In this document: positions 1 through 43,220 of the stretch, piece after piece
How the letters are laid out: each line of letters opens with the position of its first letter
Position numbering within the stretch: the stretch's first letter is position 1
The notes under the pieces: generated by a model
What the model was told of the DNA's origin: nothing
Databases searched by the model: none
The model's input: only the letters and a program-made list of their open reading frames with translations
Program-made: the position numbers and the translations under genes
Source of the DNA: a virus
DNA: 43,220 bases
Reading direction: 5' to 3' (one strand)
IMG/VR virus record: IMGVR_UViG_3300017963_000401
Coordinates: 1-43,220 of that record

Positions 1-540
1 GAAATCGCCCGATGGGATTGGGAGGGAATCAAGCGCGATGCGCTCGAAAACCTCGAGCCCAGCGAGTACGACGATGAGATGCTCGAGGGTTTGACCTATC
101 TCGGCTCTATTCTCTCCCTCTCCCCTTCCGGTAAGTTTTACTTGCCTTTCGCTTGCTCGAATCTCTCCCCCTGCGAAGCTTGCCACGGTAAGGGGAGCTA
201 TCCGCCCAAGTCTCCCAAGCGTATCGCTAAGAAAGCGCGGAAGCGCTTGGATCGCGAGCGGAAGCGCTTCCGCGCGCTAGTCGCGCAAGGCAAGCGCGAA
301 TGGGGGAAGGCTACCAAGCGCGAGCGCAAGCTATGGCGCAAACTCGAGCGCTTGAGCGCTCCCCAAACCTGCGGACTCTGCGCGGGATACGGTAGCAGGG
401 AAGCGCTCGAAGATGAGCTATGGCGCGAAGCGCTCGAGGCTACCGCGGAGGAGCACGGGATGTTTATCACGGGATCCGAGGGGGATGGGTGCTCCATTCT
501 CGCTGGTATCTCGAGGGAGCGCGCAGATGAGCGAGTCTGA
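1..540 (+). CDS. Hypothetical zinc-knuckle phage protein, 5' partial
   Basis: The frame is open from base 1, so the gene begins outside the window; the first internal ATG is at 79. The visible 179 residues contain two Cys-pair knuckles, CEACHGKG and CGLCAGYG, about 65 residues apart and separated by a very basic helical segment rich in K, R and E. Paired CxxCxGxG knuckles usually bind one zinc. The segment before the first knuckle (LSPSGKFYLPFACSN) and the acidic C-terminus (GMFITGSEGDG) recall a family of small phage proteins of unknown role. It overlaps the next gene by 14 nt, so it is the visible head of a coupled set of early-type small genes. Function unknown. Confidence 0.75.
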   Translation, partial: EIARWDWEGIKRDALENLEPSEYDDEMLEGLTYLGSILSLSPSGKFYLPFACSNLSPCEACHGKGSYPPKSPKRIAKKARKRLDRERKRFRALVAQGKREWGKATKRERKLWRKLERLSAPQTCGLCAGYGSREALEDELWREALEATAEEHGMFITGSEGDGCSILAGISRERADERV

Positions 541-754
541 AAACAAGCTTGCAGACTTGCGCCCTAGGACTGCGCGCGAGCTAGCCATCTGGCTTTGTAG
601 CGAGCAAAAGCTAGCGAAGTCTCGCGCAGAACTAGCGCATCGGGAGGGGGATGACAGGGGAGGGGAATTCTACGATGGGGAGTCTCGAGCCTACCGCGAA
701 ACCCTCTCCCGCTTGCTGCGAATCCTTCCGAAGTCCGAAGGGGGAGAGGGATGA
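527..754 (+). CDS. Hypothetical small protein (75 aa)
   Basis: The ATG at 527 sits inside the end of the preceding gene and the stop (752-754) overlaps the ATG of the following gene in an ATGA junction, which supports both ends. An upstream in-frame ATG at 413 would add residues that are just the shadow of the first gene. The product is charged, helical-looking and has no Cys cluster or membrane segment. It begins MSESENKLADLRPRT and ends with a Glu/Gly-rich tail. No family recognised; probably an early regulatory or accessory protein by position only. Confidence 0.6.
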   Translation: MSESENKLADLRPRTARELAIWLCSEQKLAKSRAELAHREGDDRGGEFYDGESRAYRETLSRLLRILPKSEGGEG

Positions 755-963
755 TGGAATCGGCTAAGCGCGACATCCGTAGACTGCGCGAGCGCTTGCT
801 ATGCGCGGAGGATTCCCACCTATCCCCCTTTGCGCAGTCTGAGCTATGCTCCGCGCTTGCTCATCTCGAGCTAGCCGCGCAAGCGCTCGAGCGCGCAGAG
901 ATGCATCAAGCGCGAGCGGTAGCAGAATCCGGGATGAGCGGACTTCACTATGGGAGAAGCTAG
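751..963 (+). CDS. Hypothetical small helical protein (70 aa)
   Basis: It starts at the ATGA overlap with the preceding stop and is preceded by GGGGGAGAGGG, a good ribosome site. The product is Ala, Leu, Glu and Arg-rich and probably forms one or two long amphipathic helices (RDIRRLRERLL, then LAHLELAAQALERAEMHQ). It overlaps the next gene by 14 nt. No recognised family. Base usage is typical of this left arm, with many AGCGCT, CTCGAG and GCTAGC words. Confidence 0.55.
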   Translation: MMESAKRDIRRLRERLLCAEDSHLSPFAQSELCSALAHLELAAQALERAEMHQARAVAESGMSGLHYGRS

Positions 964-1150
964 CGCGCTGCTACTCGCCAGGATGCGCGCTCGCGCTCCC
1001 GTAGTCTGCTACTGGCAAGGGGAGCATCCAGACTGCAAGCGCTTCGCGCGCATCGTGCTCCGACATCGCAGCGGGGAGCATCTAGCGCTTTGTCGCGCTT
1101 GTGCGCGCAGATACGGGACTGCTACGGGAGTATGGGAGCGAGTCATCTAG
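950..1150 (+). CDS. Hypothetical zinc-finger-like small protein (66 aa)
   Basis: The ATG at 950 lies 14 nt inside the preceding gene. The product has one Cys pair and two further cysteines (CYWQGEHPDC, then CRAC about 25 residues on), with a basic segment between them, so a small treble-clef or ribbon zinc site is plausible. It is the last gene of the first small-gene set. A GC-rich hairpin with a T-rich tail follows 40 nt later. Function unknown. Confidence 0.55.
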   Translation: MGEASALLLARMRARAPVVCYWQGEHPDCKRFARIVLRHRSGEHLALCRACARRYGTATGVWERVI

Positions 1151-1189
1151 TTTTTCGTGCAGATAAAACCCTGCGAAGTCAAACGAGCG

Positions 1190-1224
1190 AGCGCGCGGGA
1201 TAGCTTCCGCGCGCTTGTCTTTTA
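1190..1224 (+). terminator. Rho-independent terminator candidate
   Basis: AGCGCGCGG (1190-1198) pairs perfectly with CCGCGCGCT (1207-1215) around an 8-nt loop and is followed by TGTCTTTTAAA. It lies just after the first set of small genes and before the next promoter-like site, which is the expected place for a terminator. Confidence 0.6.
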
Positions 1225-1271
1225 AAGGTTTAGAAGCAATCCCCCTTTAATACTACAAAAGCGCGAAGCGC

Positions 1272-1283
1272 GATGACTATAAT
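1272..1283 (+). promoter_or_regulatory. Promoter -10 candidate (GATGACTATAAT)
   Basis: A perfect TATAAT at 1278-1283 is embedded in GATGACTATAAT. Almost the same word, GATGACTATACT, occurs at 2099-2110 ahead of another gene. The -35 region is poor (only an A-rich stretch near 1251-1260), so recognition may rely on the shared TGAC extension or an activator. It lies about 130 nt before the start of the next gene. Confidence 0.5.
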
Positions 1284-1410
1284 GCGCGCAGACACGAAAG
1301 GGACCAAACGGATTGGGCAAAGCGCTAACCCGATCCCATAAGAGAAGCCAGCATAACCCCGCTCCCGCGGGGTTACTGCGATGCGGGAAGTCCGCAGAAA
1401 CGAGGAAACG

Positions 1411-1656
1411 ATGGCGGAGAAGCGCGAAAACCCTGGCTTGATGTGGTCAAAGCTACTCGAGCGGGAGCCTAGCTCAGACCAAAAGCGAAACCTGATCCAT
1501 GCCGCTAGCAAGCTCGAGCAAGCCATCCGGGAAGTCTCGCGAGCGCGAAAGATTCTGCGCGATGCTGGCTTCAAGGATAAGGAAACCTTCCGCGCTTTGC
1601 GGGAGGCTATCGCGCGATTGGATCGTGCGCAGGATTCCATTCCGCAGGAAGGCTAG
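1411..1656 (+). CDS. Hypothetical coiled-coil small protein (81 aa)
   Basis: I chose the ATG at 1411 because CGAGGAAACG lies directly upstream; the ATG at 1381 in the same frame has no ribosome site. The product begins MAEKRENPGLMWSKL and is mostly heptad-like helix (KLEQAIREVSRARKIL, ALREAIARLDRAQ). No Cys or membrane segment. It stops just before the ribbon-helix-helix gene and probably shares its transcript from the TATAAT site at 1278. Function unknown; pairing with a DNA-binding partner is an inference from position. Confidence 0.6.
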   Translation: MAEKRENPGLMWSKLLEREPSSDQKRNLIHAASKLEQAIREVSRARKILRDAGFKDKETFRALREAIARLDRAQDSIPQEG

Positions 1657-1657
1657 G

Positions 1658-1903
1658 ATGGGTAGACCAAAGATCCTAGGCGATTCCGTAGGGATAGCCT
1701 TTCGCCTCGAGCGCTCCACTAGGGACGCGTTACAGGAGCTAGCAGACTCGCGCGAGGTTTCCATCGCTCACATCATCCGGGAAGCGCTTAGCGCCTATCT
1801 CGGCTCGAGCGAAAGCGAAGCGCAGGAAGCGCGAGACAAGCGCATCGCCTCCCTTCGCGCTTGTCTCATCGAAGCTTGCGAAGCGCTCGAGGAAATCCGC
1901 TAA
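1658..1903 (+). CDS. Ribbon-helix-helix DNA-binding protein
   Basis: The 81-residue product has the layout of an Arc/MetJ/CopG-type repressor: a short beta strand (GIAFRLERS) followed by helix (TRDALQELADSREV) and helix (SIAHIIREALSAYL), then a charged coiled tail. Such proteins dimerise through the strand and insert it into the DNA major groove. The start ATG at 1658 is the first after the preceding gene's stop, with GCAGGAAGG upstream. The palindromes just downstream (2021-2030 and 2078-2092) near a promoter are candidate operators, which would make this a local regulator. That link is inference. Confidence 0.75.
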   Translation: MGRPKILGDSVGIAFRLERSTRDALQELADSREVSIAHIIREALSAYLGSSESEAQEARDKRIASLRACLIEACEALEEIR

Positions 1904-1988
1904 GGGAATCGCAGCGCGATACGTTACTGGATATAGGCGCCTCCCTGGATTCATGCAGATGAAAACGCACGAACCTAGGACGAAACCC

Positions 1989-2005
1989 GCGGGAAGCGCT
2001 CCCGC
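1989..2005 (+). terminator. Weak terminator hairpin candidate
   Basis: GCGGGA (1989-1994) and TCCCGC (2000-2005) form a 6-bp stem with loop AGCGC, 85 nt after the ribbon-helix-helix gene. The following sequence (TCGAGAATTTCC) has only a short T run, so termination may be weak. Confidence 0.3.
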
Positions 2006-2020
2006 TCGAGAATTTCCTAA

Positions 2021-2092
2021 GTTTTAAAACCTTCGCTTATAGGGACTTCGGAGAAAGTCATCCGCATCTAGGGTTTTGAGGTTTTAAACCTC
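2021..2092. promoter_or_regulatory. Palindromic operator candidates
   Basis: Two AT-centred palindromes lie upstream of the promoter-like site at 2099: GTTTTAAAAC (2021-2030) and GAGGTTTTAAACCTC (2078-2092, arms GAGGTTT/AAACCTC). The second abuts the promoter candidate by 6 nt. Dimeric ribbon-helix-helix proteins bind such sites, and one is encoded just upstream. Otherwise this intergenic stretch (1904-2139) shows nothing coding. Confidence 0.35.
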
Positions 2093-2098
2093 GGAATC

Positions 2099-2110
2099 TG
2101 ATGACTATAC
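2099..2110 (+). promoter_or_regulatory. Promoter -10 candidate (GATGACTATACT)
   Basis: GATGACTATACT repeats the element at 1272-1283 with one change. It lies 29 nt before the ATG at 2140, the right distance for a short leader. It sits right after the palindrome at 2078-2092, so a repressor bound there would block it. Confidence 0.45.
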
Positions 2111-2139
2111 TTCGGCCATACCAAGCAAGGGAGCAAACG

Positions 2140-2325
2140 ATGAAAACGTCACGCGAGCAAAAGCGCATTCTGCGGATTATGTCGGAGCACGGGGGGAAGC
2201 TTGAATTCAACGCGATGCGCTTCGATTGGGGAGTTAGCGAGCGCTCTATCCTTTCGTTGGAGCGCAAGGGATTGATTGTGCGGGAGAAGCGCGAAGACCG
2301 TTTGTACTTCGCGCTTCCGCGCTAG
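2140..2325 (+). CDS. Winged-helix-like small protein (61 aa)
   Basis: The ATG at 2140 follows GCAAGGGAGCAAACG; nearly the same leader precedes the next gene at 2367, which supports both starts. The alternative ATG at 2101 overlaps the promoter element. The product reads helix (REQKRILRIMSEHGG), a turn, helix (GVSERSILSLERKGLI) and a basic two-strand wing (VREKREDRLYFALP). This is the general pattern of a small winged helix-turn-helix domain without a partner domain. It is probably a DNA-binding regulator of this region. Confidence 0.6.
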   Translation: MKTSREQKRILRIMSEHGGKLEFNAMRFDWGVSERSILSLERKGLIVREKREDRLYFALPR

Positions 2326-2332
2326 GTTTTCA

Positions 2333-2347
2333 GTACAAGCTCGTACC
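2333..2347. repeat. Inverted-copy palindromic repeat, copy 1
   Basis: GTACAAGCTCGTACC is itself an imperfect palindrome. Its reverse complement occurs exactly at 3583-3597. Here it lies between two small genes just upstream of a ribosome site; there it lies in the non-coding block. Confidence 0.5.
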
Positions 2348-2366
2348 AAAAGCAAGGGAGCGAACG

Positions 2367-2534
2367 ATGCGCGAATGCGATTACTGCAAGGATTCGGACC
2401 AAACTACTCCGCGGGAGGCGACGGTTAGCGTTTGGGAGCGCGATACCTACCCGCTCCATCACGTCGGCGATTGCTGCGATAAGCACAAGCGCGACATCGA
2501 TACTCTACGCTGCGAATTCCGAAGGATTGGGTAA
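2367..2534 (+). CDS. Zinc-ribbon-like small protein (55 aa)
   Basis: This ORF starts at ATG 2367 after GCAAGGGAGCGAACG, which closely matches the leader of the preceding gene. The product opens MRECDYCKDSDQTTP and has a second cluster DCCDKHKRDIDTLRC, so CxxC plus CC suggests one structural zinc. Between the clusters is HHVGD preceded by a hydrophobic turn. It ends 5 nt before the next ATG. Function unknown. Confidence 0.6.
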   Translation: MRECDYCKDSDQTTPREATVSVWERDTYPLHHVGDCCDKHKRDIDTLRCEFRRIG

Positions 2535-2538
2535 GACT

Positions 2539-2814
2539 ATGTTTCCCCTCAACGATGATGACTTGTCCATCCTGGCGCGAATTGCTCGCCTGGAATTCGA
2601 TCCAACCATCCCCCCGTCCTATCGCTACGCGGTAGCGCGTGGAATGGTCGCGCAGTGGAGCGAGCAAAAGCTAGCGGACTTCGCTAGCGCGCTAGGCTAT
2701 CCCGCGGAGACTAGCGCCAGCGAGATGGCTACGCTCATCATCGATGACTCGTTAGCGCTCGAGGTTTTCGACCGAAAGCTTCTGAGCGAGCTAGCAGCGC
2801 GGGAGGGAGTCTGA
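2539..2814 (+). CDS. Hypothetical small acidic protein (91 aa)
   Basis: ATG 2539 is preferred; TTG 2527 in frame would overlap the preceding gene and sits right on the GAAGGA ribosome site. The product is acidic at the N-terminus (MFPLNDDDLSILARIARLEFD), with a Ser/Ala-rich helical body and the segment VAQWSEQKLADFASALGY, which resembles WCSEQKLAKSRAELAH in the protein at 527-754. The shared SEQKLA word hints at a common short motif in this gene set. Function unknown. Confidence 0.55.
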   Translation: MFPLNDDDLSILARIARLEFDPTIPPSYRYAVARGMVAQWSEQKLADFASALGYPAETSASEMATLIIDDSLALEVFDRKLLSELAAREGV

Positions 2815-2832
2815 TGGACTCGCTTCCCCTCG

Positions 2833-3147
2833 ATGGTCTACCTCTCCCCTCCCAAAGCCAAGGGATGGGCGAGGGGAAGCGCTCGAGCGCTTGTAGGCTG
2901 CTACGTTGTCTCTCTGGCTTTCGTCCCGCGCTATTCCTACTCCCGCGGAGTCTCGCGCATCGATCGCTCGCGCTCCCATTGGGAGGTTAGCGTTTTCTCC
3001 GCTCGAGACTGGCTTTCCCCTCCCTCGGATGGCTTGCAGTGCGCAAGCTTTTGGGACTGGAAGGGGGAGCGCTTCTCTAGCCTATGGGAAGCGCGAAGCT
3101 TCTACCGTCAAACCCTAGCCTTCCTTTCAGGGGAGATGTTCGCATGA
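2833..3147 (+). CDS. Hypothetical aromatic-rich protein (104 aa)
   Basis: The frame opens right after the preceding stop (2812-2814), the first ATG is at 2833, and the end overlaps the next start in an ATGA junction at 3144. The product is rich in Trp, Tyr, Phe and Ser (for example YVVSLAFVPRYSY, FWDWKGERFSSLWEARSFYRQTL), unlike a shadow frame. It looks like a small compact beta-rich protein. No recognised family. Confidence 0.5.
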   Translation: MVYLSPPKAKGWARGSARALVGCYVVSLAFVPRYSYSRGVSRIDRSRSHWEVSVFSARDWLSPPSDGLQCASFWDWKGERFSSLWEARSFYRQTLAFLSGEMFA

Positions 3148-3368
3148 ATTCCGACCTAGAAACCCTCTCGCAAGCCATCCCCCTGATAGACCATTGCGCC
3201 AGCAATGGGAACATCACGATGCATGTTCTGCGCGATAACGAGCGCTCCCTTTGTGGAATTCGCTTCAACGATTCCCAACGTCCCGCGGGGAACATGCCTT
3301 GTAAGCGCTGCGCTCGCTTGCTCAAACGCAAGGATGCCAGCCTAGGGGAGCGCTTCGCAGCGCTCTAA
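3144..3368 (+). CDS. Zinc-binding small protein (74 aa)
   Basis: ATG 3144 overlaps the preceding stop (ATGA). The product contains an isolated Cys in LIDHCASNG, LCGIRFND and then PCKRCARLLKRK, so a CxxC plus distal Cys/His site is likely. Similar short proteins with a terminal CxRCxRLL box are common in phages and usually uncharacterised. It is the last gene of the plus-strand left arm and is followed within 20 nt by a strong hairpin. Confidence 0.6.
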   Translation: MNSDLETLSQAIPLIDHCASNGNITMHVLRDNERSLCGIRFNDSQRPAGNMPCKRCARLLKRKDASLGERFAAL

Positions 3369-3387
3369 CTCGCTCGAGCCACCCATC

Positions 3388-3414
3388 GAAACCCGCTCCC
3401 CTCGAGCGGGTTTC
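3388..3414 (+). terminator. Strong terminator hairpin
   Basis: GAAACCCGCTC (3388-3398) and GAGCGGGTTTC (3404-3414) form a perfect 11-bp stem with a 5-nt loop, 20 nt after the last gene of the left arm. The right arm ends in GTTTC, followed by TGCATG. This probably ends the left-arm transcript. Confidence 0.65.
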
Positions 3415-3541
3415 TGCATGTACTCCCTGCGAAATCCCTAGCTCCCTCGAGCGGTTTTAGCGTCTCTCCCGCTCCCGTTTTCATCCTTCGCAGGTTTTCC
3501 CCTCCCATCCTTTCGCCTCCCCTAGCGGCTCCCTTGGCTTC

Positions 3542-3560
3542 GCTCGAGGTAGGTTTTCGC
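3542..3560 (+). repeat. 19-nt exact direct repeat, copy 1
   Basis: GCTCGAGGTAGGTTTTCGC here is repeated exactly at 3980-3998, 438 nt away. The core GGTAGGTTTTCGCAG also occurs at 12785-12799 in another intergenic region. The repeats lie only in non-coding DNA and in the same orientation. Confidence 0.6.
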
Positions 3561-3582
3561 CTCCCCTCAAGCATCGGTTTTC

Positions 3583-3598
3583 GGTACGAGCTTGTACC
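3583..3598. repeat. Inverted-copy palindromic repeat, copy 2
   Basis: GGTACGAGCTTGTACC is a near-palindrome whose reverse complement matches the site at 2333-2347 over 15 nt. It sits in the non-coding block right after a GGTTTTC motif. A dimeric protein site is a reasonable guess. Confidence 0.5.
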
Positions 3599-3979
3599 GA
3601 AATCCCTCCCCTCTCGAGCATCGCAGGTTTTCACCCTAGCGAATTTCGCAGGGGACTAGCCTTCCCTCCCTCGTGCTTCCCTAGGTTTTCTCGCTCCCTC
3701 TCGAGCCACCTAAGCGCCGGTTTCCCTCCCGCCCTAGCCTTTCCCCTTTTGATGGTTTTCGCTTCCCTCCCCCCTTCCTAGCCTTTCCCTAAGTCCCGTT
3801 TTCCCGTTCTAGCAGGCTAAAAGCTACATCCATCACATCGCCAGGGTAGGTTTTCTCCCCTTCTCCCCCTAGTCCATCCCTACCTCAGTAGCCTACGCAT
3901 CCCCCTTAGCCATCACCTAGTTAGCTATCCCTCCCCTACCCTTTCTCTCCCCCTAGCTCCCCCTCCCTTTCCCCTTCCC

Positions 3980-3998
3980 GCTCGAGGTAGGTTTTCGC
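3980..3998 (+). repeat. 19-nt exact direct repeat, copy 2
   Basis: This is the second copy of the element at 3542-3560. Here it continues into GCAGGGGGATGG, and the 15-nt core GGTAGGTTTTCGCAG is shared with 12785-12799. Confidence 0.6.
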
Positions 3999-4190
3999 AG
4001 GGGGATGGCTAGGTTTTCGGAGGTAGGGGAGGGATTGCAGGCTAGCGATAGGCTCCCGCGAAATACCAGGGAGAGGGGAGGGTATGCGCCTAGGGGACTT
4101 CGCAGCGGTAGGGTTTCTCGCTGGCCTAGGCTGGCTTTTGCCCTCTTTTCCGTGCTCGCCCCCTCAAAACCTACTGCGAAATCCGCAGTC

Positions 4191-4232
4191 TCCCCCATAT
4201 CTAGGGGACTTACGCCGACCCATCCCCCATAT
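4191..4232. repeat. TCCCCCATAT direct repeat pair
   Basis: TCCCCCATAT occurs at 4191-4200 and 4223-4232, 32 nt apart. The inverted form ATATGGGGG occurs at 4609-4617, and CATATGGGGG there is the exact complement of CCCCCATATG at 4224-4233. The copies could be protein sites or arms of a long-range RNA fold. Confidence 0.4.
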
Positions 4233-4430
4233 GTTGTGGTGATGTCGTTTTTCAGAGGCTACCTCGAGTCCCCCTCGAGCGCTACTTTTCACGTTTTCTT
4301 GCCCGATTGTCCCGCCTGATAGGCATCCCCAATGGGACGTGAGCCGTATTCCGCGGCTAGCAAAGGTTCATCCGAGACGATTTCGGCTTTTAAGGGTTTA
4401 AACGTGTCGTCGTAAGTCCTTTGATCCCGT

Positions 4431-4454
4431 TGAAACGATGAGATGAAACGATGA
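4431..4454 (+). repeat. Direct repeat TGAAACGATGA x2
   Basis: TGAAACGATGA occurs at 4431-4441 and 4444-4454 with a 13-nt period, in an otherwise non-coding and locally less GC-rich stretch. The spacing near one helical turn fits iteron-like or regulator binding sites. Confidence 0.4.
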
Positions 4455-4490
4455 AATCGGTGCATCACTGATCGGAGCACACCAGCTACC

Positions 4491-4525
4491 GCAAAAAGGC
4501 TATCGTAGAGAGGGATCTCTCTACG
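4491..4525 (+). repeat. GCAAAAAGGCTATC plus hairpin element, copy 1
   Basis: GCAAAAAGGCTATC (4491-4504) runs into a perfect 9-bp hairpin, CGTAGAGAG (4504-4512) / CTCTCTACG (4517-4525), with loop GGAT. A sister element with the same layout is at 4677-4708. No gene is seen in 4251-4850. Confidence 0.5.
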
Positions 4526-4676
4526 GCTTGTTCGGAGATCCAGTCGTAGAGAAGCAACGCGGAAGGCCGGGAAAGCGAGTGTCCGCAGCCTCGAGCCACC
4601 TACACTACATATGGGGGTGGATGCGAGTTTTCGGCCTAGAGAGCATCGCGAAAACCGCAAAATTTCGCGGCATCCT

Positions 4677-4708
4677 GCGAAAAGGCTATCCGATAGAGCG
4701 AAGCTCTA
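4677..4708 (+). repeat. GCGAAAAGGCTATC plus hairpin element, copy 2
   Basis: GCGAAAAGGCTATC (4677-4690) differs by one base from the element at 4491 and is likewise followed by a hairpin, TAGAGC (4694-4699) / GCTCTA (4703-4708), with loop GAA. The hairpin sequences differ but the structure is kept, as expected for a functional RNA or protein-binding structure. Confidence 0.5.
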
Positions 4709-4723
4709 GAGGGCTGCGCGAGC

Positions 4724-4748
4724 AATGCACGGAATGCACGGAATGCAC
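4724..4748 (+). repeat. Short tandem repeat AATGCACGG x2.8
   Basis: AATGCACGG at 4724-4732 and 4733-4741 is followed by AATGCAC at 4742-4748. It is a perfect 9-nt tandem repeat in non-coding DNA upstream of the convergent minus-strand operon end. Confidence 0.6.
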
Positions 4749-4850
4749 TCCTCGAGCAGCGGTCGGCTAGCTCGAGGTGCTCGAGGAGCCCGCGGACAGC
4801 GTGCGCAAAGCACGCAGTTTCAAGCAGAAATCAGTCTTGCTTTTGATGTT

Positions 4851-5078
4851 TTAAGCCTGTAGTCGAGACTCGTAGATGCGAGCGCCACAAGGAGCCCAGC
4901 CGTAGCCGTAGGCTAGATTGGATGAGATGGCAACGAAGTGCTCAAAGAAGTGGACGGTCGGAACCTTCTTGTTTCGCCTGGCGTACTCCGCCTGGCTGGC
5001 GTTGTAGAGAGCGCGGACCTCGTCGTCGGTGAGATCCGGCAGTGCTCCGATCAGCCTGCGGATGTTGAAGTCAGCCAC
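4851..5078 (-). CDS. Hypothetical small protein (75 aa)
   Basis: The start is GTG (5078-5076) preceded by CTAAGGAGACATC, an excellent ribosome site. The product begins MADFNIRRLIGALPDLTDDEVRALYNASQAEYARR, a helix-loop-helix with an acidic TDDEVRAL turn, then a basic linker and a Tyr/Phe-rich C-terminal half. It is the most distal gene of the minus-strand block, set off from its neighbour by 131 nt that hold a hairpin. No family recognised. Confidence 0.65.
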   Translation of the reverse strand: MADFNIRRLIGALPDLTDDEVRALYNASQAEYARRNKKVPTVHFFEHFVAISSNLAYGYGWAPCGARIYESRLQA

Positions 5079-5145
5079 GATGTCTCCTTAGAACGGCAGC
5101 CGCAGGGACCACCCCCACGGCTACCGCGCTGCACACACTGAGAAA

Positions 5146-5163
5146 GGGGGGTGTCGAACCCCC
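5146..5163 (-). terminator. Minus-strand terminator hairpin candidate
   Basis: On the minus strand GGGGG-TTCGACA-CCCCC is followed by CTTTCTC, 47 nt after the end of the nucleotidyltransferase gene. It resembles a terminator with a weak U tract. The loop mimics a tRNA T-loop, but no full tRNA fits around it. Confidence 0.35.
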
Positions 5164-5191
5164 TAGCTATGAGGTCTGAACCCCCTAGCTA
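5156..5191. repeat. 14-nt direct repeat GAACCCCCTAGCTA
   Basis: GAACCCCCTAGCTA occurs at 5156-5169 and 5178-5191, 22 nt apart. The first copy overlaps the hairpin at 5146-5163. The repeat is in the intergenic gap of the minus-strand block. Confidence 0.5.
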
Positions 5192-5209
5192 CCGACCACC
5201 GGCTCTCTC

Positions 5210-5761
5210 CTATGCTTCTACTGCCCCTTCCAACATCGTCCGCGGACGAATGCTGGTCGGGTCTTCTCCTTGATCCAGACCATACTCTCCGCGCAGCCGA
5301 TAGAAGACGCGGATCGCCTCTTCTCGAGTGACTGGCTTCCTCGTCTTCAACTCTTGCGTGCCGACATACCAACACTCGAACGCGATGGGATCCGTGCAGA
5401 GCAACACGTTCAGCTTGCCGAACTTCACGGAAGCCACTGGGTAGTTGAACGGGTTGGTGTCGAGGTCGTCAGGTAGCTCTCGGCAGTTTGGGGGGTTCCA
5501 GCGAGGACGGTCACCAAGACCAAAGACCTCCTCTGGATGACGCATCCACTGTTCGTGCATCGTCTCGCGCAGAATTTCTCGGTCTGCTTCCGAAACGAGC
5601 ACCACGAGGTCTACGTCGCTGTAGGCATCGAACCTGCCGTAAGCCCTAGAGCCGGTGACGAACGCTCGAGTCCGCGGAGCGATTCGGCAGACCTCGCTGA
5701 CGCTCATCTCCTCGAGAATGAGAGCTAGGTCAGCGAGTCCTCTACGAGTCGCGTCGCTCAT
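5210..5761 (-). CDS. Minimal nucleotidyltransferase (pol-beta fold)
   Basis: The 183-residue product has the signature of the pol-beta-like minimal nucleotidyltransferases: GSRAYGRFDAYSDVDLVVLV at residues 37-56, where Gly-Ser binds the nucleotide phosphate and the Asp-x-Asp pair binds the metals. A third acidic residue could come from the later strand KLNVLLCTD. The family moves NMP groups onto proteins, RNA or small molecules, and includes MNT antitoxins and antibiotic nucleotidyltransferases. No HEPN partner is seen next door, so a toxin-antitoxin pair is not indicated. The ATG overlaps the upstream gene's stop (ATGA). The target is unknown. Confidence 0.8.
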   Translation of the reverse strand: MSDATRRGLADLALILEEMSVSEVCRIAPRTRAFVTGSRAYGRFDAYSDVDLVVLVSEADREILRETMHEQWMRHPEEVFGLGDRPRWNPPNCRELPDDLDTNPFNYPVASVKFGKLNVLLCTDPIAFECWYVGTQELKTRKPVTREEAIRVFYRLRGEYGLDQGEDPTSIRPRTMLEGAVEA

Positions 5762-6060
5762 ATCGTGAAGACCTCGTCCTTCTCGCAGAACTCCAGGCGA
5801 ACGATCTCGAGCGAGTTCAGACCTCGCACTTGGATCTGGCGAATACCAACCCAGCTTGCTTGCAGGCCGATAGGGCTGGCATCGAACTGAGGGCTGACCG
5901 CGTAGTACTCGATGCCGACCGGATCGAACTTGTAGGTCGCGTCCACGATGAGAACCTGACTCAGAAGCTCTTGCACGAGGTCCGGCTTCTCACGCACCCA
6001 CCCGTCAGAGATGAAGAACTTGCCGTAGCGGTGCTCGTCCATAGCCTGTTTGAACTTCAT
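5758..6060 (-). CDS. Hypothetical protein (100 aa)
   Basis: It is linked by ATGA overlaps on both sides and has a good ribosome site (GAGGTGAGCA) inside the upstream gene. The product is a mixed alpha/beta protein without Cys clusters; its middle contains VGIEYYAVSPQFD and the end LEIVRLEFCEKDE. It is probably a small globular phage protein. No family recognised. Confidence 0.6.
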   Translation of the reverse strand: MKFKQAMDEHRYGKFFISDGWVREKPDLVQELLSQVLIVDATYKFDPVGIEYYAVSPQFDASPIGLQASWVGIRQIQVRGLNSLEIVRLEFCEKDEVFTI

Positions 6061-6620
6061 TGCTCACCTCGATAGATCGCACCCTCAACGCGGAACTCGC
6101 CAGGTCCAGGCGGGTCTTCATCGATCACTTGACGCCAGCAAGGGACGCGCTTTCCGTCCTTCAGTGTTTCTTGGTAGAGCGTGTAGTCTTGGATCGTCAT
6201 TCCGACCTTCTCGTCGCCGCTGAGTAGGTTGAACAGCGGTCGCTCGAGCCAGATGTAGAAGGCGGCGCAGTCCTCGAGCTTTCCGCTGCCGACCACGGTC
6301 CAGATGTGCCCATCCGAGATCGACTTCCACTTGGTTCCAGCCTTTGGCGGAACGATGCCTCCGTCGTTGAACTTCTCGCCTGCTTCCACGGAGAGGTCGA
6401 GGCACTCGATCGCTTCTTCGTTGAGGAAGAAGTTCTCGAGCAAAACGGCTGCGTTGATGATCTCCCCGTAGACCCCGTCTTCCGGGTCGTCACAGTGCAG
6501 GACGCACTCGACCTCGATCTCCGTCTCAAGTGCTTCTTCGTTCAGTGGAACGGAGTCGCCAAGATTGTTGACGATGTGGAGTTCTGCTGCGGTCGTGAAC
6601 TTGTAGTAGCCGATTCTCAT
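6057..6620 (-). CDS. Hypothetical acidic protein (187 aa)
   Basis: The product is strongly acidic and beta-rich, beginning MRIGYYKFTTAAELHIVNN. It contains an internal GTKWKSISDGHIWTVVG stretch that looks like an SH3-like or small barrel strand pair, followed by aromatic segments. ATGA overlaps join it to both neighbours. The N-terminal half is low in basic residues, as in some DNA-mimic proteins, but nothing more specific supports that. Function unknown. Confidence 0.6.
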   Translation of the reverse strand: MRIGYYKFTTAAELHIVNNLGDSVPLNEEALETEIEVECVLHCDDPEDGVYGEIINAAVLLENFFLNEEAIECLDLSVEAGEKFNDGGIVPPKAGTKWKSISDGHIWTVVGSGKLEDCAAFYIWLERPLFNLLSGDEKVGMTIQDYTLYQETLKDGKRVPCWRQVIDEDPPGPGEFRVEGAIYRGEQ

Positions 6621-7012
6621 AGCCTGATTGTCCTTGCCTCGTCCATCGCGAACTCCTTGATCCCGTGAGCGACCTTCTGAATGAGGTTCTCCCGAACGAC
6701 GTGCTCGAGCACTTCCGGGTTCGTCGTCAGACGTAGCTCAATGTCGGCGATCTCGTAGGAAGCGCAGAAGTTCATCCCTCCCCACAAGACCGACAGCATC
6801 AGTGTTGAGGTCAGCTTCTCCGGGCTGTGGGTAGTCATCCACTCGCCCTTCTCGGCGATCTCCTCTGGCGTGACGACCCAGGACTCCGCTGGGAGCCAGG
6901 AGTTCTGCATCAGCAGCGCGTCGCGCAGGAGTCGCTCAGGTAGTTCCGAAAGCTGCTCCGCGGTGCAGGAGCGTAGAGCGCGTCTACGGTCCTCGTCGTT
7001 CATCACTCTCAT
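6617..7012 (-). CDS. Hypothetical protein (131 aa)
   Basis: The start ATG at 7012 overlaps the upstream stop by one base (TGATG). The open frame extends further back, but that part is the shadow of the upstream gene. The product is helical, begins MRVMNDEDRRRALRS, and has repeated Leu-rich helices (AEQLSELPERLLRDALLMQ). Near the end is a charged stretch, EFAMDEARTIRL. No recognised family. Confidence 0.55.
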   Translation of the reverse strand: MRVMNDEDRRRALRSCTAEQLSELPERLLRDALLMQNSWLPAESWVVTPEEIAEKGEWMTTHSPEKLTSTLMLSVLWGGMNFCASYEIADIELRLTTNPEVLEHVVRENLIQKVAHGIKEFAMDEARTIRL

Positions 7013-7524
7013 CAGGTCACCGTGTTGCTGTTGATGAGGTGGTGGTGATACGTGCCGAAGACGTCTTGGTTCCATGCCATATGGCTCAGCATCTTCCGCT
7101 CGATCTCCAAGCGCTCTTCAGCGCTTAGAAACTTGAGGTGTTCGTATAGGACGAGATCTCTCCTCTGCTTGATCGCGACCAGACCGACCTCGTAGTTGAC
7201 GTGCTCCTGCACAAGATCTCGTTCGACGTTGTCGAGCAAGAAAGCTGGCATGAAGGTGGTGCTGCGGTCGAAATGGACGAGCAGGTTGCCGTCATCGTCT
7301 TCTTCGTCCTGCTCAACGAACAGGTCTGGCCGACCATCTGGCTTGTTGACTTGCCAGTAACGGATGCGGGTACGCCGGATAAAGTTGACGCCCGACAAGA
7401 TGTAGGGACCGCACAAGCCATGCCTCGACGCGCGCTGGATTCTCGCTTCGATCTCGGCGTCTACGTCTACCGCGCGCCAGTCGATCTCGCCCTCTCGAGC
7501 CCTAGCTCTGCTTCTTGCGTCCAT
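7012..7524 (-). CDS. Hypothetical protein (170 aa)
   Basis: The ATG at 7524 is preceded by GGAGGGAGGCTTGGG and lies 23 nt inside the upstream gene. The product starts with a basic region, has an acidic middle (VEQDEEDDDGNLLVHFD), then a helical C-terminal half (EVGLVAIKQRRDLVLYEHLKF, SAEERLEIERKML). The pattern could be a small DNA- or nucleotide-related protein, but no motif decides it. Confidence 0.6.
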   Translation of the reverse strand: MDARSRARAREGEIDWRAVDVDAEIEARIQRASRHGLCGPYILSGVNFIRRTRIRYWQVNKPDGRPDLFVEQDEEDDDGNLLVHFDRSTTFMPAFLLDNVERDLVQEHVNYEVGLVAIKQRRDLVLYEHLKFLSAEERLEIERKMLSHMAWNQDVFGTYHHHLINSNTVT

Positions 7525-7852
7525 CCCAAGCCTCCCTCCACTCCATCAGGAGCGCGTGACTGGTGAAGTGCGGAATCTGCTTCGCGATTGCGTGTAGAAC
7601 TTCTTGGTCGGCTCCAGGCGACTTGTCGGTACTGAACCGAAACAGCACGTCGCACTTCTCGAGCCACGCGATATCCTGCTCCATCCACGTCTTGTAGGGC
7701 AGCGGACGAATCTCGTTCGGGTAGTGGCTCAGGTGCGGGCAGAAGACGTAGAAGCCTTCTTGGATGAGTTGCGTGTACCAAGCCTCCGCAAGCTTGACGT
7801 AGAAGCCAGGATCACGGGAGTAGGGACCAGCCAGGTAGAGGAACGGCTTCAC
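7502..7852 (-). CDS. Nucleoside 2-deoxyribosyltransferase-like protein
   Basis: The GTG at 7852 gives a product beginning MKPFLYLAGPYSRD, the hallmark first strand and phosphate loop of the nucleoside 2-deoxyribosyltransferase / DUF4406 fold. This start also makes a GTGA overlap with the upstream gene. Later landmarks fit: a cysteine strand FYVFCPHLSHY, then DIAWLEKCDVLFRF and ADQEVLHAIAKQIP, where DUF4406 proteins have the acidic SxGxxxE-type helix. The family cleaves or exchanges the base-deoxyribose bond. In a phage it may serve nucleotide salvage, base modification or depletion of a defence signal. At 116 residues it is a minimal version. Confidence 0.7.
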   Translation of the reverse strand: MKPFLYLAGPYSRDPGFYVKLAEAWYTQLIQEGFYVFCPHLSHYPNEIRPLPYKTWMEQDIAWLEKCDVLFRFSTDKSPGADQEVLHAIAKQIPHFTSHALLMEWREAWDGRKKQS

Positions 7853-8061
7853 CGCTTGCCCGCTGCGATGTCTCGAATGCGGACAAGATCGCGACGCATC
7901 TTGTCGTTGTCTTGCGCGACTTCCTCGTAGCGCTCCTCCCACGCCTCGATCTCGAGACGCTGATTGCACACCGTTGCTTTGAGTGAGTCGATCTTGTCCT
8001 CGAGTCGCTTGACCTCTGCGTTCGCCATCGCGTCGAGCCGGTCGTAGTCGTCGCTGGTCAC
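7849..8061 (-). CDS. Coiled-coil small protein (70 aa)
   Basis: It starts at GTG 8061 with a GTGA overlap to the methyltransferase gene upstream and ends in a GTGA overlap downstream. The product is one long coiled coil (AEVKRLEDKIDSLKATVCNQ, then LEIEAWEERYEEVAQD), ending in a basic tail. The longer open frame to 8202 is antisense or shadow composition. It may be a structural or regulatory oligomer. Function unknown. Confidence 0.6.
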   Translation of the reverse strand: MTSDDYDRLDAMANAEVKRLEDKIDSLKATVCNQRLEIEAWEERYEEVAQDNDKMRRDLVRIRDIAAGKR

Positions 8062-8687
8062 GGCTTCTCCCAACTGGCGTGGATCGTGTCGGCGAGCACC
8101 TCGATGTGCGGCTCGACGCCCGTCTCTTCCTTGATCCAGAAGGCGAGCTTCGCTGGGCTGAAGAAGAGAAGGTGTTGCGGGTCTGGGTTCGACCTCCCCC
8201 AACGCCCGTCCTCGTGCGGAGTCGAGATGTAGAGCCGACCTCCTTCGATCGCGAAGTCCATCATCTTGCGGAGGAGAAGCCGCGCTTCGTCCTCCAAGAA
8301 GTGCTCGATGATCTCGAACCCGCAGACGCAGTCGAATGGCTCGTCGGGCTCGTAACGGAAGAAGCTTCCCCAGAGATACTGGGCAAGCTCCGGGAACGCC
8401 TTCTCCCGGCAGAGCATCTTCGCCTGCGCGATGCTCTCCGTGCAGAGGTCGATGCCGACGAGCTTCTGGATATAGGGCTCGGACAGCAGCCAGCGAGTGC
8501 TGAATCCGTCGTGGCAGCCTAGGTCCAGCACGCGCTCAAACGGCTTCAGCGCGTTGTCGCGCCGGAGGATCTGGACCCGCGGCAGGCCGGAGGCTTGAGC
8601 GCACGTCGTAGGAACGCAGTCGGTCGCGACGTAGTGCTTGTCACGCTCATCGAGGGACAAGTGGCTTAGGTTTTCGTGCATGGTCAC
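8058..8687 (-). CDS. Class I SAM-dependent methyltransferase
   Basis: The 209-residue product has motif I as VLDLGCHDGFSTRWLL (SAM glycine loop), an acidic end of strand 2 in VGIDLCTES, and motif IV as FDCVCGFEIIEHFLED, followed by the post-motif GGRLYISTP. This is the Methyltransf_11/23 pattern of small-molecule or protein methyltransferases. It has no DPPY, so it is not a typical DNA base methylase. The start is GTG 8687 in a GTGA overlap; a second Met is two codons on. Its place beside a deoxyribosyltransferase-like gene suggests nucleotide or base modification, which is inference. Confidence 0.8.
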   Translation of the reverse strand: MTMHENLSHLSLDERDKHYVATDCVPTTCAQASGLPRVQILRRDNALKPFERVLDLGCHDGFSTRWLLSEPYIQKLVGIDLCTESIAQAKMLCREKAFPELAQYLWGSFFRYEPDEPFDCVCGFEIIEHFLEDEARLLLRKMMDFAIEGGRLYISTPHEDGRWGRSNPDPQHLLFFSPAKLAFWIKEETGVEPHIEVLADTIHASWEKP

Positions 8688-8770
8688 ACCACGTAGAGGA
8701 TGAATACGAAGAGGCAGAAGAGGATGACTAGGATTAGCAAGGCTTTCGCGTTGTCCTCAAGAACCCGCAT
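8684..8770 (-). CDS. Tiny single-span membrane protein (28 aa)
   Basis: ATG 8770 lies 14 nt inside the upstream gene, and the stop overlaps the downstream GTG. The product is a short charged head (MRVLEDNAKA) followed by an unbroken hydrophobic stretch of about 18 residues (LLILVILFCLFVFILYVV). This is a typical one-span micro-membrane protein. Larger open frames through here are basic shadow sequence. It could be a holin-like, spanin-related or host-membrane modulator peptide. Confidence 0.55.
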   Translation of the reverse strand: MRVLEDNAKALLILVILFCLFVFILYVV

Positions 8771-9116
8771 TGGCCTCGAGTTGCTCCAGGCGAACCTCGA
8801 GCTTCTTCTGCGCCGACCGGAGGCCGAAGATTGCCTTGTCGAGTTCCTTCGCGGGCCAGGTCTTGATGTAGGGGTGGCTGTCCTCCTCGAGCTTGTCGAG
8901 GCGGGACTGGATGTCGGAGACGGTGCCGTAGACCTTGCGCGATTCAACGATCGCTGCACTCTGCCGCTTCGCGAAGTCCACGACCGCGGTGCTGACGAGT
9001 TCTTCGATCTCGTGCTGCTCGATGGAGTTGATCCCTACTTCCGACTTGACGTGTTCGATCACGTAGCGGGTCATCGCGTCGATCGCGTAGCCCTCAGCCT
9101 TCTCTAGTTCACTCAC
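8757..9116 (-). CDS. Hypothetical coiled-coil protein (119 aa)
   Basis: It starts at GTG 9116 in a GTGA overlap. The product begins MSELEKAEGYAIDAM and is predicted mostly helical, with heptad-like blocks (VSDIQSRLDKLEED, then LRSAQKKLEVRLEQLEAN). The central segment could bind a partner. No catalytic motif or Cys pair is seen. Function unknown. Confidence 0.6.
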   Translation of the reverse strand: MSELEKAEGYAIDAMTRYVIEHVKSEVGINSIEQHEIEELVSTAVVDFAKRQSAAIVESRKVYGTVSDIQSRLDKLEEDSHPYIKTWPAKELDKAIFGLRSAQKKLEVRLEQLEANAGS

Positions 9117-9424
9117 GTTGCTTCTCCTGGCAAACGCATGACGTGCGTATCGCGACGCCTTCCGATGGTTTTCACTTCGTCACCCGACAGCGCAGTCAGC
9201 AACGCGACGCGCCCCGGATCTCCGCTGTCCAGCTTGAAGATCACCCACTGGGATCCGATTGCAACCGCTCCGCGGTCGTTCCTGCGGAGCGTCTGCGCCA
9301 GCGTGTTCAGAGCACCGGACTTGAGGACATCGATGAGGCTCTTGCACTCTAATGCTTCGTCCGTGCTCCACTTCTCGAGGAAGTGCGGTGTGAGCTTAGC
9401 CATGTTCTCTGGGGACGTGCTCAC
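9113..9424 (-). CDS. Hypothetical protein (103 aa)
   Basis: I start it at GTG 9424, which overlaps the upstream stop in a GTGA; the longer frame back to 9628 is shadow. The product begins MSTSPENMAKLTPHFLEKW, then has an alpha-helical SLIDVLKSGALNTLAQTL and a beta-rich second half (GAVAIGSQWVIFKLDSGD). It is compact and globular-looking with no recognised motif. Confidence 0.6.
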   Translation of the reverse strand: MSTSPENMAKLTPHFLEKWSTDEALECKSLIDVLKSGALNTLAQTLRRNDRGAVAIGSQWVIFKLDSGDPGRVALLTALSGDEVKTIGRRRDTHVMRLPGEAT

Positions 9425-9684
9425 TTGCCGATCCCCGTGTAGGAGAGGACCCGACCGACCGCAGCCAGATCGCGTTTGAGCGTGTCGAGTTCCTTCTCCT
9501 TCTCGTGCAGCACGTCGAAGGTCTGCCGCAGGTTCTCCGCGAGCCCTTCCATGTAGTCTGCTACCTGCTCGAGAGTGATCGGCTGATTCTCGTAGGTTCC
9601 ACCAAGGCGCGGAAGAGAGTAGCCACAAGGCATCTTGTTCTGCGCGACGATGATCCGCCGCTCTGCTTTCGTTCGCTTGTGCAT
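9421..9684 (-). CDS. Hypothetical protein, first gene of the minus operon (87 aa)
   Basis: ATG 9684 follows a near-perfect ribosome site (CCAAAGGAGGTCGCT), so the longer frame to 9717 is not used. The basic N-terminus (MHKRTKAERRIIVAQNK) leads to a central PRLGGTYENQPITLEQVADY and a coiled C-terminal helix (LHEKEKELDTLKRDLAAVG). All genes down to 5210 follow with overlaps, so one promoter upstream could drive them. Confidence 0.65.
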   Translation of the reverse strand: MHKRTKAERRIIVAQNKMPCGYSLPRLGGTYENQPITLEQVADYMEGLAENLRQTFDVLHEKEKELDTLKRDLAAVGRVLSYTGIGK

Positions 9685-9708
9685 AGCGACCTCCTTTGGT
9701 CTGAGCGC

Positions 9709-9736
9709 AAGATACACAACAGCTTCAAACTTTCAA
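9709..9736 (-). promoter_or_regulatory. Sigma70-like promoter for the minus operon
   Basis: On the minus strand TTGAAA (complement of 9731-9736), a 16-nt spacer and TATCTT (complement of 9709-9714) lie 25 nt upstream of the first gene. The stretch 9685-9780 separates divergent genes and is the least GC-rich sequence nearby. Confidence 0.5.
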
Positions 9737-9780
9737 AACGAAAACTCTAACCGCGTGCTAAGCTCTTCCCTGGAGGCAAC

Positions 9781-9984
9781 ATGAACGAATTCCAAGAGAA
9801 GCTACTTGCTGTTCTGCAAGACATTTCGGAGAAGCTCGAGATCCAGAACTCGCTGATCTACGAGGATCTGCGGAGGAAGTATCCAGAGCATGAACCGAGC
9901 GATGAGCACCCGCTGTCTATGCGGGTGGGATCGAATCCTGAGATCAAGGAGATCCTGCAAAAGCAGCTTCGGCGAGGCTCGTAG
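9781..9984 (+). CDS. Hypothetical small protein, lone plus-strand gene (67 aa)
   Basis: ATG 9781 follows CCTGGAGGCAAC. The product begins with helices (NEFQEKLLAVLQDISEKLE, IYEDLRRKYP), then an acidic linker and a basic end. It is divergent from the large minus operon and ends before a strong terminator, so it is a monocistronic unit. A regulator is plausible, but no DNA-binding motif is visible. Confidence 0.6.
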   Translation: MNEFQEKLLAVLQDISEKLEIQNSLIYEDLRRKYPEHEPSDEHPLSMRVGSNPEIKEILQKQLRRGS

Positions 9985-10048
9985 CGTCCTCTCCGTGTGC
10001 TACAAGATGGCTACCGCAGGTTGGTTTGCCAGCGGTCTGCCCAGGATG

Positions 10049-10083
10049 GAGAGCGTGCGACTTCCGCACGCTCTCTGTCTTTA
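10049..10083 (+). terminator. Rho-independent terminator
   Basis: GAGAGCGTGCG (10049-10059) pairs perfectly with CGCACGCTCTC (10065-10075) around loop ACTTC and is followed by TGTCTTT. It ends the lone plus-strand gene and sits just beyond the stop of the convergent minus-strand gene. Confidence 0.75.
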
Positions 10084-10590
10084 GGGCCAGAAGATGTGAC
10101 CTGGCGGAAGTGTGACTACCGCTTCTTGCGCCTCTTCTTGCGCTTCTCGCTGAGGTTGATCGCGGTCACCTGAGCTAGCGCCTTGTTCCGGTTGCGGTGA
10201 GTGCCGAAGACCTTCCCTTTCGGATCCACGACCTTGTAGACGGTCTTTCCGTCCTTCTTCGAAGGCTTCACTCGCACGGGCATCGTCCCACTCCTTGTCA
10301 GGTGTTGGCGGGGAGAAGATCCACCCGCGCTCCTCGAGCAGCTTAGCGTAGCGCTCGACTCTAGCTGCTCTCTCCTGCTCGTCCCATCCACCGTCCAGCA
10401 GGCGATGAAACGTGTCGAGGGATTGTGGGTGGGCTCGTTTGACCATGCCCTTGGCCCAACGCTCGAGCTTCCGCTCTGTTCCATCCGGGAACTCTCGGCG
10501 GATCTGCGAGATCGGGTAGCGGCTTCGAATGAGTAGCGCGAGATCCCTAGGCGTCTTGCAGTCGCAGGGACGCAGCGGTGTAGTGGTCAT
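10081..10590 (-). CDS. Hypothetical protein with nested gene in its 3' part (169 aa)
   Basis: ATG 10590 overlaps the HNH gene's stop (ATGA). The first 110 residues look genuine: a Cys pair (RPCDCKTP), a basic helix-rich middle (RSRYPISQIRREFPDGT, then RWAKGMVKRAHPQSLDTFHRL) and DGGWDEQERAARVERYAKLL. From about residue 103 the frame runs antiphase over another small gene, and its tail becomes Glu/Gln/Arg/Ser low-complexity, ending TLPPGHIFWP. The middle recalls a homeodomain-like HTH, but that is weak. Confidence 0.55.
   Translation of the reverse strand: MTTTPLRPCDCKTPRDLALLIRSRYPISQIRREFPDGTERKLERWAKGMVKRAHPQSLDTFHRLLDGGWDEQERAARVERYAKLLEERGWIFSPPTPDKEWDDARASEAFEEGRKDRLQGRGSEREGLRHSPQPEQGASSGDRDQPQREAQEEAQEAVVTLPPGHIFWP
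10116..10283 (-). CDS. Nested small basic phage protein (55 aa)
   Basis: ATG 10283 follows ACAAGGAGTGGGACG, a strong ribosome site, although it lies wholly inside the preceding gene in another frame. The product, MPVRVKPSKKDGKTVYKVVD to INLSEKRKKRRKKR, resembles a widespread class of tiny phage proteins with a beta hairpin, a GK turn and the ending ALAQVTAINLS. The Lys/Arg tail suggests nucleic-acid contact. I think this is the real gene and its host frame's tail is what is constrained. Confidence 0.65.
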   Translation of the reverse strand: MPVRVKPSKKDGKTVYKVVDPKGKVFGTHRNRNKALAQVTAINLSEKRKKRRKKR

Positions 10591-11156
10591 TTGACGTGCT
10601 TCCAAGTGATCCCAAGACCAGCAAACCGAGCGGCTGCCTTAGACACACCAAACTCTTTTGCTAGTTCTTCCCATCGTGCGCCCTTTTCTCTTGCCGACCT
10701 AAGCTTAAGAACGTCGCTTCTGCTCAGTTTGCTGCGAGGGTGCGAGCTACCCCTAGGAGGGTTCTGCCGACCCTTTCCCCGCATATCCTCGAGGTTTTCT
10801 GCTTGGGTGCCAACAAAGAGGTGGTCTGGGTTACAGCAGGGTGGGTTGTCGCAGATGTGCAGAACGCACATCCCATCGGGAATGGTTCCGTTAGCCTTGG
10901 TCCACGCAAACCGATGAGCAAGCCACATCTTTCCCGCCACGCTGAGCGCACCATACCCCTTTCTGTTTCGTTGACCCTGCCACTCTAGGCATCCGTCAAC
11001 TTCCCGTACGCGTTCGTGGAAGGGTGTATTACGCGCCATATTCGCGCACCTCACGGAACAGAACTTCCGCGCACGGAATTTTGGGAGCGAGTCCCCCACA
11101 CTTTTTGGGAAGGTTGCTCCGCAATGACTACACCGCTTGGTAATCTGCCGGTCCAC
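10587..11156 (-). CDS. HNH homing endonuclease, free-standing
   Basis: The 189-residue product has three parts: an N-terminal zinc knuckle (RCSHCGATF, then KFCSVRC), a central HNH_3 nuclease core (LAHRFAWTKANGTIPDGMCV, then LHICDNPPCCNPDHLFVGT) with His in LHICDNP as the catalytic and metal centre, and a C-terminal helix-turn-helix (LRSAREKGARWEELAKEFGV) for target binding. GTG 11156 follows AAAAGGAGTGCGTC. It sits between a DNA methyltransferase gene, from which a hairpin separates it, and a small gene it overlaps. It is probably a selfish nicking element inserted in the operon. Confidence 0.85.
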   Translation of the reverse strand: MDRQITKRCSHCGATFPKSVGDSLPKFRARKFCSVRCANMARNTPFHERVREVDGCLEWQGQRNRKGYGALSVAGKMWLAHRFAWTKANGTIPDGMCVLHICDNPPCCNPDHLFVGTQAENLEDMRGKGRQNPPRGSSHPRSKLSRSDVLKLRSAREKGARWEELAKEFGVSKAAARFAGLGITWKHVK

Positions 11157-11183
11157 GACGCACTCCTTTTGCGTAGGTGGCAC

Positions 11184-11219
11184 GAAGCCCGGAGAGTTTG
11201 GACCACTCTCGCGGGCTTC
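11184..11219 (-). terminator. Intercistronic hairpin between methyltransferase and HNH gene
   Basis: GAAGCCCG-GAGAGT (11184-11197) pairs with ACTCTC-(G)-CGGGCTTC (11205-11219) with one bulge: a 14-bp stem. In the minus direction no U tract follows, so it may protect or attenuate the transcript before the HNH gene rather than end it cleanly. Confidence 0.5.
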
Positions 11220-11230
11220 TCTTCTGCTTC

Positions 11231-11905
11231 TCAGCGTGACAATGCTTGCGTAGCAGAAGAGTAGTGATCCAAGTCTATCTCACAGCCCACGAAGCGTCTG
11301 CCCAGATTCTTCGCGGCAACAGCGGTAGTTCCCGATCCCATGCAGGGGTCAAGAACAAGATCACCAGGGTTGGAGTGAATTGCAATGAGATCGGTGAAGA
11401 GCTGGAGCGGCTTCTGAGTCGGGTGGACCCGCCTCTTGCCCCGCGGCGTGTCGTAGCGGAAGAGCGTGCGACGGTAGCCCTTCTCCGCAGGCGTGAACGT
11501 CCACTTGGCTTTCGGCTTCACGCACCAGAAGCCAAACTCCTTGTCGCTGACGTAGCGTCGCTTGATGTTCCGCGGCTGCGGCGATGGCTTCTCGAGGACC
11601 AGCGGATCCTTCTCCTCGAGCCCGCAAGCTACAGCGACCGATGTAAGCGTTCCGAGTAGCTTCCAGTCGGTCCAGTAGAGCAACGACCCGCCAGGCCGAA
11701 GGAGCTTCGCGCAAAGCTCAATCAGCCTGGGGTTATCGAAGGTGTGATCCCACCCCCAATCGAAACCCTCCCGCCCCATCGTCTTGAAGTTGTTGGGGCG
11801 GGAGATGTTGTAGGGGGGATCCGTGAGGATGAGGTCGAAGAGAACGCCAGCGGCAACGAAGTCGGCTAGGAGAGCGAAGCAGTCCTCGTTGAAGAGGACG
11901 CTCAG
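11231..11905 (-). CDS. DNA methyltransferase, beta class (DPPY)
   Basis: The reading frame carries LFNEDCFALL, then motif IV FDLILTDPPYN early and motif I VLDPCMGSGTTAVAAKNLGR late, with GRRFVGCEID after it and HPTQKP before. IV before I is the beta order of N6-adenine and N4-cytosine methylases; DPPY favours N6-adenine. The first ATG in frame (at 11779) would cut off DPPY. No ATG, GTG or TTG exists between there and the upstream stop, but a CTG at 11905 overlaps the preceding gene's TGA, just as ATGA and GTGA do elsewhere here, so I place the start there (224 aa). No restriction enzyme is seen, so host mimicry or defence evasion is likely. Confidence 0.8.
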   Translation of the reverse strand: MSVLFNEDCFALLADFVAAGVLFDLILTDPPYNISRPNNFKTMGREGFDWGWDHTFDNPRLIELCAKLLRPGGSLLYWTDWKLLGTLTSVAVACGLEEKDPLVLEKPSPQPRNIKRRYVSDKEFGFWCVKPKAKWTFTPAEKGYRRTLFRYDTPRGKRRVHPTQKPLQLFTDLIAIHSNPGDLVLDPCMGSGTTAVAAKNLGRRFVGCEIDLDHYSSATQALSR

Positions 11906-12270
11906 ACTTCAAGCTGCTCGAGGATGTGCCGCAGAGCAGCCGAGAAGCCGTCGAGTTCGTTGCGCTCCTTGTAGAGCCGCAGCTTCTCGCGGTGGATGTC
12001 GCAGAGGACGTAGCCCGAGATCTTCTGACCAGGCGGAAGGTTCTTGCCTCGACCGCTTCCTGCGGCTGGAGCAGCACGGTAGAGCAGCTTCAGCTTCTCG
12101 ACTGCTTCCTCTGGGGATCCGACTTCGGACGTGTAGGCTCCGCAGGTTTTGCACTGAGCCCAGTAGCCGTCCTCGCCCTCGAACACCTCATGCTTGCGGT
12201 GATGGCAGCGACGAACCGACTTCTTTTGCTTCGCTGGACGCTTACGAGTCTTCTTGGCGACCTTTGGCAT
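11902..12270 (-). CDS. Hypothetical zinc-finger-like protein (122 aa)
   Basis: ATG 12270 follows CCAAGGAGGACCAT. The N-terminus is highly basic (MPKVAKKTRKRPAKQKKSVR), followed by CHHRKHEVFEG and QCKTCGAY, which together give a C/H plus CxxC zinc site. The C-terminal half is helical, with one more Cys-His pair (LCDIHREKL). The stop overlaps the CTG start of the DNA methyltransferase, so the two are translationally coupled. A DNA-contact role is plausible. Confidence 0.65.
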   Translation of the reverse strand: MPKVAKKTRKRPAKQKKSVRRCHHRKHEVFEGEDGYWAQCKTCGAYTSEVGSPEEAVEKLKLLYRAAPAAGSGRGKNLPPGQKISGYVLCDIHREKLRLYKERNELDGFSAALRHILEQLEV

Positions 12271-12288
12271 ATGGTCCTCCTTGGAGGG

Positions 12289-12317
12289 AGACTACACTCA
12301 AAAGTATCAAAGGTCAA
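12289..12317 (-). promoter_or_regulatory. Promoter for the zinc-finger/methyltransferase genes
   Basis: On the minus strand TTGACC (complement of 12312-12317), 17 nt and TAGTCT (complement of 12289-12294) lie just upstream of the ATG at 12270. The dUTPase promoter candidate has the same TTGACC-17-TAGxxT form. CCTCC-AA-GGAGG over the ribosome site is an inverted repeat that might limit access to it. Confidence 0.45.
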
Positions 12318-12636
12318 ATGATAAGCGATGCAGAAGTCGTGACCTTGTCTCCTCAATAGCTTCTTTGGGGGAGAGCTTGGATTTGGAGCGGTTTCTGGTG
12401 TTCGTAGACCTGTGGGAAACAGGGTCGAGATACTCAAGGCTGAGCGCATCTAGGTCGGCGAGAGAAATGCACCAGACCTCGATGATTTCCCCAACGGAGA
12501 GCTTCCGGGTGGCGATGCCATCGGTAGCAGGCTTCTCGACCAGACGACCTTCGATAAACGAGACGACCATTGTTTGGGAGACAGCGAGCCAAAGTGACCC
12601 ATTTGACTCTCGGTACACCTGACCGATTTCCATCAT
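12307..12636 (-). CDS. Hypothetical protein (109 aa)
   Basis: The ATG at 12636 overlaps the stop of an 18-codon upstream ORF (ATGA). The product begins MMEIGQVYRESNGSLWLAVS, with beta-strand pattern in the first half (VSFIEGRLVEKPATDGIATR, VGEIIEVWCISLADLDAL), followed by a polar tail. It may be a small SH3-like barrel protein, but no family is recognised. Expression is probably coupled to the leader ORF. Confidence 0.6.
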   Translation of the reverse strand: MMEIGQVYRESNGSLWLAVSQTMVVSFIEGRLVEKPATDGIATRKLSVGEIIEVWCISLADLDALSLEYLDPVSHRSTNTRNRSKSKLSPKEAIEETRSRLLHRLSFDL

Positions 12637-12689
12637 CTGCGCATTTCGCTGAAATTTAATAGCTTAGAACGACGATATTCTTTTTTCAT
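12633..12689 (-). CDS. Leader peptide ORF (18 aa), coupled
   Basis: ATG 12689 opens MKKEYRRSKLLNFSEMRR and its TGA overlaps the ATG of the 109-residue gene. The start region is unusually AT-rich (AAGAGTAAAATGAAAAAAGAATAT). A GGAGG lies 14 nt upstream within a CCTCC-TTC-GGAGG hairpin. Such a coupled short ORF could control downstream translation or just be the start of a longer reading frame to 12830. I favour the short version. Confidence 0.4.
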   Translation of the reverse strand: MKKEYRRSKLLNFSEMRR

Positions 12690-12720
12690 TTTACTCTTGA
12701 TTACCTCCGAAGGAGGATTA

Positions 12721-12762
12721 CGCTCGGTCCTTTGCGACGTTCCACAAGCGTCGGCCCGAGCG
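12721..12762. ncRNA. Nested stem structure in the divergent gap
   Basis: CGCTCGG (12721-12727) pairs with CCGAGCG (12756-12762), and inside it CGACG (12735-12739) pairs with CGTCG (12749-12753). The same pairing works on both strands. On the minus strand it lies just upstream of the leader ORF and its hairpin, so it may be part of a 5' leader structure. The rest of 12690-12833 shows no gene. Confidence 0.35.
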
Positions 12763-12833
12763 ATCCCTGGGGGATTCTTAAGGGGGTAGGTTTTCGCAGA
12801 CCGCAATTTCGCTTTTCGCACGAAAACCATCAG

Positions 12834-12861
12834 CCGCGAAATTTAGCGTTTCGCGGCTTTT
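12834..12861 (+). terminator. Hairpin CCGCGAAA/TTTCGCGG with T tail
   Basis: CCGCGAAA (12834-12841) and TTTCGCGG (12849-12856) form a perfect 8-bp stem followed by CTTTTCGCA. It precedes the dUTPase promoter and could insulate that gene from upstream transcription. GGTAGGTTTTCGCAG at 12785-12799, shared with the non-coding block near 3986-4000, lies just before it. Confidence 0.5.
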
Positions 12862-12903
12862 CGCATCCGGGGGCGAAATCCTATTCGGCGGGCTTTTAAT
12901 GTT

Positions 12904-12938
12904 TTGACATTGACCCCGCGTAGGATCTCCCGTAGGGT
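12904..12938 (+). promoter_or_regulatory. Promoter candidate for the dUTPase operon
   Basis: TTGACA (12904-12909) and the overlapping TTGACC (12910-12915) offer a -35 box; TTGACC is 17 nt from TAGGGT (12933-12938). The form matches the minus-strand candidate at 12289-12317. The -10 is poor, so confidence is modest. Confidence 0.4.
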
Positions 12939-12957
12939 GTTCTCCCCCAAGGAGAAC
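12939..12957 (+). promoter_or_regulatory. Hairpin sequestering the dUTPase ribosome site
   Basis: GTTCTCC (12939-12945) pairs perfectly with GGAGAAC (12951-12957) around CCCAA. The right arm contains the Shine-Dalgarno AGGAG just 3 nt before the start codon. The fold would hide the ribosome site and could make translation temperature- or factor-dependent. Confidence 0.45.
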
Positions 12958-12960
12958 GCT

Positions 12961-13395
12961 ATGACCGAACCCCTCTTCCTGCCCGTCAAGAAGCTGGACG
13001 AGCGAGCTACGCTCCCCAGTCGTGCTCACGAGACGGACGCGGGCTACGACTTCTACAGCCTCGAGACGAAGACGCTTCCAGTCGGTGGGATCCACAAGTT
13101 TCGCACCGGCATCGCAGTCGCTTGCCCGGAAGGGTCTGCGCTTCTGCTGTGGGATCGCTCCGGCTTGGCTGCGAAGCATGGTCTGCACCGGCTGGCTGGT
13201 GTGGTGGACGAGGGTTACCGAGGTGAGGTCCAGATCGTTCTCGTCAATCTAGGCGGAAGGTCGGTCACTTTGCGAGAAGGCGACCGGATCGCGCAGGGGA
13301 TCCTCACTCCCGTCCTCACGCCTCCGGTGCTCGAGGTTGAAGACTTGGACGACAGCGACAGGGGGTCTGGTGGGTTTGGCTCAACCGGCAACTAA
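12961..13395 (+). CDS. dut: dUTP pyrophosphatase (trimeric dUTPase)
   Basis: The 144-residue product shows all five conserved motifs: AHETDAGYDF (motif 1), DRSGLAAKHGL (2), AGVVDEGYRGEVQIVLVN (3, with the sugar-binding Tyr and catalytic Asp), REGDRIAQGIL (4) and DRGSGGFGSTG (5, the flexible C-terminal P-loop-like arm). Length fits the homotrimeric class. It hydrolyses dUTP to dUMP and pyrophosphate, keeping uracil out of phage DNA and feeding dTMP synthesis. ATG 12961 follows CCAAGGAGAACGCT. The 3' end overlaps the next gene by 26 nt. Confidence 0.95.
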   Translation: MTEPLFLPVKKLDERATLPSRAHETDAGYDFYSLETKTLPVGGIHKFRTGIAVACPEGSALLLWDRSGLAAKHGLHRLAGVVDEGYRGEVQIVLVNLGGRSVTLREGDRIAQGILTPVLTPPVLEVEDLDDSDRGSGGFGSTGN

Positions 13396-14377
13396 CCACT
13401 GCCAGGCGTGCGGCGATCAGATCGACCTAGCCGTCCGCGGCTACCCGAAGCGCAGGAAGCGTTTCTGCGACATCCAGTGCTGGAAGGCGTGGCTTAAGCG
13501 CAACCCAAAGAAGCGGGTCTGCCCGCAGTGCCAGCAGGAGTTTGAGGACACGTCGGGTCAGCCGCATCGAAGGTTCTGCTCAACGACGTGCTTGAAGACC
13601 TATCACAACCCGCGTGGGACGCATGGAGGCGAATATTGCCGCTACTGTCCGAGGCAAGAGGAAGAGACGAAGATGCTCTCCTACACGCGATGCGAGCCCT
13701 GCTGGCAGAAGGGAACGCGCAACAAGAGGTGCTTGTGCGGGCTTCCCAAGGAAGCGACCGGATTCAAGCAAGGGCTCAAGTACTGCATCCGGTGTGACGG
13801 GCACCTTCTTCACAAGGAGCACAAGAACAACGCAGAGCTTTTGCTGGTCGATCGACAGACGTGGCAGATTCGTCGCGCATACAGGCGTCGCTACGGCTAC
13901 AGCGTAACGACCGTCGAGTGGACAAAGACACTCGGCGGCGCACTCGGCGGCGCACGACGCGGGATCATCCTGCTGGAGCGCAAGAACTTCATCAGCGCCT
14001 TTGTTCGCTACCCGATCGCGATTCGCGATTCCTACGATCCGAATGGTCTGCTAGAGCACTACACCGACTTCTTGTTCGAAGTCGATAGGATGCAGAAACG
14101 CAGACAGGAAACCTTTCGCGAACTGATCGACCTAGTCCTGCAAGGCCACGACACCCGTGCGAAGTATGCTGCTTTTGCTCACGGGACACCGGAAGCAAGC
14201 TCGAGGCGATGGCAACGAATCACGCCGCGCTTGAACGACTTCGGTCTTCCGCACGAATCTGTGTTTGAGGACGACGGGACCAAGCGCATCATTCCGGTCA
14301 GAAGATCGTGGGAGGTTGCGCTTAACTTCCTGATTCAACGCGCTGACGCGCGAGCACTCGGCATCAAGTGGATATAG
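13370..14377 (+). CDS. Multi-zinc-ribbon protein (335 aa)
   Basis: GTG 13370 follows ACAGGGGGTCTG; a TTG at 13337 would overlap dUTPase more and has a poor site. The N-terminal 140 residues carry four Cys-pair modules: HCQACGD with FCDIQCW, RVCPQCQQ with FCSTTCL, EYCRYCPR with RCEPCW, and RCLCG with YCIRC. The first two follow the CxxC...FCxxxC treble-clef pattern also present in both HNH proteins of this window. The C-terminal 195 residues are basic and alpha/beta, without nuclease signatures I recognise. It is probably a nucleic-acid binding protein; a decayed or unusual endonuclease is possible. Confidence 0.7.
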   Translation: MGLAQPATNHCQACGDQIDLAVRGYPKRRKRFCDIQCWKAWLKRNPKKRVCPQCQQEFEDTSGQPHRRFCSTTCLKTYHNPRGTHGGEYCRYCPRQEEETKMLSYTRCEPCWQKGTRNKRCLCGLPKEATGFKQGLKYCIRCDGHLLHKEHKNNAELLLVDRQTWQIRRAYRRRYGYSVTTVEWTKTLGGALGGARRGIILLERKNFISAFVRYPIAIRDSYDPNGLLEHYTDFLFEVDRMQKRRQETFRELIDLVLQGHDTRAKYAAFAHGTPEASSRRWQRITPRLNDFGLPHESVFEDDGTKRIIPVRRSWEVALNFLIQRADARALGIKWI

Positions 14378-14379
14378 CA

Positions 14380-14985
14380 ATGGGACAACTGAACTTGAGG
14401 AACTGCCACAACTACCAGCGCGAAGCCTGCGCGGAGCTTCGCGAGAATGGCGCGATACTCAACGCTGCTTGCAAGGAAGACCCAGGCAACCTCAGCCAAT
14501 ACGGGGTCATCAACTTCGACATCTGCGAGTTGGACGAGCAGACTGGCAAGCGTCTGACCGATCTTCCCCGTTTCATTCTCGGCAGCGTGCTCAAGGCCGC
14601 GGACACCTTCTCAGAAGGCCAGTTCGCCGCAGTGATCCTTGGAGAGTATCTTGAGCACTGCACGATGCCTGCGGCGATCAAGAGCCTCGAGCAAATGCGC
14701 TACGTCCTAGCCGACGATGGGGTTCTCGTGCTGACCTTCCCTTTGGATGGTCGTCCGAAGGAGAAGCAGCACGCAAAGCATCTTCTGAAGGTGTGGGTCG
14801 AAGGTGAGACAGGCCACGACATCACCGTCTGGCACCAGACGGTGTGGACCGACGAGATGCTTGCTGACCTCTTCAAGCAAACCGGGTTCGAGGTTATCTC
14901 CAGGGAGCCGCTCGGCTACAGCTTCGTCAACGGATACCCGCAAGGGTGGGGAGTGAGGCTTCGAAAGGCAGATGCCGAAGCGTAA
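14380..14985 (+). CDS. SAM methyltransferase-like protein, motif I missing
   Basis: ATG 14380 lies 2 nt after the preceding stop (GTG 14368 is an alternative). The product shows the second half of a class I methyltransferase: GQFAAVILGEYLEHC (motif IV and the following helix), then YVLADDGVLVLTFPLDGRP (motif VI), then WTDEMLADLFKQTGFEVISR. The start of the fold is odd: no GxGxG loop, but YGVINFDICELDEQTG stands where strand 2 with its acidic residue would be. It may be a degenerate or unconventional cofactor binder. It overlaps the polyproline gene by 14 nt. Confidence 0.65.
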   Translation: MGQLNLRNCHNYQREACAELRENGAILNAACKEDPGNLSQYGVINFDICELDEQTGKRLTDLPRFILGSVLKAADTFSEGQFAAVILGEYLEHCTMPAAIKSLEQMRYVLADDGVLVLTFPLDGRPKEKQHAKHLLKVWVEGETGHDITVWHQTVWTDEMLADLFKQTGFEVISREPLGYSFVNGYPQGWGVRLRKADAEA

Positions 14986-15808
14986 GCAAAAGAGTTGGAG
15001 AGACGATCTGCTCCGGGATCTCTACCCCAGAGCAGAGCGGCAAGGAATGCGCTTCTTTGAGCGGGAGAAGATCTCCGCACTCATCAAGGCGCAGTCCTTG
15101 TGCCTCGTGGTGGACGAGGACTTCACCAAGGAATGCAGGAACATGTACCGTCGGGCGGAGAGCCTGTCCGACCGAGGCCGGAAGGGTCTGCTGACTTGGC
15201 TAGAAAACCGCTGGCCGGTCAAAAGGCCAAAGCGGAAGAACCGCAAGCGCGTCAAGCGCAAGGACCATCCAGGCGTGCCAGAGAAACCGATCCCTGAACT
15301 TCCTCCTCCGCCTCCTCCTCCTCCACCGAGCGACTACGAACTTCCTCCTCCGCCTCCTCCTCCCCCGGACAGCGTAGAGCTTCCTCTACCTCCTCCCCCT
15401 CCTCCCGCATCGATGGGAGAAGTGCTTCAGCAGCACTGGGACGAAACCATCGAGATGGGCAAGAGCCCTGGCGAGGTCCCCTCACCACCGGAGAAGATGG
15501 GAAAGACCTACGGGCTGACTCCGCGCGAGAAGGACTTCACCAAGAAGTCCTTCCGCTGCTGCATTCAGGTCGAAGTCCGCGACGAGGCGGATTCAGCCGT
15601 TGTGGCTAAAGAGTTAAACCGTTACCTTATCGACCAGTCGGGTTTCGACGTTCAAGTGATCGAAGCACGACACGTCGGAGGTAGGTGGTGGGACTTCTTG
15701 ATCGAGTACTACGTGCATCTCGCCAAGGTGCGTGCGTTCTTGATCGCCCACGAAATCGTGCTCGACGTGCGTGCGAAGCCGTCCGTAGACATCGGGCAGG
15801 TAGCGTGA
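14972..15808 (+). CDS. Polyproline-linker protein (278 aa)
   Basis: The product has a basic N-terminal domain with a very basic segment (KRPKRKNRKRVKRK), three consecutive proline runs of 9, 8 and 6 residues (about residues 110-147) separated by SDYEL and DSVEL-type spacers, and a C-terminal alpha/beta domain (FRCCIQVEVRDEADSAVVAK, then DFLIEYYVHLAKVRAFLIA) that looks like a ferredoxin-like fold. It lies directly before the small terminase. The proline runs will be slow to translate without EF-P. It may be a packaging or scaffold accessory protein. A similar LPPPPPP module begins the large terminase. Confidence 0.65.
   Translation: MPKRKQKSWRDDLLRDLYPRAERQGMRFFEREKISALIKAQSLCLVVDEDFTKECRNMYRRAESLSDRGRKGLLTWLENRWPVKRPKRKNRKRVKRKDHPGVPEKPIPELPPPPPPPPPSDYELPPPPPPPPDSVELPLPPPPPPASMGEVLQQHWDETIEMGKSPGEVPSPPEKMGKTYGLTPREKDFTKKSFRCCIQVEVRDEADSAVVAKELNRYLIDQSGFDVQVIEARHVGGRWWDFLIEYYVHLAKVRAFLIAHEIVLDVRAKPSVDIGQVA
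15296..15400 (+). repeat. In-frame tandem proline-repeat DNA
   Basis: GAACTTCCTCCTCCGCCTCC recurs at 15296 and 15338 (42-nt period), with a diverged third unit from about 15377. The 17-nt core CTTCCTCCTCCGCCTCC appears again at 16476-16492 in the terminase start. It encodes ELPPPPPP units. Confidence 0.75.
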
Positions 15809-15811
15809 TGC

Positions 15812-16504
15812 ATGGGTCGGACTATCTATACTCCTGAGCAACACAAGGAAGCCTGGGAGATCTATCTCAAGACCCAGAACTTCGCCGAGGTCGCACGCAA
15901 GTTCGGGATGAACTGGGAGACAGCGAAGAACTGGAGCAAGCCGGACTTCTCCTGTCCCTACGACTGCCCGTTTCACGGATACGACGCGCTGATGGCAGAG
16001 CATGAAGCAGCCCTCGTCACGCGCAGACGGCTGCTCGAGGCCGACGTGGTCAGTCCGATCAGCCACGCCAAGGCGACCAGCAACGCGATCGAGACGCTGA
16101 CGACGAACGTCCTTGGCTCGGACTACCCGATCAGCCGCACCGTCAGCGAGCGTCTTGCGCACCTTGAGTGGCTCTGGAGCAAGCTCTTCTACCACGCGAC
16201 CGGAATCCCTTTGGATTACGGTGACCACAAGGCAGAGGAGATCCTGACCCAATACCGCAAGGGTTTGAACGTGACCAGCATGGATCACGCTATCCGCGGC
16301 ATGAAGATGGTTCAGGATATGATGGACAAGCTCAGGGCTGCCGATGAGGGCAAGCCGTCCATCGAGGACGAGGAAGACCGTGAGATGTCGATCAGCGAAC
16401 TGCGCAAGTTGCGCAATTCTCTGAGCGGCCAGTCAGATCCGTCCGCTGTGAAGCGTATCCTACGAGGTGGTGATGCTTCCTCCTCCGCCTCCGCCATCGG
16501 ATAG
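15812..16504 (+). CDS. Small terminase subunit candidate (TerS)
   Basis: The 230-residue product begins with a helix-turn-helix (TPEQHKEAWEIYLKTQNFAE, then VARKFGMNWETAKNWS), as small terminases do to bind pac or cos DNA. It has a CPYDCPFH Cys pair, a long helical centre for oligomerisation (AIETLTTNVLG, then AHLEWLWSKLFYHATG), and an acidic C-terminus that could contact the large subunit. It lies directly upstream of, and overlaps by 32 nt, the large terminase gene. The Ser-rich last ten residues come from the overlap and are dictated by the polyproline codons of the next gene. Confidence 0.7.
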   Translation: MGRTIYTPEQHKEAWEIYLKTQNFAEVARKFGMNWETAKNWSKPDFSCPYDCPFHGYDALMAEHEAALVTRRRLLEADVVSPISHAKATSNAIETLTTNVLGSDYPISRTVSERLAHLEWLWSKLFYHATGIPLDYGDHKAEEILTQYRKGLNVTSMDHAIRGMKMVQDMMDKLRAADEGKPSIEDEEDREMSISELRKLRNSLSGQSDPSAVKRILRGGDASSSASAIG

Positions 16505-19061
16505 CGACCAGCTACCTCCTCCGCCCGCGCCTAGGGAACCAACTCCTCTTCCGGTCGTTGAGGAGGACGTTGTCCGGCTTGATGTCGCGGTCGATGAGCA
16601 CGTTCTCGGGCTTGATGTCGCGGTAGAAGATCCTCGTGTGCTCGAGGCGATTAACCGGCAGATCCTCTGGCACTACCTCGAGATCGACGCGAAGGGCAAG
16701 TTCAAGAACCCCCCGTCCACCGATGACGAACTCCACGAGTTCATCCAGATCGCTTACAACGCAAACATCCCGCGGAAGGCGATCGAGCCAGGGCACCGCG
16801 CACCTTTTGAGTTCATCGCGGACCTGTTCTTTGAGCGGACTCGCAATGCCCTAGCCTTCGCAAATCGAAGCGGCGGGAAGACGTTCGGGGTAGCGATCCT
16901 CAACCATCTCGACCTCCTATTTAAGTCGGGGTGCGAGATCGCGTCCGCGGGAGCGGTCAAGGCGCAGGCGAAGAAGGCTTACGGTTACCTGCAAGACTTC
17001 ATGCAGATGCCTTGGTTCATCTCGTTCTGCGAGAAGTTCGCCGAGGTGACTGGACGACCCTTCGTGAAGAAGGAGATTCAGGAGGAGACGAGCTACGCCA
17101 ACGGATCGAAGCTCGAGATCATCACCGGCACGGAAAAGGGTCTGCGCTCGCCTCACCCGCATAAGGCGCGCATCGATGAGATCGACCTAATCGAGTGGGA
17201 GATCCTTCAGACCGCACTCTCGATGGCTCACTCGAGCAAGGCAAAGGGGATCGTTGGGCAGAACGTGTTCACCTCGACGCGACAGCTTCAGAACGGCTCC
17301 ATGCAGCGAATGCTGGACGAGGCTTCAAACAAGGGCATTGAGATCTACGAGTGGAACGTCTGGGAGATGGTGGAGCGCTGCACTCGACGCTGCTTCGCTG
17401 ACCCGGAGCATGGAGACTGCCCGGTCTACACGTTCTGCAAGGGTAAGGCTCACGGGTCCGCGGGCTTCTTTCCGATCGAGGACTTCATCGACAAGGTCCG
17501 TCTGATCGACCGCGAGCGCTTCGAAGTCGAGTGGCTCAATAAGCGTCCGTCCCGCGAAAAGCTGGTCTACAGCATGTTCGACAACGGTCGGCACGTTATG
17601 ACCCGCAAGAAGCTCTACGAGATGACTCGCTGCCATCACCCTCAGATCACTTGGCCTCGAGTTGGTGGCATGGACTTCGGCTCTAGCCCTGGTCACCCGT
17701 TCGTCTATCTGAAGGTCACGCAGATGCCGACTGGTGCTTGGCTCGTGTTCTTTGAATACGTGGCGGAGCAGCGACTCATCCGTGACCACGCCAATGCAGT
17801 CAAGCGCTCACCGTTCTGGACTCGCTCCGAGCCGATCTACGCTGACTGGAGCGCACAGGACCGGCTCGAGCTTAAGGCTCTCGGTGTTCCGACGAAGCAG
17901 GCTCACAAGGACGTGTTGATGGGAATCGACCACGTCTCTAGCCTTCTTCGCGGTTTTCCTCCGGCTGAAGAACCGATGCTCTACGTCTGGGAAGACTGCA
18001 AGCACGTCCTCAGCGAATTCGGAAGCTATCGATGGCCGACCTACGCAGATGGTAGGGTCGATCGCACCGGGAAGCCGATGAAGGTGGACGATCACTGCCT
18101 TGCACCAGATACGCTGGTCTGCACACGGGGACACGGATGGGTCGAGATTCAGACCCTAGATGGCAAGGACGGGGAGATCCTTACCCCGGTCGGATTCCGC
18201 CCATATAACCGAGCACGCCAAACGCAGTCGAATGCTGAGGTCTACGAGGTGGTACTGTCAAACGGTGAAACACACCTCGCGACTGAAAACCACCTGTTTC
18301 TACTGGACTCTATGCGTTACGCTTCGGTAGCCGATCTCCATCCCGGTAGTCGGCTTTTGAAGGTGAGGCATGGACCTGAATCCAGTAGTCGTAAGCGAGA
18401 CGAAGCAGGTATTCCTTGGCGTTCCCTACTGGAAGTGCGGAAGGTATTTCAGCAGACCAAAGAAGGGCGGGGGACGGGAGTATCTTCATCGCTCGGTGTG
18501 GGAAGCGAGCCGCGGGGAGATCAAGCCTGGGTTTCATGTTCATCACGTAGACGAGGACACTTCAAACAACAACTTGGACAACCTCTGCTTGCTGTCGCCG
18601 AAGCAGCACTCAAACGAGCACATAAACGAGCAGAGGCGGAAGCAGTTGCGCGAGAACATGCTGAACAAAGCACTACCTGCGGCTTGCGCGTGGCACGCTT
18701 CAGAGGAGGGCCGGGAGTGGCACAAGCAGCACGGCAAGGAGACGTGGGAACGAAGGACCACAACTACCAAGACGTGCGAAGTCTGCGAAACCAGCTACGA
18801 AACCTTCTTCCCAAGCAGGAGCCGCTTCTGCTCTGCGAAGTGCAAGGCGAGAGCATTACGGGCGAGACGGTCGAAGTCAGCGAAGTCCGATTTGCCGGAT
18901 GCTCACCAGTCTGGTGCCTGAATGTTCCTGAGCTTCATTGCTTTTTGCTGAAGTCGGGCGTAGTCTCCCACAACTGCATGGACGCTTTGCGCTATGCTCT
19001 CTACTCGAGTAAGACGAGACGTGGTCCTCGCTACCGCGTGCGAAAGATGACGGGGATATGA
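16473..19061 (+). CDS. Large terminase subunit with intein (TerL)
   Basis: ATG 16473 follows ACGAGGTGGTG. The 862-residue precursor contains an N-terminal polyproline extension (LPPPPPPSDSDQLPPPP), the ATPase with Walker A FANRSGGKT (about residue 130) and Walker B RIDEIDLIEWE (about 232), a Cys cluster (ERCTRRC, then CPVYTFCKG), and the RNase H-like nuclease with MDFGSS (about 400), YADWSAQD (about 456) and VDDH plus CMDALRY. The last motif is interrupted after DDH by an intein (residues 542-834); splicing restores DDH-CMDALRYAL and a 569-residue enzyme. It pumps DNA into the prohead and cuts concatemers. The stop overlaps the next ATG. Confidence 0.92.
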   Translation: MLPPPPPPSDSDQLPPPPAPREPTPLPVVEEDVVRLDVAVDEHVLGLDVAVEDPRVLEAINRQILWHYLEIDAKGKFKNPPSTDDELHEFIQIAYNANIPRKAIEPGHRAPFEFIADLFFERTRNALAFANRSGGKTFGVAILNHLDLLFKSGCEIASAGAVKAQAKKAYGYLQDFMQMPWFISFCEKFAEVTGRPFVKKEIQEETSYANGSKLEIITGTEKGLRSPHPHKARIDEIDLIEWEILQTALSMAHSSKAKGIVGQNVFTSTRQLQNGSMQRMLDEASNKGIEIYEWNVWEMVERCTRRCFADPEHGDCPVYTFCKGKAHGSAGFFPIEDFIDKVRLIDRERFEVEWLNKRPSREKLVYSMFDNGRHVMTRKKLYEMTRCHHPQITWPRVGGMDFGSSPGHPFVYLKVTQMPTGAWLVFFEYVAEQRLIRDHANAVKRSPFWTRSEPIYADWSAQDRLELKALGVPTKQAHKDVLMGIDHVSSLLRGFPPAEEPMLYVWEDCKHVLSEFGSYRWPTYADGRVDRTGKPMKVDDHCLAPDTLVCTRGHGWVEIQTLDGKDGEILTPVGFRPYNRARQTQSNAEVYEVVLSNGETHLATENHLFLLDSMRYASVADLHPGSRLLKVRHGPESSSRKRDEAGIPWRSLLEVRKVFQQTKEGRGTGVSSSLGVGSEPRGDQAWVSCSSRRRGHFKQQLGQPLLAVAEAALKRAHKRAEAEAVAREHAEQSTTCGLRVARFRGGPGVAQAARQGDVGTKDHNYQDVRSLRNQLRNLLPKQEPLLLCEVQGESITGETVEVSEVRFAGCSPVWCLNVPELHCFLLKSGVVSHNCMDALRYALYSSKTRRGPRYRVRKMTGI
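16576..16624. repeat. 33-nt tandem repeat in the terminase N-terminus
   Basis: GGCTTGATGTCGCGGT occurs at 16576-16591 and 16609-16624, an exact 33-nt (11-codon) period. In the terminase frame it yields RLDVAVDEHVLG and LDVAVEDPRVLE. The complementary strand, read in one frame, gives YRDIKPENVLID followed by RDIKPDNVLLN, a protein-kinase catalytic-loop signature twice over. Confidence 0.7.
18096..18974 (+). mobile_element. TerL intein (293 codons) with nested endonuclease
   Basis: The element begins with Cys1 in CLAPDTLVCTRGHGWVEIQT (block A), has the block B Thr-x-x-His in LATENHLFLL, and ends with block F VWCLNVPELHCFLLKSG and block G VVSHN followed by Cys+1. All residues needed for standard class 1 protein splicing are present. 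The insertion point is inside the conserved nuclease motif of the terminase, a typical intein site. Instead of an in-frame endonuclease domain, the middle of the intein frame is open but low in complexity, because it is the alternate frame of a separate HNH gene. Confidence 0.9.
18370..18921 (+). CDS. HNH homing endonuclease nested out of frame in the intein
   Basis: ATG 18370 follows TGAAGGTGAGGC, a usable ribosome site. In-frame TGA codons at 18358 and 18364 rule out any longer upstream reading. The 183-residue product has the HNH_3 core: YLHRSVWEASRGEIKPGFHV, then HHVDEDTSNNNLDNLCLLSP and KQHSNEH, with the HHVDED pair as metal/catalytic centre. A C-terminal CEVCETSYETFF, then RFCSAKC zinc module resembles those of the other HNH protein here. 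Its frame is +1 relative to terminase-intein, which stays open across all 184 codons. It is expected to cut the intein-free terminase allele and drive intein spread. Confidence 0.9.
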   Translation: MDLNPVVVSETKQVFLGVPYWKCGRYFSRPKKGGGREYLHRSVWEASRGEIKPGFHVHHVDEDTSNNNLDNLCLLSPKQHSNEHINEQRRKQLRENMLNKALPAACAWHASEEGREWHKQHGKETWERRTTTTKTCEVCETSYETFFPSRSRFCSAKCKARALRARRSKSAKSDLPDAHQSGA

Positions 19062-19291
19062 AGAAGGCTTTGCTGCTGATGGTGATGGTGGTCGGAGGTT
19101 GTTGCACCAACCTCCAGACCAGCTACGTGAAGGCGCAGAAGGATTTCGAGAAGTTCCTCAAGCTCGAGATCAAGACCGGCCACTACAAGCCCGACGCGAC
19201 TGCGGCTCCCGTGCTCTCCAAGCTCTATATCGCGAACGACAACGCGGTTGAGGTGCTGAAGGCCGAGGGCAAGTGGACGGAGGACCAGTGA
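19058..19291 (+). CDS. Predicted small lipoprotein (77 aa)
   Basis: MKKALLLMVMVVGGC is a compact signal peptide with a lipobox-like VVGGC; a second Cys follows. Processing by signal peptidase II would leave a 63-residue, lysine- and alanine-rich helical lipoprotein (TSYVKAQKDFEKFLKLEI, then ANDNAVEVLKAEGKW). The ATG overlaps the terminase stop. A lipoprotein between terminase and portal genes is out of place for virion assembly. Superinfection exclusion or an outer spanin are the known roles for phage lipoproteins; neither is proven, and no inner-spanin partner is evident. Confidence 0.75.
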   Translation: MKKALLLMVMVVGGCCTNLQTSYVKAQKDFEKFLKLEIKTGHYKPDATAAPVLSKLYIANDNAVEVLKAEGKWTEDQ

Positions 19292-19623
19292 CCACCGTCG
19301 AGGGGCTCGCGAAGAGCATCCGCGAGGACGCGGTCGCTCGGGCCAAGGCGAAGGGCGCGGAAGCCCTCGATGCTCTCCAGAAGGCCGATTTCCACGCGAC
19401 CGCGGACCAAATCGCCCGCGCCCTCAGTGGAGATGAGCGCGCCAAAGTTGCCCTTCAGGCCGAGTTCTCGCTGACCAAGTTCTCGGTGGAAGCCCGTGCG
19501 TGGCTTGAACTTCGGGCTTGGCGAGACGCTCTGATCGACACCCTTCTCGCCATTGCTGCGACCGCGGTCACCGAGGGGATCAAGCTTGCTGCCAGGTCGC
19601 TTGCCGGTAGCCTCCAGTCTTGA
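19288..19623 (+). CDS. Hypothetical helical protein (111 aa)
   Basis: GTG 19288 overlaps the lipoprotein stop and follows GACGGAGGACCA. The product begins MTTVEGLAKSIREDAV, is alanine-rich and helical, and ends with a moderately hydrophobic helix (LIDTLLAIAATAVTEGIKLA) that could be membrane-associated. Tight coupling with the lipoprotein suggests the two act together, possibly at the envelope. No family recognised. Confidence 0.6.
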   Translation: MTTVEGLAKSIREDAVARAKAKGAEALDALQKADFHATADQIARALSGDERAKVALQAEFSLTKFSVEARAWLELRAWRDALIDTLLAIAATAVTEGIKLAARSLAGSLQS

Positions 19624-19664
19624 AGCTGTAGACCTAACGGAATCAAGCAGCTAGGGTAAGCGCG

Positions 19665-21359
19665 ATGGGTATCTTCGGCGAAGACGATCTACAGCGAGGT
19701 GTCTACGGTGCGGTGACGCAAGCCGTAGGGGCAAATGCTGCCATCGATCTCGACCGTGATCGCAACGTCAACCCGACGATCACGCCTCCGAACATCCTGT
19801 CGGAAGCCGAAGCGCTCGAGTACACGAACCCGACCTACGACGACCAAGCCCTCAAGTGGCAGAAGTACCTCAACCTCTACGAAGGCAAGGATGTCTACGA
19901 GTACATCCATCGCCACCTTCGCGAAGACGACGCAACGTGGAAGAAGAGGGTCGAAAGAGGGTACTTTTACAATTACGTCGAGGACGTGGTCGATACGTTC
20001 ACCGCGTTCTTGTTCCACGCGCCGATCGACCGCAACCCCGGAACGCTGGCTGAGGACTTCGAAGAGATCTACAAGGACGCCGACTTCAACGGCACCTTGT
20101 GGGACGTATTCTGGCAAGAAGCCTGTACCTATGCTCAGGTCGAGGGTCACGTCGGAATCCTCGTGGATATGCCAGAGACGCCGGTCGAGGAGTTCGACAC
20201 CGAAGCGGATCGCAAGGAAGCCAACTTCCGCCCCTACCTGACTCTCCTACACGCCAAGCAGATCCTCGACTGGGAGCTTGACGACTACGGGAATTTCAAG
20301 TGGGTCAAGGTCGAGATCGTCCGTCCCGACGAAGAGCGTGACTGGAAGCAGCCGGTCGAGGAAGAAGTCCGCAACTTCGTCATCTGGGATCGCGAGAAGT
20401 TCGAGGAGTGGAAGCTCGTCAAGCGCAACCCGTCGGTGACTCCTCCAGACGACCCGACCAGCAGCGTCGGAGAGACTGCATTCCTCGTCCGCAGTCAGGA
20501 GCACGGTCTTGGGGTCGTTCCGCTCGTCATCCTGCGGATGCAGAAGCAGGCGGATCACCCTTGGTTCGGTGTCTCGAGCGTCCGCGACATCAGCGACATC
20601 AACATCGCGATCCTGAACTGGAGTTCGCTCGGCGACGAGGAGATCTTCGAACGCTGCCTCAACGTGCTGGCGATGGAGCGCGGCGAGGGCGATGCTCCGG
20701 CGCAGCTTTCACACGGCAACGTGCTCGAGTATGAGCCGGGTGGCAACAAGCCGGAGTACCTCGTTCCTGGCGAGACTGCACTCAAGCTGATCCAAGAGTG
20801 GATGAAGGAAGCTCGAGACGAGATCCGACGGCTGGCGAAGGTTCGCCCGTCTGGTGGTCTAGGAGACGTGCGCCAAGCGAGCAGTGGAATCGCCCACGCC
20901 TTCCAGTTCCTCGAAACGAACCAATCCCTTGCAGCCAAGGCACTTGGACTTCAACAGGCGGAAACGCGTGTCCACCGGATGATCGCCCGCTGGATGGGTG
21001 AAAGATTCGACGGCACAATCACGTATCCTTCTGAGTTCGGTGTCGAGGATGAACTGATGCTGTTCCAGGGAATGACCCTGGCTCGCGGCTCACTGACCTC
21101 CGAGACGGCTATCAAGGAACTCGAGAAGAAGGTGGCTCGCAAGCTGTTCGCCAGCGACTCCACCATGCTTCGACAGGTGATCGAGCAAGAGATCGAAGAC
21201 GCGGAGCAAGATGCTTCGCTCGAGTCGATCTTCCAAACACGACCTCCCGGTGGGACGACTCCTCCCCAGCCGGAACCAGAGGGAACTGAGGCGTCTGCAC
21301 CCGACGAGGACTCGGGGACGGCAACCGGAGCCGATCCGGGTGAGGTAACCGCGGCCTAA
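19665..21359 (+). CDS. Portal protein
   Basis: The 564-residue product lies between terminase and scaffold, the expected portal place. It has the portal layout: an N-terminal YLNLYEGKDVYEYIHRHL, a YFYNYVEDVVDTFTAFLFHAP clip/stem start, a beta-rich wing (GHVGILVDMPETPVEE), a long loop and stem (GVSSVRDISDINIAILNW, then LAKVRPSGG), the QFLETNQSLAAKALGLQ crown helix and an acidic Pro-rich tail. A dodecamer would form the DNA entry channel. The family is probably the DUF4055-like portals, judged by length and motifs rather than a search. Confidence 0.85.
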   Translation: MGIFGEDDLQRGVYGAVTQAVGANAAIDLDRDRNVNPTITPPNILSEAEALEYTNPTYDDQALKWQKYLNLYEGKDVYEYIHRHLREDDATWKKRVERGYFYNYVEDVVDTFTAFLFHAPIDRNPGTLAEDFEEIYKDADFNGTLWDVFWQEACTYAQVEGHVGILVDMPETPVEEFDTEADRKEANFRPYLTLLHAKQILDWELDDYGNFKWVKVEIVRPDEERDWKQPVEEEVRNFVIWDREKFEEWKLVKRNPSVTPPDDPTSSVGETAFLVRSQEHGLGVVPLVILRMQKQADHPWFGVSSVRDISDINIAILNWSSLGDEEIFERCLNVLAMERGEGDAPAQLSHGNVLEYEPGGNKPEYLVPGETALKLIQEWMKEARDEIRRLAKVRPSGGLGDVRQASSGIAHAFQFLETNQSLAAKALGLQQAETRVHRMIARWMGERFDGTITYPSEFGVEDELMLFQGMTLARGSLTSETAIKELEKKVARKLFASDSTMLRQVIEQEIEDAEQDASLESIFQTRPPGGTTPPQPEPEGTEASAPDEDSGTATGADPGEVTAA

Positions 21360-21376
21360 AGCGCGGGGAGAAGATC

Positions 21377-22192
21377 ATGTTTCTGAAGAGCATCCTGATT
21401 TGGCGGCTGATGTCGCCTGACGACCCTGGCGGCGAAGGCTCGTCCGCTACTGGCACCGCTCCGCCCCCTCCGCCCCCGGAGCCTGCGGAGCCGACCATCA
21501 CCGAGAAGGAGGCGAACCGGCGAGAGGCCGCTCTTCGTCGTTCCTACGAGCGGAAGCTGAAGGAGCAGGAGCAGCGGATGGCTGCTCTCGAGGAGAAGAT
21601 CTCCAACCTTAGCCAGCCCGCTCCCGACCCGGAGCCGAATCCGGGTGCGATCGGTGACCCCAACGTCGCGGGTCAACTCGAGCTTCTCCAGAAGCGGCAC
21701 GAGCGAGAGGTCCAGAACCTCAAGGAGCAGATCGAACTCCTCACGAGCGAGGCCACCCAAGAGCGCAAGAAGCGTCGCACCGTCGAGCGTGACCGTCTGC
21801 TCTCCGAAGCGCTTCAACTTGCGGGCGTCGCCGAGAAGGCGAAGGTCCCGGCGACCCGCCACTTCCTCCACAACATCGAGTGGGACGACATCGACGGGGA
21901 GTGGTACTACAAGACCAAGGGTGGGAACTTCGTCCCCATCCACGAGGGCGTTGCTGAGGAGATGCTGGACATCTTCCGTAGCCCCAAGACGAGCCGCGGA
22001 GGCGCCGGCACCACGAATGGTGCGCCTCCCCGCCGCGCTGCGGTCCAGAAGGACTTGGAGCGCGAGCGCGCGAAGCTCGAGCAGATCAAGCAGAAGGTCA
22101 GCCGCACGAACAGCGGCGCGGCTTTGCAGGAATACAACCGCCAGAAGCGGTTGGTGAGCAGCCTGGAGCAGAAGCTCAACTCCATGAAGTAG
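21377..22192 (+). CDS. Capsid scaffolding protein
   Basis: ATG 21377 follows GCGGGGAGAAGATC; ATG 21410 is an alternative that removes the hydrophobic first eleven residues. The 271-residue product is a typical scaffold: a Pro/Gly-rich head (APPPPPPEPAEP), long coiled coils (ALRRSYERKLKEQEQRMAA, then LQKRHEREVQNLKEQIELL), a small ordered patch (HNIEWDDIDGEWYYKT) and a basic coiled C-terminus (LVSSLEQKLNSMK) that would hold the capsid protein. It precedes the major capsid gene. It shares the polyproline feature with three other proteins nearby. Confidence 0.8.
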   Translation: MFLKSILIWRLMSPDDPGGEGSSATGTAPPPPPPEPAEPTITEKEANRREAALRRSYERKLKEQEQRMAALEEKISNLSQPAPDPEPNPGAIGDPNVAGQLELLQKRHEREVQNLKEQIELLTSEATQERKKRRTVERDRLLSEALQLAGVAEKAKVPATRHFLHNIEWDDIDGEWYYKTKGGNFVPIHEGVAEEMLDIFRSPKTSRGGAGTTNGAPPRRAAVQKDLERERAKLEQIKQKVSRTNSGAALQEYNRQKRLVSSLEQKLNSMK

Positions 22193-22226
22193 CGCCAGTC
22201 GGCGCGCAGAAGAAAGAGAATCGGAT

Positions 22227-23375
22227 ATGGCTTTCACTGGACGCGCCGTCTATGACACGGGCGTTTTCGACGGGATCGCGGAGGATGTCTCCGACGTGAT
22301 CTCCATGATTTCGCCTTTCGAAACCCCCGTGCTGGACCGAATGGCGCAGGCCCCGCGGCCCGCGTTCAACGTCCTCCACGAGTGGCTCGAGGACGCTCTC
22401 AACCCCAACACCGTCGCCACCTCCGCGCTCGCTACCGCGGCGACCGGCGCGACCTCGATCGAGCTTCAGAAGGACACCCTCACCGGGGGTGCCGTGACGC
22501 AGTTCCTTCAGGTCGGTGCGGTCCTTCAGGTGGAGTCCACCGGGGAGTACCTCCAGATCACCGGCAAGAGCGGTGACTTCATCACCGTCGATCGTCAGTT
22601 CGGCGGCACCACCGCGGCCACGATCGCCGCGGGCACCGCGCTCTACGTGATCTCGGACGCCTCGCTCGAGGGTGCCGACGTGGTCGCGGACATCAGCCGT
22701 CCGCGCGTCCGCAAGACGAACTACACCCAGATCTTCAAGAAGGATCTGATCGTCAGCGGCACCGTGCAGGCGACCCAGCAGCTTGGTGGCATCTCGGACG
22801 AGATGGACTACCAGCGCACGCAGCGTCTCCGTGAGTCGCTGCGCGATCTCGAGAAGGCAGTGATCCGCGGACGCTCTTCGGGCAACACGCTCGGCAGCAG
22901 CACCGCGTACCGCACCTTCGACGGCATCCTGGCTCAGATCGCGACCAACATCGCGACGATCGGTTCGGTCGGCGGGCTCACCGTCGATGCCCTGAACAGT
23001 GCGATCCGTCTGGCCTGGGACAACGGTGGCACCGACATCGACGTGATCGTCGCGGACGCCAACCTGAAGCAGCAGATCGACAGCTTCAACGACACGCGCG
23101 TCGAGGTGATGAACCGCGACGAGCGCTTCCACCAGCGCGTCAGCATGTTCGAGAGCACCTACGGTGATCTCGAGGTCGTGTTGGGTCGCTGGATGCCCCA
23201 GAACTCGCTGATGATCGTCAGCAGCCAGCGCGTCCACGTCGTCCCGCTGCGCGGTCGGTCCTTCCAGTTCCAGTCCGTCTCGCGGACGGGCGACGCCGAG
23301 AAGGGCATGGTCATCGGCGAGTACACCGTCGAGGTCCACAACGAGGAGGGCATGAGCCAACTCTTCGTCGGCTAG
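22227..23375 (+). CDS. Major capsid protein (SU10/DUF5309-like)
   Basis: The 382-residue product begins MAFTGRAVYDTGVFDG and has ISPFETPVLDRM, HEWLEDALNP and an inserted beta domain (residues about 75-145), then a spine-helix-rich region (MDYQRTQRLRESLRDLEKAV) and the final barrel strands (SQRVHVVPLRGRSFQF). Motifs and order match the SU10 family of HK97-fold capsid proteins (DUF5309). It assembles the icosahedral head with the scaffold encoded upstream. Codon use is GC-rich and regular, as for a highly expressed gene. A strong hairpin follows the gene. Confidence 0.9.
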   Translation: MAFTGRAVYDTGVFDGIAEDVSDVISMISPFETPVLDRMAQAPRPAFNVLHEWLEDALNPNTVATSALATAATGATSIELQKDTLTGGAVTQFLQVGAVLQVESTGEYLQITGKSGDFITVDRQFGGTTAATIAAGTALYVISDASLEGADVVADISRPRVRKTNYTQIFKKDLIVSGTVQATQQLGGISDEMDYQRTQRLRESLRDLEKAVIRGRSSGNTLGSSTAYRTFDGILAQIATNIATIGSVGGLTVDALNSAIRLAWDNGGTDIDVIVADANLKQQIDSFNDTRVEVMNRDERFHQRVSMFESTYGDLEVVLGRWMPQNSLMIVSSQRVHVVPLRGRSFQFQSVSRTGDAEKGMVIGEYTVEVHNEEGMSQLFVG

Positions 23376-23400
23376 ACCTCGACCGACTAGGACCGAACTC

Positions 23401-23432
23401 GGGGGCTGAGGGCTTTTCGGCTCTCAGCCCCC
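23401..23432 (+). terminator. Strong hairpin after the capsid gene
   Basis: GGGGGCTGAG (23401-23410) pairs with CTCAGCCCCC (23423-23432), extended by three more pairs (one G-U) around loop TTTTCG: 13 bp. There is no T run after it. It is likely a partial terminator or mRNA-protecting structure that raises capsid output over downstream genes. Confidence 0.65.
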
Positions 23433-23450
23433 ATTCACTAGGAGGCTTCT

Positions 23451-23663
23451 ATGCCGAACGAAATGACCGACACCATTCTTCCGCCCCCGCCGCCCCCGGC
23501 TGTTCCTCTCGAACAGGTCGAGGAGATTCGTGACCTGATGCGGACTCTCCGCAAGGAGATGGTCGGGACGAACGTGCGACACCGCTTCAAGATGCGGGTC
23601 TACGAGCGGTGGTGTCAGGACGCGAAGCTGATCGAGGACAAGCTCAACGAGCTTTGCGGCTAG
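23451..23663 (+). CDS. Polyproline small protein (70 aa)
   Basis: ATG 23451 follows CTAGGAGGCTTCT. The product starts MPNEMTDTILPPPPPPAVPL, again a Leu plus six-proline run, then a helical domain (QVEEIRDLMRTLRKEM, KMRVYERWCQDAKLIEDKL). It is the fourth protein here with this motif. It may tether to a partner in the head. Function unknown. Confidence 0.65.
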   Translation: MPNEMTDTILPPPPPPAVPLEQVEEIRDLMRTLRKEMVGTNVRHRFKMRVYERWCQDAKLIEDKLNELCG

Positions 23664-23672
23664 GACTAAGCT

Positions 23673-24023
23673 GTGGCGACTCTCGAGGTCGATGCTCCAT
23701 TCGAACTACGTGAGGTGGTGCTCGTCTTCGCGGGTGCCACAACGCCACTTCCTGCCAACACCACGATCAACATCCAGACGGGTGTCTACGCCGGGGTAGG
23801 TTCTCCGGCCACCGTCAAAGGCGACACCAACGTCGTCCTCTCTCCGAGCGCGGCAGCGTTCAACGACGAAGCGCGCACGGAGATAAGCCTCAACGGTGTT
23901 CTGCTCGACAAGGGTGGAACGGATGCTTGCTCAGTCGAGTGGGTGTCCACAACGCAAGTCCGATTGCCAGGGAAGCGGATCTTCTCCGGCAACAAACTCA
24001 CCATCAGAGCCCCGATTGACTAG
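23673..24023 (+). CDS. Head decoration-like protein (116 aa)
   Basis: GTG 23673 lies 7 nt after an AGGA site. The product is beta-rich: PFELREVVLVFAGATTPLPA, then ARTEISLNGVLL and SVEWVSTTQVRLPGKRIF. Its last 55 residues match the last 50 of the next protein (pattern F-D-R-NGVL-WVSTTQ-KR-F-G), so they share a module. A small capsid or neck decoration protein is the best guess. Confidence 0.6.
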   Translation: MATLEVDAPFELREVVLVFAGATTPLPANTTINIQTGVYAGVGSPATVKGDTNVVLSPSAAAFNDEARTEISLNGVLLDKGGTDACSVEWVSTTQVRLPGKRIFSGNKLTIRAPID

Positions 24024-24031
24024 GAGCACCT

Positions 24032-25132
24032 GTGTCTGACATCGAGCAAGAGCAGATCCGCAATTCGCGGTTCTACACCGACACCCAGGCTGCGGGCGCT
24101 GGCATGGAAACCCCGCCAGCGACCGATCCGTTCGTTGAGTGGGATCTCAACAACCTGCGGTCGCAGATCAACCGTCTCTACGACGGAACGGGGTCAGGCG
24201 ACTGGTTCCAAGACATCGCGGCTGCTGGGTTCGACAACTTCGGCATCAAGCAGATCCACGACAAGAAGCTGTTCTACGTCGATCCCTTCGATACGGCAGT
24301 CCAGCAAGTCGTCCTGGGTGCTGCGGCTGCTGGTGTTCTGGTGGACGCCAGCCTCGTTTCCCGCACTCCGAAGATTCTCGCGGTCCTCGCCGCTTCGACG
24401 GCTACGGGTGGTGTCGCGGCTGCTCCCGAGCCCAACTTCACCGTCGCAGGCACGCTCGGTGTCGGCCTGACGCAACTCGTGGACTCCGGTGGCATCGTGC
24501 TGAACAAGGTGGACATCATCGATGACTCCACCAACGATCCTCCGCTGGATGGTGGAGCGGTGGTCTTCGGCCTCGCGCAGACGATCAACGGCACGGGTGA
24601 CGGAACCGCTATCGCGGCTGCTCTGAGCGAGAACCTTCAGATCAGCTTCGTGAAGGTCGATCCCGGCACGAACGCGGTCGTCTCGGTCAGCCTCCCTGCC
24701 GGAACCTACAACTACAACTTCCGCCGCTGCACGAACCTGTTCAACCTCCCTCCCGGTGGTCTGATCGCAGGCGCGGGTGCGCTGCCCGACGTGATCGACC
24801 CCGGCACGCAACTCGTCCGTCTTCCCTGGCGGGAGTACGACATCTCGGCTCCCGGCGCGATCCTGGGTCCAGCAGCGAACGATCCGGTCAACGTCACGAC
24901 TGGCGTGTTCACGACTGCGGGTGCTCAGACGGGTGTTGCCTCGTTCGGAACGCCCGCCCTTCCCGCCAACGGAAACGACTTCCGTGACGACAACCGCATC
25001 AAGATTTGGCGGAACGGCGTCCTGCAATCCAAGCAGCAAGATGTCATTTGGGTCAGCACGACACAGTTCTACTTCGCCAAGCGCCTGTTCGTGGGCGAGC
25101 GAACCAGCTGGGAGATGCCGAGTAGCTACTAA
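24032..25132 (+). CDS. Virion structural protein (366 aa)
   Basis: GTG 24032 follows CTAGGAGCACCT. The product begins MSDIEQEQIRNSRFYTDT, has an N-terminal helical part (WDLNNLRSQINRLYDG), an Ala/Gly/Thr-rich beta-rich middle (residues about 110-280) and a C-terminal module (RIKIWRNGVLQSKQQDVIWV, then STTQFYFAKRLFVGERTS) that repeats the preceding protein. The pattern suggests a capsid fiber or decoration protein displayed by its C-terminus. By place it follows the major capsid protein. Confidence 0.65.
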   Translation: MSDIEQEQIRNSRFYTDTQAAGAGMETPPATDPFVEWDLNNLRSQINRLYDGTGSGDWFQDIAAAGFDNFGIKQIHDKKLFYVDPFDTAVQQVVLGAAAAGVLVDASLVSRTPKILAVLAASTATGGVAAAPEPNFTVAGTLGVGLTQLVDSGGIVLNKVDIIDDSTNDPPLDGGAVVFGLAQTINGTGDGTAIAAALSENLQISFVKVDPGTNAVVSVSLPAGTYNYNFRRCTNLFNLPPGGLIAGAGALPDVIDPGTQLVRLPWREYDISAPGAILGPAANDPVNVTTGVFTTAGAQTGVASFGTPALPANGNDFRDDNRIKIWRNGVLQSKQQDVIWVSTTQFYFAKRLFVGERTSWEMPSSY

Positions 25133-25842
25133 TGTCTGATATTCGTGGAGAACAGACTGTTAGATTCAACCGAATCACGACAGTCGATCCTACGTCAAGT
25201 GACGACTTCGCAGCTGGTTACGAGGTTGGTGCTCTTTGGTTGAATAACGGCGCGTCACCGCGACGTGTCTTTGTCTGCGCAGATAGCACAAACGGTGCAG
25301 CTGTCTGGGTGCAAACAACTAACACCATCGACAACACCGACAGCCCAGGACTCTACCTCCTGGGCACGAGCCTCGGCTACTCGATAGCGGGTGGCCTGCC
25401 CTCGGGCGAGATCCAATATACACGAATCTTTTTGCTCGCGGGCCTCCAGATCAGCGCCGTCGAAGTCTTCGTGGACTCGGGCGGCAACGCCAACCGGTCG
25501 ATCCGCGTCGGCCTCTACGACCAAGCAGATCCAGGCGACACTCAGGGCGACCCCGTCAATCGGCTTGCCCAGAGTAACTCGACGCCAACCGGGGGCGTCC
25601 CTGACGGAACCTACTTTAGCCTACCCCTAACATCAACCTACACGGTTCCAGAGTCCGGCTTCTACTGGGTCGCCATCGTGGTGGACAGCGCGTCGCTCAA
25701 GCTGATCGTGACCGGCGCGGTCTACCGCGAGAACTACGCGCCGGTTCGTAGGCAGAGCGTTGCCGGGGCGACCCTGCCCGCGACGGCAGGCAGCCTGACC
25801 AACCCAGCCAGCGCCATCGCGTTCGCAGCGGCTACGGAGTAG
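25132..25842 (+). CDS. Virion fiber-like protein (236 aa)
   Basis: The ATG overlaps the preceding stop (TAATG). The N-terminus MSDIRGEQTVRFNRITT resembles that of the preceding protein. Then comes the common phage-fiber repeat seen in many tail and head fibers: DDFAAGYEVGALWLNNG, then RRVFVCADSTNGAAVWVQ. The C-terminal 150 residues look like a beta jelly roll (ISAVEVFVDSGGNANRSIRV, then FYWVAIVVDSASLKLIV). Base composition is more AT-rich over the first 200 nt. A surface-binding fiber or capsid decoration is likely. Confidence 0.65.
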   Translation: MSDIRGEQTVRFNRITTVDPTSSDDFAAGYEVGALWLNNGASPRRVFVCADSTNGAAVWVQTTNTIDNTDSPGLYLLGTSLGYSIAGGLPSGEIQYTRIFLLAGLQISAVEVFVDSGGNANRSIRVGLYDQADPGDTQGDPVNRLAQSNSTPTGGVPDGTYFSLPLTSTYTVPESGFYWVAIVVDSASLKLIVTGAVYRENYAPVRRQSVAGATLPATAGSLTNPASAIAFAAATE

Positions 25843-25844
25843 AT

Positions 25845-26612
25845 ATGCCGATCCAGCCCGAGGTCAAGACCTACATCGTCAACGAGGACGAGACGCTCGC
25901 GAACTTCCCACAGACGACACGCAAGACTCCAATCTTCCAACCGAGCGTCGTCCCGCCAGGGCACTTGTTCTACGGAACCTCGCGCTTCGATCAGGACGAC
26001 CAGTCCCAGGAGATCGGGGAAGGCGGCGCCATCATCTTTAACACGTCCACGCCCGACGACGTGGTCGTGATCGAAGGGCGATTTCACGACTACGTCTACA
26101 TCCTGGGTGGGCGGATCTGCGCGTGGGCGAGCAGCGTCAACGACGAGGTTTCGCTGGACACCGTCTTCCCCGCCAGCGCTCCTGCTAGCACCCCTGGTGT
26201 CGGCAACGCATCGCTCCATCCAGAGCTAGGGTTCTTCTATCCAGCAGAAAACGGTGACTTCACGGTGGACGGCTCGACCTTGGAAGTCGGGACGATCAAT
26301 CAGAACCTCTGCCCGGTCCCGGCTGCGGAAGACAATACCGGCTTTTGGAATTGGGATCCGACCCAGAACCCGTCCATCACTCCGGCTCCGAATCAGGATG
26401 GTGCCTACCACTTGTTTGCGGTCGAGATCGTCGCTGTTCGCCAAGCGAACAAGTATCCCGTCAAGGACGGGGAGGTCACGCCAGCCGCGGGCATCCAAGG
26501 CAAGAAGGTGTTGCCTCACTGGCTCTGGCGATTCACGTTGAAGAAGGGTCCAGAAGCGACCCCTACGCAGTGCCGGATTCTTCTCTACACTGCAAGGGTC
26601 AAGACCCGGTAG
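25845..26612 (+). CDS. Hypothetical virion protein (255 aa)
   Basis: It starts two bases after the preceding gene. The product begins MPIQPEVKTYIVNEDETLAN and is beta-rich with many aromatic and Asn/Pro loops (FHDYVYILGGRICAWAS, GFWNWDPTQNPSITPAP). It has no coiled coil or membrane span. The position among head and decoration genes suggests a virion component. No recognised family. Confidence 0.55.
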   Translation: MPIQPEVKTYIVNEDETLANFPQTTRKTPIFQPSVVPPGHLFYGTSRFDQDDQSQEIGEGGAIIFNTSTPDDVVVIEGRFHDYVYILGGRICAWASSVNDEVSLDTVFPASAPASTPGVGNASLHPELGFFYPAENGDFTVDGSTLEVGTINQNLCPVPAAEDNTGFWNWDPTQNPSITPAPNQDGAYHLFAVEIVAVRQANKYPVKDGEVTPAAGIQGKKVLPHWLWRFTLKKGPEATPTQCRILLYTARVKTR

Positions 26613-26619
26613 GCAAGCT

Positions 26620-27063
26620 ATGAACGAGAAGGCACTAGGGCTGCGAAGGATCACCTCCGCGTTTCTGGTGATCTTCTTCAGCGTCGGAGCGTTGTGGGAT
26701 GTCTACGTCGCCCACAACGATGTCGAGGGCGACACGATCAGCGAGATCTTTCGTGACCTGAGCCACGCTTGGTATTCGATCCCGTTCGTGTTTGGCATCG
26801 TGGTCGGACATCTGTTCTGGAACCAACCCGCAGAACAACGTAAATCGAAAGAAGAGCGGCGGCGGATCTTCTTTTCGGTTGTCGTCCCCGCGACAGTAGC
26901 CGTGCTACTGCGCGACTTGGCGAATCAATCTGTCGAGATGCCTGGCTTCGACTACGCTAACCTCGTAGCGCTCGTGGTCGGATTCTTTGTTGGTGCCCGA
27001 TACTGGCCGCAAGGAATGCCGCAGGAGGAAGAGCATGAAGTTCACCCCCCAACAGATCCGTGA
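26620..27063 (+). CDS. Multi-span membrane protein, holin-like candidate
   Basis: The 147-residue product has about four hydrophobic spans: SAFLVIFFSVGALWDVYVA (12-30), WYSIPFVFGIVVGHLFW (51-67), FFSVVVPATVAVLLRDL (84-100) and YANLVALVVGFFVGARYW (111-128). A conserved-looking GDTISEIFRD loop and IVVGHLFW occur in membrane proteins of many phages. The charged C-terminus (QEEEHEVHPPTDP) would be cytoplasmic. A holin or membrane anchor is plausible, though it lies away from any visible endolysin. The end overlaps the next start. Confidence 0.65.
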   Translation: MNEKALGLRRITSAFLVIFFSVGALWDVYVAHNDVEGDTISEIFRDLSHAWYSIPFVFGIVVGHLFWNQPAEQRKSKEERRRIFFSVVVPATVAVLLRDLANQSVEMPGFDYANLVALVVGFFVGARYWPQGMPQEEEHEVHPPTDP

Positions 27064-27334
27064 GTACGGCGAGAAGGTCATCGCGACGCTGGACGATGGT
27101 TTCCAGTGGTCGGACATCGTCCTTATCACGCCGATGGTCATGGAGATCACTGGTCAGGTCGATGAGATGACCAACGAGGAGAAGCACGAGACGGCTGAGA
27201 TGCTGATCGACTACGTCCTCGAGAACACGGACTTCTGGGGACCGGACTCGGTCATCGACCCCGTCGCGGCGTCGGTCCTGAAGGCTCTGATTCCTGTGCT
27301 CGCCAAGGTTCACAAGGGAGAGTTCAAGATCTAG
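27035..27334 (+). CDS. Hypothetical helical protein (99 aa)
   Basis: ATG 27035 follows GCAGGAGGAAGAGC and lies 29 nt inside the membrane-protein gene. The product MKFTPQQIREYGEKVIATLD is helical and acidic, with EMTNEEKHETAEMLIDYVLE and a hydrophobic C-terminal helix (AASVLKALIPVLAKV). It could be a partner of the membrane protein (antiholin-like) or a small virion protein. Function unknown. Confidence 0.6.
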   Translation: MKFTPQQIREYGEKVIATLDDGFQWSDIVLITPMVMEITGQVDEMTNEEKHETAEMLIDYVLENTDFWGPDSVIDPVAASVLKALIPVLAKVHKGEFKI

Positions 27335-27336
27335 CC

Positions 27337-27915
27337 GTGAGTGTCACCATCCAGGCAGAACGGGACGAGTCTGCTCTTCCGCTGACGCTCGCCGTTACTC
27401 GAGCGTCGGACGGTGGGGTCGCTGGATTGACGTGCGTCTTGCAGATTCGAGACGCGTCTACTCCAGACAGCTATCTCGACTTTGCGGATAGCACGTTCAA
27501 GACTTCCGGGTGGACGACGAAGCAAGCGTCTCTGCTGGATCTCGGCGACGGACTCTACGTGCTGTCTGGTGGGTTGGACATCGGTTCGATCACGAACCTA
27601 CCTGCTGCTACGAACTACCTCAGCGCTGAATACATCGTCAGCGGTGCGGTGAGCGGGACGACGATCGACACGATCTTGCTGCGGACTAGCGTCTACGACC
27701 AGAACAAGGATCTTCTACAGCGCAACCTCGCGGACGCGGAGAGCCTTCCGACCGAACGTAGTCTTGGCGGCGCAATTCAGAAGCTCACCAACCGAGTTCG
27801 GGTCGATGGGACCAAGCTCGAGGTCTATGAAACCGACGACACGACCGTCAGCTACGAGCAGTCGCTTACGACGAACCCCAACGCTGAGCCGATCGTTGAA
27901 GCCAACACGGACTAG
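27337..27915 (+). CDS. Virion protein with baseplate/tail-like N-terminal domain (192 aa)
   Basis: GTG 27337 starts just after the preceding stop. The product MSVTIQAERDESALPLTLAV is beta-rich, with LTCVLQIRDASTPDSYLDFA and TTIDTILLRTSVYDQNKDLL, typical of immunoglobulin-like phage structural proteins. It ends in acidic repeats (TTNPNAEPIVEANTD). It could be a head-tail or receptor-binding accessory protein. Confidence 0.6.
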   Translation: MSVTIQAERDESALPLTLAVTRASDGGVAGLTCVLQIRDASTPDSYLDFADSTFKTSGWTTKQASLLDLGDGLYVLSGGLDIGSITNLPAATNYLSAEYIVSGAVSGTTIDTILLRTSVYDQNKDLLQRNLADAESLPTERSLGGAIQKLTNRVRVDGTKLEVYETDDTTVSYEQSLTTNPNAEPIVEANTD

Positions 27916-27918
27916 CCT

Positions 27919-28272
27919 GTGGCCGGAGCGGTCAGAGACATCCTCCGACTCCAGTTCATCTTCGCTGGGTTGGACGCGCTTACTCTCGCTCCTCCACAGC
28001 CCGAGATTGTCTTTGAGTCTGTCCCAATCGCCAGAGTGTCTACCGCTCAGGCCGAAATCTCACGGCTTGTCGTCTCGATTGAACCACTCGCTCGGCAGCA
28101 GGCAGCAAGTGTTAGCATCGCGCGAGAGGCTCAGGAGTCGATTGTAGTGGCAGAGGTAGTGTTTGAGCAGGTTCCGGTGGCGATCCTGAAGCAAGTCAAC
28201 GCCCCGGTCGCGCGGACTGAGGAGCAGGCGTCTTCTCTGACCCTGGTCTACGAGCGAGAGACGGAGCGGTAA
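27919..28272 (+). CDS. Hypothetical Val/Ala/Glu-rich protein (117 aa)
   Basis: GTG 27919 begins 3 nt after the preceding stop. The product has repeated units around VFESVPIARVSTAQAEISR, then SIAREAQESIVVAEVVFEQV and PVAILKQVNAPVARTEEQAS, so an internal repeat of about 60 residues is likely. It may be an elongated fiber-like element. No recognised family. Confidence 0.5.
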   Translation: MAGAVRDILRLQFIFAGLDALTLAPPQPEIVFESVPIARVSTAQAEISRLVVSIEPLARQQAASVSIAREAQESIVVAEVVFEQVPVAILKQVNAPVARTEEQASSLTLVYERETER

Positions 28273-28605
28273 ATGGCAAGCTGCGATCAGGAAATCCACC
28301 AGTTCGACATCGGGACCGTGTTCCGTCTCGAGCTAACCGACTGCGGCACGCCTGTCGATGTCAGCACGGCTACCAGTCTCGCGATCTGCTTCTTGAAGCC
28401 AAGCCAGGAAGTCCTGACCGCGGTCGCGACGTTCACCAATGTCGGGACGGACGGGTTGATCCAGTACACGACCGTCGCCAACGACATCGATGAGGTCGGC
28501 GGGTGGTCCTGGCAAGGCGTGATCTCCTTCCCCAACGGTTCGATCTTCCACTCCGCGGTGCGGGAGTTCGAGGTGTTCTCCAACATCTGCACCCCGTTCG
28601 CATAG
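28273..28605 (+). CDS. Virion protein, BppU-like N-terminal domain (110 aa)
   Basis: ATG 28273 directly follows the previous stop. The product has the pattern of the small beta domain at the N-terminus of baseplate upper proteins and related phage proteins: FDIGTVFRLELTDCGTPVDV, then NVGTDGLIQYTTVANDIDEV and GGWSWQGVISFPNGSIFHS. It is a single stand-alone copy of that domain. A neck or tail attachment role is likely. Confidence 0.65.
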   Translation: MASCDQEIHQFDIGTVFRLELTDCGTPVDVSTATSLAICFLKPSQEVLTAVATFTNVGTDGLIQYTTVANDIDEVGGWSWQGVISFPNGSIFHSAVREFEVFSNICTPFA

Positions 28606-28614
28606 GAGCGCAGC

Positions 28615-29151
28615 ATGACCCTCATCGCTTCTTACGGAGGACCCGACTCCAACAGCTACATCGACGTGACCCAGGCGAACTCCTTCATCCGCACTGCGAT
28701 CATCGACAACGCTGCGTGGATCGCTCTGACCAGCGCGCAGAAGCAGGCTGCGCTCATTCAGGCTAGCCGGGACATCGACAGCAGGACCTACCTGGGAACT
28801 CGCTACTACTACGAACAGCGTCTCGAGTTTCCGCGGCAGATTCGCTCGGCCTTCCCCTACAACCGAACCTCCACCGAGACGCTTACCCAGGACGTTGTCC
28901 AGAAGCGGATGCGCGAGACGGTGCAGGAAGCGTGCGCTCAGCAGGCGAACTACATCGCTCGCAATGGTGGGCGGAACAAGGACGCGGAGAACATCCAGAA
29001 CGGGATCGTCTCGATCAGCGAGTCGGTCGGGCCGATCCGTGAGTTCGTCCAGTATGGCAAGCACGCCCGCGTCTCGAGCGCACGTTTCAGCCACGAAGCT
29101 CTTCAGCTTCTCCAAGAGTGGATGGTTGGGCGTAGGATCTACCGCGCATGA
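28615..29151 (+). CDS. Head-tail connector, DnaT-like/gp6-type (178 aa)
   Basis: ATG 28615 is preceded by AGGAGCGCAGC. The product begins MTLIASYGGPDSNSYIDVTQ, has helical repeats (QKQAALIQASRDIDSRTYLG), FPRQIRSAFPYNRTSTETL and a C-terminal QYGKHARVSSARFSHEALQL. This is the pattern of head-completion/adaptor proteins often labelled DnaT-like. It should bind below the portal. It overlaps the next gene in an ATGA. Confidence 0.75.
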   Translation: MTLIASYGGPDSNSYIDVTQANSFIRTAIIDNAAWIALTSAQKQAALIQASRDIDSRTYLGTRYYYEQRLEFPRQIRSAFPYNRTSTETLTQDVVQKRMRETVQEACAQQANYIARNGGRNKDAENIQNGIVSISESVGPIREFVQYGKHARVSSARFSHEALQLLQEWMVGRRIYRA

Positions 29152-29516
29152 GCCGAAACCGCGGACTGATCCAGAACGACAAGTACTTCACCCAGGTCGG
29201 ACAGCTTGGGAGACGGGTGCGCTCTAGCTACGGAGACACCTCGATCACCTCGATCACGACCATCAACCTTGTGCTCTACCAAGAGCAGGATCAGACGCTC
29301 ATCTCCGCGCCAGCGATGGACACGAGCATCCGCCACTTCGCCTGCATCCCTAGCTCGTCTGTCCCGCGGCAGGGAGACGAGATCCGCAACGTAGTGGATC
29401 AGTTTGGGAATGCGCTGCTCGAGGGTGGGCGGATCGATGAGATCGTTGCCTACAACGACCCGTTCCACGGGACCCGCTTTCTACGGGTGCGGCTCGACCT
29501 CGACCTGTCCACGTAG
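29148..29516 (+). CDS. Neck/head-tail joining protein (122 aa)
   Basis: The ATG overlaps the connector stop. The product is small and beta-rich: YGDTSITSITTINLVLYQEQ, DTSIRHFACIPSSSVPRQGD and a closing strand pair (GTRFLRVRLDLDLST). Length and position, directly after the adaptor, fit a stopper or head-closure protein. The fold is inferred. Confidence 0.6.
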   Translation: MSRNRGLIQNDKYFTQVGQLGRRVRSSYGDTSITSITTINLVLYQEQDQTLISAPAMDTSIRHFACIPSSSVPRQGDEIRNVVDQFGNALLEGGRIDEIVAYNDPFHGTRFLRVRLDLDLST

Positions 29517-29524
29517 GTCTGCCC

Positions 29525-30517
29525 GTGGCTGAGATTCCGCCCCTAGACGATGAGCGCCTGGACCTTCTGGTCGCGATCTACCTAAATGGGGCAGACATCC
29601 TGAGACGCCGTTTGAGCAACTTGCTGACGGAAGACAGGGGTGCGCAGCGCTTACTCCTTTTCCAGCAAGTGCTTGAGATCCTTAGCCGTCTGGAGAAGGA
29701 GACGGACGCCTGGAGCGCTACCTACGTGCGGCAGTTCGTGGACGAGGCGAGCGCGGAAGCTGTGAGCGTCCTACAGGCCGCGGGAGCGACTTCCACCACT
29801 CTCTTCGCACCGATCGATGAGCGCGCCGTACGGGCGCTCGCTGACAGCCTGACGGGCAATCTGGCGAAGGGACGTGAGTCGATCGCTACCCTGGCGCAGC
29901 GGATCTTCAGGGGTCTGGCACTCGAGCAGGAGTTCCCGGACCTTGCTCAGAAGGCACAAGCCGAAGTGGGTGTTGGACTTAGCGCACTTGAGGAGGACTT
30001 CCGCATCCGGAGCAGGATCCAAGGTCTGCTCCGGGAGCGGTTCGAGGACGGGGTCGTCTCGGTTCTCGCCAAGAACGGCAGGCGCATGTTCTTCCCGCTG
30101 GACTTCTACGCGGGCATGGTGGCTCAGAACGTGAAGGCTCAGGCTAGGTCCGTTGCCACGCTCGAGCGGGCGAAGCAGGCAGGGTTTGACCTCGTCCGCG
30201 TCACCGTCAACCCGAGCACGGTAGGTGACTACTGCGACGCTTACCGCGGACGCGTCTACTCGATCAGCGGGAGCGATCCGGTCTTCCCACCGCTGGCTGC
30301 TCTTCCGAACGGTGGTCCTCCGTTCCATCCTTGGTGCAAACACGGCATTGGGATCTACGTTCCAGCTTTCCACACACCTGAAGAGAATGAGGAGAGAGCA
30401 AATACCGACCCGCGCTTCCTCATGGAGCCCAACGAGGATTCGCCGAACCGGGTGATTCGCAACTACTGGGAGGCTGAGCGCAAGGGCACGCTTCCCGACG
30501 AGATCAAGTTCATCTGA
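29525..30517 (+). CDS. Minor head protein, Mu gpF/SPP1 gp7-like (330 aa)
   Basis: GTG 29525 starts the frame. The N-terminal two thirds are helical (RGAQRLLLFQQVLEILSRLE, then LAQRIFRGLALEQEFPDLAQ). The C-terminal part has DYCDAYRGRVYSISGSDPVF and GPPFHPWCKHGIGIYVP, the Cys/His box of minor head proteins related to Mu gpF. Those proteins sit near the portal and can be injected with the DNA. It lies well downstream of the portal here, not next to it as is usual. Confidence 0.8.
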   Translation: MAEIPPLDDERLDLLVAIYLNGADILRRRLSNLLTEDRGAQRLLLFQQVLEILSRLEKETDAWSATYVRQFVDEASAEAVSVLQAAGATSTTLFAPIDERAVRALADSLTGNLAKGRESIATLAQRIFRGLALEQEFPDLAQKAQAEVGVGLSALEEDFRIRSRIQGLLRERFEDGVVSVLAKNGRRMFFPLDFYAGMVAQNVKAQARSVATLERAKQAGFDLVRVTVNPSTVGDYCDAYRGRVYSISGSDPVFPPLAALPNGGPPFHPWCKHGIGIYVPAFHTPEENEERANTDPRFLMEPNEDSPNRVIRNYWEAERKGTLPDEIKFI

Positions 30518-30999
30518 TGGCTGTTGGCATCGAAATCAACGTGGAGATCGACCCACGTCTCCAGGGCTGGCTGAACAATGTCGGATCCAACTTCGATCAA
30601 GCGCTTCTAGCCGGAGTCCAGGCTGTCGGAAACTTCGTCGCTGAGCGAGCGCAGCAGAACGCACCAATCCTCCGCGGACCTCTGCGCCGCTCGATTCGTG
30701 CTGAGCTTCCTCGAGAGCAGGCGGGAGGAGAATACTCCGTCCTCGTGGTGGCTGGTGAGCGGTATGCCCTCACCCAACACACGCTGCTTACCCCTTCAGG
30801 ACCCTGGCAGCTTGGACCTGTCTCGATTCGCCAGCCTCTTACTCCAGAAGGTGGAGTCGGTGGTGCTTACTTGCGCCGCGCCGCTTTCTTGAACGTCGAT
30901 CGGATTCGTGACGGACTCGCAGCGTATGTTCAGCGTGGCGTGTCGGCGACCTCACGAATCAGGATCACCGCACGGACCATCGAGCCAACCCGCAGCTAA
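30517..30999 (+). CDS. Tail completion/neck protein, HK97 gp10-like (160 aa)
   Basis: The ATG overlaps the preceding stop (TGATG). The product contains GVQAVGNFVAERAQQNAPIL, then RGPLRRSIRAEL and GEYSVLVVAGERYALTQHTL, matching the pattern VA..A...AP..TG.L..SI of HK97 gp10-like tail-component proteins. It likely forms the top of the tail or a head-tail interface ring. Confidence 0.75.
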   Translation: MAVGIEINVEIDPRLQGWLNNVGSNFDQALLAGVQAVGNFVAERAQQNAPILRGPLRRSIRAELPREQAGGEYSVLVVAGERYALTQHTLLTPSGPWQLGPVSIRQPLTPEGGVGGAYLRRAAFLNVDRIRDGLAAYVQRGVSATSRIRITARTIEPTRS

Positions 31000-31018
31000 G
31001 CACTAGCACGGAGTTTCT

Positions 31019-34000
31019 ATGAACCGACCCCTGACGATTGGCCTGGCTACGCTCGGCCTTCCCTTCACCGGCAACACTCTTGAGAAGCGCGGACTCGGAG
31101 GTTCCGAGACTGCTGCGATCTCTGTTGCTCGATCGCTCGCCAAGCTTGGGCACCGGGTCATGGTGTTCTGCAACTGCGAAGAGGAGGGTGTGTTCGACGG
31201 TGTCTCCTACTACGGGGTTGACAAGTTCGCCGCGATGAACCGCACGATCGCGTGGGACGTGTTCATCGCGAGCCGCTGGCCGGAATTCCTCACGCAGCCG
31301 AACAAGGCTGCCTGGCGAGTGCTCTGGCTGCACGACACGATCCAAGACAAGGGTCGGCTCTGCGGGAACCTCTACCAGACGGACGAGATCTTCCTCCTCT
31401 CCGACTTCCACATCGACAACTACACGGTCGGGACGAACGAGAAAGACGAGAAGGAGAACAAGATCGCCGAGTTCCGGCAGTTCATGTGGAAGACGAGCAA
31501 CGGCATCGACCTCGACCTGATCGAGAAGCACCGGCAGGAGAAGGTGCCGTTGCGGTTCTTCTACTCGAGCCGACCGGAGCGCGGACTGCACTGGCTTCTG
31601 CGCGACATCTGGCCGAAGGTGCTCGAGAAGTATCCGCAGGCGACCTTGCACTACTGCAACTACAGCCTGGGAGGGATGCAGGTTCCAGAGCACGTCACGC
31701 AGATCAACGCGATGTGCAAGGAACTCACCCAGCGCTTCGGCGACTCGGTCGTGAACGTCGGACATCTCACGAAGGACCGGCTCTACGAGGAGATGTCCAA
31801 AGCACAAGCGCTCCTCTACCCGACCGACTTCCCTGAGATCTCCTGCATCACGGCTATGGAGGCTGCCGCCTGCAAGACGCCGATCATCACGACTGATGAC
31901 TTCGCTCTGCGGGAGACGGTCGGGAACAGCGTCAACGGGTTCCTAATCCGCGGCAAGCCGGGGACGGAGGAGTACACGGCAAAGTTCGTGCGCAGGCTGG
32001 ACTTCCTGCTCTCCAACCCAGACATCGCGAAGTCCATGCAGGACGATGGTCCCCAGTGGATCATGCAGCGTGGCTACACCTGGGATGCAGTCGCGGAGAA
32101 CTGGACGGCTCACTTCCGGGAGAAGCTCGCTCACCGTGTCGCGACCAAGCCCACCGAGATCGTTTCGGAGCTTCTGCGCTCCGGCAACGTGATGACCGCG
32201 GTGGACTTCGCCAAGAGCGTTCCGGGTCATGGGCTGCTCGCTCGTGCCGAAGAGGAACTCGCCGAGGTCACCAGGCAGGACCCGATCGACCCCGAGAACA
32301 TCACGAGGATGATTCAAGACGCGCTGCCTCGCTTCAAGCGCGCAGCCGAACTCGTAGCTCGTTCTCTCGAGCGCACTCCGAACTACATCATCGACTTTGC
32401 CAGCGGGGTCGAGGGTTTCGGCTTGGTGGCAGCCAAGATGTTCCCTGAAGCCCAGGTCGTTATGTTCGACGCCGACGAGGAGATCGTCAGCCTGCACGCG
32501 AGGTCGATCGAGCAGATGGGGCTTGGGGATCGTGTTCAGGTCCACGTCGCGACCTCGATCCCAGGCGATTACCACAAGAAGGCCGATGTGGTGTTCGTCG
32601 GCGGGTACTTGGAGAGCCTCCTCCGACCGTGGGAAGAGTTCGAGTGGCTCAGTCGCATTCCTCAGAACGATGGGGTGCTCGTCGTCACGTCGAAGACCGG
32701 AGCGACTTCGGCGACGCTTGAGGATGGTGCGCCACGTCTCTGGAGCCTGACCCAAGAGGACTACTCCGAGATGGTCGGCACCGAGGTCGCTGCGCGCCTC
32801 GCCTTCGTGGAGGAGGACATCAGCGACGGTGGAGACATCCAGGGTTCGTGGGTTTGCGTGTTCGGTGTCGAGAACGGCGGGTTCAAGGCGCAGCCCCTCA
32901 ACACCGTCCGCAGGGTCGAGATCACTCGCCCCTACCAGAGCCTTGCTGTCTGCATGATCGTGCGGGACGGAGAGGACTACCTGGCGAAGTGCCTCAAGCA
33001 CGTCGAGCCGATCGCCGACAAGATCGTGGTCGCGTTCGACACGCGTACCAGCGACCACACCAGGCAGCTTTTCGAGTGGCACGTTCCGCAGGAGAAGCTC
33101 GAGATCCGCGAGGTCGAGTTCGACCATTTTGCGCAGATGCGCAACGCCAGCATCGAGGGCGTGACGGAGGACTGGATCTTCTGGCTGGACACCGACGAGA
33201 TCGTGACCGACCCAGCCAAGCTTCGTCGCTACCTCCACACGACCATGCTCGAGGGCTTCGGCATCAAGCAGTGCCACCTCATGCTCGACGTTCACGGCAC
33301 CTTCGATATGCCGATTCGCGTTCTACGGAATCGTGAGCACTACCGCTTCGTCGGCTGCATTCACGAGCACTGCGAGGACACGTCGAAGGGCGGCTACGAC
33401 AACCCGATCCGCCCGACGATGCTGATCCCCGACGTGAATCTCGCGCACTACGGCTACCTGCACGAGCGGCAGCGCAGGGACAAGTGCTCGAACCGGAACA
33501 TGGCTCTTCTCCAAAGGGACCACGACGTGTATCCGGGTCGGCAGTTGACCTGGGTCCTGATCCAGCGCGACCACATCAACGTCGCCAAATGGAGCAAGGA
33601 GCGGGAGAAGCAGCAGAGGATTCTCCCAGGAAGTCCTGCACACAAGCATCTCGAGGCAGCGATCAGGCTCTACCTGACGCACCTGGCAGACCCCTCGCAC
33701 GTCTACAACAAGCTTGCCTTTCCGATGTATCAGGAGGCTTTGGCGATGCTCAGCGAGAACAAGCTCTGCTACGCAGATCGCCCCTGTCCTCCCTTCTCGA
33801 TTGCTCTCGGGCTCTCCGCCAGCATGGGCAAGCAGGCGAACAAGGGTGTCGAAGCTGACGACCGATGGTTCCTCGACCGTGACGAGTGCCGCGCCTTCTT
33901 CGGCACTCAGGTCGGCCAGATGCTCGTGCGTCTTGGTGCTCAGGGCATGGACGACTACAAGCAGCAGACCAAGGAGTTCAAGCCGATCGAAGCCGCCTAC

Positions 34001-34072
34001 CCGCCCGAGGCCGCAAAGCTGCTCGAGATGGGCACCAACGCGATTCACACGAAGACGGGCAGGCTGCGGTGA
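31019..34072 (+). CDS. Trifunctional GT4-methyltransferase-GT2 glycosylation enzyme (1017 aa)
   Basis: Three domains read off in order. Residues 1-380 form a GT-B glycosyltransferase: RGLGGSETAAISVARSLAKL, NGIDLDLIEKH, YSSRPERGLHWLLRDI and the EX7E signature in DFPEISCITAMEAAACKTPI. Residues about 440-620 form a Rossmann methyltransferase-like domain: YIIDFASGVEGFGLVAAKMF, VVMFDADEEIVSLHARSIE, VFVGGYLESLL. Residues about 638-860 form a GT-A (GT2) transferase: SLAVCMIVRDGEDYLAKCLK, VVAFDTRTSDHT and the metal-binding WLDTDEIVTDP. A helical tail follows (about 860-1017). It would build a glycan, perhaps on virion proteins, since it lies between neck and tail genes. Confidence 0.85.
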   Translation: MNRPLTIGLATLGLPFTGNTLEKRGLGGSETAAISVARSLAKLGHRVMVFCNCEEEGVFDGVSYYGVDKFAAMNRTIAWDVFIASRWPEFLTQPNKAAWRVLWLHDTIQDKGRLCGNLYQTDEIFLLSDFHIDNYTVGTNEKDEKENKIAEFRQFMWKTSNGIDLDLIEKHRQEKVPLRFFYSSRPERGLHWLLRDIWPKVLEKYPQATLHYCNYSLGGMQVPEHVTQINAMCKELTQRFGDSVVNVGHLTKDRLYEEMSKAQALLYPTDFPEISCITAMEAAACKTPIITTDDFALRETVGNSVNGFLIRGKPGTEEYTAKFVRRLDFLLSNPDIAKSMQDDGPQWIMQRGYTWDAVAENWTAHFREKLAHRVATKPTEIVSELLRSGNVMTAVDFAKSVPGHGLLARAEEELAEVTRQDPIDPENITRMIQDALPRFKRAAELVARSLERTPNYIIDFASGVEGFGLVAAKMFPEAQVVMFDADEEIVSLHARSIEQMGLGDRVQVHVATSIPGDYHKKADVVFVGGYLESLLRPWEEFEWLSRIPQNDGVLVVTSKTGATSATLEDGAPRLWSLTQEDYSEMVGTEVAARLAFVEEDISDGGDIQGSWVCVFGVENGGFKAQPLNTVRRVEITRPYQSLAVCMIVRDGEDYLAKCLKHVEPIADKIVVAFDTRTSDHTRQLFEWHVPQEKLEIREVEFDHFAQMRNASIEGVTEDWIFWLDTDEIVTDPAKLRRYLHTTMLEGFGIKQCHLMLDVHGTFDMPIRVLRNREHYRFVGCIHEHCEDTSKGGYDNPIRPTMLIPDVNLAHYGYLHERQRRDKCSNRNMALLQRDHDVYPGRQLTWVLIQRDHINVAKWSKEREKQQRILPGSPAHKHLEAAIRLYLTHLADPSHVYNKLAFPMYQEALAMLSENKLCYADRPCPPFSIALGLSASMGKQANKGVEADDRWFLDRDECRAFFGTQVGQMLVRLGAQGMDDYKQQTKEFKPIEAAYPPEAAKLLEMGTNAIHTKTGRLR

Positions 34073-34254
34073 ACCAAGACCACGAAAAGCAGCGGGAAAG
34101 GCTAGTAGACTTCATTCGCACCTTGCAGGAGCGGCAGTTCTTCGGGAAGGTGGAGGTGGACATCCAAGCGGGAAACATCCTGCGGGTGGTGAAGACCGAA
34201 TCCATCAAGCTGGAGGATCAAGGTGACGAAGCTCCCCAAAGGCGTGGGCCGTAA
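34069..34254 (+). CDS. Small DUF2292-like protein (61 aa)
   Basis: GTG 34069 overlaps the glycosyltransferase stop (GTGA). The product reads ERLVDFIRTLQERQFFGKVE, then VDIQAGNILRVVKTESIKL, the helix plus FGKVxVxIQxGxIxxVxxxE pattern of DUF2292 proteins, a small two-strand domain common in bacteria and phages. The end overlaps the next tiny gene. Function unknown. Confidence 0.65.
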   Translation: MNQDHEKQRERLVDFIRTLQERQFFGKVEVDIQAGNILRVVKTESIKLEDQGDEAPQRRGP

Positions 34255-34333
34255 AGCCAAGCGAATCGGCAATCGCAACAAGTCCTTCAGCCGTAAGCGC
34301 AACAAGCGCTTGAAGATCCGCAAGAAGCGCTAG
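34223..34333 (+). CDS. Tiny arginine/lysine-rich protein (36 aa)
   Basis: GTG 34223 lies 6 nt after GGAGG. The product MTKLPKGVGRKAKRIGNRNK ends NKRLKIRKKR; about half the residues are Lys or Arg and none are acidic. It overlaps the DUF2292-like gene by 32 nt. It could bind nucleic acid, neutralise DNA charge or act as a small assembly cofactor. Confidence 0.6.
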   Translation: MTKLPKGVGRKAKRIGNRNKSFSRKRNKRLKIRKKR

Positions 34334-34335
34334 TA

Positions 34336-34725
34336 GTGCCCAAAGACAGCAACCTACTGCTCGAGCTATTGGCAGCCTATCTGGCTGCCAATAGCGTAGG
34401 TGTGCTTGGCGAAGACCTTTGGATCCAAGCACTTCCGGTCGAATCGGAGAATGGGGTCGTCGTCGTGCATACAGGCGGCGTCTCCTTCCCAGACGATCCG
34501 ACCCGACGACCGGCGTTTCAGGTCGTCGTCCGCAACGTGAATGCCGAGGCGGGCTTGGCAAAAGCGGTGGAAATCAATAATCTGCTGGACAACAAGTGGA
34601 ACGTCCTGCCCAAGTGGCCTGGACGAATCACGGCAACTGCTGAGCCAGGAACCTACTTCAAGGACGACGCGGGACGGGTTAACTACCCGCTCAACTACGT
34701 GATCGTCACGACGACCCAGCGCTAG
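34336..34725 (+). CDS. Tail terminator-like protein (129 aa)
   Basis: GTG 34336 follows the tandem stop of the preceding gene. The product has N-terminal LLLELLAAYLAANSVG, then DDPTRRPAFQVVVRNVNAEA, GLAKAVEINNLLDNKWNVLP and a beta-strand end NYPLNYVIVTTTQR: the alpha/beta pattern of phage tail terminators that cap the tail tube. It directly precedes the tail tube gene. A perfect 12-bp inverted repeat lies at codons 11-20. Confidence 0.7.
   Translation: MPKDSNLLLELLAAYLAANSVGVLGEDLWIQALPVESENGVVVVHTGGVSFPDDPTRRPAFQVVVRNVNAEAGLAKAVEINNLLDNKWNVLPKWPGRITATAEPGTYFKDDAGRVNYPLNYVIVTTTQR
34366..34394 (+). repeat. Perfect 12-bp inverted repeat inside the tail terminator gene
   Basis: CTATTGGCAGCC (34366-34377) and GGCTGCCAATAG (34383-34394) surround TATCT. 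It encodes LLAAYLAANS near the start of the gene. A stem of this strength 30 nt after the start codon could slow or gate translation. Confidence 0.8.
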
Positions 34726-34737
34726 GAGGATTGCGCG

Positions 34738-35598
34738 ATGGCCGATAAGACTTTCACGAACCAAATCAACGAGGTCGAAGTCTCGCTGGGTATCCAGCGG
34801 CTTCTGATCGCTGACCTTCCCGCCACCTGGGAGCCGGAGACTCAGGGTCGTATCGACCTGGGTAGCCTGCCCGCAGGCTTCTTCGATCTTGGAGCCGTGG
34901 TAGAGGACACCCCCTCTTTCGCGGTCACCCGGACCAAGTTCCAACTCGATGCCGGCCTGCCTGCGGTTCGACAGTTCGAGGCTGTGATCGGGCTCGAGGG
35001 CACCTTCGAACTCAGTCTGCACTCGAACTCGTGGCGCAAGGTGCAGTTCGCCTTCGGCAACTACAGCAACGTCTCGAGCACGACTGCGGTCGCGACCATC
35101 GCCAGCGTGACGAACCAGAACGTCGTCACCTTCGCGAACACGACCGACCTCCAGTCGCTCGCGGTCGGTCGCCAGATCGCCATCGCTACCGCGGTCGCGG
35201 ACTTCGACAACCCGGACACGGTCGAGACGCGGATCGGGTCGATCACGGACGACGGTCTGACCGTCGCCTTCGCGATCACCCCCCTCAACACGATCGCTGC
35301 TGGCGACTTCGTCGGCATCTACGACTTCGTGGAGGCTTTCGTCGGCACCAACGAAATCCGTGAATCGATGCTGCTCGGCGTGACCGACTTCATCGACGGC
35401 AGCCAGGTGATCCACCAGTTCTTCAAGGTGACCCCCGGCGACGAGTTCACCGAGGAGATTCGTCCGACCGAGAATGAGCGGATCCCGCTGAACTTCAACG
35501 CTTTCGGCGTCAGCCGAGACGACATTCCCGGCGCTGGTGGCAAGAACCAACTCGTCATCGCTCGTCGCGTTTACTTCCCGACGCTCGGCGACTGCTAG
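34738..35598 (+). CDS. Major tail tube protein (286 aa)
   Basis: ATG 34738 follows CTAGGAGGATTGCGCG. The product is beta-rich with an N-terminal FTNQINEVEVSLGIQRLLIA, a central inserted Ig-like segment (ATIASVTNQNVVTFANTTDL, VGRQIAIATAVADFDNPDTV) and closing strands (KNQLVIARRVYFPTLGDC). Size and place between the tail terminator and chaperone genes identify it as the tube protein. The fold is inferred from pattern rather than a search. Confidence 0.75.
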   Translation: MADKTFTNQINEVEVSLGIQRLLIADLPATWEPETQGRIDLGSLPAGFFDLGAVVEDTPSFAVTRTKFQLDAGLPAVRQFEAVIGLEGTFELSLHSNSWRKVQFAFGNYSNVSSTTAVATIASVTNQNVVTFANTTDLQSLAVGRQIAIATAVADFDNPDTVETRIGSITDDGLTVAFAITPLNTIAAGDFVGIYDFVEAFVGTNEIRESMLLGVTDFIDGSQVIHQFFKVTPGDEFTEEIRPTENERIPLNFNAFGVSRDDIPGAGGKNQLVIARRVYFPTLGDC

Positions 35599-35648
35599 TC
35601 CTAACGGGCTAGCACAACACCTCTGACCTAAGCACTAGGAGGAGAAAC

Positions 35649-36197
35649 ATGACCGATGATCTTCAGGGCTCTGCCGCAGCTTCGGTTGCGGAGAGCCTTC
35701 GGGACACGACCGCTGAGGAGATCGTGCGGCTTGCTGAAGACGAGCGAGCCGCACTCTCCAAGGTTCTGTTCCCGGACACCGACGTTCGTGAGATCGTCAT
35801 CCTCGACAAGCCGCGGAAGCTCCGCCCACTTCCGATCAAGTGGTCGAAGCAGATCCACGCTCTCGTCAAGCCCTTCCAAGATCAGGTTGGGCGCGCGATC
35901 CAAGACCAGATCGCGAAGAAGGCCGACGCCGAAGACGTGAACGAGGAGCACATCCTGAAGGTGCTCTTCGACATCGCCGACGTGCTGGTCACCTACTACC
36001 AGTGGGAGGACGTGAAGGCGGCTCTCGAGGAGGAGGAGATCACTCTCGGCGAGGTGCAGGATCTCGTTGTGCGCCAGACGACGCTCCAGGCAGACAACGA
36101 TTTTTTGCTAACCGGCTTGCGCATGTTGGTGACGCTCATGCGGCAAGCAGAGATCAGGTCCGTCCGCTTGAGGAGCACGCTCGCTGGGCTGTTCTAA
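35649..36197 (+). CDS. Tail assembly chaperone G-like
   Basis: ATG 35649 follows CTAGGAGGAGAAAC. The 182-residue product is acidic and helical: TAEEIVRLAEDERAALSKVL, then REIVILDKPRKLRPLPIKWS, and VLFDIADVLVTYYQWEDVKA. It precedes a -1 slippery site (36101-36107) that gives a longer G-T fusion reading to 36424. Together the two forms act as chaperones for the tape measure and tube, as in lambda gpG/gpGT. It sits right before the tape measure gene, as expected. Confidence 0.85.
   Translation: MTDDLQGSAAASVAESLRDTTAEEIVRLAEDERAALSKVLFPDTDVREIVILDKPRKLRPLPIKWSKQIHALVKPFQDQVGRAIQDQIAKKADAEDVNEEHILKVLFDIADVLVTYYQWEDVKAALEEEEITLGEVQDLVVRQTTLQADNDFLLTGLRMLVTLMRQAEIRSVRLRSTLAGLF
36101..36148 (+). 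other. Programmed -1 frameshift site
   Basis: The zero-frame codons GAT-TTT-TTG contain the slippery heptamer T-TTT-TTG (36101-36107). Seven nt downstream a stem forms: GCTTG-C-GCATG (36115-36125) with CATGC-GG-CAAGC (36137-36148), loop of 11 nt. A -1 slip moves ribosomes from the G frame to the T frame that ends at 36424. Confidence 0.85.
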
Positions 36198-36424
36198 CTG
36201 AGCGCTTTGGGACCAGCTTCGATGACCTGATCTCGAGACACACGGAAGGACAAATCCTCCTCCTCTCCGTGGGTTTCCGCAGGTATCAAGCCTGGCTCCA
36301 AGGCGATCAGCCAAGAAAGCAAGCCGAACCTAAGCCGAAGAAGTCGCAGAAGAAGCCTTTCGCTAAGATGACCGGAGAGGAATACATGCGACACGTCAAC
36401 CGGACTGGTAGAGGCTTCATCTAA
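36107..36424 (+). CDS. Tail assembly chaperone T extension (via frameshift)
   Basis: This frame has no start of its own that I trust; it is entered from the G frame at 36107 by a -1 slip, giving a fusion of about 258 residues. Real-looking sequence begins ANRLAHVGDAHAASR and continues with RFGTSFDDLISRHTEGQILL, then FRRYQAWLQGDQPRKQAEPK and EEYMRHVNRTGRGFI. The basic Lys/Pro linker is typical of T domains that bind the tube protein. The stop overlaps the tape measure ATG (TAATG). Confidence 0.8.
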   Translation, partial: ANRLAHVGDAHAASRDQVRPLEEHARWAVLTERFGTSFDDLISRHTEGQILLLSVGFRRYQAWLQGDQPRKQAEPKPKKSQKKPFAKMTGEEYMRHVNRTGRGFI

Positions 36425-39400
36425 TGGCCGGCGTGAACATCGGCGGCATCAACCTGAGTATTCGGGTCGATGGTCGAGGTGCTCGTCAAGAGCTTTCGAA
36501 CACGCAGCGGAACCTCCTCCGCTTCAATCGGACGCTCAGCGACACCGAGAACGAGACTCGGAACCTCACGCAGCAGATCGGTGCGCTTCCCACAGCTATT
36601 GCGGCTGTGGGAGCCGCGCTGGGTGCTGCTCGACTAGCTGCCTTTGGTCGTGACGCTGCGCTGCTTGCCGCTCGCGTAGAGAATCTGGCGACTGTCCTCA
36701 ACAACGTCGGTCGTATTGCTGGGCAGAGCGGAACCCAGCTTGGTGTTCTCGAGCGGAACGTCAAGCGACTGGGTATTACGACCCAGGCCGCTCGTCGGTC
36801 GCTCACCCAGCTTGCCCAGGCGAACATCGACCTGAGCCGCGCCGCGGAGCTTACCCGCGTCGCTCAGGACGCTGCGGTCATCGCGGGTGTCAACTCCTCG
36901 CAGGCTTTCGAGCGCCTCGTTCTCGCGATCCAGCGAAACGACGTTCGGCTCCTCCGCAACCTGGGCATCGTCATCAACCTGAACAACGTCTATGCACGCT
37001 TTGCTCAGGAGACGGGACGCACGACGAAGAGCCTGACCGCATTCGAGAAGCGGCAGCTTGTCCTGAACGAAGTGCTTGACAAGGGTCGGCTGATCGCAGG
37101 CACCTACGAGGCTGCCCTTCAGGATGTCGGTAAGCAGATCTCCTCGCTGCCCCGACTCACTGAGGAGGCGACGGTCGCGGTCGGCAACCAGTTCCTTCCG
37201 GTTCTCCGCGAAGGTGTCTCCGCGGTCAGTGACTTCCTGAAGGCTTTCCCCAGCGGAGGCGCGTTCATCACTCCTCGAGCCGTGGCGAACATCATTACGT
37301 TCGGAACGGCTGTCGTAGGTCTTGGCGCAGCCGCAGGGAGCGTCAAGCTCCTGACCGTGGCGTTTGGGGCGCTGACCGCACTGACTGGTCCGATCGGTCT
37401 TCTGAGTGCTGCGGTTGTTGGTCTTGGTGCTCTGGCCGCGACTGCGTTCGTTGACGCCACGATCGAGGCGGAGAACTACCGCAAGGAACTCAACGAACTC
37501 AAGAGCACCCAGCGTGAGTTCTCGCAAAGCGTGTTCGACACCCGCAGGGACCTACAGGATCTTGGCGGCGAGACTGCGTTCGAGACGCTTAGCGAGGACG
37601 CTGCTCGCTTCGACTCCTTCGTTCAGAGACTTGCGCTTCGCTTTCCGCAGTTCCGCAAGGAGCTTGAGGCAATTCGCGAAACCGGAAGCATCGCTGAGCT
37701 TGAGGCGTTCTTCGGTGTGCAGCTTCCCCGTGCTCTGCAAACCTCTCAGGGTGACGTTCAGGAACTCCAGACGCAGCTTGCTGCTGCCGAGCAGACGTTT
37801 CGTAACGAACTTGAGCAGACGCTCAACCTGCGCGAACGCGAGGCTCGAAATCTAGAACTCACCGACCGCGTCAAGCGTGATGGGTTGGTGCTTAGCATCA
37901 AGAGCAACAGAGTTCTCGAGGCGCAGCGAGCGGTGCAATCTCAGTTGAATACGGCTGTTGAGCAGGGCGCTGAAGTCTTCGCCCGTCAAAACAAGGAGCT
38001 TTTGGAGGCTGAGCCTCTGCTTCGCGGTGCTGCTCGTGCGGCGATTGAAGCTCGAGAGGCTCTTGAGGGCGCGGAGCGTGCCCAGCTTTTCGCTGACGCG
38101 CAGCAGGTTGATGCTGAACTCAAGGTTCTTCAGCAGGCTGCCAACCTTGCGATCAACGAGACGAAGAAGCTCCAGACCCAACGACGCAACCTGTTCAAGA
38201 ACACGAACGCGCGGATCCTTCTGGACTTCACCCAGCAGCAGCAAGCGCTTCGAACTGAAGCAGTCAAGACGGACTCCGAGCTTCGAGATGCCGCAAACAC
38301 CTTCCGTGAGGCGCAGGAGGCGGAAGCGGAGGCAACGTTCCAGTCGAAGCAGCGTCAGGCGCTCGCCATCGAGGATCTCGATAAGCGCGAGAAGGCTCTC
38401 AGCAATGCTCGGCGGGAGCGGGTTCGCACGCTTGAGCGTATTGAAGAGCAGGCGACCAACATCGTCAGCGAGGGAACGCGACAGCGGGAAGCGATCCTTG
38501 ACGCAGAAGCACTCTCCATCGACATCGTCAATCAGCGGCTTTCGCGACAGCGGCAAGAGCTTCAAGCGCTTATCGAGACGCAAGAGCTTCAAGCTGCTGG
38601 TGTGAGCCCTCGTCTCATCAAGTTGAACGAGCAGCTTGCTAAGGCACGAGAGGAGTCGATCCGCTCCGTCAACGGTCTTCAGATCGCCATCGCACGTTTG
38701 GACAACCAGATCAGAAAGCGAGAGCTACAGCTTCAGGATCGTGCAGAAGGGGATTCGGCTCTCGCTGCTGCTCTTGGCGTTTCTGATCCGCAGCTTCGGA
38801 AGCTCCGCAACGCACTTGAGCAGGCACAGCGTCTACAGGAGGAGTCCTTCACCGAGATCGAGAACCGGCGTGCTCAGCTTGCCGACCAGACGCGGAAGAG
38901 GATCGAGGAAGACTTCCGTCGCATCGAACAGGAAGAACAGCGGATTCTGAACCGGGTCCGCAAGATCCGCGCCGCGGGTGAACTTGAGGACGAAACCCCA
39001 GACCGCAGTTTCGAGGGGCTGAACCGCTCGATCCGCCAAGCTCGCCAGCAAGGGCTCGAGGTTCAGAACTTCCTCCGCCAGTTCCGTGCAGAGCTTTCTG
39101 AGCGCGGGCTCGGGACGGCTCTCTCGAACGACATCGACGTGTTCTCTCGTCGGATCGACCTCATCCGCCGAAGCACGCGAGACGTGGCAATTCCCGGATT
39201 CTCTGATCTGACGCAGACGGTTGAGCAGTTCCGGCAGACGCTCGAGCGTGCATCCAGTCCTCAGCAGATTCAGCAGCTTGAGCGAGCCTTCGCCTTCACC
39301 CTGCGCGATCGAATCGTGCAGAGTCGAAACGAGCTTCGTGGTCTGCGTGAGCAGCTTGAGGCGTTCCGCACTGGGGGCCGACGCACACAAGAGCGTGATC

Positions 39401-40062
39401 AGCGCCTCGAGCGGCAGCGGCGACTCAACGAGCTTTTCGAGGCTGGTGTGGATCAACAGACCGCTCGCCGAGAGATCTCCCGTCTCGAGGCAGAGGATCG
39501 CGCCAAGCTCAACGCGCAGGAAGAGGAACTCGAGAAGAAGATCCGTGAGAGCCAGCGCAGCCAGAAGGCGCTGAACGACGAGGTACGTCAGATCGAGGAG
39601 TCCTTCTCGACGCTAGCCGACAAGCAGCGAGCGGCTGTTCAACAGTTGGTCGAGGACCAGAAGGAACTCAACCGGCTCAAGCGTGAGGAGCTTTCTCTCG
39701 AGGAGAAGGCACTCGAGGCTGTTCGCAAGCGGAGGGCTGGGGCGACGACGGCTGCGGAACGATTTGGCGCAATCGACGCTCTACCGACCGACACCGGAAT
39801 CGGAGACTCCATCACGAAGGAAATCGCGGCGCAGCGCAAGGAGTTGGACGATACCGGAAGTGAGGTCGTCAACCGACAGAAGAAGGTCACCAAGGGACTC
39901 ACCGAGCTTCAGCAGCTTCTCGCCCGAAACCTCAAGAACATCGGAGACGAGTTCCAGATCCAAGACCAAGTCATCGCGCAAACGGTGCGTGAGATTCTCG
40001 TCGGTCAGCGCAACCTTCTCGTCCGGTCGCTGAACTCTCGCACTGGTGGAGCACCGCGCTAA
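36424..40062 (+). CDS. Tape measure protein (1212 aa)
   Basis: This is the longest gene and directly follows the tail chaperones. The product begins MAGVNIGGINLSIRVDGRGA, has a hydrophobic stretch AAAGSVKLLTVAFGALTALT, then GPIGLLSAAVVGLGALAATA (about 300-340) like other tape measures that interact with the host membrane, then nearly 850 residues of continuous coiled coil rich in Gln, Arg, Glu and Leu. No lysozyme or peptidase domain is recognised. At 0.15 nm per residue it predicts a tail near 180 nm. It overlaps the next gene (TAATG). Confidence 0.9.
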   Translation: MAGVNIGGINLSIRVDGRGARQELSNTQRNLLRFNRTLSDTENETRNLTQQIGALPTAIAAVGAALGAARLAAFGRDAALLAARVENLATVLNNVGRIAGQSGTQLGVLERNVKRLGITTQAARRSLTQLAQANIDLSRAAELTRVAQDAAVIAGVNSSQAFERLVLAIQRNDVRLLRNLGIVINLNNVYARFAQETGRTTKSLTAFEKRQLVLNEVLDKGRLIAGTYEAALQDVGKQISSLPRLTEEATVAVGNQFLPVLREGVSAVSDFLKAFPSGGAFITPRAVANIITFGTAVVGLGAAAGSVKLLTVAFGALTALTGPIGLLSAAVVGLGALAATAFVDATIEAENYRKELNELKSTQREFSQSVFDTRRDLQDLGGETAFETLSEDAARFDSFVQRLALRFPQFRKELEAIRETGSIAELEAFFGVQLPRALQTSQGDVQELQTQLAAAEQTFRNELEQTLNLREREARNLELTDRVKRDGLVLSIKSNRVLEAQRAVQSQLNTAVEQGAEVFARQNKELLEAEPLLRGAARAAIEAREALEGAERAQLFADAQQVDAELKVLQQAANLAINETKKLQTQRRNLFKNTNARILLDFTQQQQALRTEAVKTDSELRDAANTFREAQEAEAEATFQSKQRQALAIEDLDKREKALSNARRERVRTLERIEEQATNIVSEGTRQREAILDAEALSIDIVNQRLSRQRQELQALIETQELQAAGVSPRLIKLNEQLAKAREESIRSVNGLQIAIARLDNQIRKRELQLQDRAEGDSALAAALGVSDPQLRKLRNALEQAQRLQEESFTEIENRRAQLADQTRKRIEEDFRRIEQEEQRILNRVRKIRAAGELEDETPDRSFEGLNRSIRQARQQGLEVQNFLRQFRAELSERGLGTALSNDIDVFSRRIDLIRRSTRDVAIPGFSDLTQTVEQFRQTLERASSPQQIQQLERAFAFTLRDRIVQSRNELRGLREQLEAFRTGGRRTQERDQRLERQRRLNELFEAGVDQQTARREISRLEAEDRAKLNAQEEELEKKIRESQRSQKALNDEVRQIEESFSTLADKQRAAVQQLVEDQKELNRLKREELSLEEKALEAVRKRRAGATTAAERFGAIDALPTDTGIGDSITKEIAAQRKELDDTGSEVVNRQKKVTKGLTELQQLLARNLKNIGDEFQIQDQVIAQTVREILVGQRNLLVRSLNSRTGGAPR

Positions 40063-40517
40063 TGCCTAACAACCTCGAGCCGGTGTTCGCCGGAAACATG
40101 ACCCTGGTGTTCTCGACTGCCGTTGTTGGGGACTTCGTGCAGGACTTCCGTCTGGCGCAGGCTGCGCGACTTACCCCGATCGCAGAGCGGCAGAACTTCT
40201 GGTGCCCTGACGTGCTTCTCGACGGGCGCTACCCCGCGCAGATCTTCCGCCACGAGTTCAAGGTCTACCGCGAGGAGGCGTCTCGAGGGGAGTTCGTCCA
40301 GTTCGGCTACGACTTGGAAGACCTGATTATGTCGGACGTGGCGACTCTGACGCTGGTCAGCAGCGTTGCCAGCGTGACTGGGTTCAGCGAGATCAGCTAT
40401 GGTGGCTGCTATCTCGAGGACTTCCGCCAAGAAGACCCGACCGATCTCGGACTGTTTCGAGCCGGCTACTTCAGACTCACGTTCGTTGGGAACGTCAAGC
40501 CTACGAGGACTCCATGA
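40062..40517 (+). CDS. Distal tail-like structural protein (151 aa)
   Basis: The ATG overlaps the tape measure stop. The product is beta-rich with many aromatic residues: GDFVQDFRLAQAARLTPIAE, then HEFKVYREEASRGEFVQFG and GFSEISYGGCYLEDFRQEDP. Genes right after the tape measure usually form the tail tip, so a distal tail role is likely, but the length is short for a classical Dit. It overlaps the next start (ATGA). Confidence 0.6.
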   Translation: MPNNLEPVFAGNMTLVFSTAVVGDFVQDFRLAQAARLTPIAERQNFWCPDVLLDGRYPAQIFRHEFKVYREEASRGEFVQFGYDLEDLIMSDVATLTLVSSVASVTGFSEISYGGCYLEDFRQEDPTDLGLFRAGYFRLTFVGNVKPTRTP

Positions 40518-40921
40518 ACTTCAGCGACTACCTCGAGCAGCAGCTTCTCGGCGCTACGCTGCTCGGGTCCACCTTCACCAGCCCGAGCACGCTCTACTTC
40601 GCTCTCGGCACCGCGATCACCACGACCGGCAGTGAGGTCAACTTCACCGAGGTCGCTTCTGGTCTTGGCTACGAGCGCAAGCTGGTGGAGTTCAGCGAGC
40701 CTACGAGCGGCCCGGACTGGTCGTGCGTGAATAGTGCTACGCTGACCTTCTCCCCGGCTACCACCCCGTGGGGTGCCATCGTGGCGGGAGCGGTGTTCGA
40801 CTCCGAGGCTATTGGGTCTGGCAACCTCCTCTACTGGGGAGAGCCGACCAGCGTCCGCACGATCCAGACCGACGACGTGTTCGAGGTCCCCTCCGGGAAC
40901 TTCTACATCCGTCTGGACTAG
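40514..40921 (+). CDS. Tail fiber/tip accessory protein (135 aa)
   Basis: The product has the pattern of a common small phage tail protein: MNFSDYLEQQLLGATLLG, then LYFALGTAITTTGSEVNFTE, GYERKLVEFSEP, ATTPWGAIVAGAVFDSEAIG and SGNLLYWGEP. Members are about this length and usually annotated as tail fiber proteins. Its ATG overlaps the preceding stop. Confidence 0.7.
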   Translation: MNFSDYLEQQLLGATLLGSTFTSPSTLYFALGTAITTTGSEVNFTEVASGLGYERKLVEFSEPTSGPDWSCVNSATLTFSPATTPWGAIVAGAVFDSEAIGSGNLLYWGEPTSVRTIQTDDVFEVPSGNFYIRLD

Positions 40922-40927
40922 TAGCCG

Positions 40928-42454
40928 ATGCCGACGCCTTGGTTTCGTCCTGTCACTGGTCCAATGTCGTCCCCGACCGTCACGCCGGGGACCTACGTCA
41001 ACAATGGAACCCTGTGGTCAAACACGGGGTTCTTCCCGACGTTGAGCGGATACACGCAGGAGAACCCAGGGCTCAGCAACAACTACTATGCCTACGACCG
41101 CGTCATCATGATGCCGACGCCAGGTAGGAACCTGGCGAACGGCTACGGTGCGTTTATCTACCAAGGCAACCAGATCTGGCGAGCAGACGGTGCGCCGACT
41201 CCCGGATGGGCTGTCGTTCACACGACGACGAACCAAGATACCGCACTGGGGTACGGTATCCACACCGGGCTCTACGATTTCTTCGGTCGAGACGGGAAGT
41301 ACTACGTCGCTGGGTTCTACAAGGCGACGGGCAACGCTATTGGTGTGGTCGTGTTGGACGTTCTTGCTGGAACGTGGAGTTCGTTCACGACTTCGGTGTC
41401 CGTCGCTGTGACTGCCATGACGGTTCCGGTGGCGTATCGAGGCAAACTCTACCTCTCTGCCGAAGGTTTGATGTGTACCTTCGATCCTGAGCAGAACGTG
41501 GTCGAGGAGATCCCCCGCCCCACCAAGACGAACGATCCACGAGACACGTTTTTCGTGCTCGGTCGGAGGTTGTTCCTCGTCGGGCTCAACTTAGGAAGTC
41601 TCCAGATGTGGGAGGGTCCAAACTGGGCTTCTCCGACGACGCTGGGATCGTTCGGACTGGCGCCTGGGGGAACGTTCGCAGTTGCGAAGTCGGCTACCAA
41701 CGTCCTCGTTCTGTGGCCGCAGACCAGCGGGTTCACGCTGAACATCTACAGGGTGGAGGCCACGGAGACGTTGTATTCCGCGCTCACGGTCACCAACGTC
41801 AGCCACACGTTCGCCAGTACGAACCAGTTCTCCACCACTGCGGCTGTGAACGTGATCTCGGACAGCGACACGGCTCCGGGCCTAGACACGCAGCATCGTC
41901 TCTACTTCCATCGGGGAAACAACGGAGTGAACCCTGCGACGGTTCCATTCCTGATCCCGATGATCTCCGCCCCTCTCGCGACCACGGGTGGCGTCGGCGC
42001 AATCGTCAACAACCCTGCTACGCCTGGTGGGGTCAGCTACAGCAGTGGGTTCGGACTTGGCCCGGAGATCATCAACTACAACCGGAAGATCCTTCCCTAC
42101 TTGGTGGCTCCAGACGAAACCGTCAACCCCGGTGCTGTGCGGCTCTCCTACTACGCTTTCGATGTGGCGTCCACGTTCCTCTCGTCGCGGGTCTACTACC
42201 GTGCTCGCGGGGCAGGGCCGAGCAACGGAGATGGCTCGAGGCTTCCGCAAAACTCTGGGACGCCGATCGGGTTCTCCGGCCCTACTGGAGCGCTCAATAG
42301 CGGGCAGAAGCGCATCGACAACGTCACAAGCTCGCCTTCAGGAACAGCCAGTGCCATCATCTGGGATCGCGTCGCTGATCTTGGCCTAGACTTCCCCGGC
42401 GATGTCTACATTGATCTGCTGCTAACTGAAGCAGCAAACATGCCAGCCCCATAG
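40928..42454 (+). CDS. Large beta-rich tail protein (508 aa)
   Basis: The product begins MPTPWFRPVTGPMSSPTVTP and is rich in Gly, Thr, Asn and aromatics. Repeated strand blocks, such as KYYVAGFYKATGNAIGVVVL, YRGKLYLSAEGLMCTFDPEQ and RRLFLVGLNLGSLQMWEGP, resemble blades of a beta propeller or Kelch-like array. The C-terminal part (residues about 380-508) is a separate beta domain. It is probably a receptor-binding or tail-tip protein. Confidence 0.65.
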   Translation: MPTPWFRPVTGPMSSPTVTPGTYVNNGTLWSNTGFFPTLSGYTQENPGLSNNYYAYDRVIMMPTPGRNLANGYGAFIYQGNQIWRADGAPTPGWAVVHTTTNQDTALGYGIHTGLYDFFGRDGKYYVAGFYKATGNAIGVVVLDVLAGTWSSFTTSVSVAVTAMTVPVAYRGKLYLSAEGLMCTFDPEQNVVEEIPRPTKTNDPRDTFFVLGRRLFLVGLNLGSLQMWEGPNWASPTTLGSFGLAPGGTFAVAKSATNVLVLWPQTSGFTLNIYRVEATETLYSALTVTNVSHTFASTNQFSTTAAVNVISDSDTAPGLDTQHRLYFHRGNNGVNPATVPFLIPMISAPLATTGGVGAIVNNPATPGGVSYSSGFGLGPEIINYNRKILPYLVAPDETVNPGAVRLSYYAFDVASTFLSSRVYYRARGAGPSNGDGSRLPQNSGTPIGFSGPTGALNSGQKRIDNVTSSPSGTASAIIWDRVADLGLDFPGDVYIDLLLTEAANMPAP

Positions 42455-42461
42455 GAGCGTC

Positions 42462-42701
42462 ATGCCTACGGTCGAAACCAACATCATCTTCGTCTTCGTG
42501 GATGGCCCGTCCGATGGTTCTGCGGCTGCGCCGCTGGGAACTGCGATCACGATGTGCGATCTCGTTACGACCAAGCTGGCGGAAAACGTAGTCGCTGGCG
42601 ACGAGATCTGCATCAATGGCGTGCGCGCCACCATCGCCGAAGTCAAGCGAGCCGACGTGCAAGACGACGGCTCTATTAACATCATCACCCTCAGCAGATA
42701 G
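42462..42701 (+). CDS. Hypothetical small protein (79 aa)
   Basis: It begins MPTVETNIIFVFVDGPSDGS, with strands and a short helix (DLVTTKLAENVVAGDEICIN), ending in a beta strand pair. The ATG follows CATAGGAGCGTC. Length and content fit a small tail-associated protein between larger tail genes. No recognised family. Confidence 0.55.
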   Translation: MPTVETNIIFVFVDGPSDGSAAAPLGTAITMCDLVTTKLAENVVAGDEICINGVRATIAEVKRADVQDDGSINIITLSR

Positions 42702-42710
42702 GGTACTCAA

Positions 42711-43220
42711 ATGGGAAACTTCCTAAACACGGTCTACAGGACCGGCACCACGAGCCTGCTGCGTGCAGTCGCAGGGAGGTTCCTCCAAGTCGTTGACAAC
42801 CCCGGTGGGTCGCTTCTCACGACTTCGTCCTACAAACAGAACAACTACAACGTCGCTGCTCATATGGGTGGCTACATCCACGTTATGAACAACGAGTGGC
42901 GAGCGGTGAACGCGGTAATTACCGGCAGCCCGCCGTTCACTTGGCAAACCCTCTACACGCGCAACACGACTTCCTCTGCGGCGTTCACCGGATTTCACCC
43001 GTTCTTGAGTTCGAACGGCCCCGGTTTGGTTGCGCGTGTTGCTGGGGCCAACAGCTTCGGGAACAGCATCCCTATCTACCTGCGCTGGTTTTACAACACC
43101 CCCGGAGTCGTGCAGACGACTACTTCTAGTGGGGAGGTCTCGAGGACGCTCGATTCTCCGCCCGCGCTCGTTGTCGGGACGCTGTTCTACGCCAACGCTG
43201 CGCGTTCATCTTCCGGAACA
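42711..43220 (+). CDS. Tail structural protein, 3' partial
   Basis: ATG 42711 opens a frame that stays open to the window edge (170 codons). The visible product MGNFLNTVYRTGTTSLLRAV has a beta-rich pattern with many Asn, Ser, Thr and aromatic residues (HMGGYIHVMNNEWRAVNAVI, then LRWFYNTPGVVQTTT). It probably continues as a tail-tip or fiber protein. The C-terminus is not in the window. Confidence 0.55.
   Translation, partial: MGNFLNTVYRTGTTSLLRAVAGRFLQVVDNPGGSLLTTSSYKQNNYNVAAHMGGYIHVMNNEWRAVNAVITGSPPFTWQTLYTRNTTSSAAFTGFHPFLSSNGPGLVARVAGANSFGNSIPIYLRWFYNTPGVVQTTTSSGEVSRTLDSPPALVVGTLFYANAARSSSGT

Follow-up and report, generated by a model that had tools for sequence, protein, structure and literature searches.

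In textbook inteins the nuclease is an in-frame domain. Here we analysed viral DNA of 43,220 bases (IMG/VR record IMGVR_UViG_3300017963_000401, positions 1-43,220; the window), in which the terminase large-subunit gene carries an intein with an endonuclease at the same position between the splicing halves. However, whereas a canonical large intein is one polypeptide with an in-frame domain, the endonuclease of the window is a separate, overprinted gene. A second known arrangement is that of fractured genes, which Dassa reportedly described in 2009 and in which a free-standing endonuclease is said to lie between the halves of a split intein. Fractured genes likewise tie a separate endonuclease gene to an intein, and three relatives of the window locus (L020, L071 and L121) share their layout, but the window intein is unsplit, and the intein and the HNH gene share the same DNA. 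By profile, the HNH region of the window matches I-HmuI (PDB 1u3e; E = 0.001), whose host, however, is a group I intron and whose overall fold match to the window HNH protein is weak.

Out-of-frame HNH genes have been described in phage DNA methylase insertions without splicing motifs, namely the ShiLan domain and the Pacc40 insertion (PMC11855218). As in the window, the HNH gene is hidden in an insertion that is open in the frame of the host gene. Those insertions, however, lack a splicing domain and presumably remain part of the protein (PMC11855218), whereas the carrier in the window is a terminase intein with all splicing motifs; the window thus shares with the ShiLan type the out-of-frame HNH gene but differs from it by the presence of these motifs. 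A hidden out-of-frame HNH gene within a phage gene is therefore already published, for a non-splicing insertion (PMC11855218). That paper cites, for overlapping frames, a preprint by Gosselin et al. (2025; 10.1101/2025.01.02.630785) on non-canonical actinobacteriophage inteins. The preprint may already describe the nested-HNH intein arrangement, hence we make no claim of a first report; none of the papers that we searched and found describes a terminase intein with an HNH gene in another frame.

An HNH gene out of frame within a terminase intein

The features of the locus are collected in Table 1. The first residue of the intein (Cys1, at 18096), its last Asn (ending at 18974) and the Cys that follows at +1 are all in the terminase frame, and the intein also has the block-B TxxH. 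Cys1, Gly33, T63xxH66 of block B and the terminal Asn (N293) are invariant among the 30 inteins aligned. The window intein matches PF14890 and TIGR01445 with profile scores below the curated cutoffs (Intein_splicing on the intein alone, E = 1.5e-5, under the curated cutoff). In the AlphaFold model, residues 1-90 and 257-293 form an ordered splicing fold around a middle of low confidence, and the splicing halves resemble solved inteins by fold (HINT; best E 6.5e-6). Profiles of the window intein found no endonuclease domain in the intein-frame middle. The intein ORF is continuous, with the halves on one protein rather than on separate ones as in split inteins, and the endonuclease lies in the +1 frame rather than in the intein frame as in canonical inteins. 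The sole match in a search with the window intein as query was a sister contig.

Table 1. Features of the terminase locus in the window
Feature	Position	Strand	Basis and remarks
Terminase large-subunit ORF	16467-19061	+	earliest start codon GTG; actual start possibly further downstream
Terminase N-terminal part (N-extein)	16467..18095	+	PHROG terminase large subunit matches, best 1.1e-16; L112/L113 terminases 54-58% identical
Intein, 293 codons, terminase frame	18096..18974	+	Cys1 and terminal Asn; inserted in nuclease motif DDH^CMDALRY
N-terminal splicing region, blocks A and B	18096..18368	+	AlphaFold pLDDT above ~88, residues 1-90
HNH-frame stops (TGA 18358, 18364) and SD-like AAGGTGAGG ahead of ATG	18357..18369	+	sequence; duplex energy -4.4 kcal/mol
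HNH_3 and zinc-finger homing-endonuclease-like gene	18370..18921	+	+1 relative to intein; ATG 18370, TGA 18919-18921; 183 aa
Sole stretch with well-predicted structure in both frames	18864..18918	+	intein strand 257-274 over last helix and loose tail of HNH protein (AlphaFold models)
Terminase C-terminal part (C-extein), CMDALRYALY...	18975..19061	+	junction read in empty-site relatives

The site is empty in two intein-less terminases, L112 and L113, which read ENDH^HLDRLRY and ENDH^SMDQIRY at the insertion point (junction sequences ENDHHLDRLRYSL and ENDHSMDQIRYGL). Because these relatives read through the same place, the insertion is precise and lies within the conserved DHxxDAxRY motif. The L113 terminase (2331-4904; 54% identical), with its C-terminal site empty, carries in its P-loop a seemingly ordinary in-frame LAGLIDADG-type intein.

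The nested gene matches Pfam HNH_3 (PF13392; E = 8.4e-15, above cutoff) and phrog_15471 (3.6e-34), and its product contains the conserved residues H58, H59, N67, N71 and H80 as well as C136, C139, C154 and C158. The protein is modelled confidently throughout except for its tail (AlphaFold mean pLDDT 93); Foldseek of the whole model against the PDB gave no significant match. Coordinates, frames and the Pfam match agree with the preliminary description of a complete HNH_3 gene out of frame in the intein. The gene takes up the place that an endonuclease domain usually has in inteins. Both TGA codons on which that description based the exclusion of a fusion are present in the HNH frame and close it to any fusion from upstream. 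Its claim of an own ribosome site holds in part: the SD-like AAGGTGAGGcATG is plausible but, at -4.4 kcal/mol, not strong. We looked for a promoter upstream of the window HNH gene and found none.

We propose, with a probability of roughly 0.85, that the locus is a cis-splicing mini-intein in the terminase catalytic motif with an independently translated, overprinted HNH homing endonuclease at the usual endonuclease position. Translation of the terminase-intein frame would proceed without interruption, the splicing domain would fold from its two ends, leaving the overprinted middle as a loose spacer, and excision of the intein would give active terminase. A second ribosome would start at the internal ATG and produce the free HNH enzyme. 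The probable role of this enzyme is to cut terminase genes that lack the intein, at the DDH^CMDALRY motif or close to it; repair after the cut would then copy in the intein and the nuclease together. A separately translated, overprinted mobility nuclease, as the preliminary description had it, is supported as the best explanation.

SD-like sites precede 38% of nested starts versus 19% of control ATGs (Fisher p = 5e-5), but they are absent in many members, and when all starts were compared by rank the difference was not significant (p = 0.12). An alternative is that programmed frameshifting out of the intein frame yields the HNH protein as an intein-nuclease fusion; it could draw on the single transcript that carries both frames and would fit the weak SD signals of many members. 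It is, however, very unlikely, since stop codons close the HNH frame 3 and 9 bases ahead of the window ATG, an HNH-frame stop lies at most 84 bases upstream of the first start in 84 of the 86 loci with a start, and the HNH gene stands alone in the split forms (L071 and Lactobacillus phage CL2).

Distribution and reading-frame phase among phages

Well over a hundred further phage sequences share the two-in-one layout. With the HNH family as query, 108 distinct loci were found; in 89 of them the HNH gene is fully enclosed by a long ORF in a different frame, and in 19 it is not. The nested loci span 27-67% GC, and the enclosing ORF is nearly always a terminase with intein motifs: the N-terminal intein junction was recognized by pattern in 87 of the 89 and the C-terminal one in 71. 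Most loci failing the patterns show the junction by eye; exceptions are L070, where no intein is seen, and L099, where the C-terminal side is lost. Three sequenced phages of this set, Rhodobacteraceae phage LS06-2018-MD07, Tetrasphaera phage TJE1 and Acinetobacter phage Highwayman, carry the gene unannotated inside terL, their annotation recording the terminase only; annotation thus overlooks such nucleases.

We also searched blind to the HNH gene, using the intein C-terminus plus the terminase motif as query. Of the resulting 70 distinct loci, 67 were nested (51 of them new), two were nested but cut by the contig end and one was a mini-intein without the gene; since the query came from nested members, these numbers describe this intein lineage and not all terminase inteins. 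The preliminary description had called for relatives with the same intein but no nested gene, or with an in-frame endonuclease. The former exist: L134 (2165-2563) is a mini-intein of 133 aa at the same terminase site, which has neither the nested gene nor the intein-frame middle, the opposite of the conserved middle without HNH gene that would have spoken against nesting. The latter form was found in 0 of the 70 inteins at the terminase site. The intein with a nested HNH gene is the dominant form found at this site and not a one-off.

Most HNH relatives that lack an enclosing ORF and have readable flanks are free-standing genes adjoining terminase genes. This proximity, together with the assistance that HK97-type HNH proteins give to terminase (PMC10448857), would be expected if the nested protein were an accessory nuclease of DNA packaging and no homing enzyme. 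We consider this improbable, because the HNH gene stands where inteins have their endonuclease, occurs patchily along with the intein (empty sites; mini-intein L134), and has as its sole solved sequence relative the homing enzyme I-HmuI. With a homing endonuclease, the whole family would divide splicing and mobility between two proteins translated separately from one DNA stretch, and each could therefore evolve or vanish alone.

The phase of the HNH gene relative to the intein is +2 in 87 of the 89 nested loci and +1 only in the window and L042. In the HNH tree these two are apart, each placed amid +2 loci with low support, and among the splicing domains compared that of the window is an outlier. 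Such a pattern would be expected if the phase had changed twice independently, or if the genes had moved into other inteins. As the phase differs between loci, the overlapped peptide can be wholly replaced.

Selection on the two frames

As a null for the open intein frame, we shuffled synonymous codons of the HNH gene, keeping protein and codon usage, and counted intein-frame stops. The window has no stops versus 6.8 expected, and only 9 of 50,000 shuffles were stop-free, bearing out the earlier estimate that the frame is open beyond chance. Across 88 nested genes we observed 0 intein-frame stops versus 240 expected (432 with upstream codon usage), a total that is zero partly by selection of loci, since they were called nested by their open frame. 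The window test is free of this bias, as are the third frame of the nested genes used as a control (1802 stops observed, 1803 expected) and the not-nested relatives, where stops are about as expected in both frames (main exception, PAE1, 1 versus 8.6 in one frame). The spacer frame of nested-HNH inteins is thus kept open by selection.

A chance open frame in GC-rich DNA is ruled out by the synonymous shuffles and by relatives of 27-40% GC. Sequencing error, an assembly slip or a one-off event is ruled out by the sister contig with the same arrangement (99.985% identity over 6.9 kb; possibly from the same sample) and by 88 other distinct loci; in particular, an error that had separated the frames of one ordinary intein endonuclease, a refuting condition of the preliminary description, is excluded by the many independent relatives that share the layout.

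The codon-constraint check proposed earlier was applied to both frames. In close pairs, dN/dS is low in the HNH frame (for instance, 0.16/1.66 for L061-L065 and 0.10/0.56 for L018-L031), and purifying selection acts on this frame. An HNH gene that rides along without any current function, the open intein frame being a relic, is very improbable, given these ratios and the retained catalytic and zinc residues. In the overlapped intein frame the ratio is near or above 1 (0.34/0.17 and 0.18/0.08, respectively), which means no detectable constraint on the peptide rather than none, because constraint on the HNH frame alone itself yields a ratio of about 1 there. No selection was detected on the overlapped peptide beyond staying open.

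The intein-frame middle thus looks like an unconstrained spacer, and most of the overlap does not look like dual coding of two functional proteins. Since the models show a splicing domain ordered at its ends and a well-folded HNH protein, the two functional products lie one after the other, and only approximately 18864-18918 is truly dual coding. We rejected a functional intein-frame peptide within the overlap, since neither dN/dS nor the model gives any sign of it and the peptides encoded in the two phases differ. As naturally occurring overlapping genes, the loci lend themselves to the study of overprinting.

Split relatives and a second nested gene

Split inteins are major biotechnology tools, and the relatives of the window locus suggest a concrete route between intact and split forms. 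In L020, L071 and L121 (Lactobacillus phage CL2), TerL-IntN, HNH and IntC-TerL are separate ORFs, the layout of a split intein; the IntC ORF of L071 is preceded by an SD of its own, and its start overlaps the HNH stop. We infer that loss of the open spacer frame would convert an overprinted intein to a split one, or the reverse.

A further case lies in L006 (606-1169), where a NUMOD4-HNH_3 gene of 188 codons occupies the +1 frame of a further intein of the L006 terminase, in its P-loop. It has 0 intein-frame stops versus 10.7 expected, and 0 of 20,000 shuffles were stop-free. Among the NUMOD4-HNH relatives of this gene, only 1 of 64 distinct loci is nested, that same gene, so the set doubles as a negative control. 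We lean towards the view that overprinted inteins are a widespread, previously unrecognized architecture, in which an HNH family directed at the nuclease motif of terminase has repeatedly lodged its gene in mini-inteins, out of frame and in one phase or the other, in which stops in the spacer frame can give split inteins, and which, judging from the NUMOD4-HNH gene of L006, arose more than once.

Three other features of the relatives were seen. In L071 (3771-4500), a promoter-like TTGTAA-17-TATAAT lies ahead of the HNH gene in the split-intein terminase. In L121 (1-2723), the terminase is apparently split by the intein with a free HNH gene between, and the IntC-terminase tail is unannotated. 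In L094 (3700-4640), a free HNH gene follows an intact terminase, and after it the terminase 3' tail (DLIRYFVYTVARQLNKWVI) is present once more, perhaps left over from an insertion that interrupted the gene.

Follow-up and report, generated by a model that had tools for sequence, protein, structure and literature searches.

What is made from a single 1017-codon open reading frame lying among the head, neck and tail genes of an uncultured tailed phage, and on what would its product act? The window analysed here is a stretch of 43,220 nucleotides (IMG/VR record IMGVR_UViG_3300017963_000401, positions 1 to 43,220), and the original prediction was that this ORF joins a GT4-like glycosyltransferase (GT), a Rossmann methyltransferase (MT)-like domain and a GT2-like GT into an assembly line that builds a methylated glycan on virion or host targets. 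Pfam and AF2 bear out the ORF, its three domains and the folds claimed for them. The AF2 model of the whole chain (pLDDT 90.3, pTM 0.88), made with an alignment, A3, of 66 full-length relatives plus the window protein (67 sequences), runs from a GT-B domain through a helical linker, a confident Rossmann domain (residues 456-616) and a GT-A domain (642 to about 800) to a helical C-terminal domain that ends at about residue 1003 (Table 1). In addition, matches to phrog_2170 and phrog_13126 agree with Pfam for both GTs. The three enzyme domains of the prediction thus stand, but the prediction had overlooked the helical domain at residues 816-1003 and the fact that the MT active site has decayed.

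Table 1. Coordinates of the fusion gene, its domains and motifs, and neighbouring genes in the window
Feature	Position	Strand	Evidence or comment
GT4-(MT)-GT2 fusion, 1017 aa, ATG start	31019..34072	+	ORF, Pfam, AF2, at least 66 non-redundant full-length relatives
GT-B / GT4 domain, residues 1-376	31019..32146	+	PF00534; VIA Z 34.9 to 6kih
EX7E motif, E273-E281	31835..31861	+	of 67: position 273, 59 E and 8 D; position 281, 67 E
Helical linker, residues 377-452	32147..32374	+	AF2
Class I MT-fold domain, residues 453-617; window copy judged degenerate	32375..32869	+	
ExxEH position, residues 529-533	32603..32617	+	G529, E532, S533 in window
Residue 573	32735..32737	+	Arg in window, His in 64/67
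GT-A / GT2 domain, residues 638-815, SunS/GmaR-like	32930..33463	+	phmmer, VIA
DTD, residues 724-726	33188..33196	+	both D in 67/67
HEH, residues 782-784	33362..33370	+	H782 and E783 in 67/67
C-terminal helical domain, residues 816-1017	33464..34069	+	AF2; low confidence after about 985
Major capsid protein	22227..23375	+	phrog_1328 1.3e-65
Head-tail adaptor Ad1	28615..29151	+	phrog_477
Minor head protein	29525..30517	+	PF06152, phrog_4611
HK97-gp10-like neck/tail-completion protein	30517..30999	+	PF04883 (7.5e-6), phrog_5
61-codon ORF between fusion and tail terminator	34069..34254	+	GTG overlaps fusion's TGA stop (GTGA)
Tail terminator	34336..34725	+	PF12691 (3e-10)
Tape measure protein	36424..40062	+	phrog_3779

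A chance fusion or an assembly artefact was considered and ruled out, because a second virus record, the 72.9-kb sister record, carries the same gene with 2 nucleotide differences, and because 82 distinct ORFs in GT4-GT2 order were found among the matches listed. The first IMG/VR scan, made with the single protein, returned the sister record as its sole match; scans with alignments of the GT4 part and the GT2 part returned at least 80 loci each. Among the matches listed, 150 distinct ORFs have a domain match (82 GT4-GT2, 27 GT2-GT4, 33 GT4 only and 8 GT2 only), a tally that includes truncated ORFs and, within the 82, two records of the window gene. At least 66 non-redundant full-length relatives from these matches share the GT4-MT-GT2 order, with contig-edge starts, ORFs longer than 1110 aa, short middles, copies of the window gene and sequences more than 88% alike left out. 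The full fusion was not found in any cultured phage, the best matches in phage collections covering at most 34% of the query, and in GTDB genomes the full-length copies lie on MAG contigs, with matches in named isolates spanning the GT2 region only. The fusion also lies on a 45,800-base contig assigned to a candidate Zixibacteria MAG; this contig equals IMG/VR 2708742752_000002 in length and is possibly the same viral contig (L179, L137). In the open-licence literature on phage GTs, no description of this fusion family was found.

The N-terminal domain is a GT4 enzyme by Pfam (PF00534, Glycos_transf_1, 48.2 bits against a cut-off of 26.4, residues 241-345), by its GT-B fold and by its EX7E motif. 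Its closest solved structures include sucrose-phosphate synthase (6kih; VIA Z 34.9, rmsd 2.7, 338 residues aligned) and, in the same fold search, MshA (3c4q; Z 33.9). The EX7E and DTD motifs named in the original prediction are both present, as E273/E281 and D724-T-D726, and R185, R188 and E281 are invariant on the GT4 side in 67/67 sequences. In two relatives (L091:3178-7011 and L121:3172-6999) an HNH intein of about 280 residues interrupts the EX7E motif itself, between the first E-x-S and C-I/L-T-A-M-E, with matches to PF14890 (6e-17 and 3e-22, respectively) and to HNH_3.

For the GT-A domain, Glycos_transf_2 (PF00535) scores 25.0 bits when the domain is scanned alone, against a cut-off of 23.3, and 22.6 bits, just below, in the whole-chain scan, where the match spans residues 644-732. 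In addition to the DXD motif, the residues R708, N709, D724, D726, H782, E783, H810, R826 and N827 are invariant in 67/67 sequences, and both GT active sites of the window copy are intact.

The closest relatives of the GT-A domain point to the kind of acceptor that it may use. At E<=0.01, its only matches in the PDB by phmmer are GmaR (4.3e-11), SunS (1.9e-6) and a ThuS-type chain (3.5e-6). The GT-A domain and C-terminal part were folded separately (pLDDT 90.6), because the GT-B domain fills the PDB list of the whole-model fold search, and this model matches SunS (VIA Z 21.7, rmsd 3.4, 261 residues aligned) and ThuS (Z 21.4) ahead of the next match outside that family, WrtF (Z 17.7, 227 aligned). 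The alignment with SunS extends into the C-terminal helical domain (model residues 1..331), and the likeness to SunS and ThuS, seen in sequence, thus includes the fold of the helical domain that follows the GT-A domain. GmaR is absent from the GT-A fold-search list and was found by sequence searches only. The NCBIfam equivalog model for glycocin S-glycosyltransferases (TIGR04195) gives 34.5 bits against a cut-off of 350, and the window GT-A is accordingly best described, on sequence grounds, as a distant relative of SunS and not an orthologue. With that cut-off far from reached, a SunS-like fold is not proof of a peptide acceptor. GmaR, SunS and ThuS are not known to have an N-terminal GT4 domain or an MT domain. 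As described in the parts of the two papers drawn on here, GmaR attaches GlcNAc to flagellin, with its TPR part thought to hold the substrate (PMC9638930), and SunS glycosylates a peptide (PMC8620827). Thus, the nearest studied relatives of the GT-A domain act directly on protein, and the suggestion of protein or virion glycosylation is strengthened by both sequence and fold.

The middle domain is where the window copy and its family part company. In the window protein no Pfam MT model exceeds its cut-off (PF05175, 21.0 bits against 23; PF13489, 17.0 against 27), the weak whole-chain matches lying at about residues 441-560, whereas Methyltransf_23, _25 and _11 all have matches at E<=1e-3 in every one of the 60 relatives that were scanned. 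The class I fold itself is retained, with an AF2 Rossmann domain that carries acidic residues, D459 and D484, after beta-1 and beta-2. The family consensus reads LDYGC..G, an acidic residue after beta-2, and ExxEH...H. In plant HEN1, according to the text consulted of PMC10781085, Mg2+ is bound via E796, E799, H800 and H860, and the protein has the motifs LVDFGCG and GVDI. The two His columns of the family are 43-45 residues apart in 42/67 members; the spacing in human HENMT1 is 45, as taken from residue numbers in the same source (PMC10781085). In addition, a profile of 60 intact middle domains matches UbiG, bacterial Hen1, plant HEN1, a D-glucose O-methyltransferase and many other class I MTs in the PDB. 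Because of the HEN1-like ligand motif and these PDB matches, the MT of the family is most simply read as a putative metal-using O-methyltransferase, its probable kinship with HEN1 and UbiG being based on these profile matches, the motif and the spacing.

The metal-ligand quartet of this motif is EEHH in 63/67 members, the exceptions being GESR in the window protein, NDSK in L089, EEWR in L009 and EGHH in L135. The window copy, with G, E, S and R, therefore does not carry HEN1-type metal ligands, although the loop at residues 565-568, near residue 573, is of low AF2 confidence. The window protein, L089 and L009 fall into a single clade (support 0.97) that lies within a wider set of intact members; its sister, L091, reads EEHH by eye, and more distant neighbours are intact too. 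Within this clade, the MT domains are 22-28% identical, compared with 41-65% for the GT4 and GT2 domains, an MT/GT identity ratio of 0.47-0.48 that is undercut in only 1.5-2.7% of 1147 intact pairs (pairs that are not independent), and the MT domain of the window branch has diverged about 2x as far as the GT domains. The methyl step was likely lost once, in the branch of the window protein, L089 and L009, to go by the clade and its broken quartets.

These observations bear on the original proposal that all three domains are active in the window copy and build a methylated virion glycan. In its favour, the MT fold is kept, Pfam identifies the family enzyme as a genuine class I MT, and D459, D484, D523 and E532 are all present, so that SAM binding, or catalysis by a different mechanism, may persist in the window MT. 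Set against this are the replacement of three of the four near-invariant quartet positions, losses in both nearest relatives, the faster divergence of the domain and the lack of a Pfam MT match above cut-off, and we consider activity of all three domains distinctly unlikely. The substituted quartet and the diverging MT leave little support for a methylated glycan in the case of the window copy, though one is likely for the family. Of the combination that had been predicted, two GTs with an MT-like domain, both GT sites are thus conserved, but the MT quartet is broken here.

Where the gene lies is informative about its role. The window order is terminase large subunit (from 16467), portal (19665), scaffold-like (21377), major capsid, Ad1, minor head and gp10-like genes, then the fusion, the 61-codon ORF, the tail terminator and the tape measure gene, so that the placement claimed for the fusion, between gp10-like and tail terminator genes, holds (PF04883 upstream, PF12691 downstream). 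The terminase ORF (16467-19061) is long, at 864 aa, and its residues 784-853 match phrog_28563. The 61-codon ORF has a homologue in L089 (6e-11) and is possibly translationally coupled to the fusion. The gp10-fusion-terminator order is retained in L089 and L009, and in L092 gp10 lies upstream and a terminator homologue downstream. In the flanks of the relatives, which reach up to about 6 kb and are often incomplete, at least one of eight head, neck and tail families is found near the fusion in 57/66 cases and none in 9/66, and a homologue of the major capsid protein is found in 46/66, in 44 of these upstream within 1-5 genes. Among the 107 immediate same-strand neighbours, the commonest PHROGs include major head protein and head-tail adaptor families, plus HNH endonucleases, with phrog_1005, phrog_29 and phrog_195 having 8 members each (sets that may overlap). 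Such repeated placement near structural genes in different phages favours a virion-related role, the context being evidence of co-location and not of the target. By eye, the major capsid protein and the tail-tube candidate have no clear Ser/Thr-rich acceptor tail.

A different use of the same enzyme would be to modify host surface or appendage proteins (flagella or pili, for instance) or host glycans and so block superinfection, with the late-operon site serving expression only. GmaR, the closest solved homologue of the GT-A domain, does act on flagellin (PMC9638930, in the part consulted), but the position between the major capsid and neck/tail genes recurs in different phages, and we regard a host target as unlikely. 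Late-gene timing, moreover, is unusual for exclusion functions. DNA is likewise an unlikely target. Glycosylation of DNA by viral GTs is known (Pyle 2024, as cited in PMC12619734, itself drawn on in part), but the GT-A domain resembles protein GTs, the gene sits among structural genes, and neither the 43-kb window nor the 72.9-kb sister record, both of which are possibly incomplete, contains a gene of the thymidylate-synthase family. In the TET/JBP search, no control gave a match. Hypermodification of phage DNA with sugars by the fusion is, in sum, very improbable.

A virion-directed role has precedents, and these temper the novelty claimed for a chain that combines two GTs with an MT. The A064R protein of PBCV-1 combines two rhamnosyltransferases, one GT domain being of the GT-A type, with a class I O-methyltransferase on one experimentally studied polypeptide, which builds the end of the glycan on the major capsid protein, its third domain methylating O-2 of rhamnose (as given in the portion of PMC9614988 drawn on). 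A further viral protein, A111/114R, has three GT domains (PMC7826918, likewise in part). In domain content alone, the fusion is of the A064R type; it differs in size and order, with 638 aa as GT-A/GT/MT in A064R and 1017 aa as GT-B(GT4)/MT/GT-A(GT2) here, and A064R, a protein of an algal virus, lengthens an N-glycan that is already in place and has an MT that is active, whereas that of the window copy is judged broken. Since A064R already joins two GTs and an MT, the fusion is a phage variant and not a new kind of protein. What is new in the phage fusion is the domain order, the SunS/GmaR-like GT, the wide distribution and the decayed MT of the window copy.

Phages also offer reversed GT2-GT4 fusions. 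Caudoviricetes sp. ctKR88 and related records have GT2 and GT4 on one chain near the major capsid gene, but in the opposite order, as GT2-TPR-like-GT4, and by eye with no MT between the GTs. In podovirus ctKR88 itself (MW202524; L003:3120-5432), further GT-like genes follow. In ctf1B273 (MW202497; L006:1245-5564), the GT2-TPR-like-GT4 frame is apparently broken into two ORFs that flank a GroEL-like ORF, an MT-like ORF comes next, and the whole set lies between terminase and portal. A record labelled Listeria phage (OR848533; L005) resembles host DNA, with MotA-, MotB-, GmaR- and CheV-like ORFs by eye. In mycobacteriophages, capsid and tail-tube glycosylation is known (PMC12363180, PMC12619734, PMC11256854, each drawn on in part), and Che8 and Corndog resemble the present case in encoding GTs that decorate capsid and tail-tube proteins (PMC12363180, PMC11256854). 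The GTs of Che8 and Corndog are not known to be three-domain fusions.

We therefore favour, at roughly even chances, a soluble two-step GT that sugar-coats a virion protein and has a decayed MT in its middle. The fusion would be a soluble, late-expressed and bifunctional enzyme of virion glycosylation, in which the C-terminal GT-A domain, with the helical domain binding the acceptor, would attach the initial sugar to a virion protein through a side-chain hydroxyl (or thiol), a step modelled on GmaR with flagellin and SunS with sublancin. The N-terminal GT4 domain, a retaining one, would then add a further sugar, an order that we infer from homology. In most family members, the central MT would O-methylate the growing glycan with the help of a metal ion bound at ExxEH...H. 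The window branch has lost this site, and its MT domain is probably only a spacer or scaffold. More tentatively, uncultured tailed phages in large number may share a one-polypeptide assembly line for O-glycans on a virion protein, made of a GmaR/SunS-type starter GT, a HEN1-like metal-dependent MT and a GT4 extender, from which the window branch would have dropped methylation but retained the fused domain layout. If this is right, a single chain would both begin and lengthen a glycan, the members with intact and broken MTs would provide a natural comparison for the role of the methyl group, and many uncultured tailed phages would have in common the ability to glycosylate their virion proteins autonomously.
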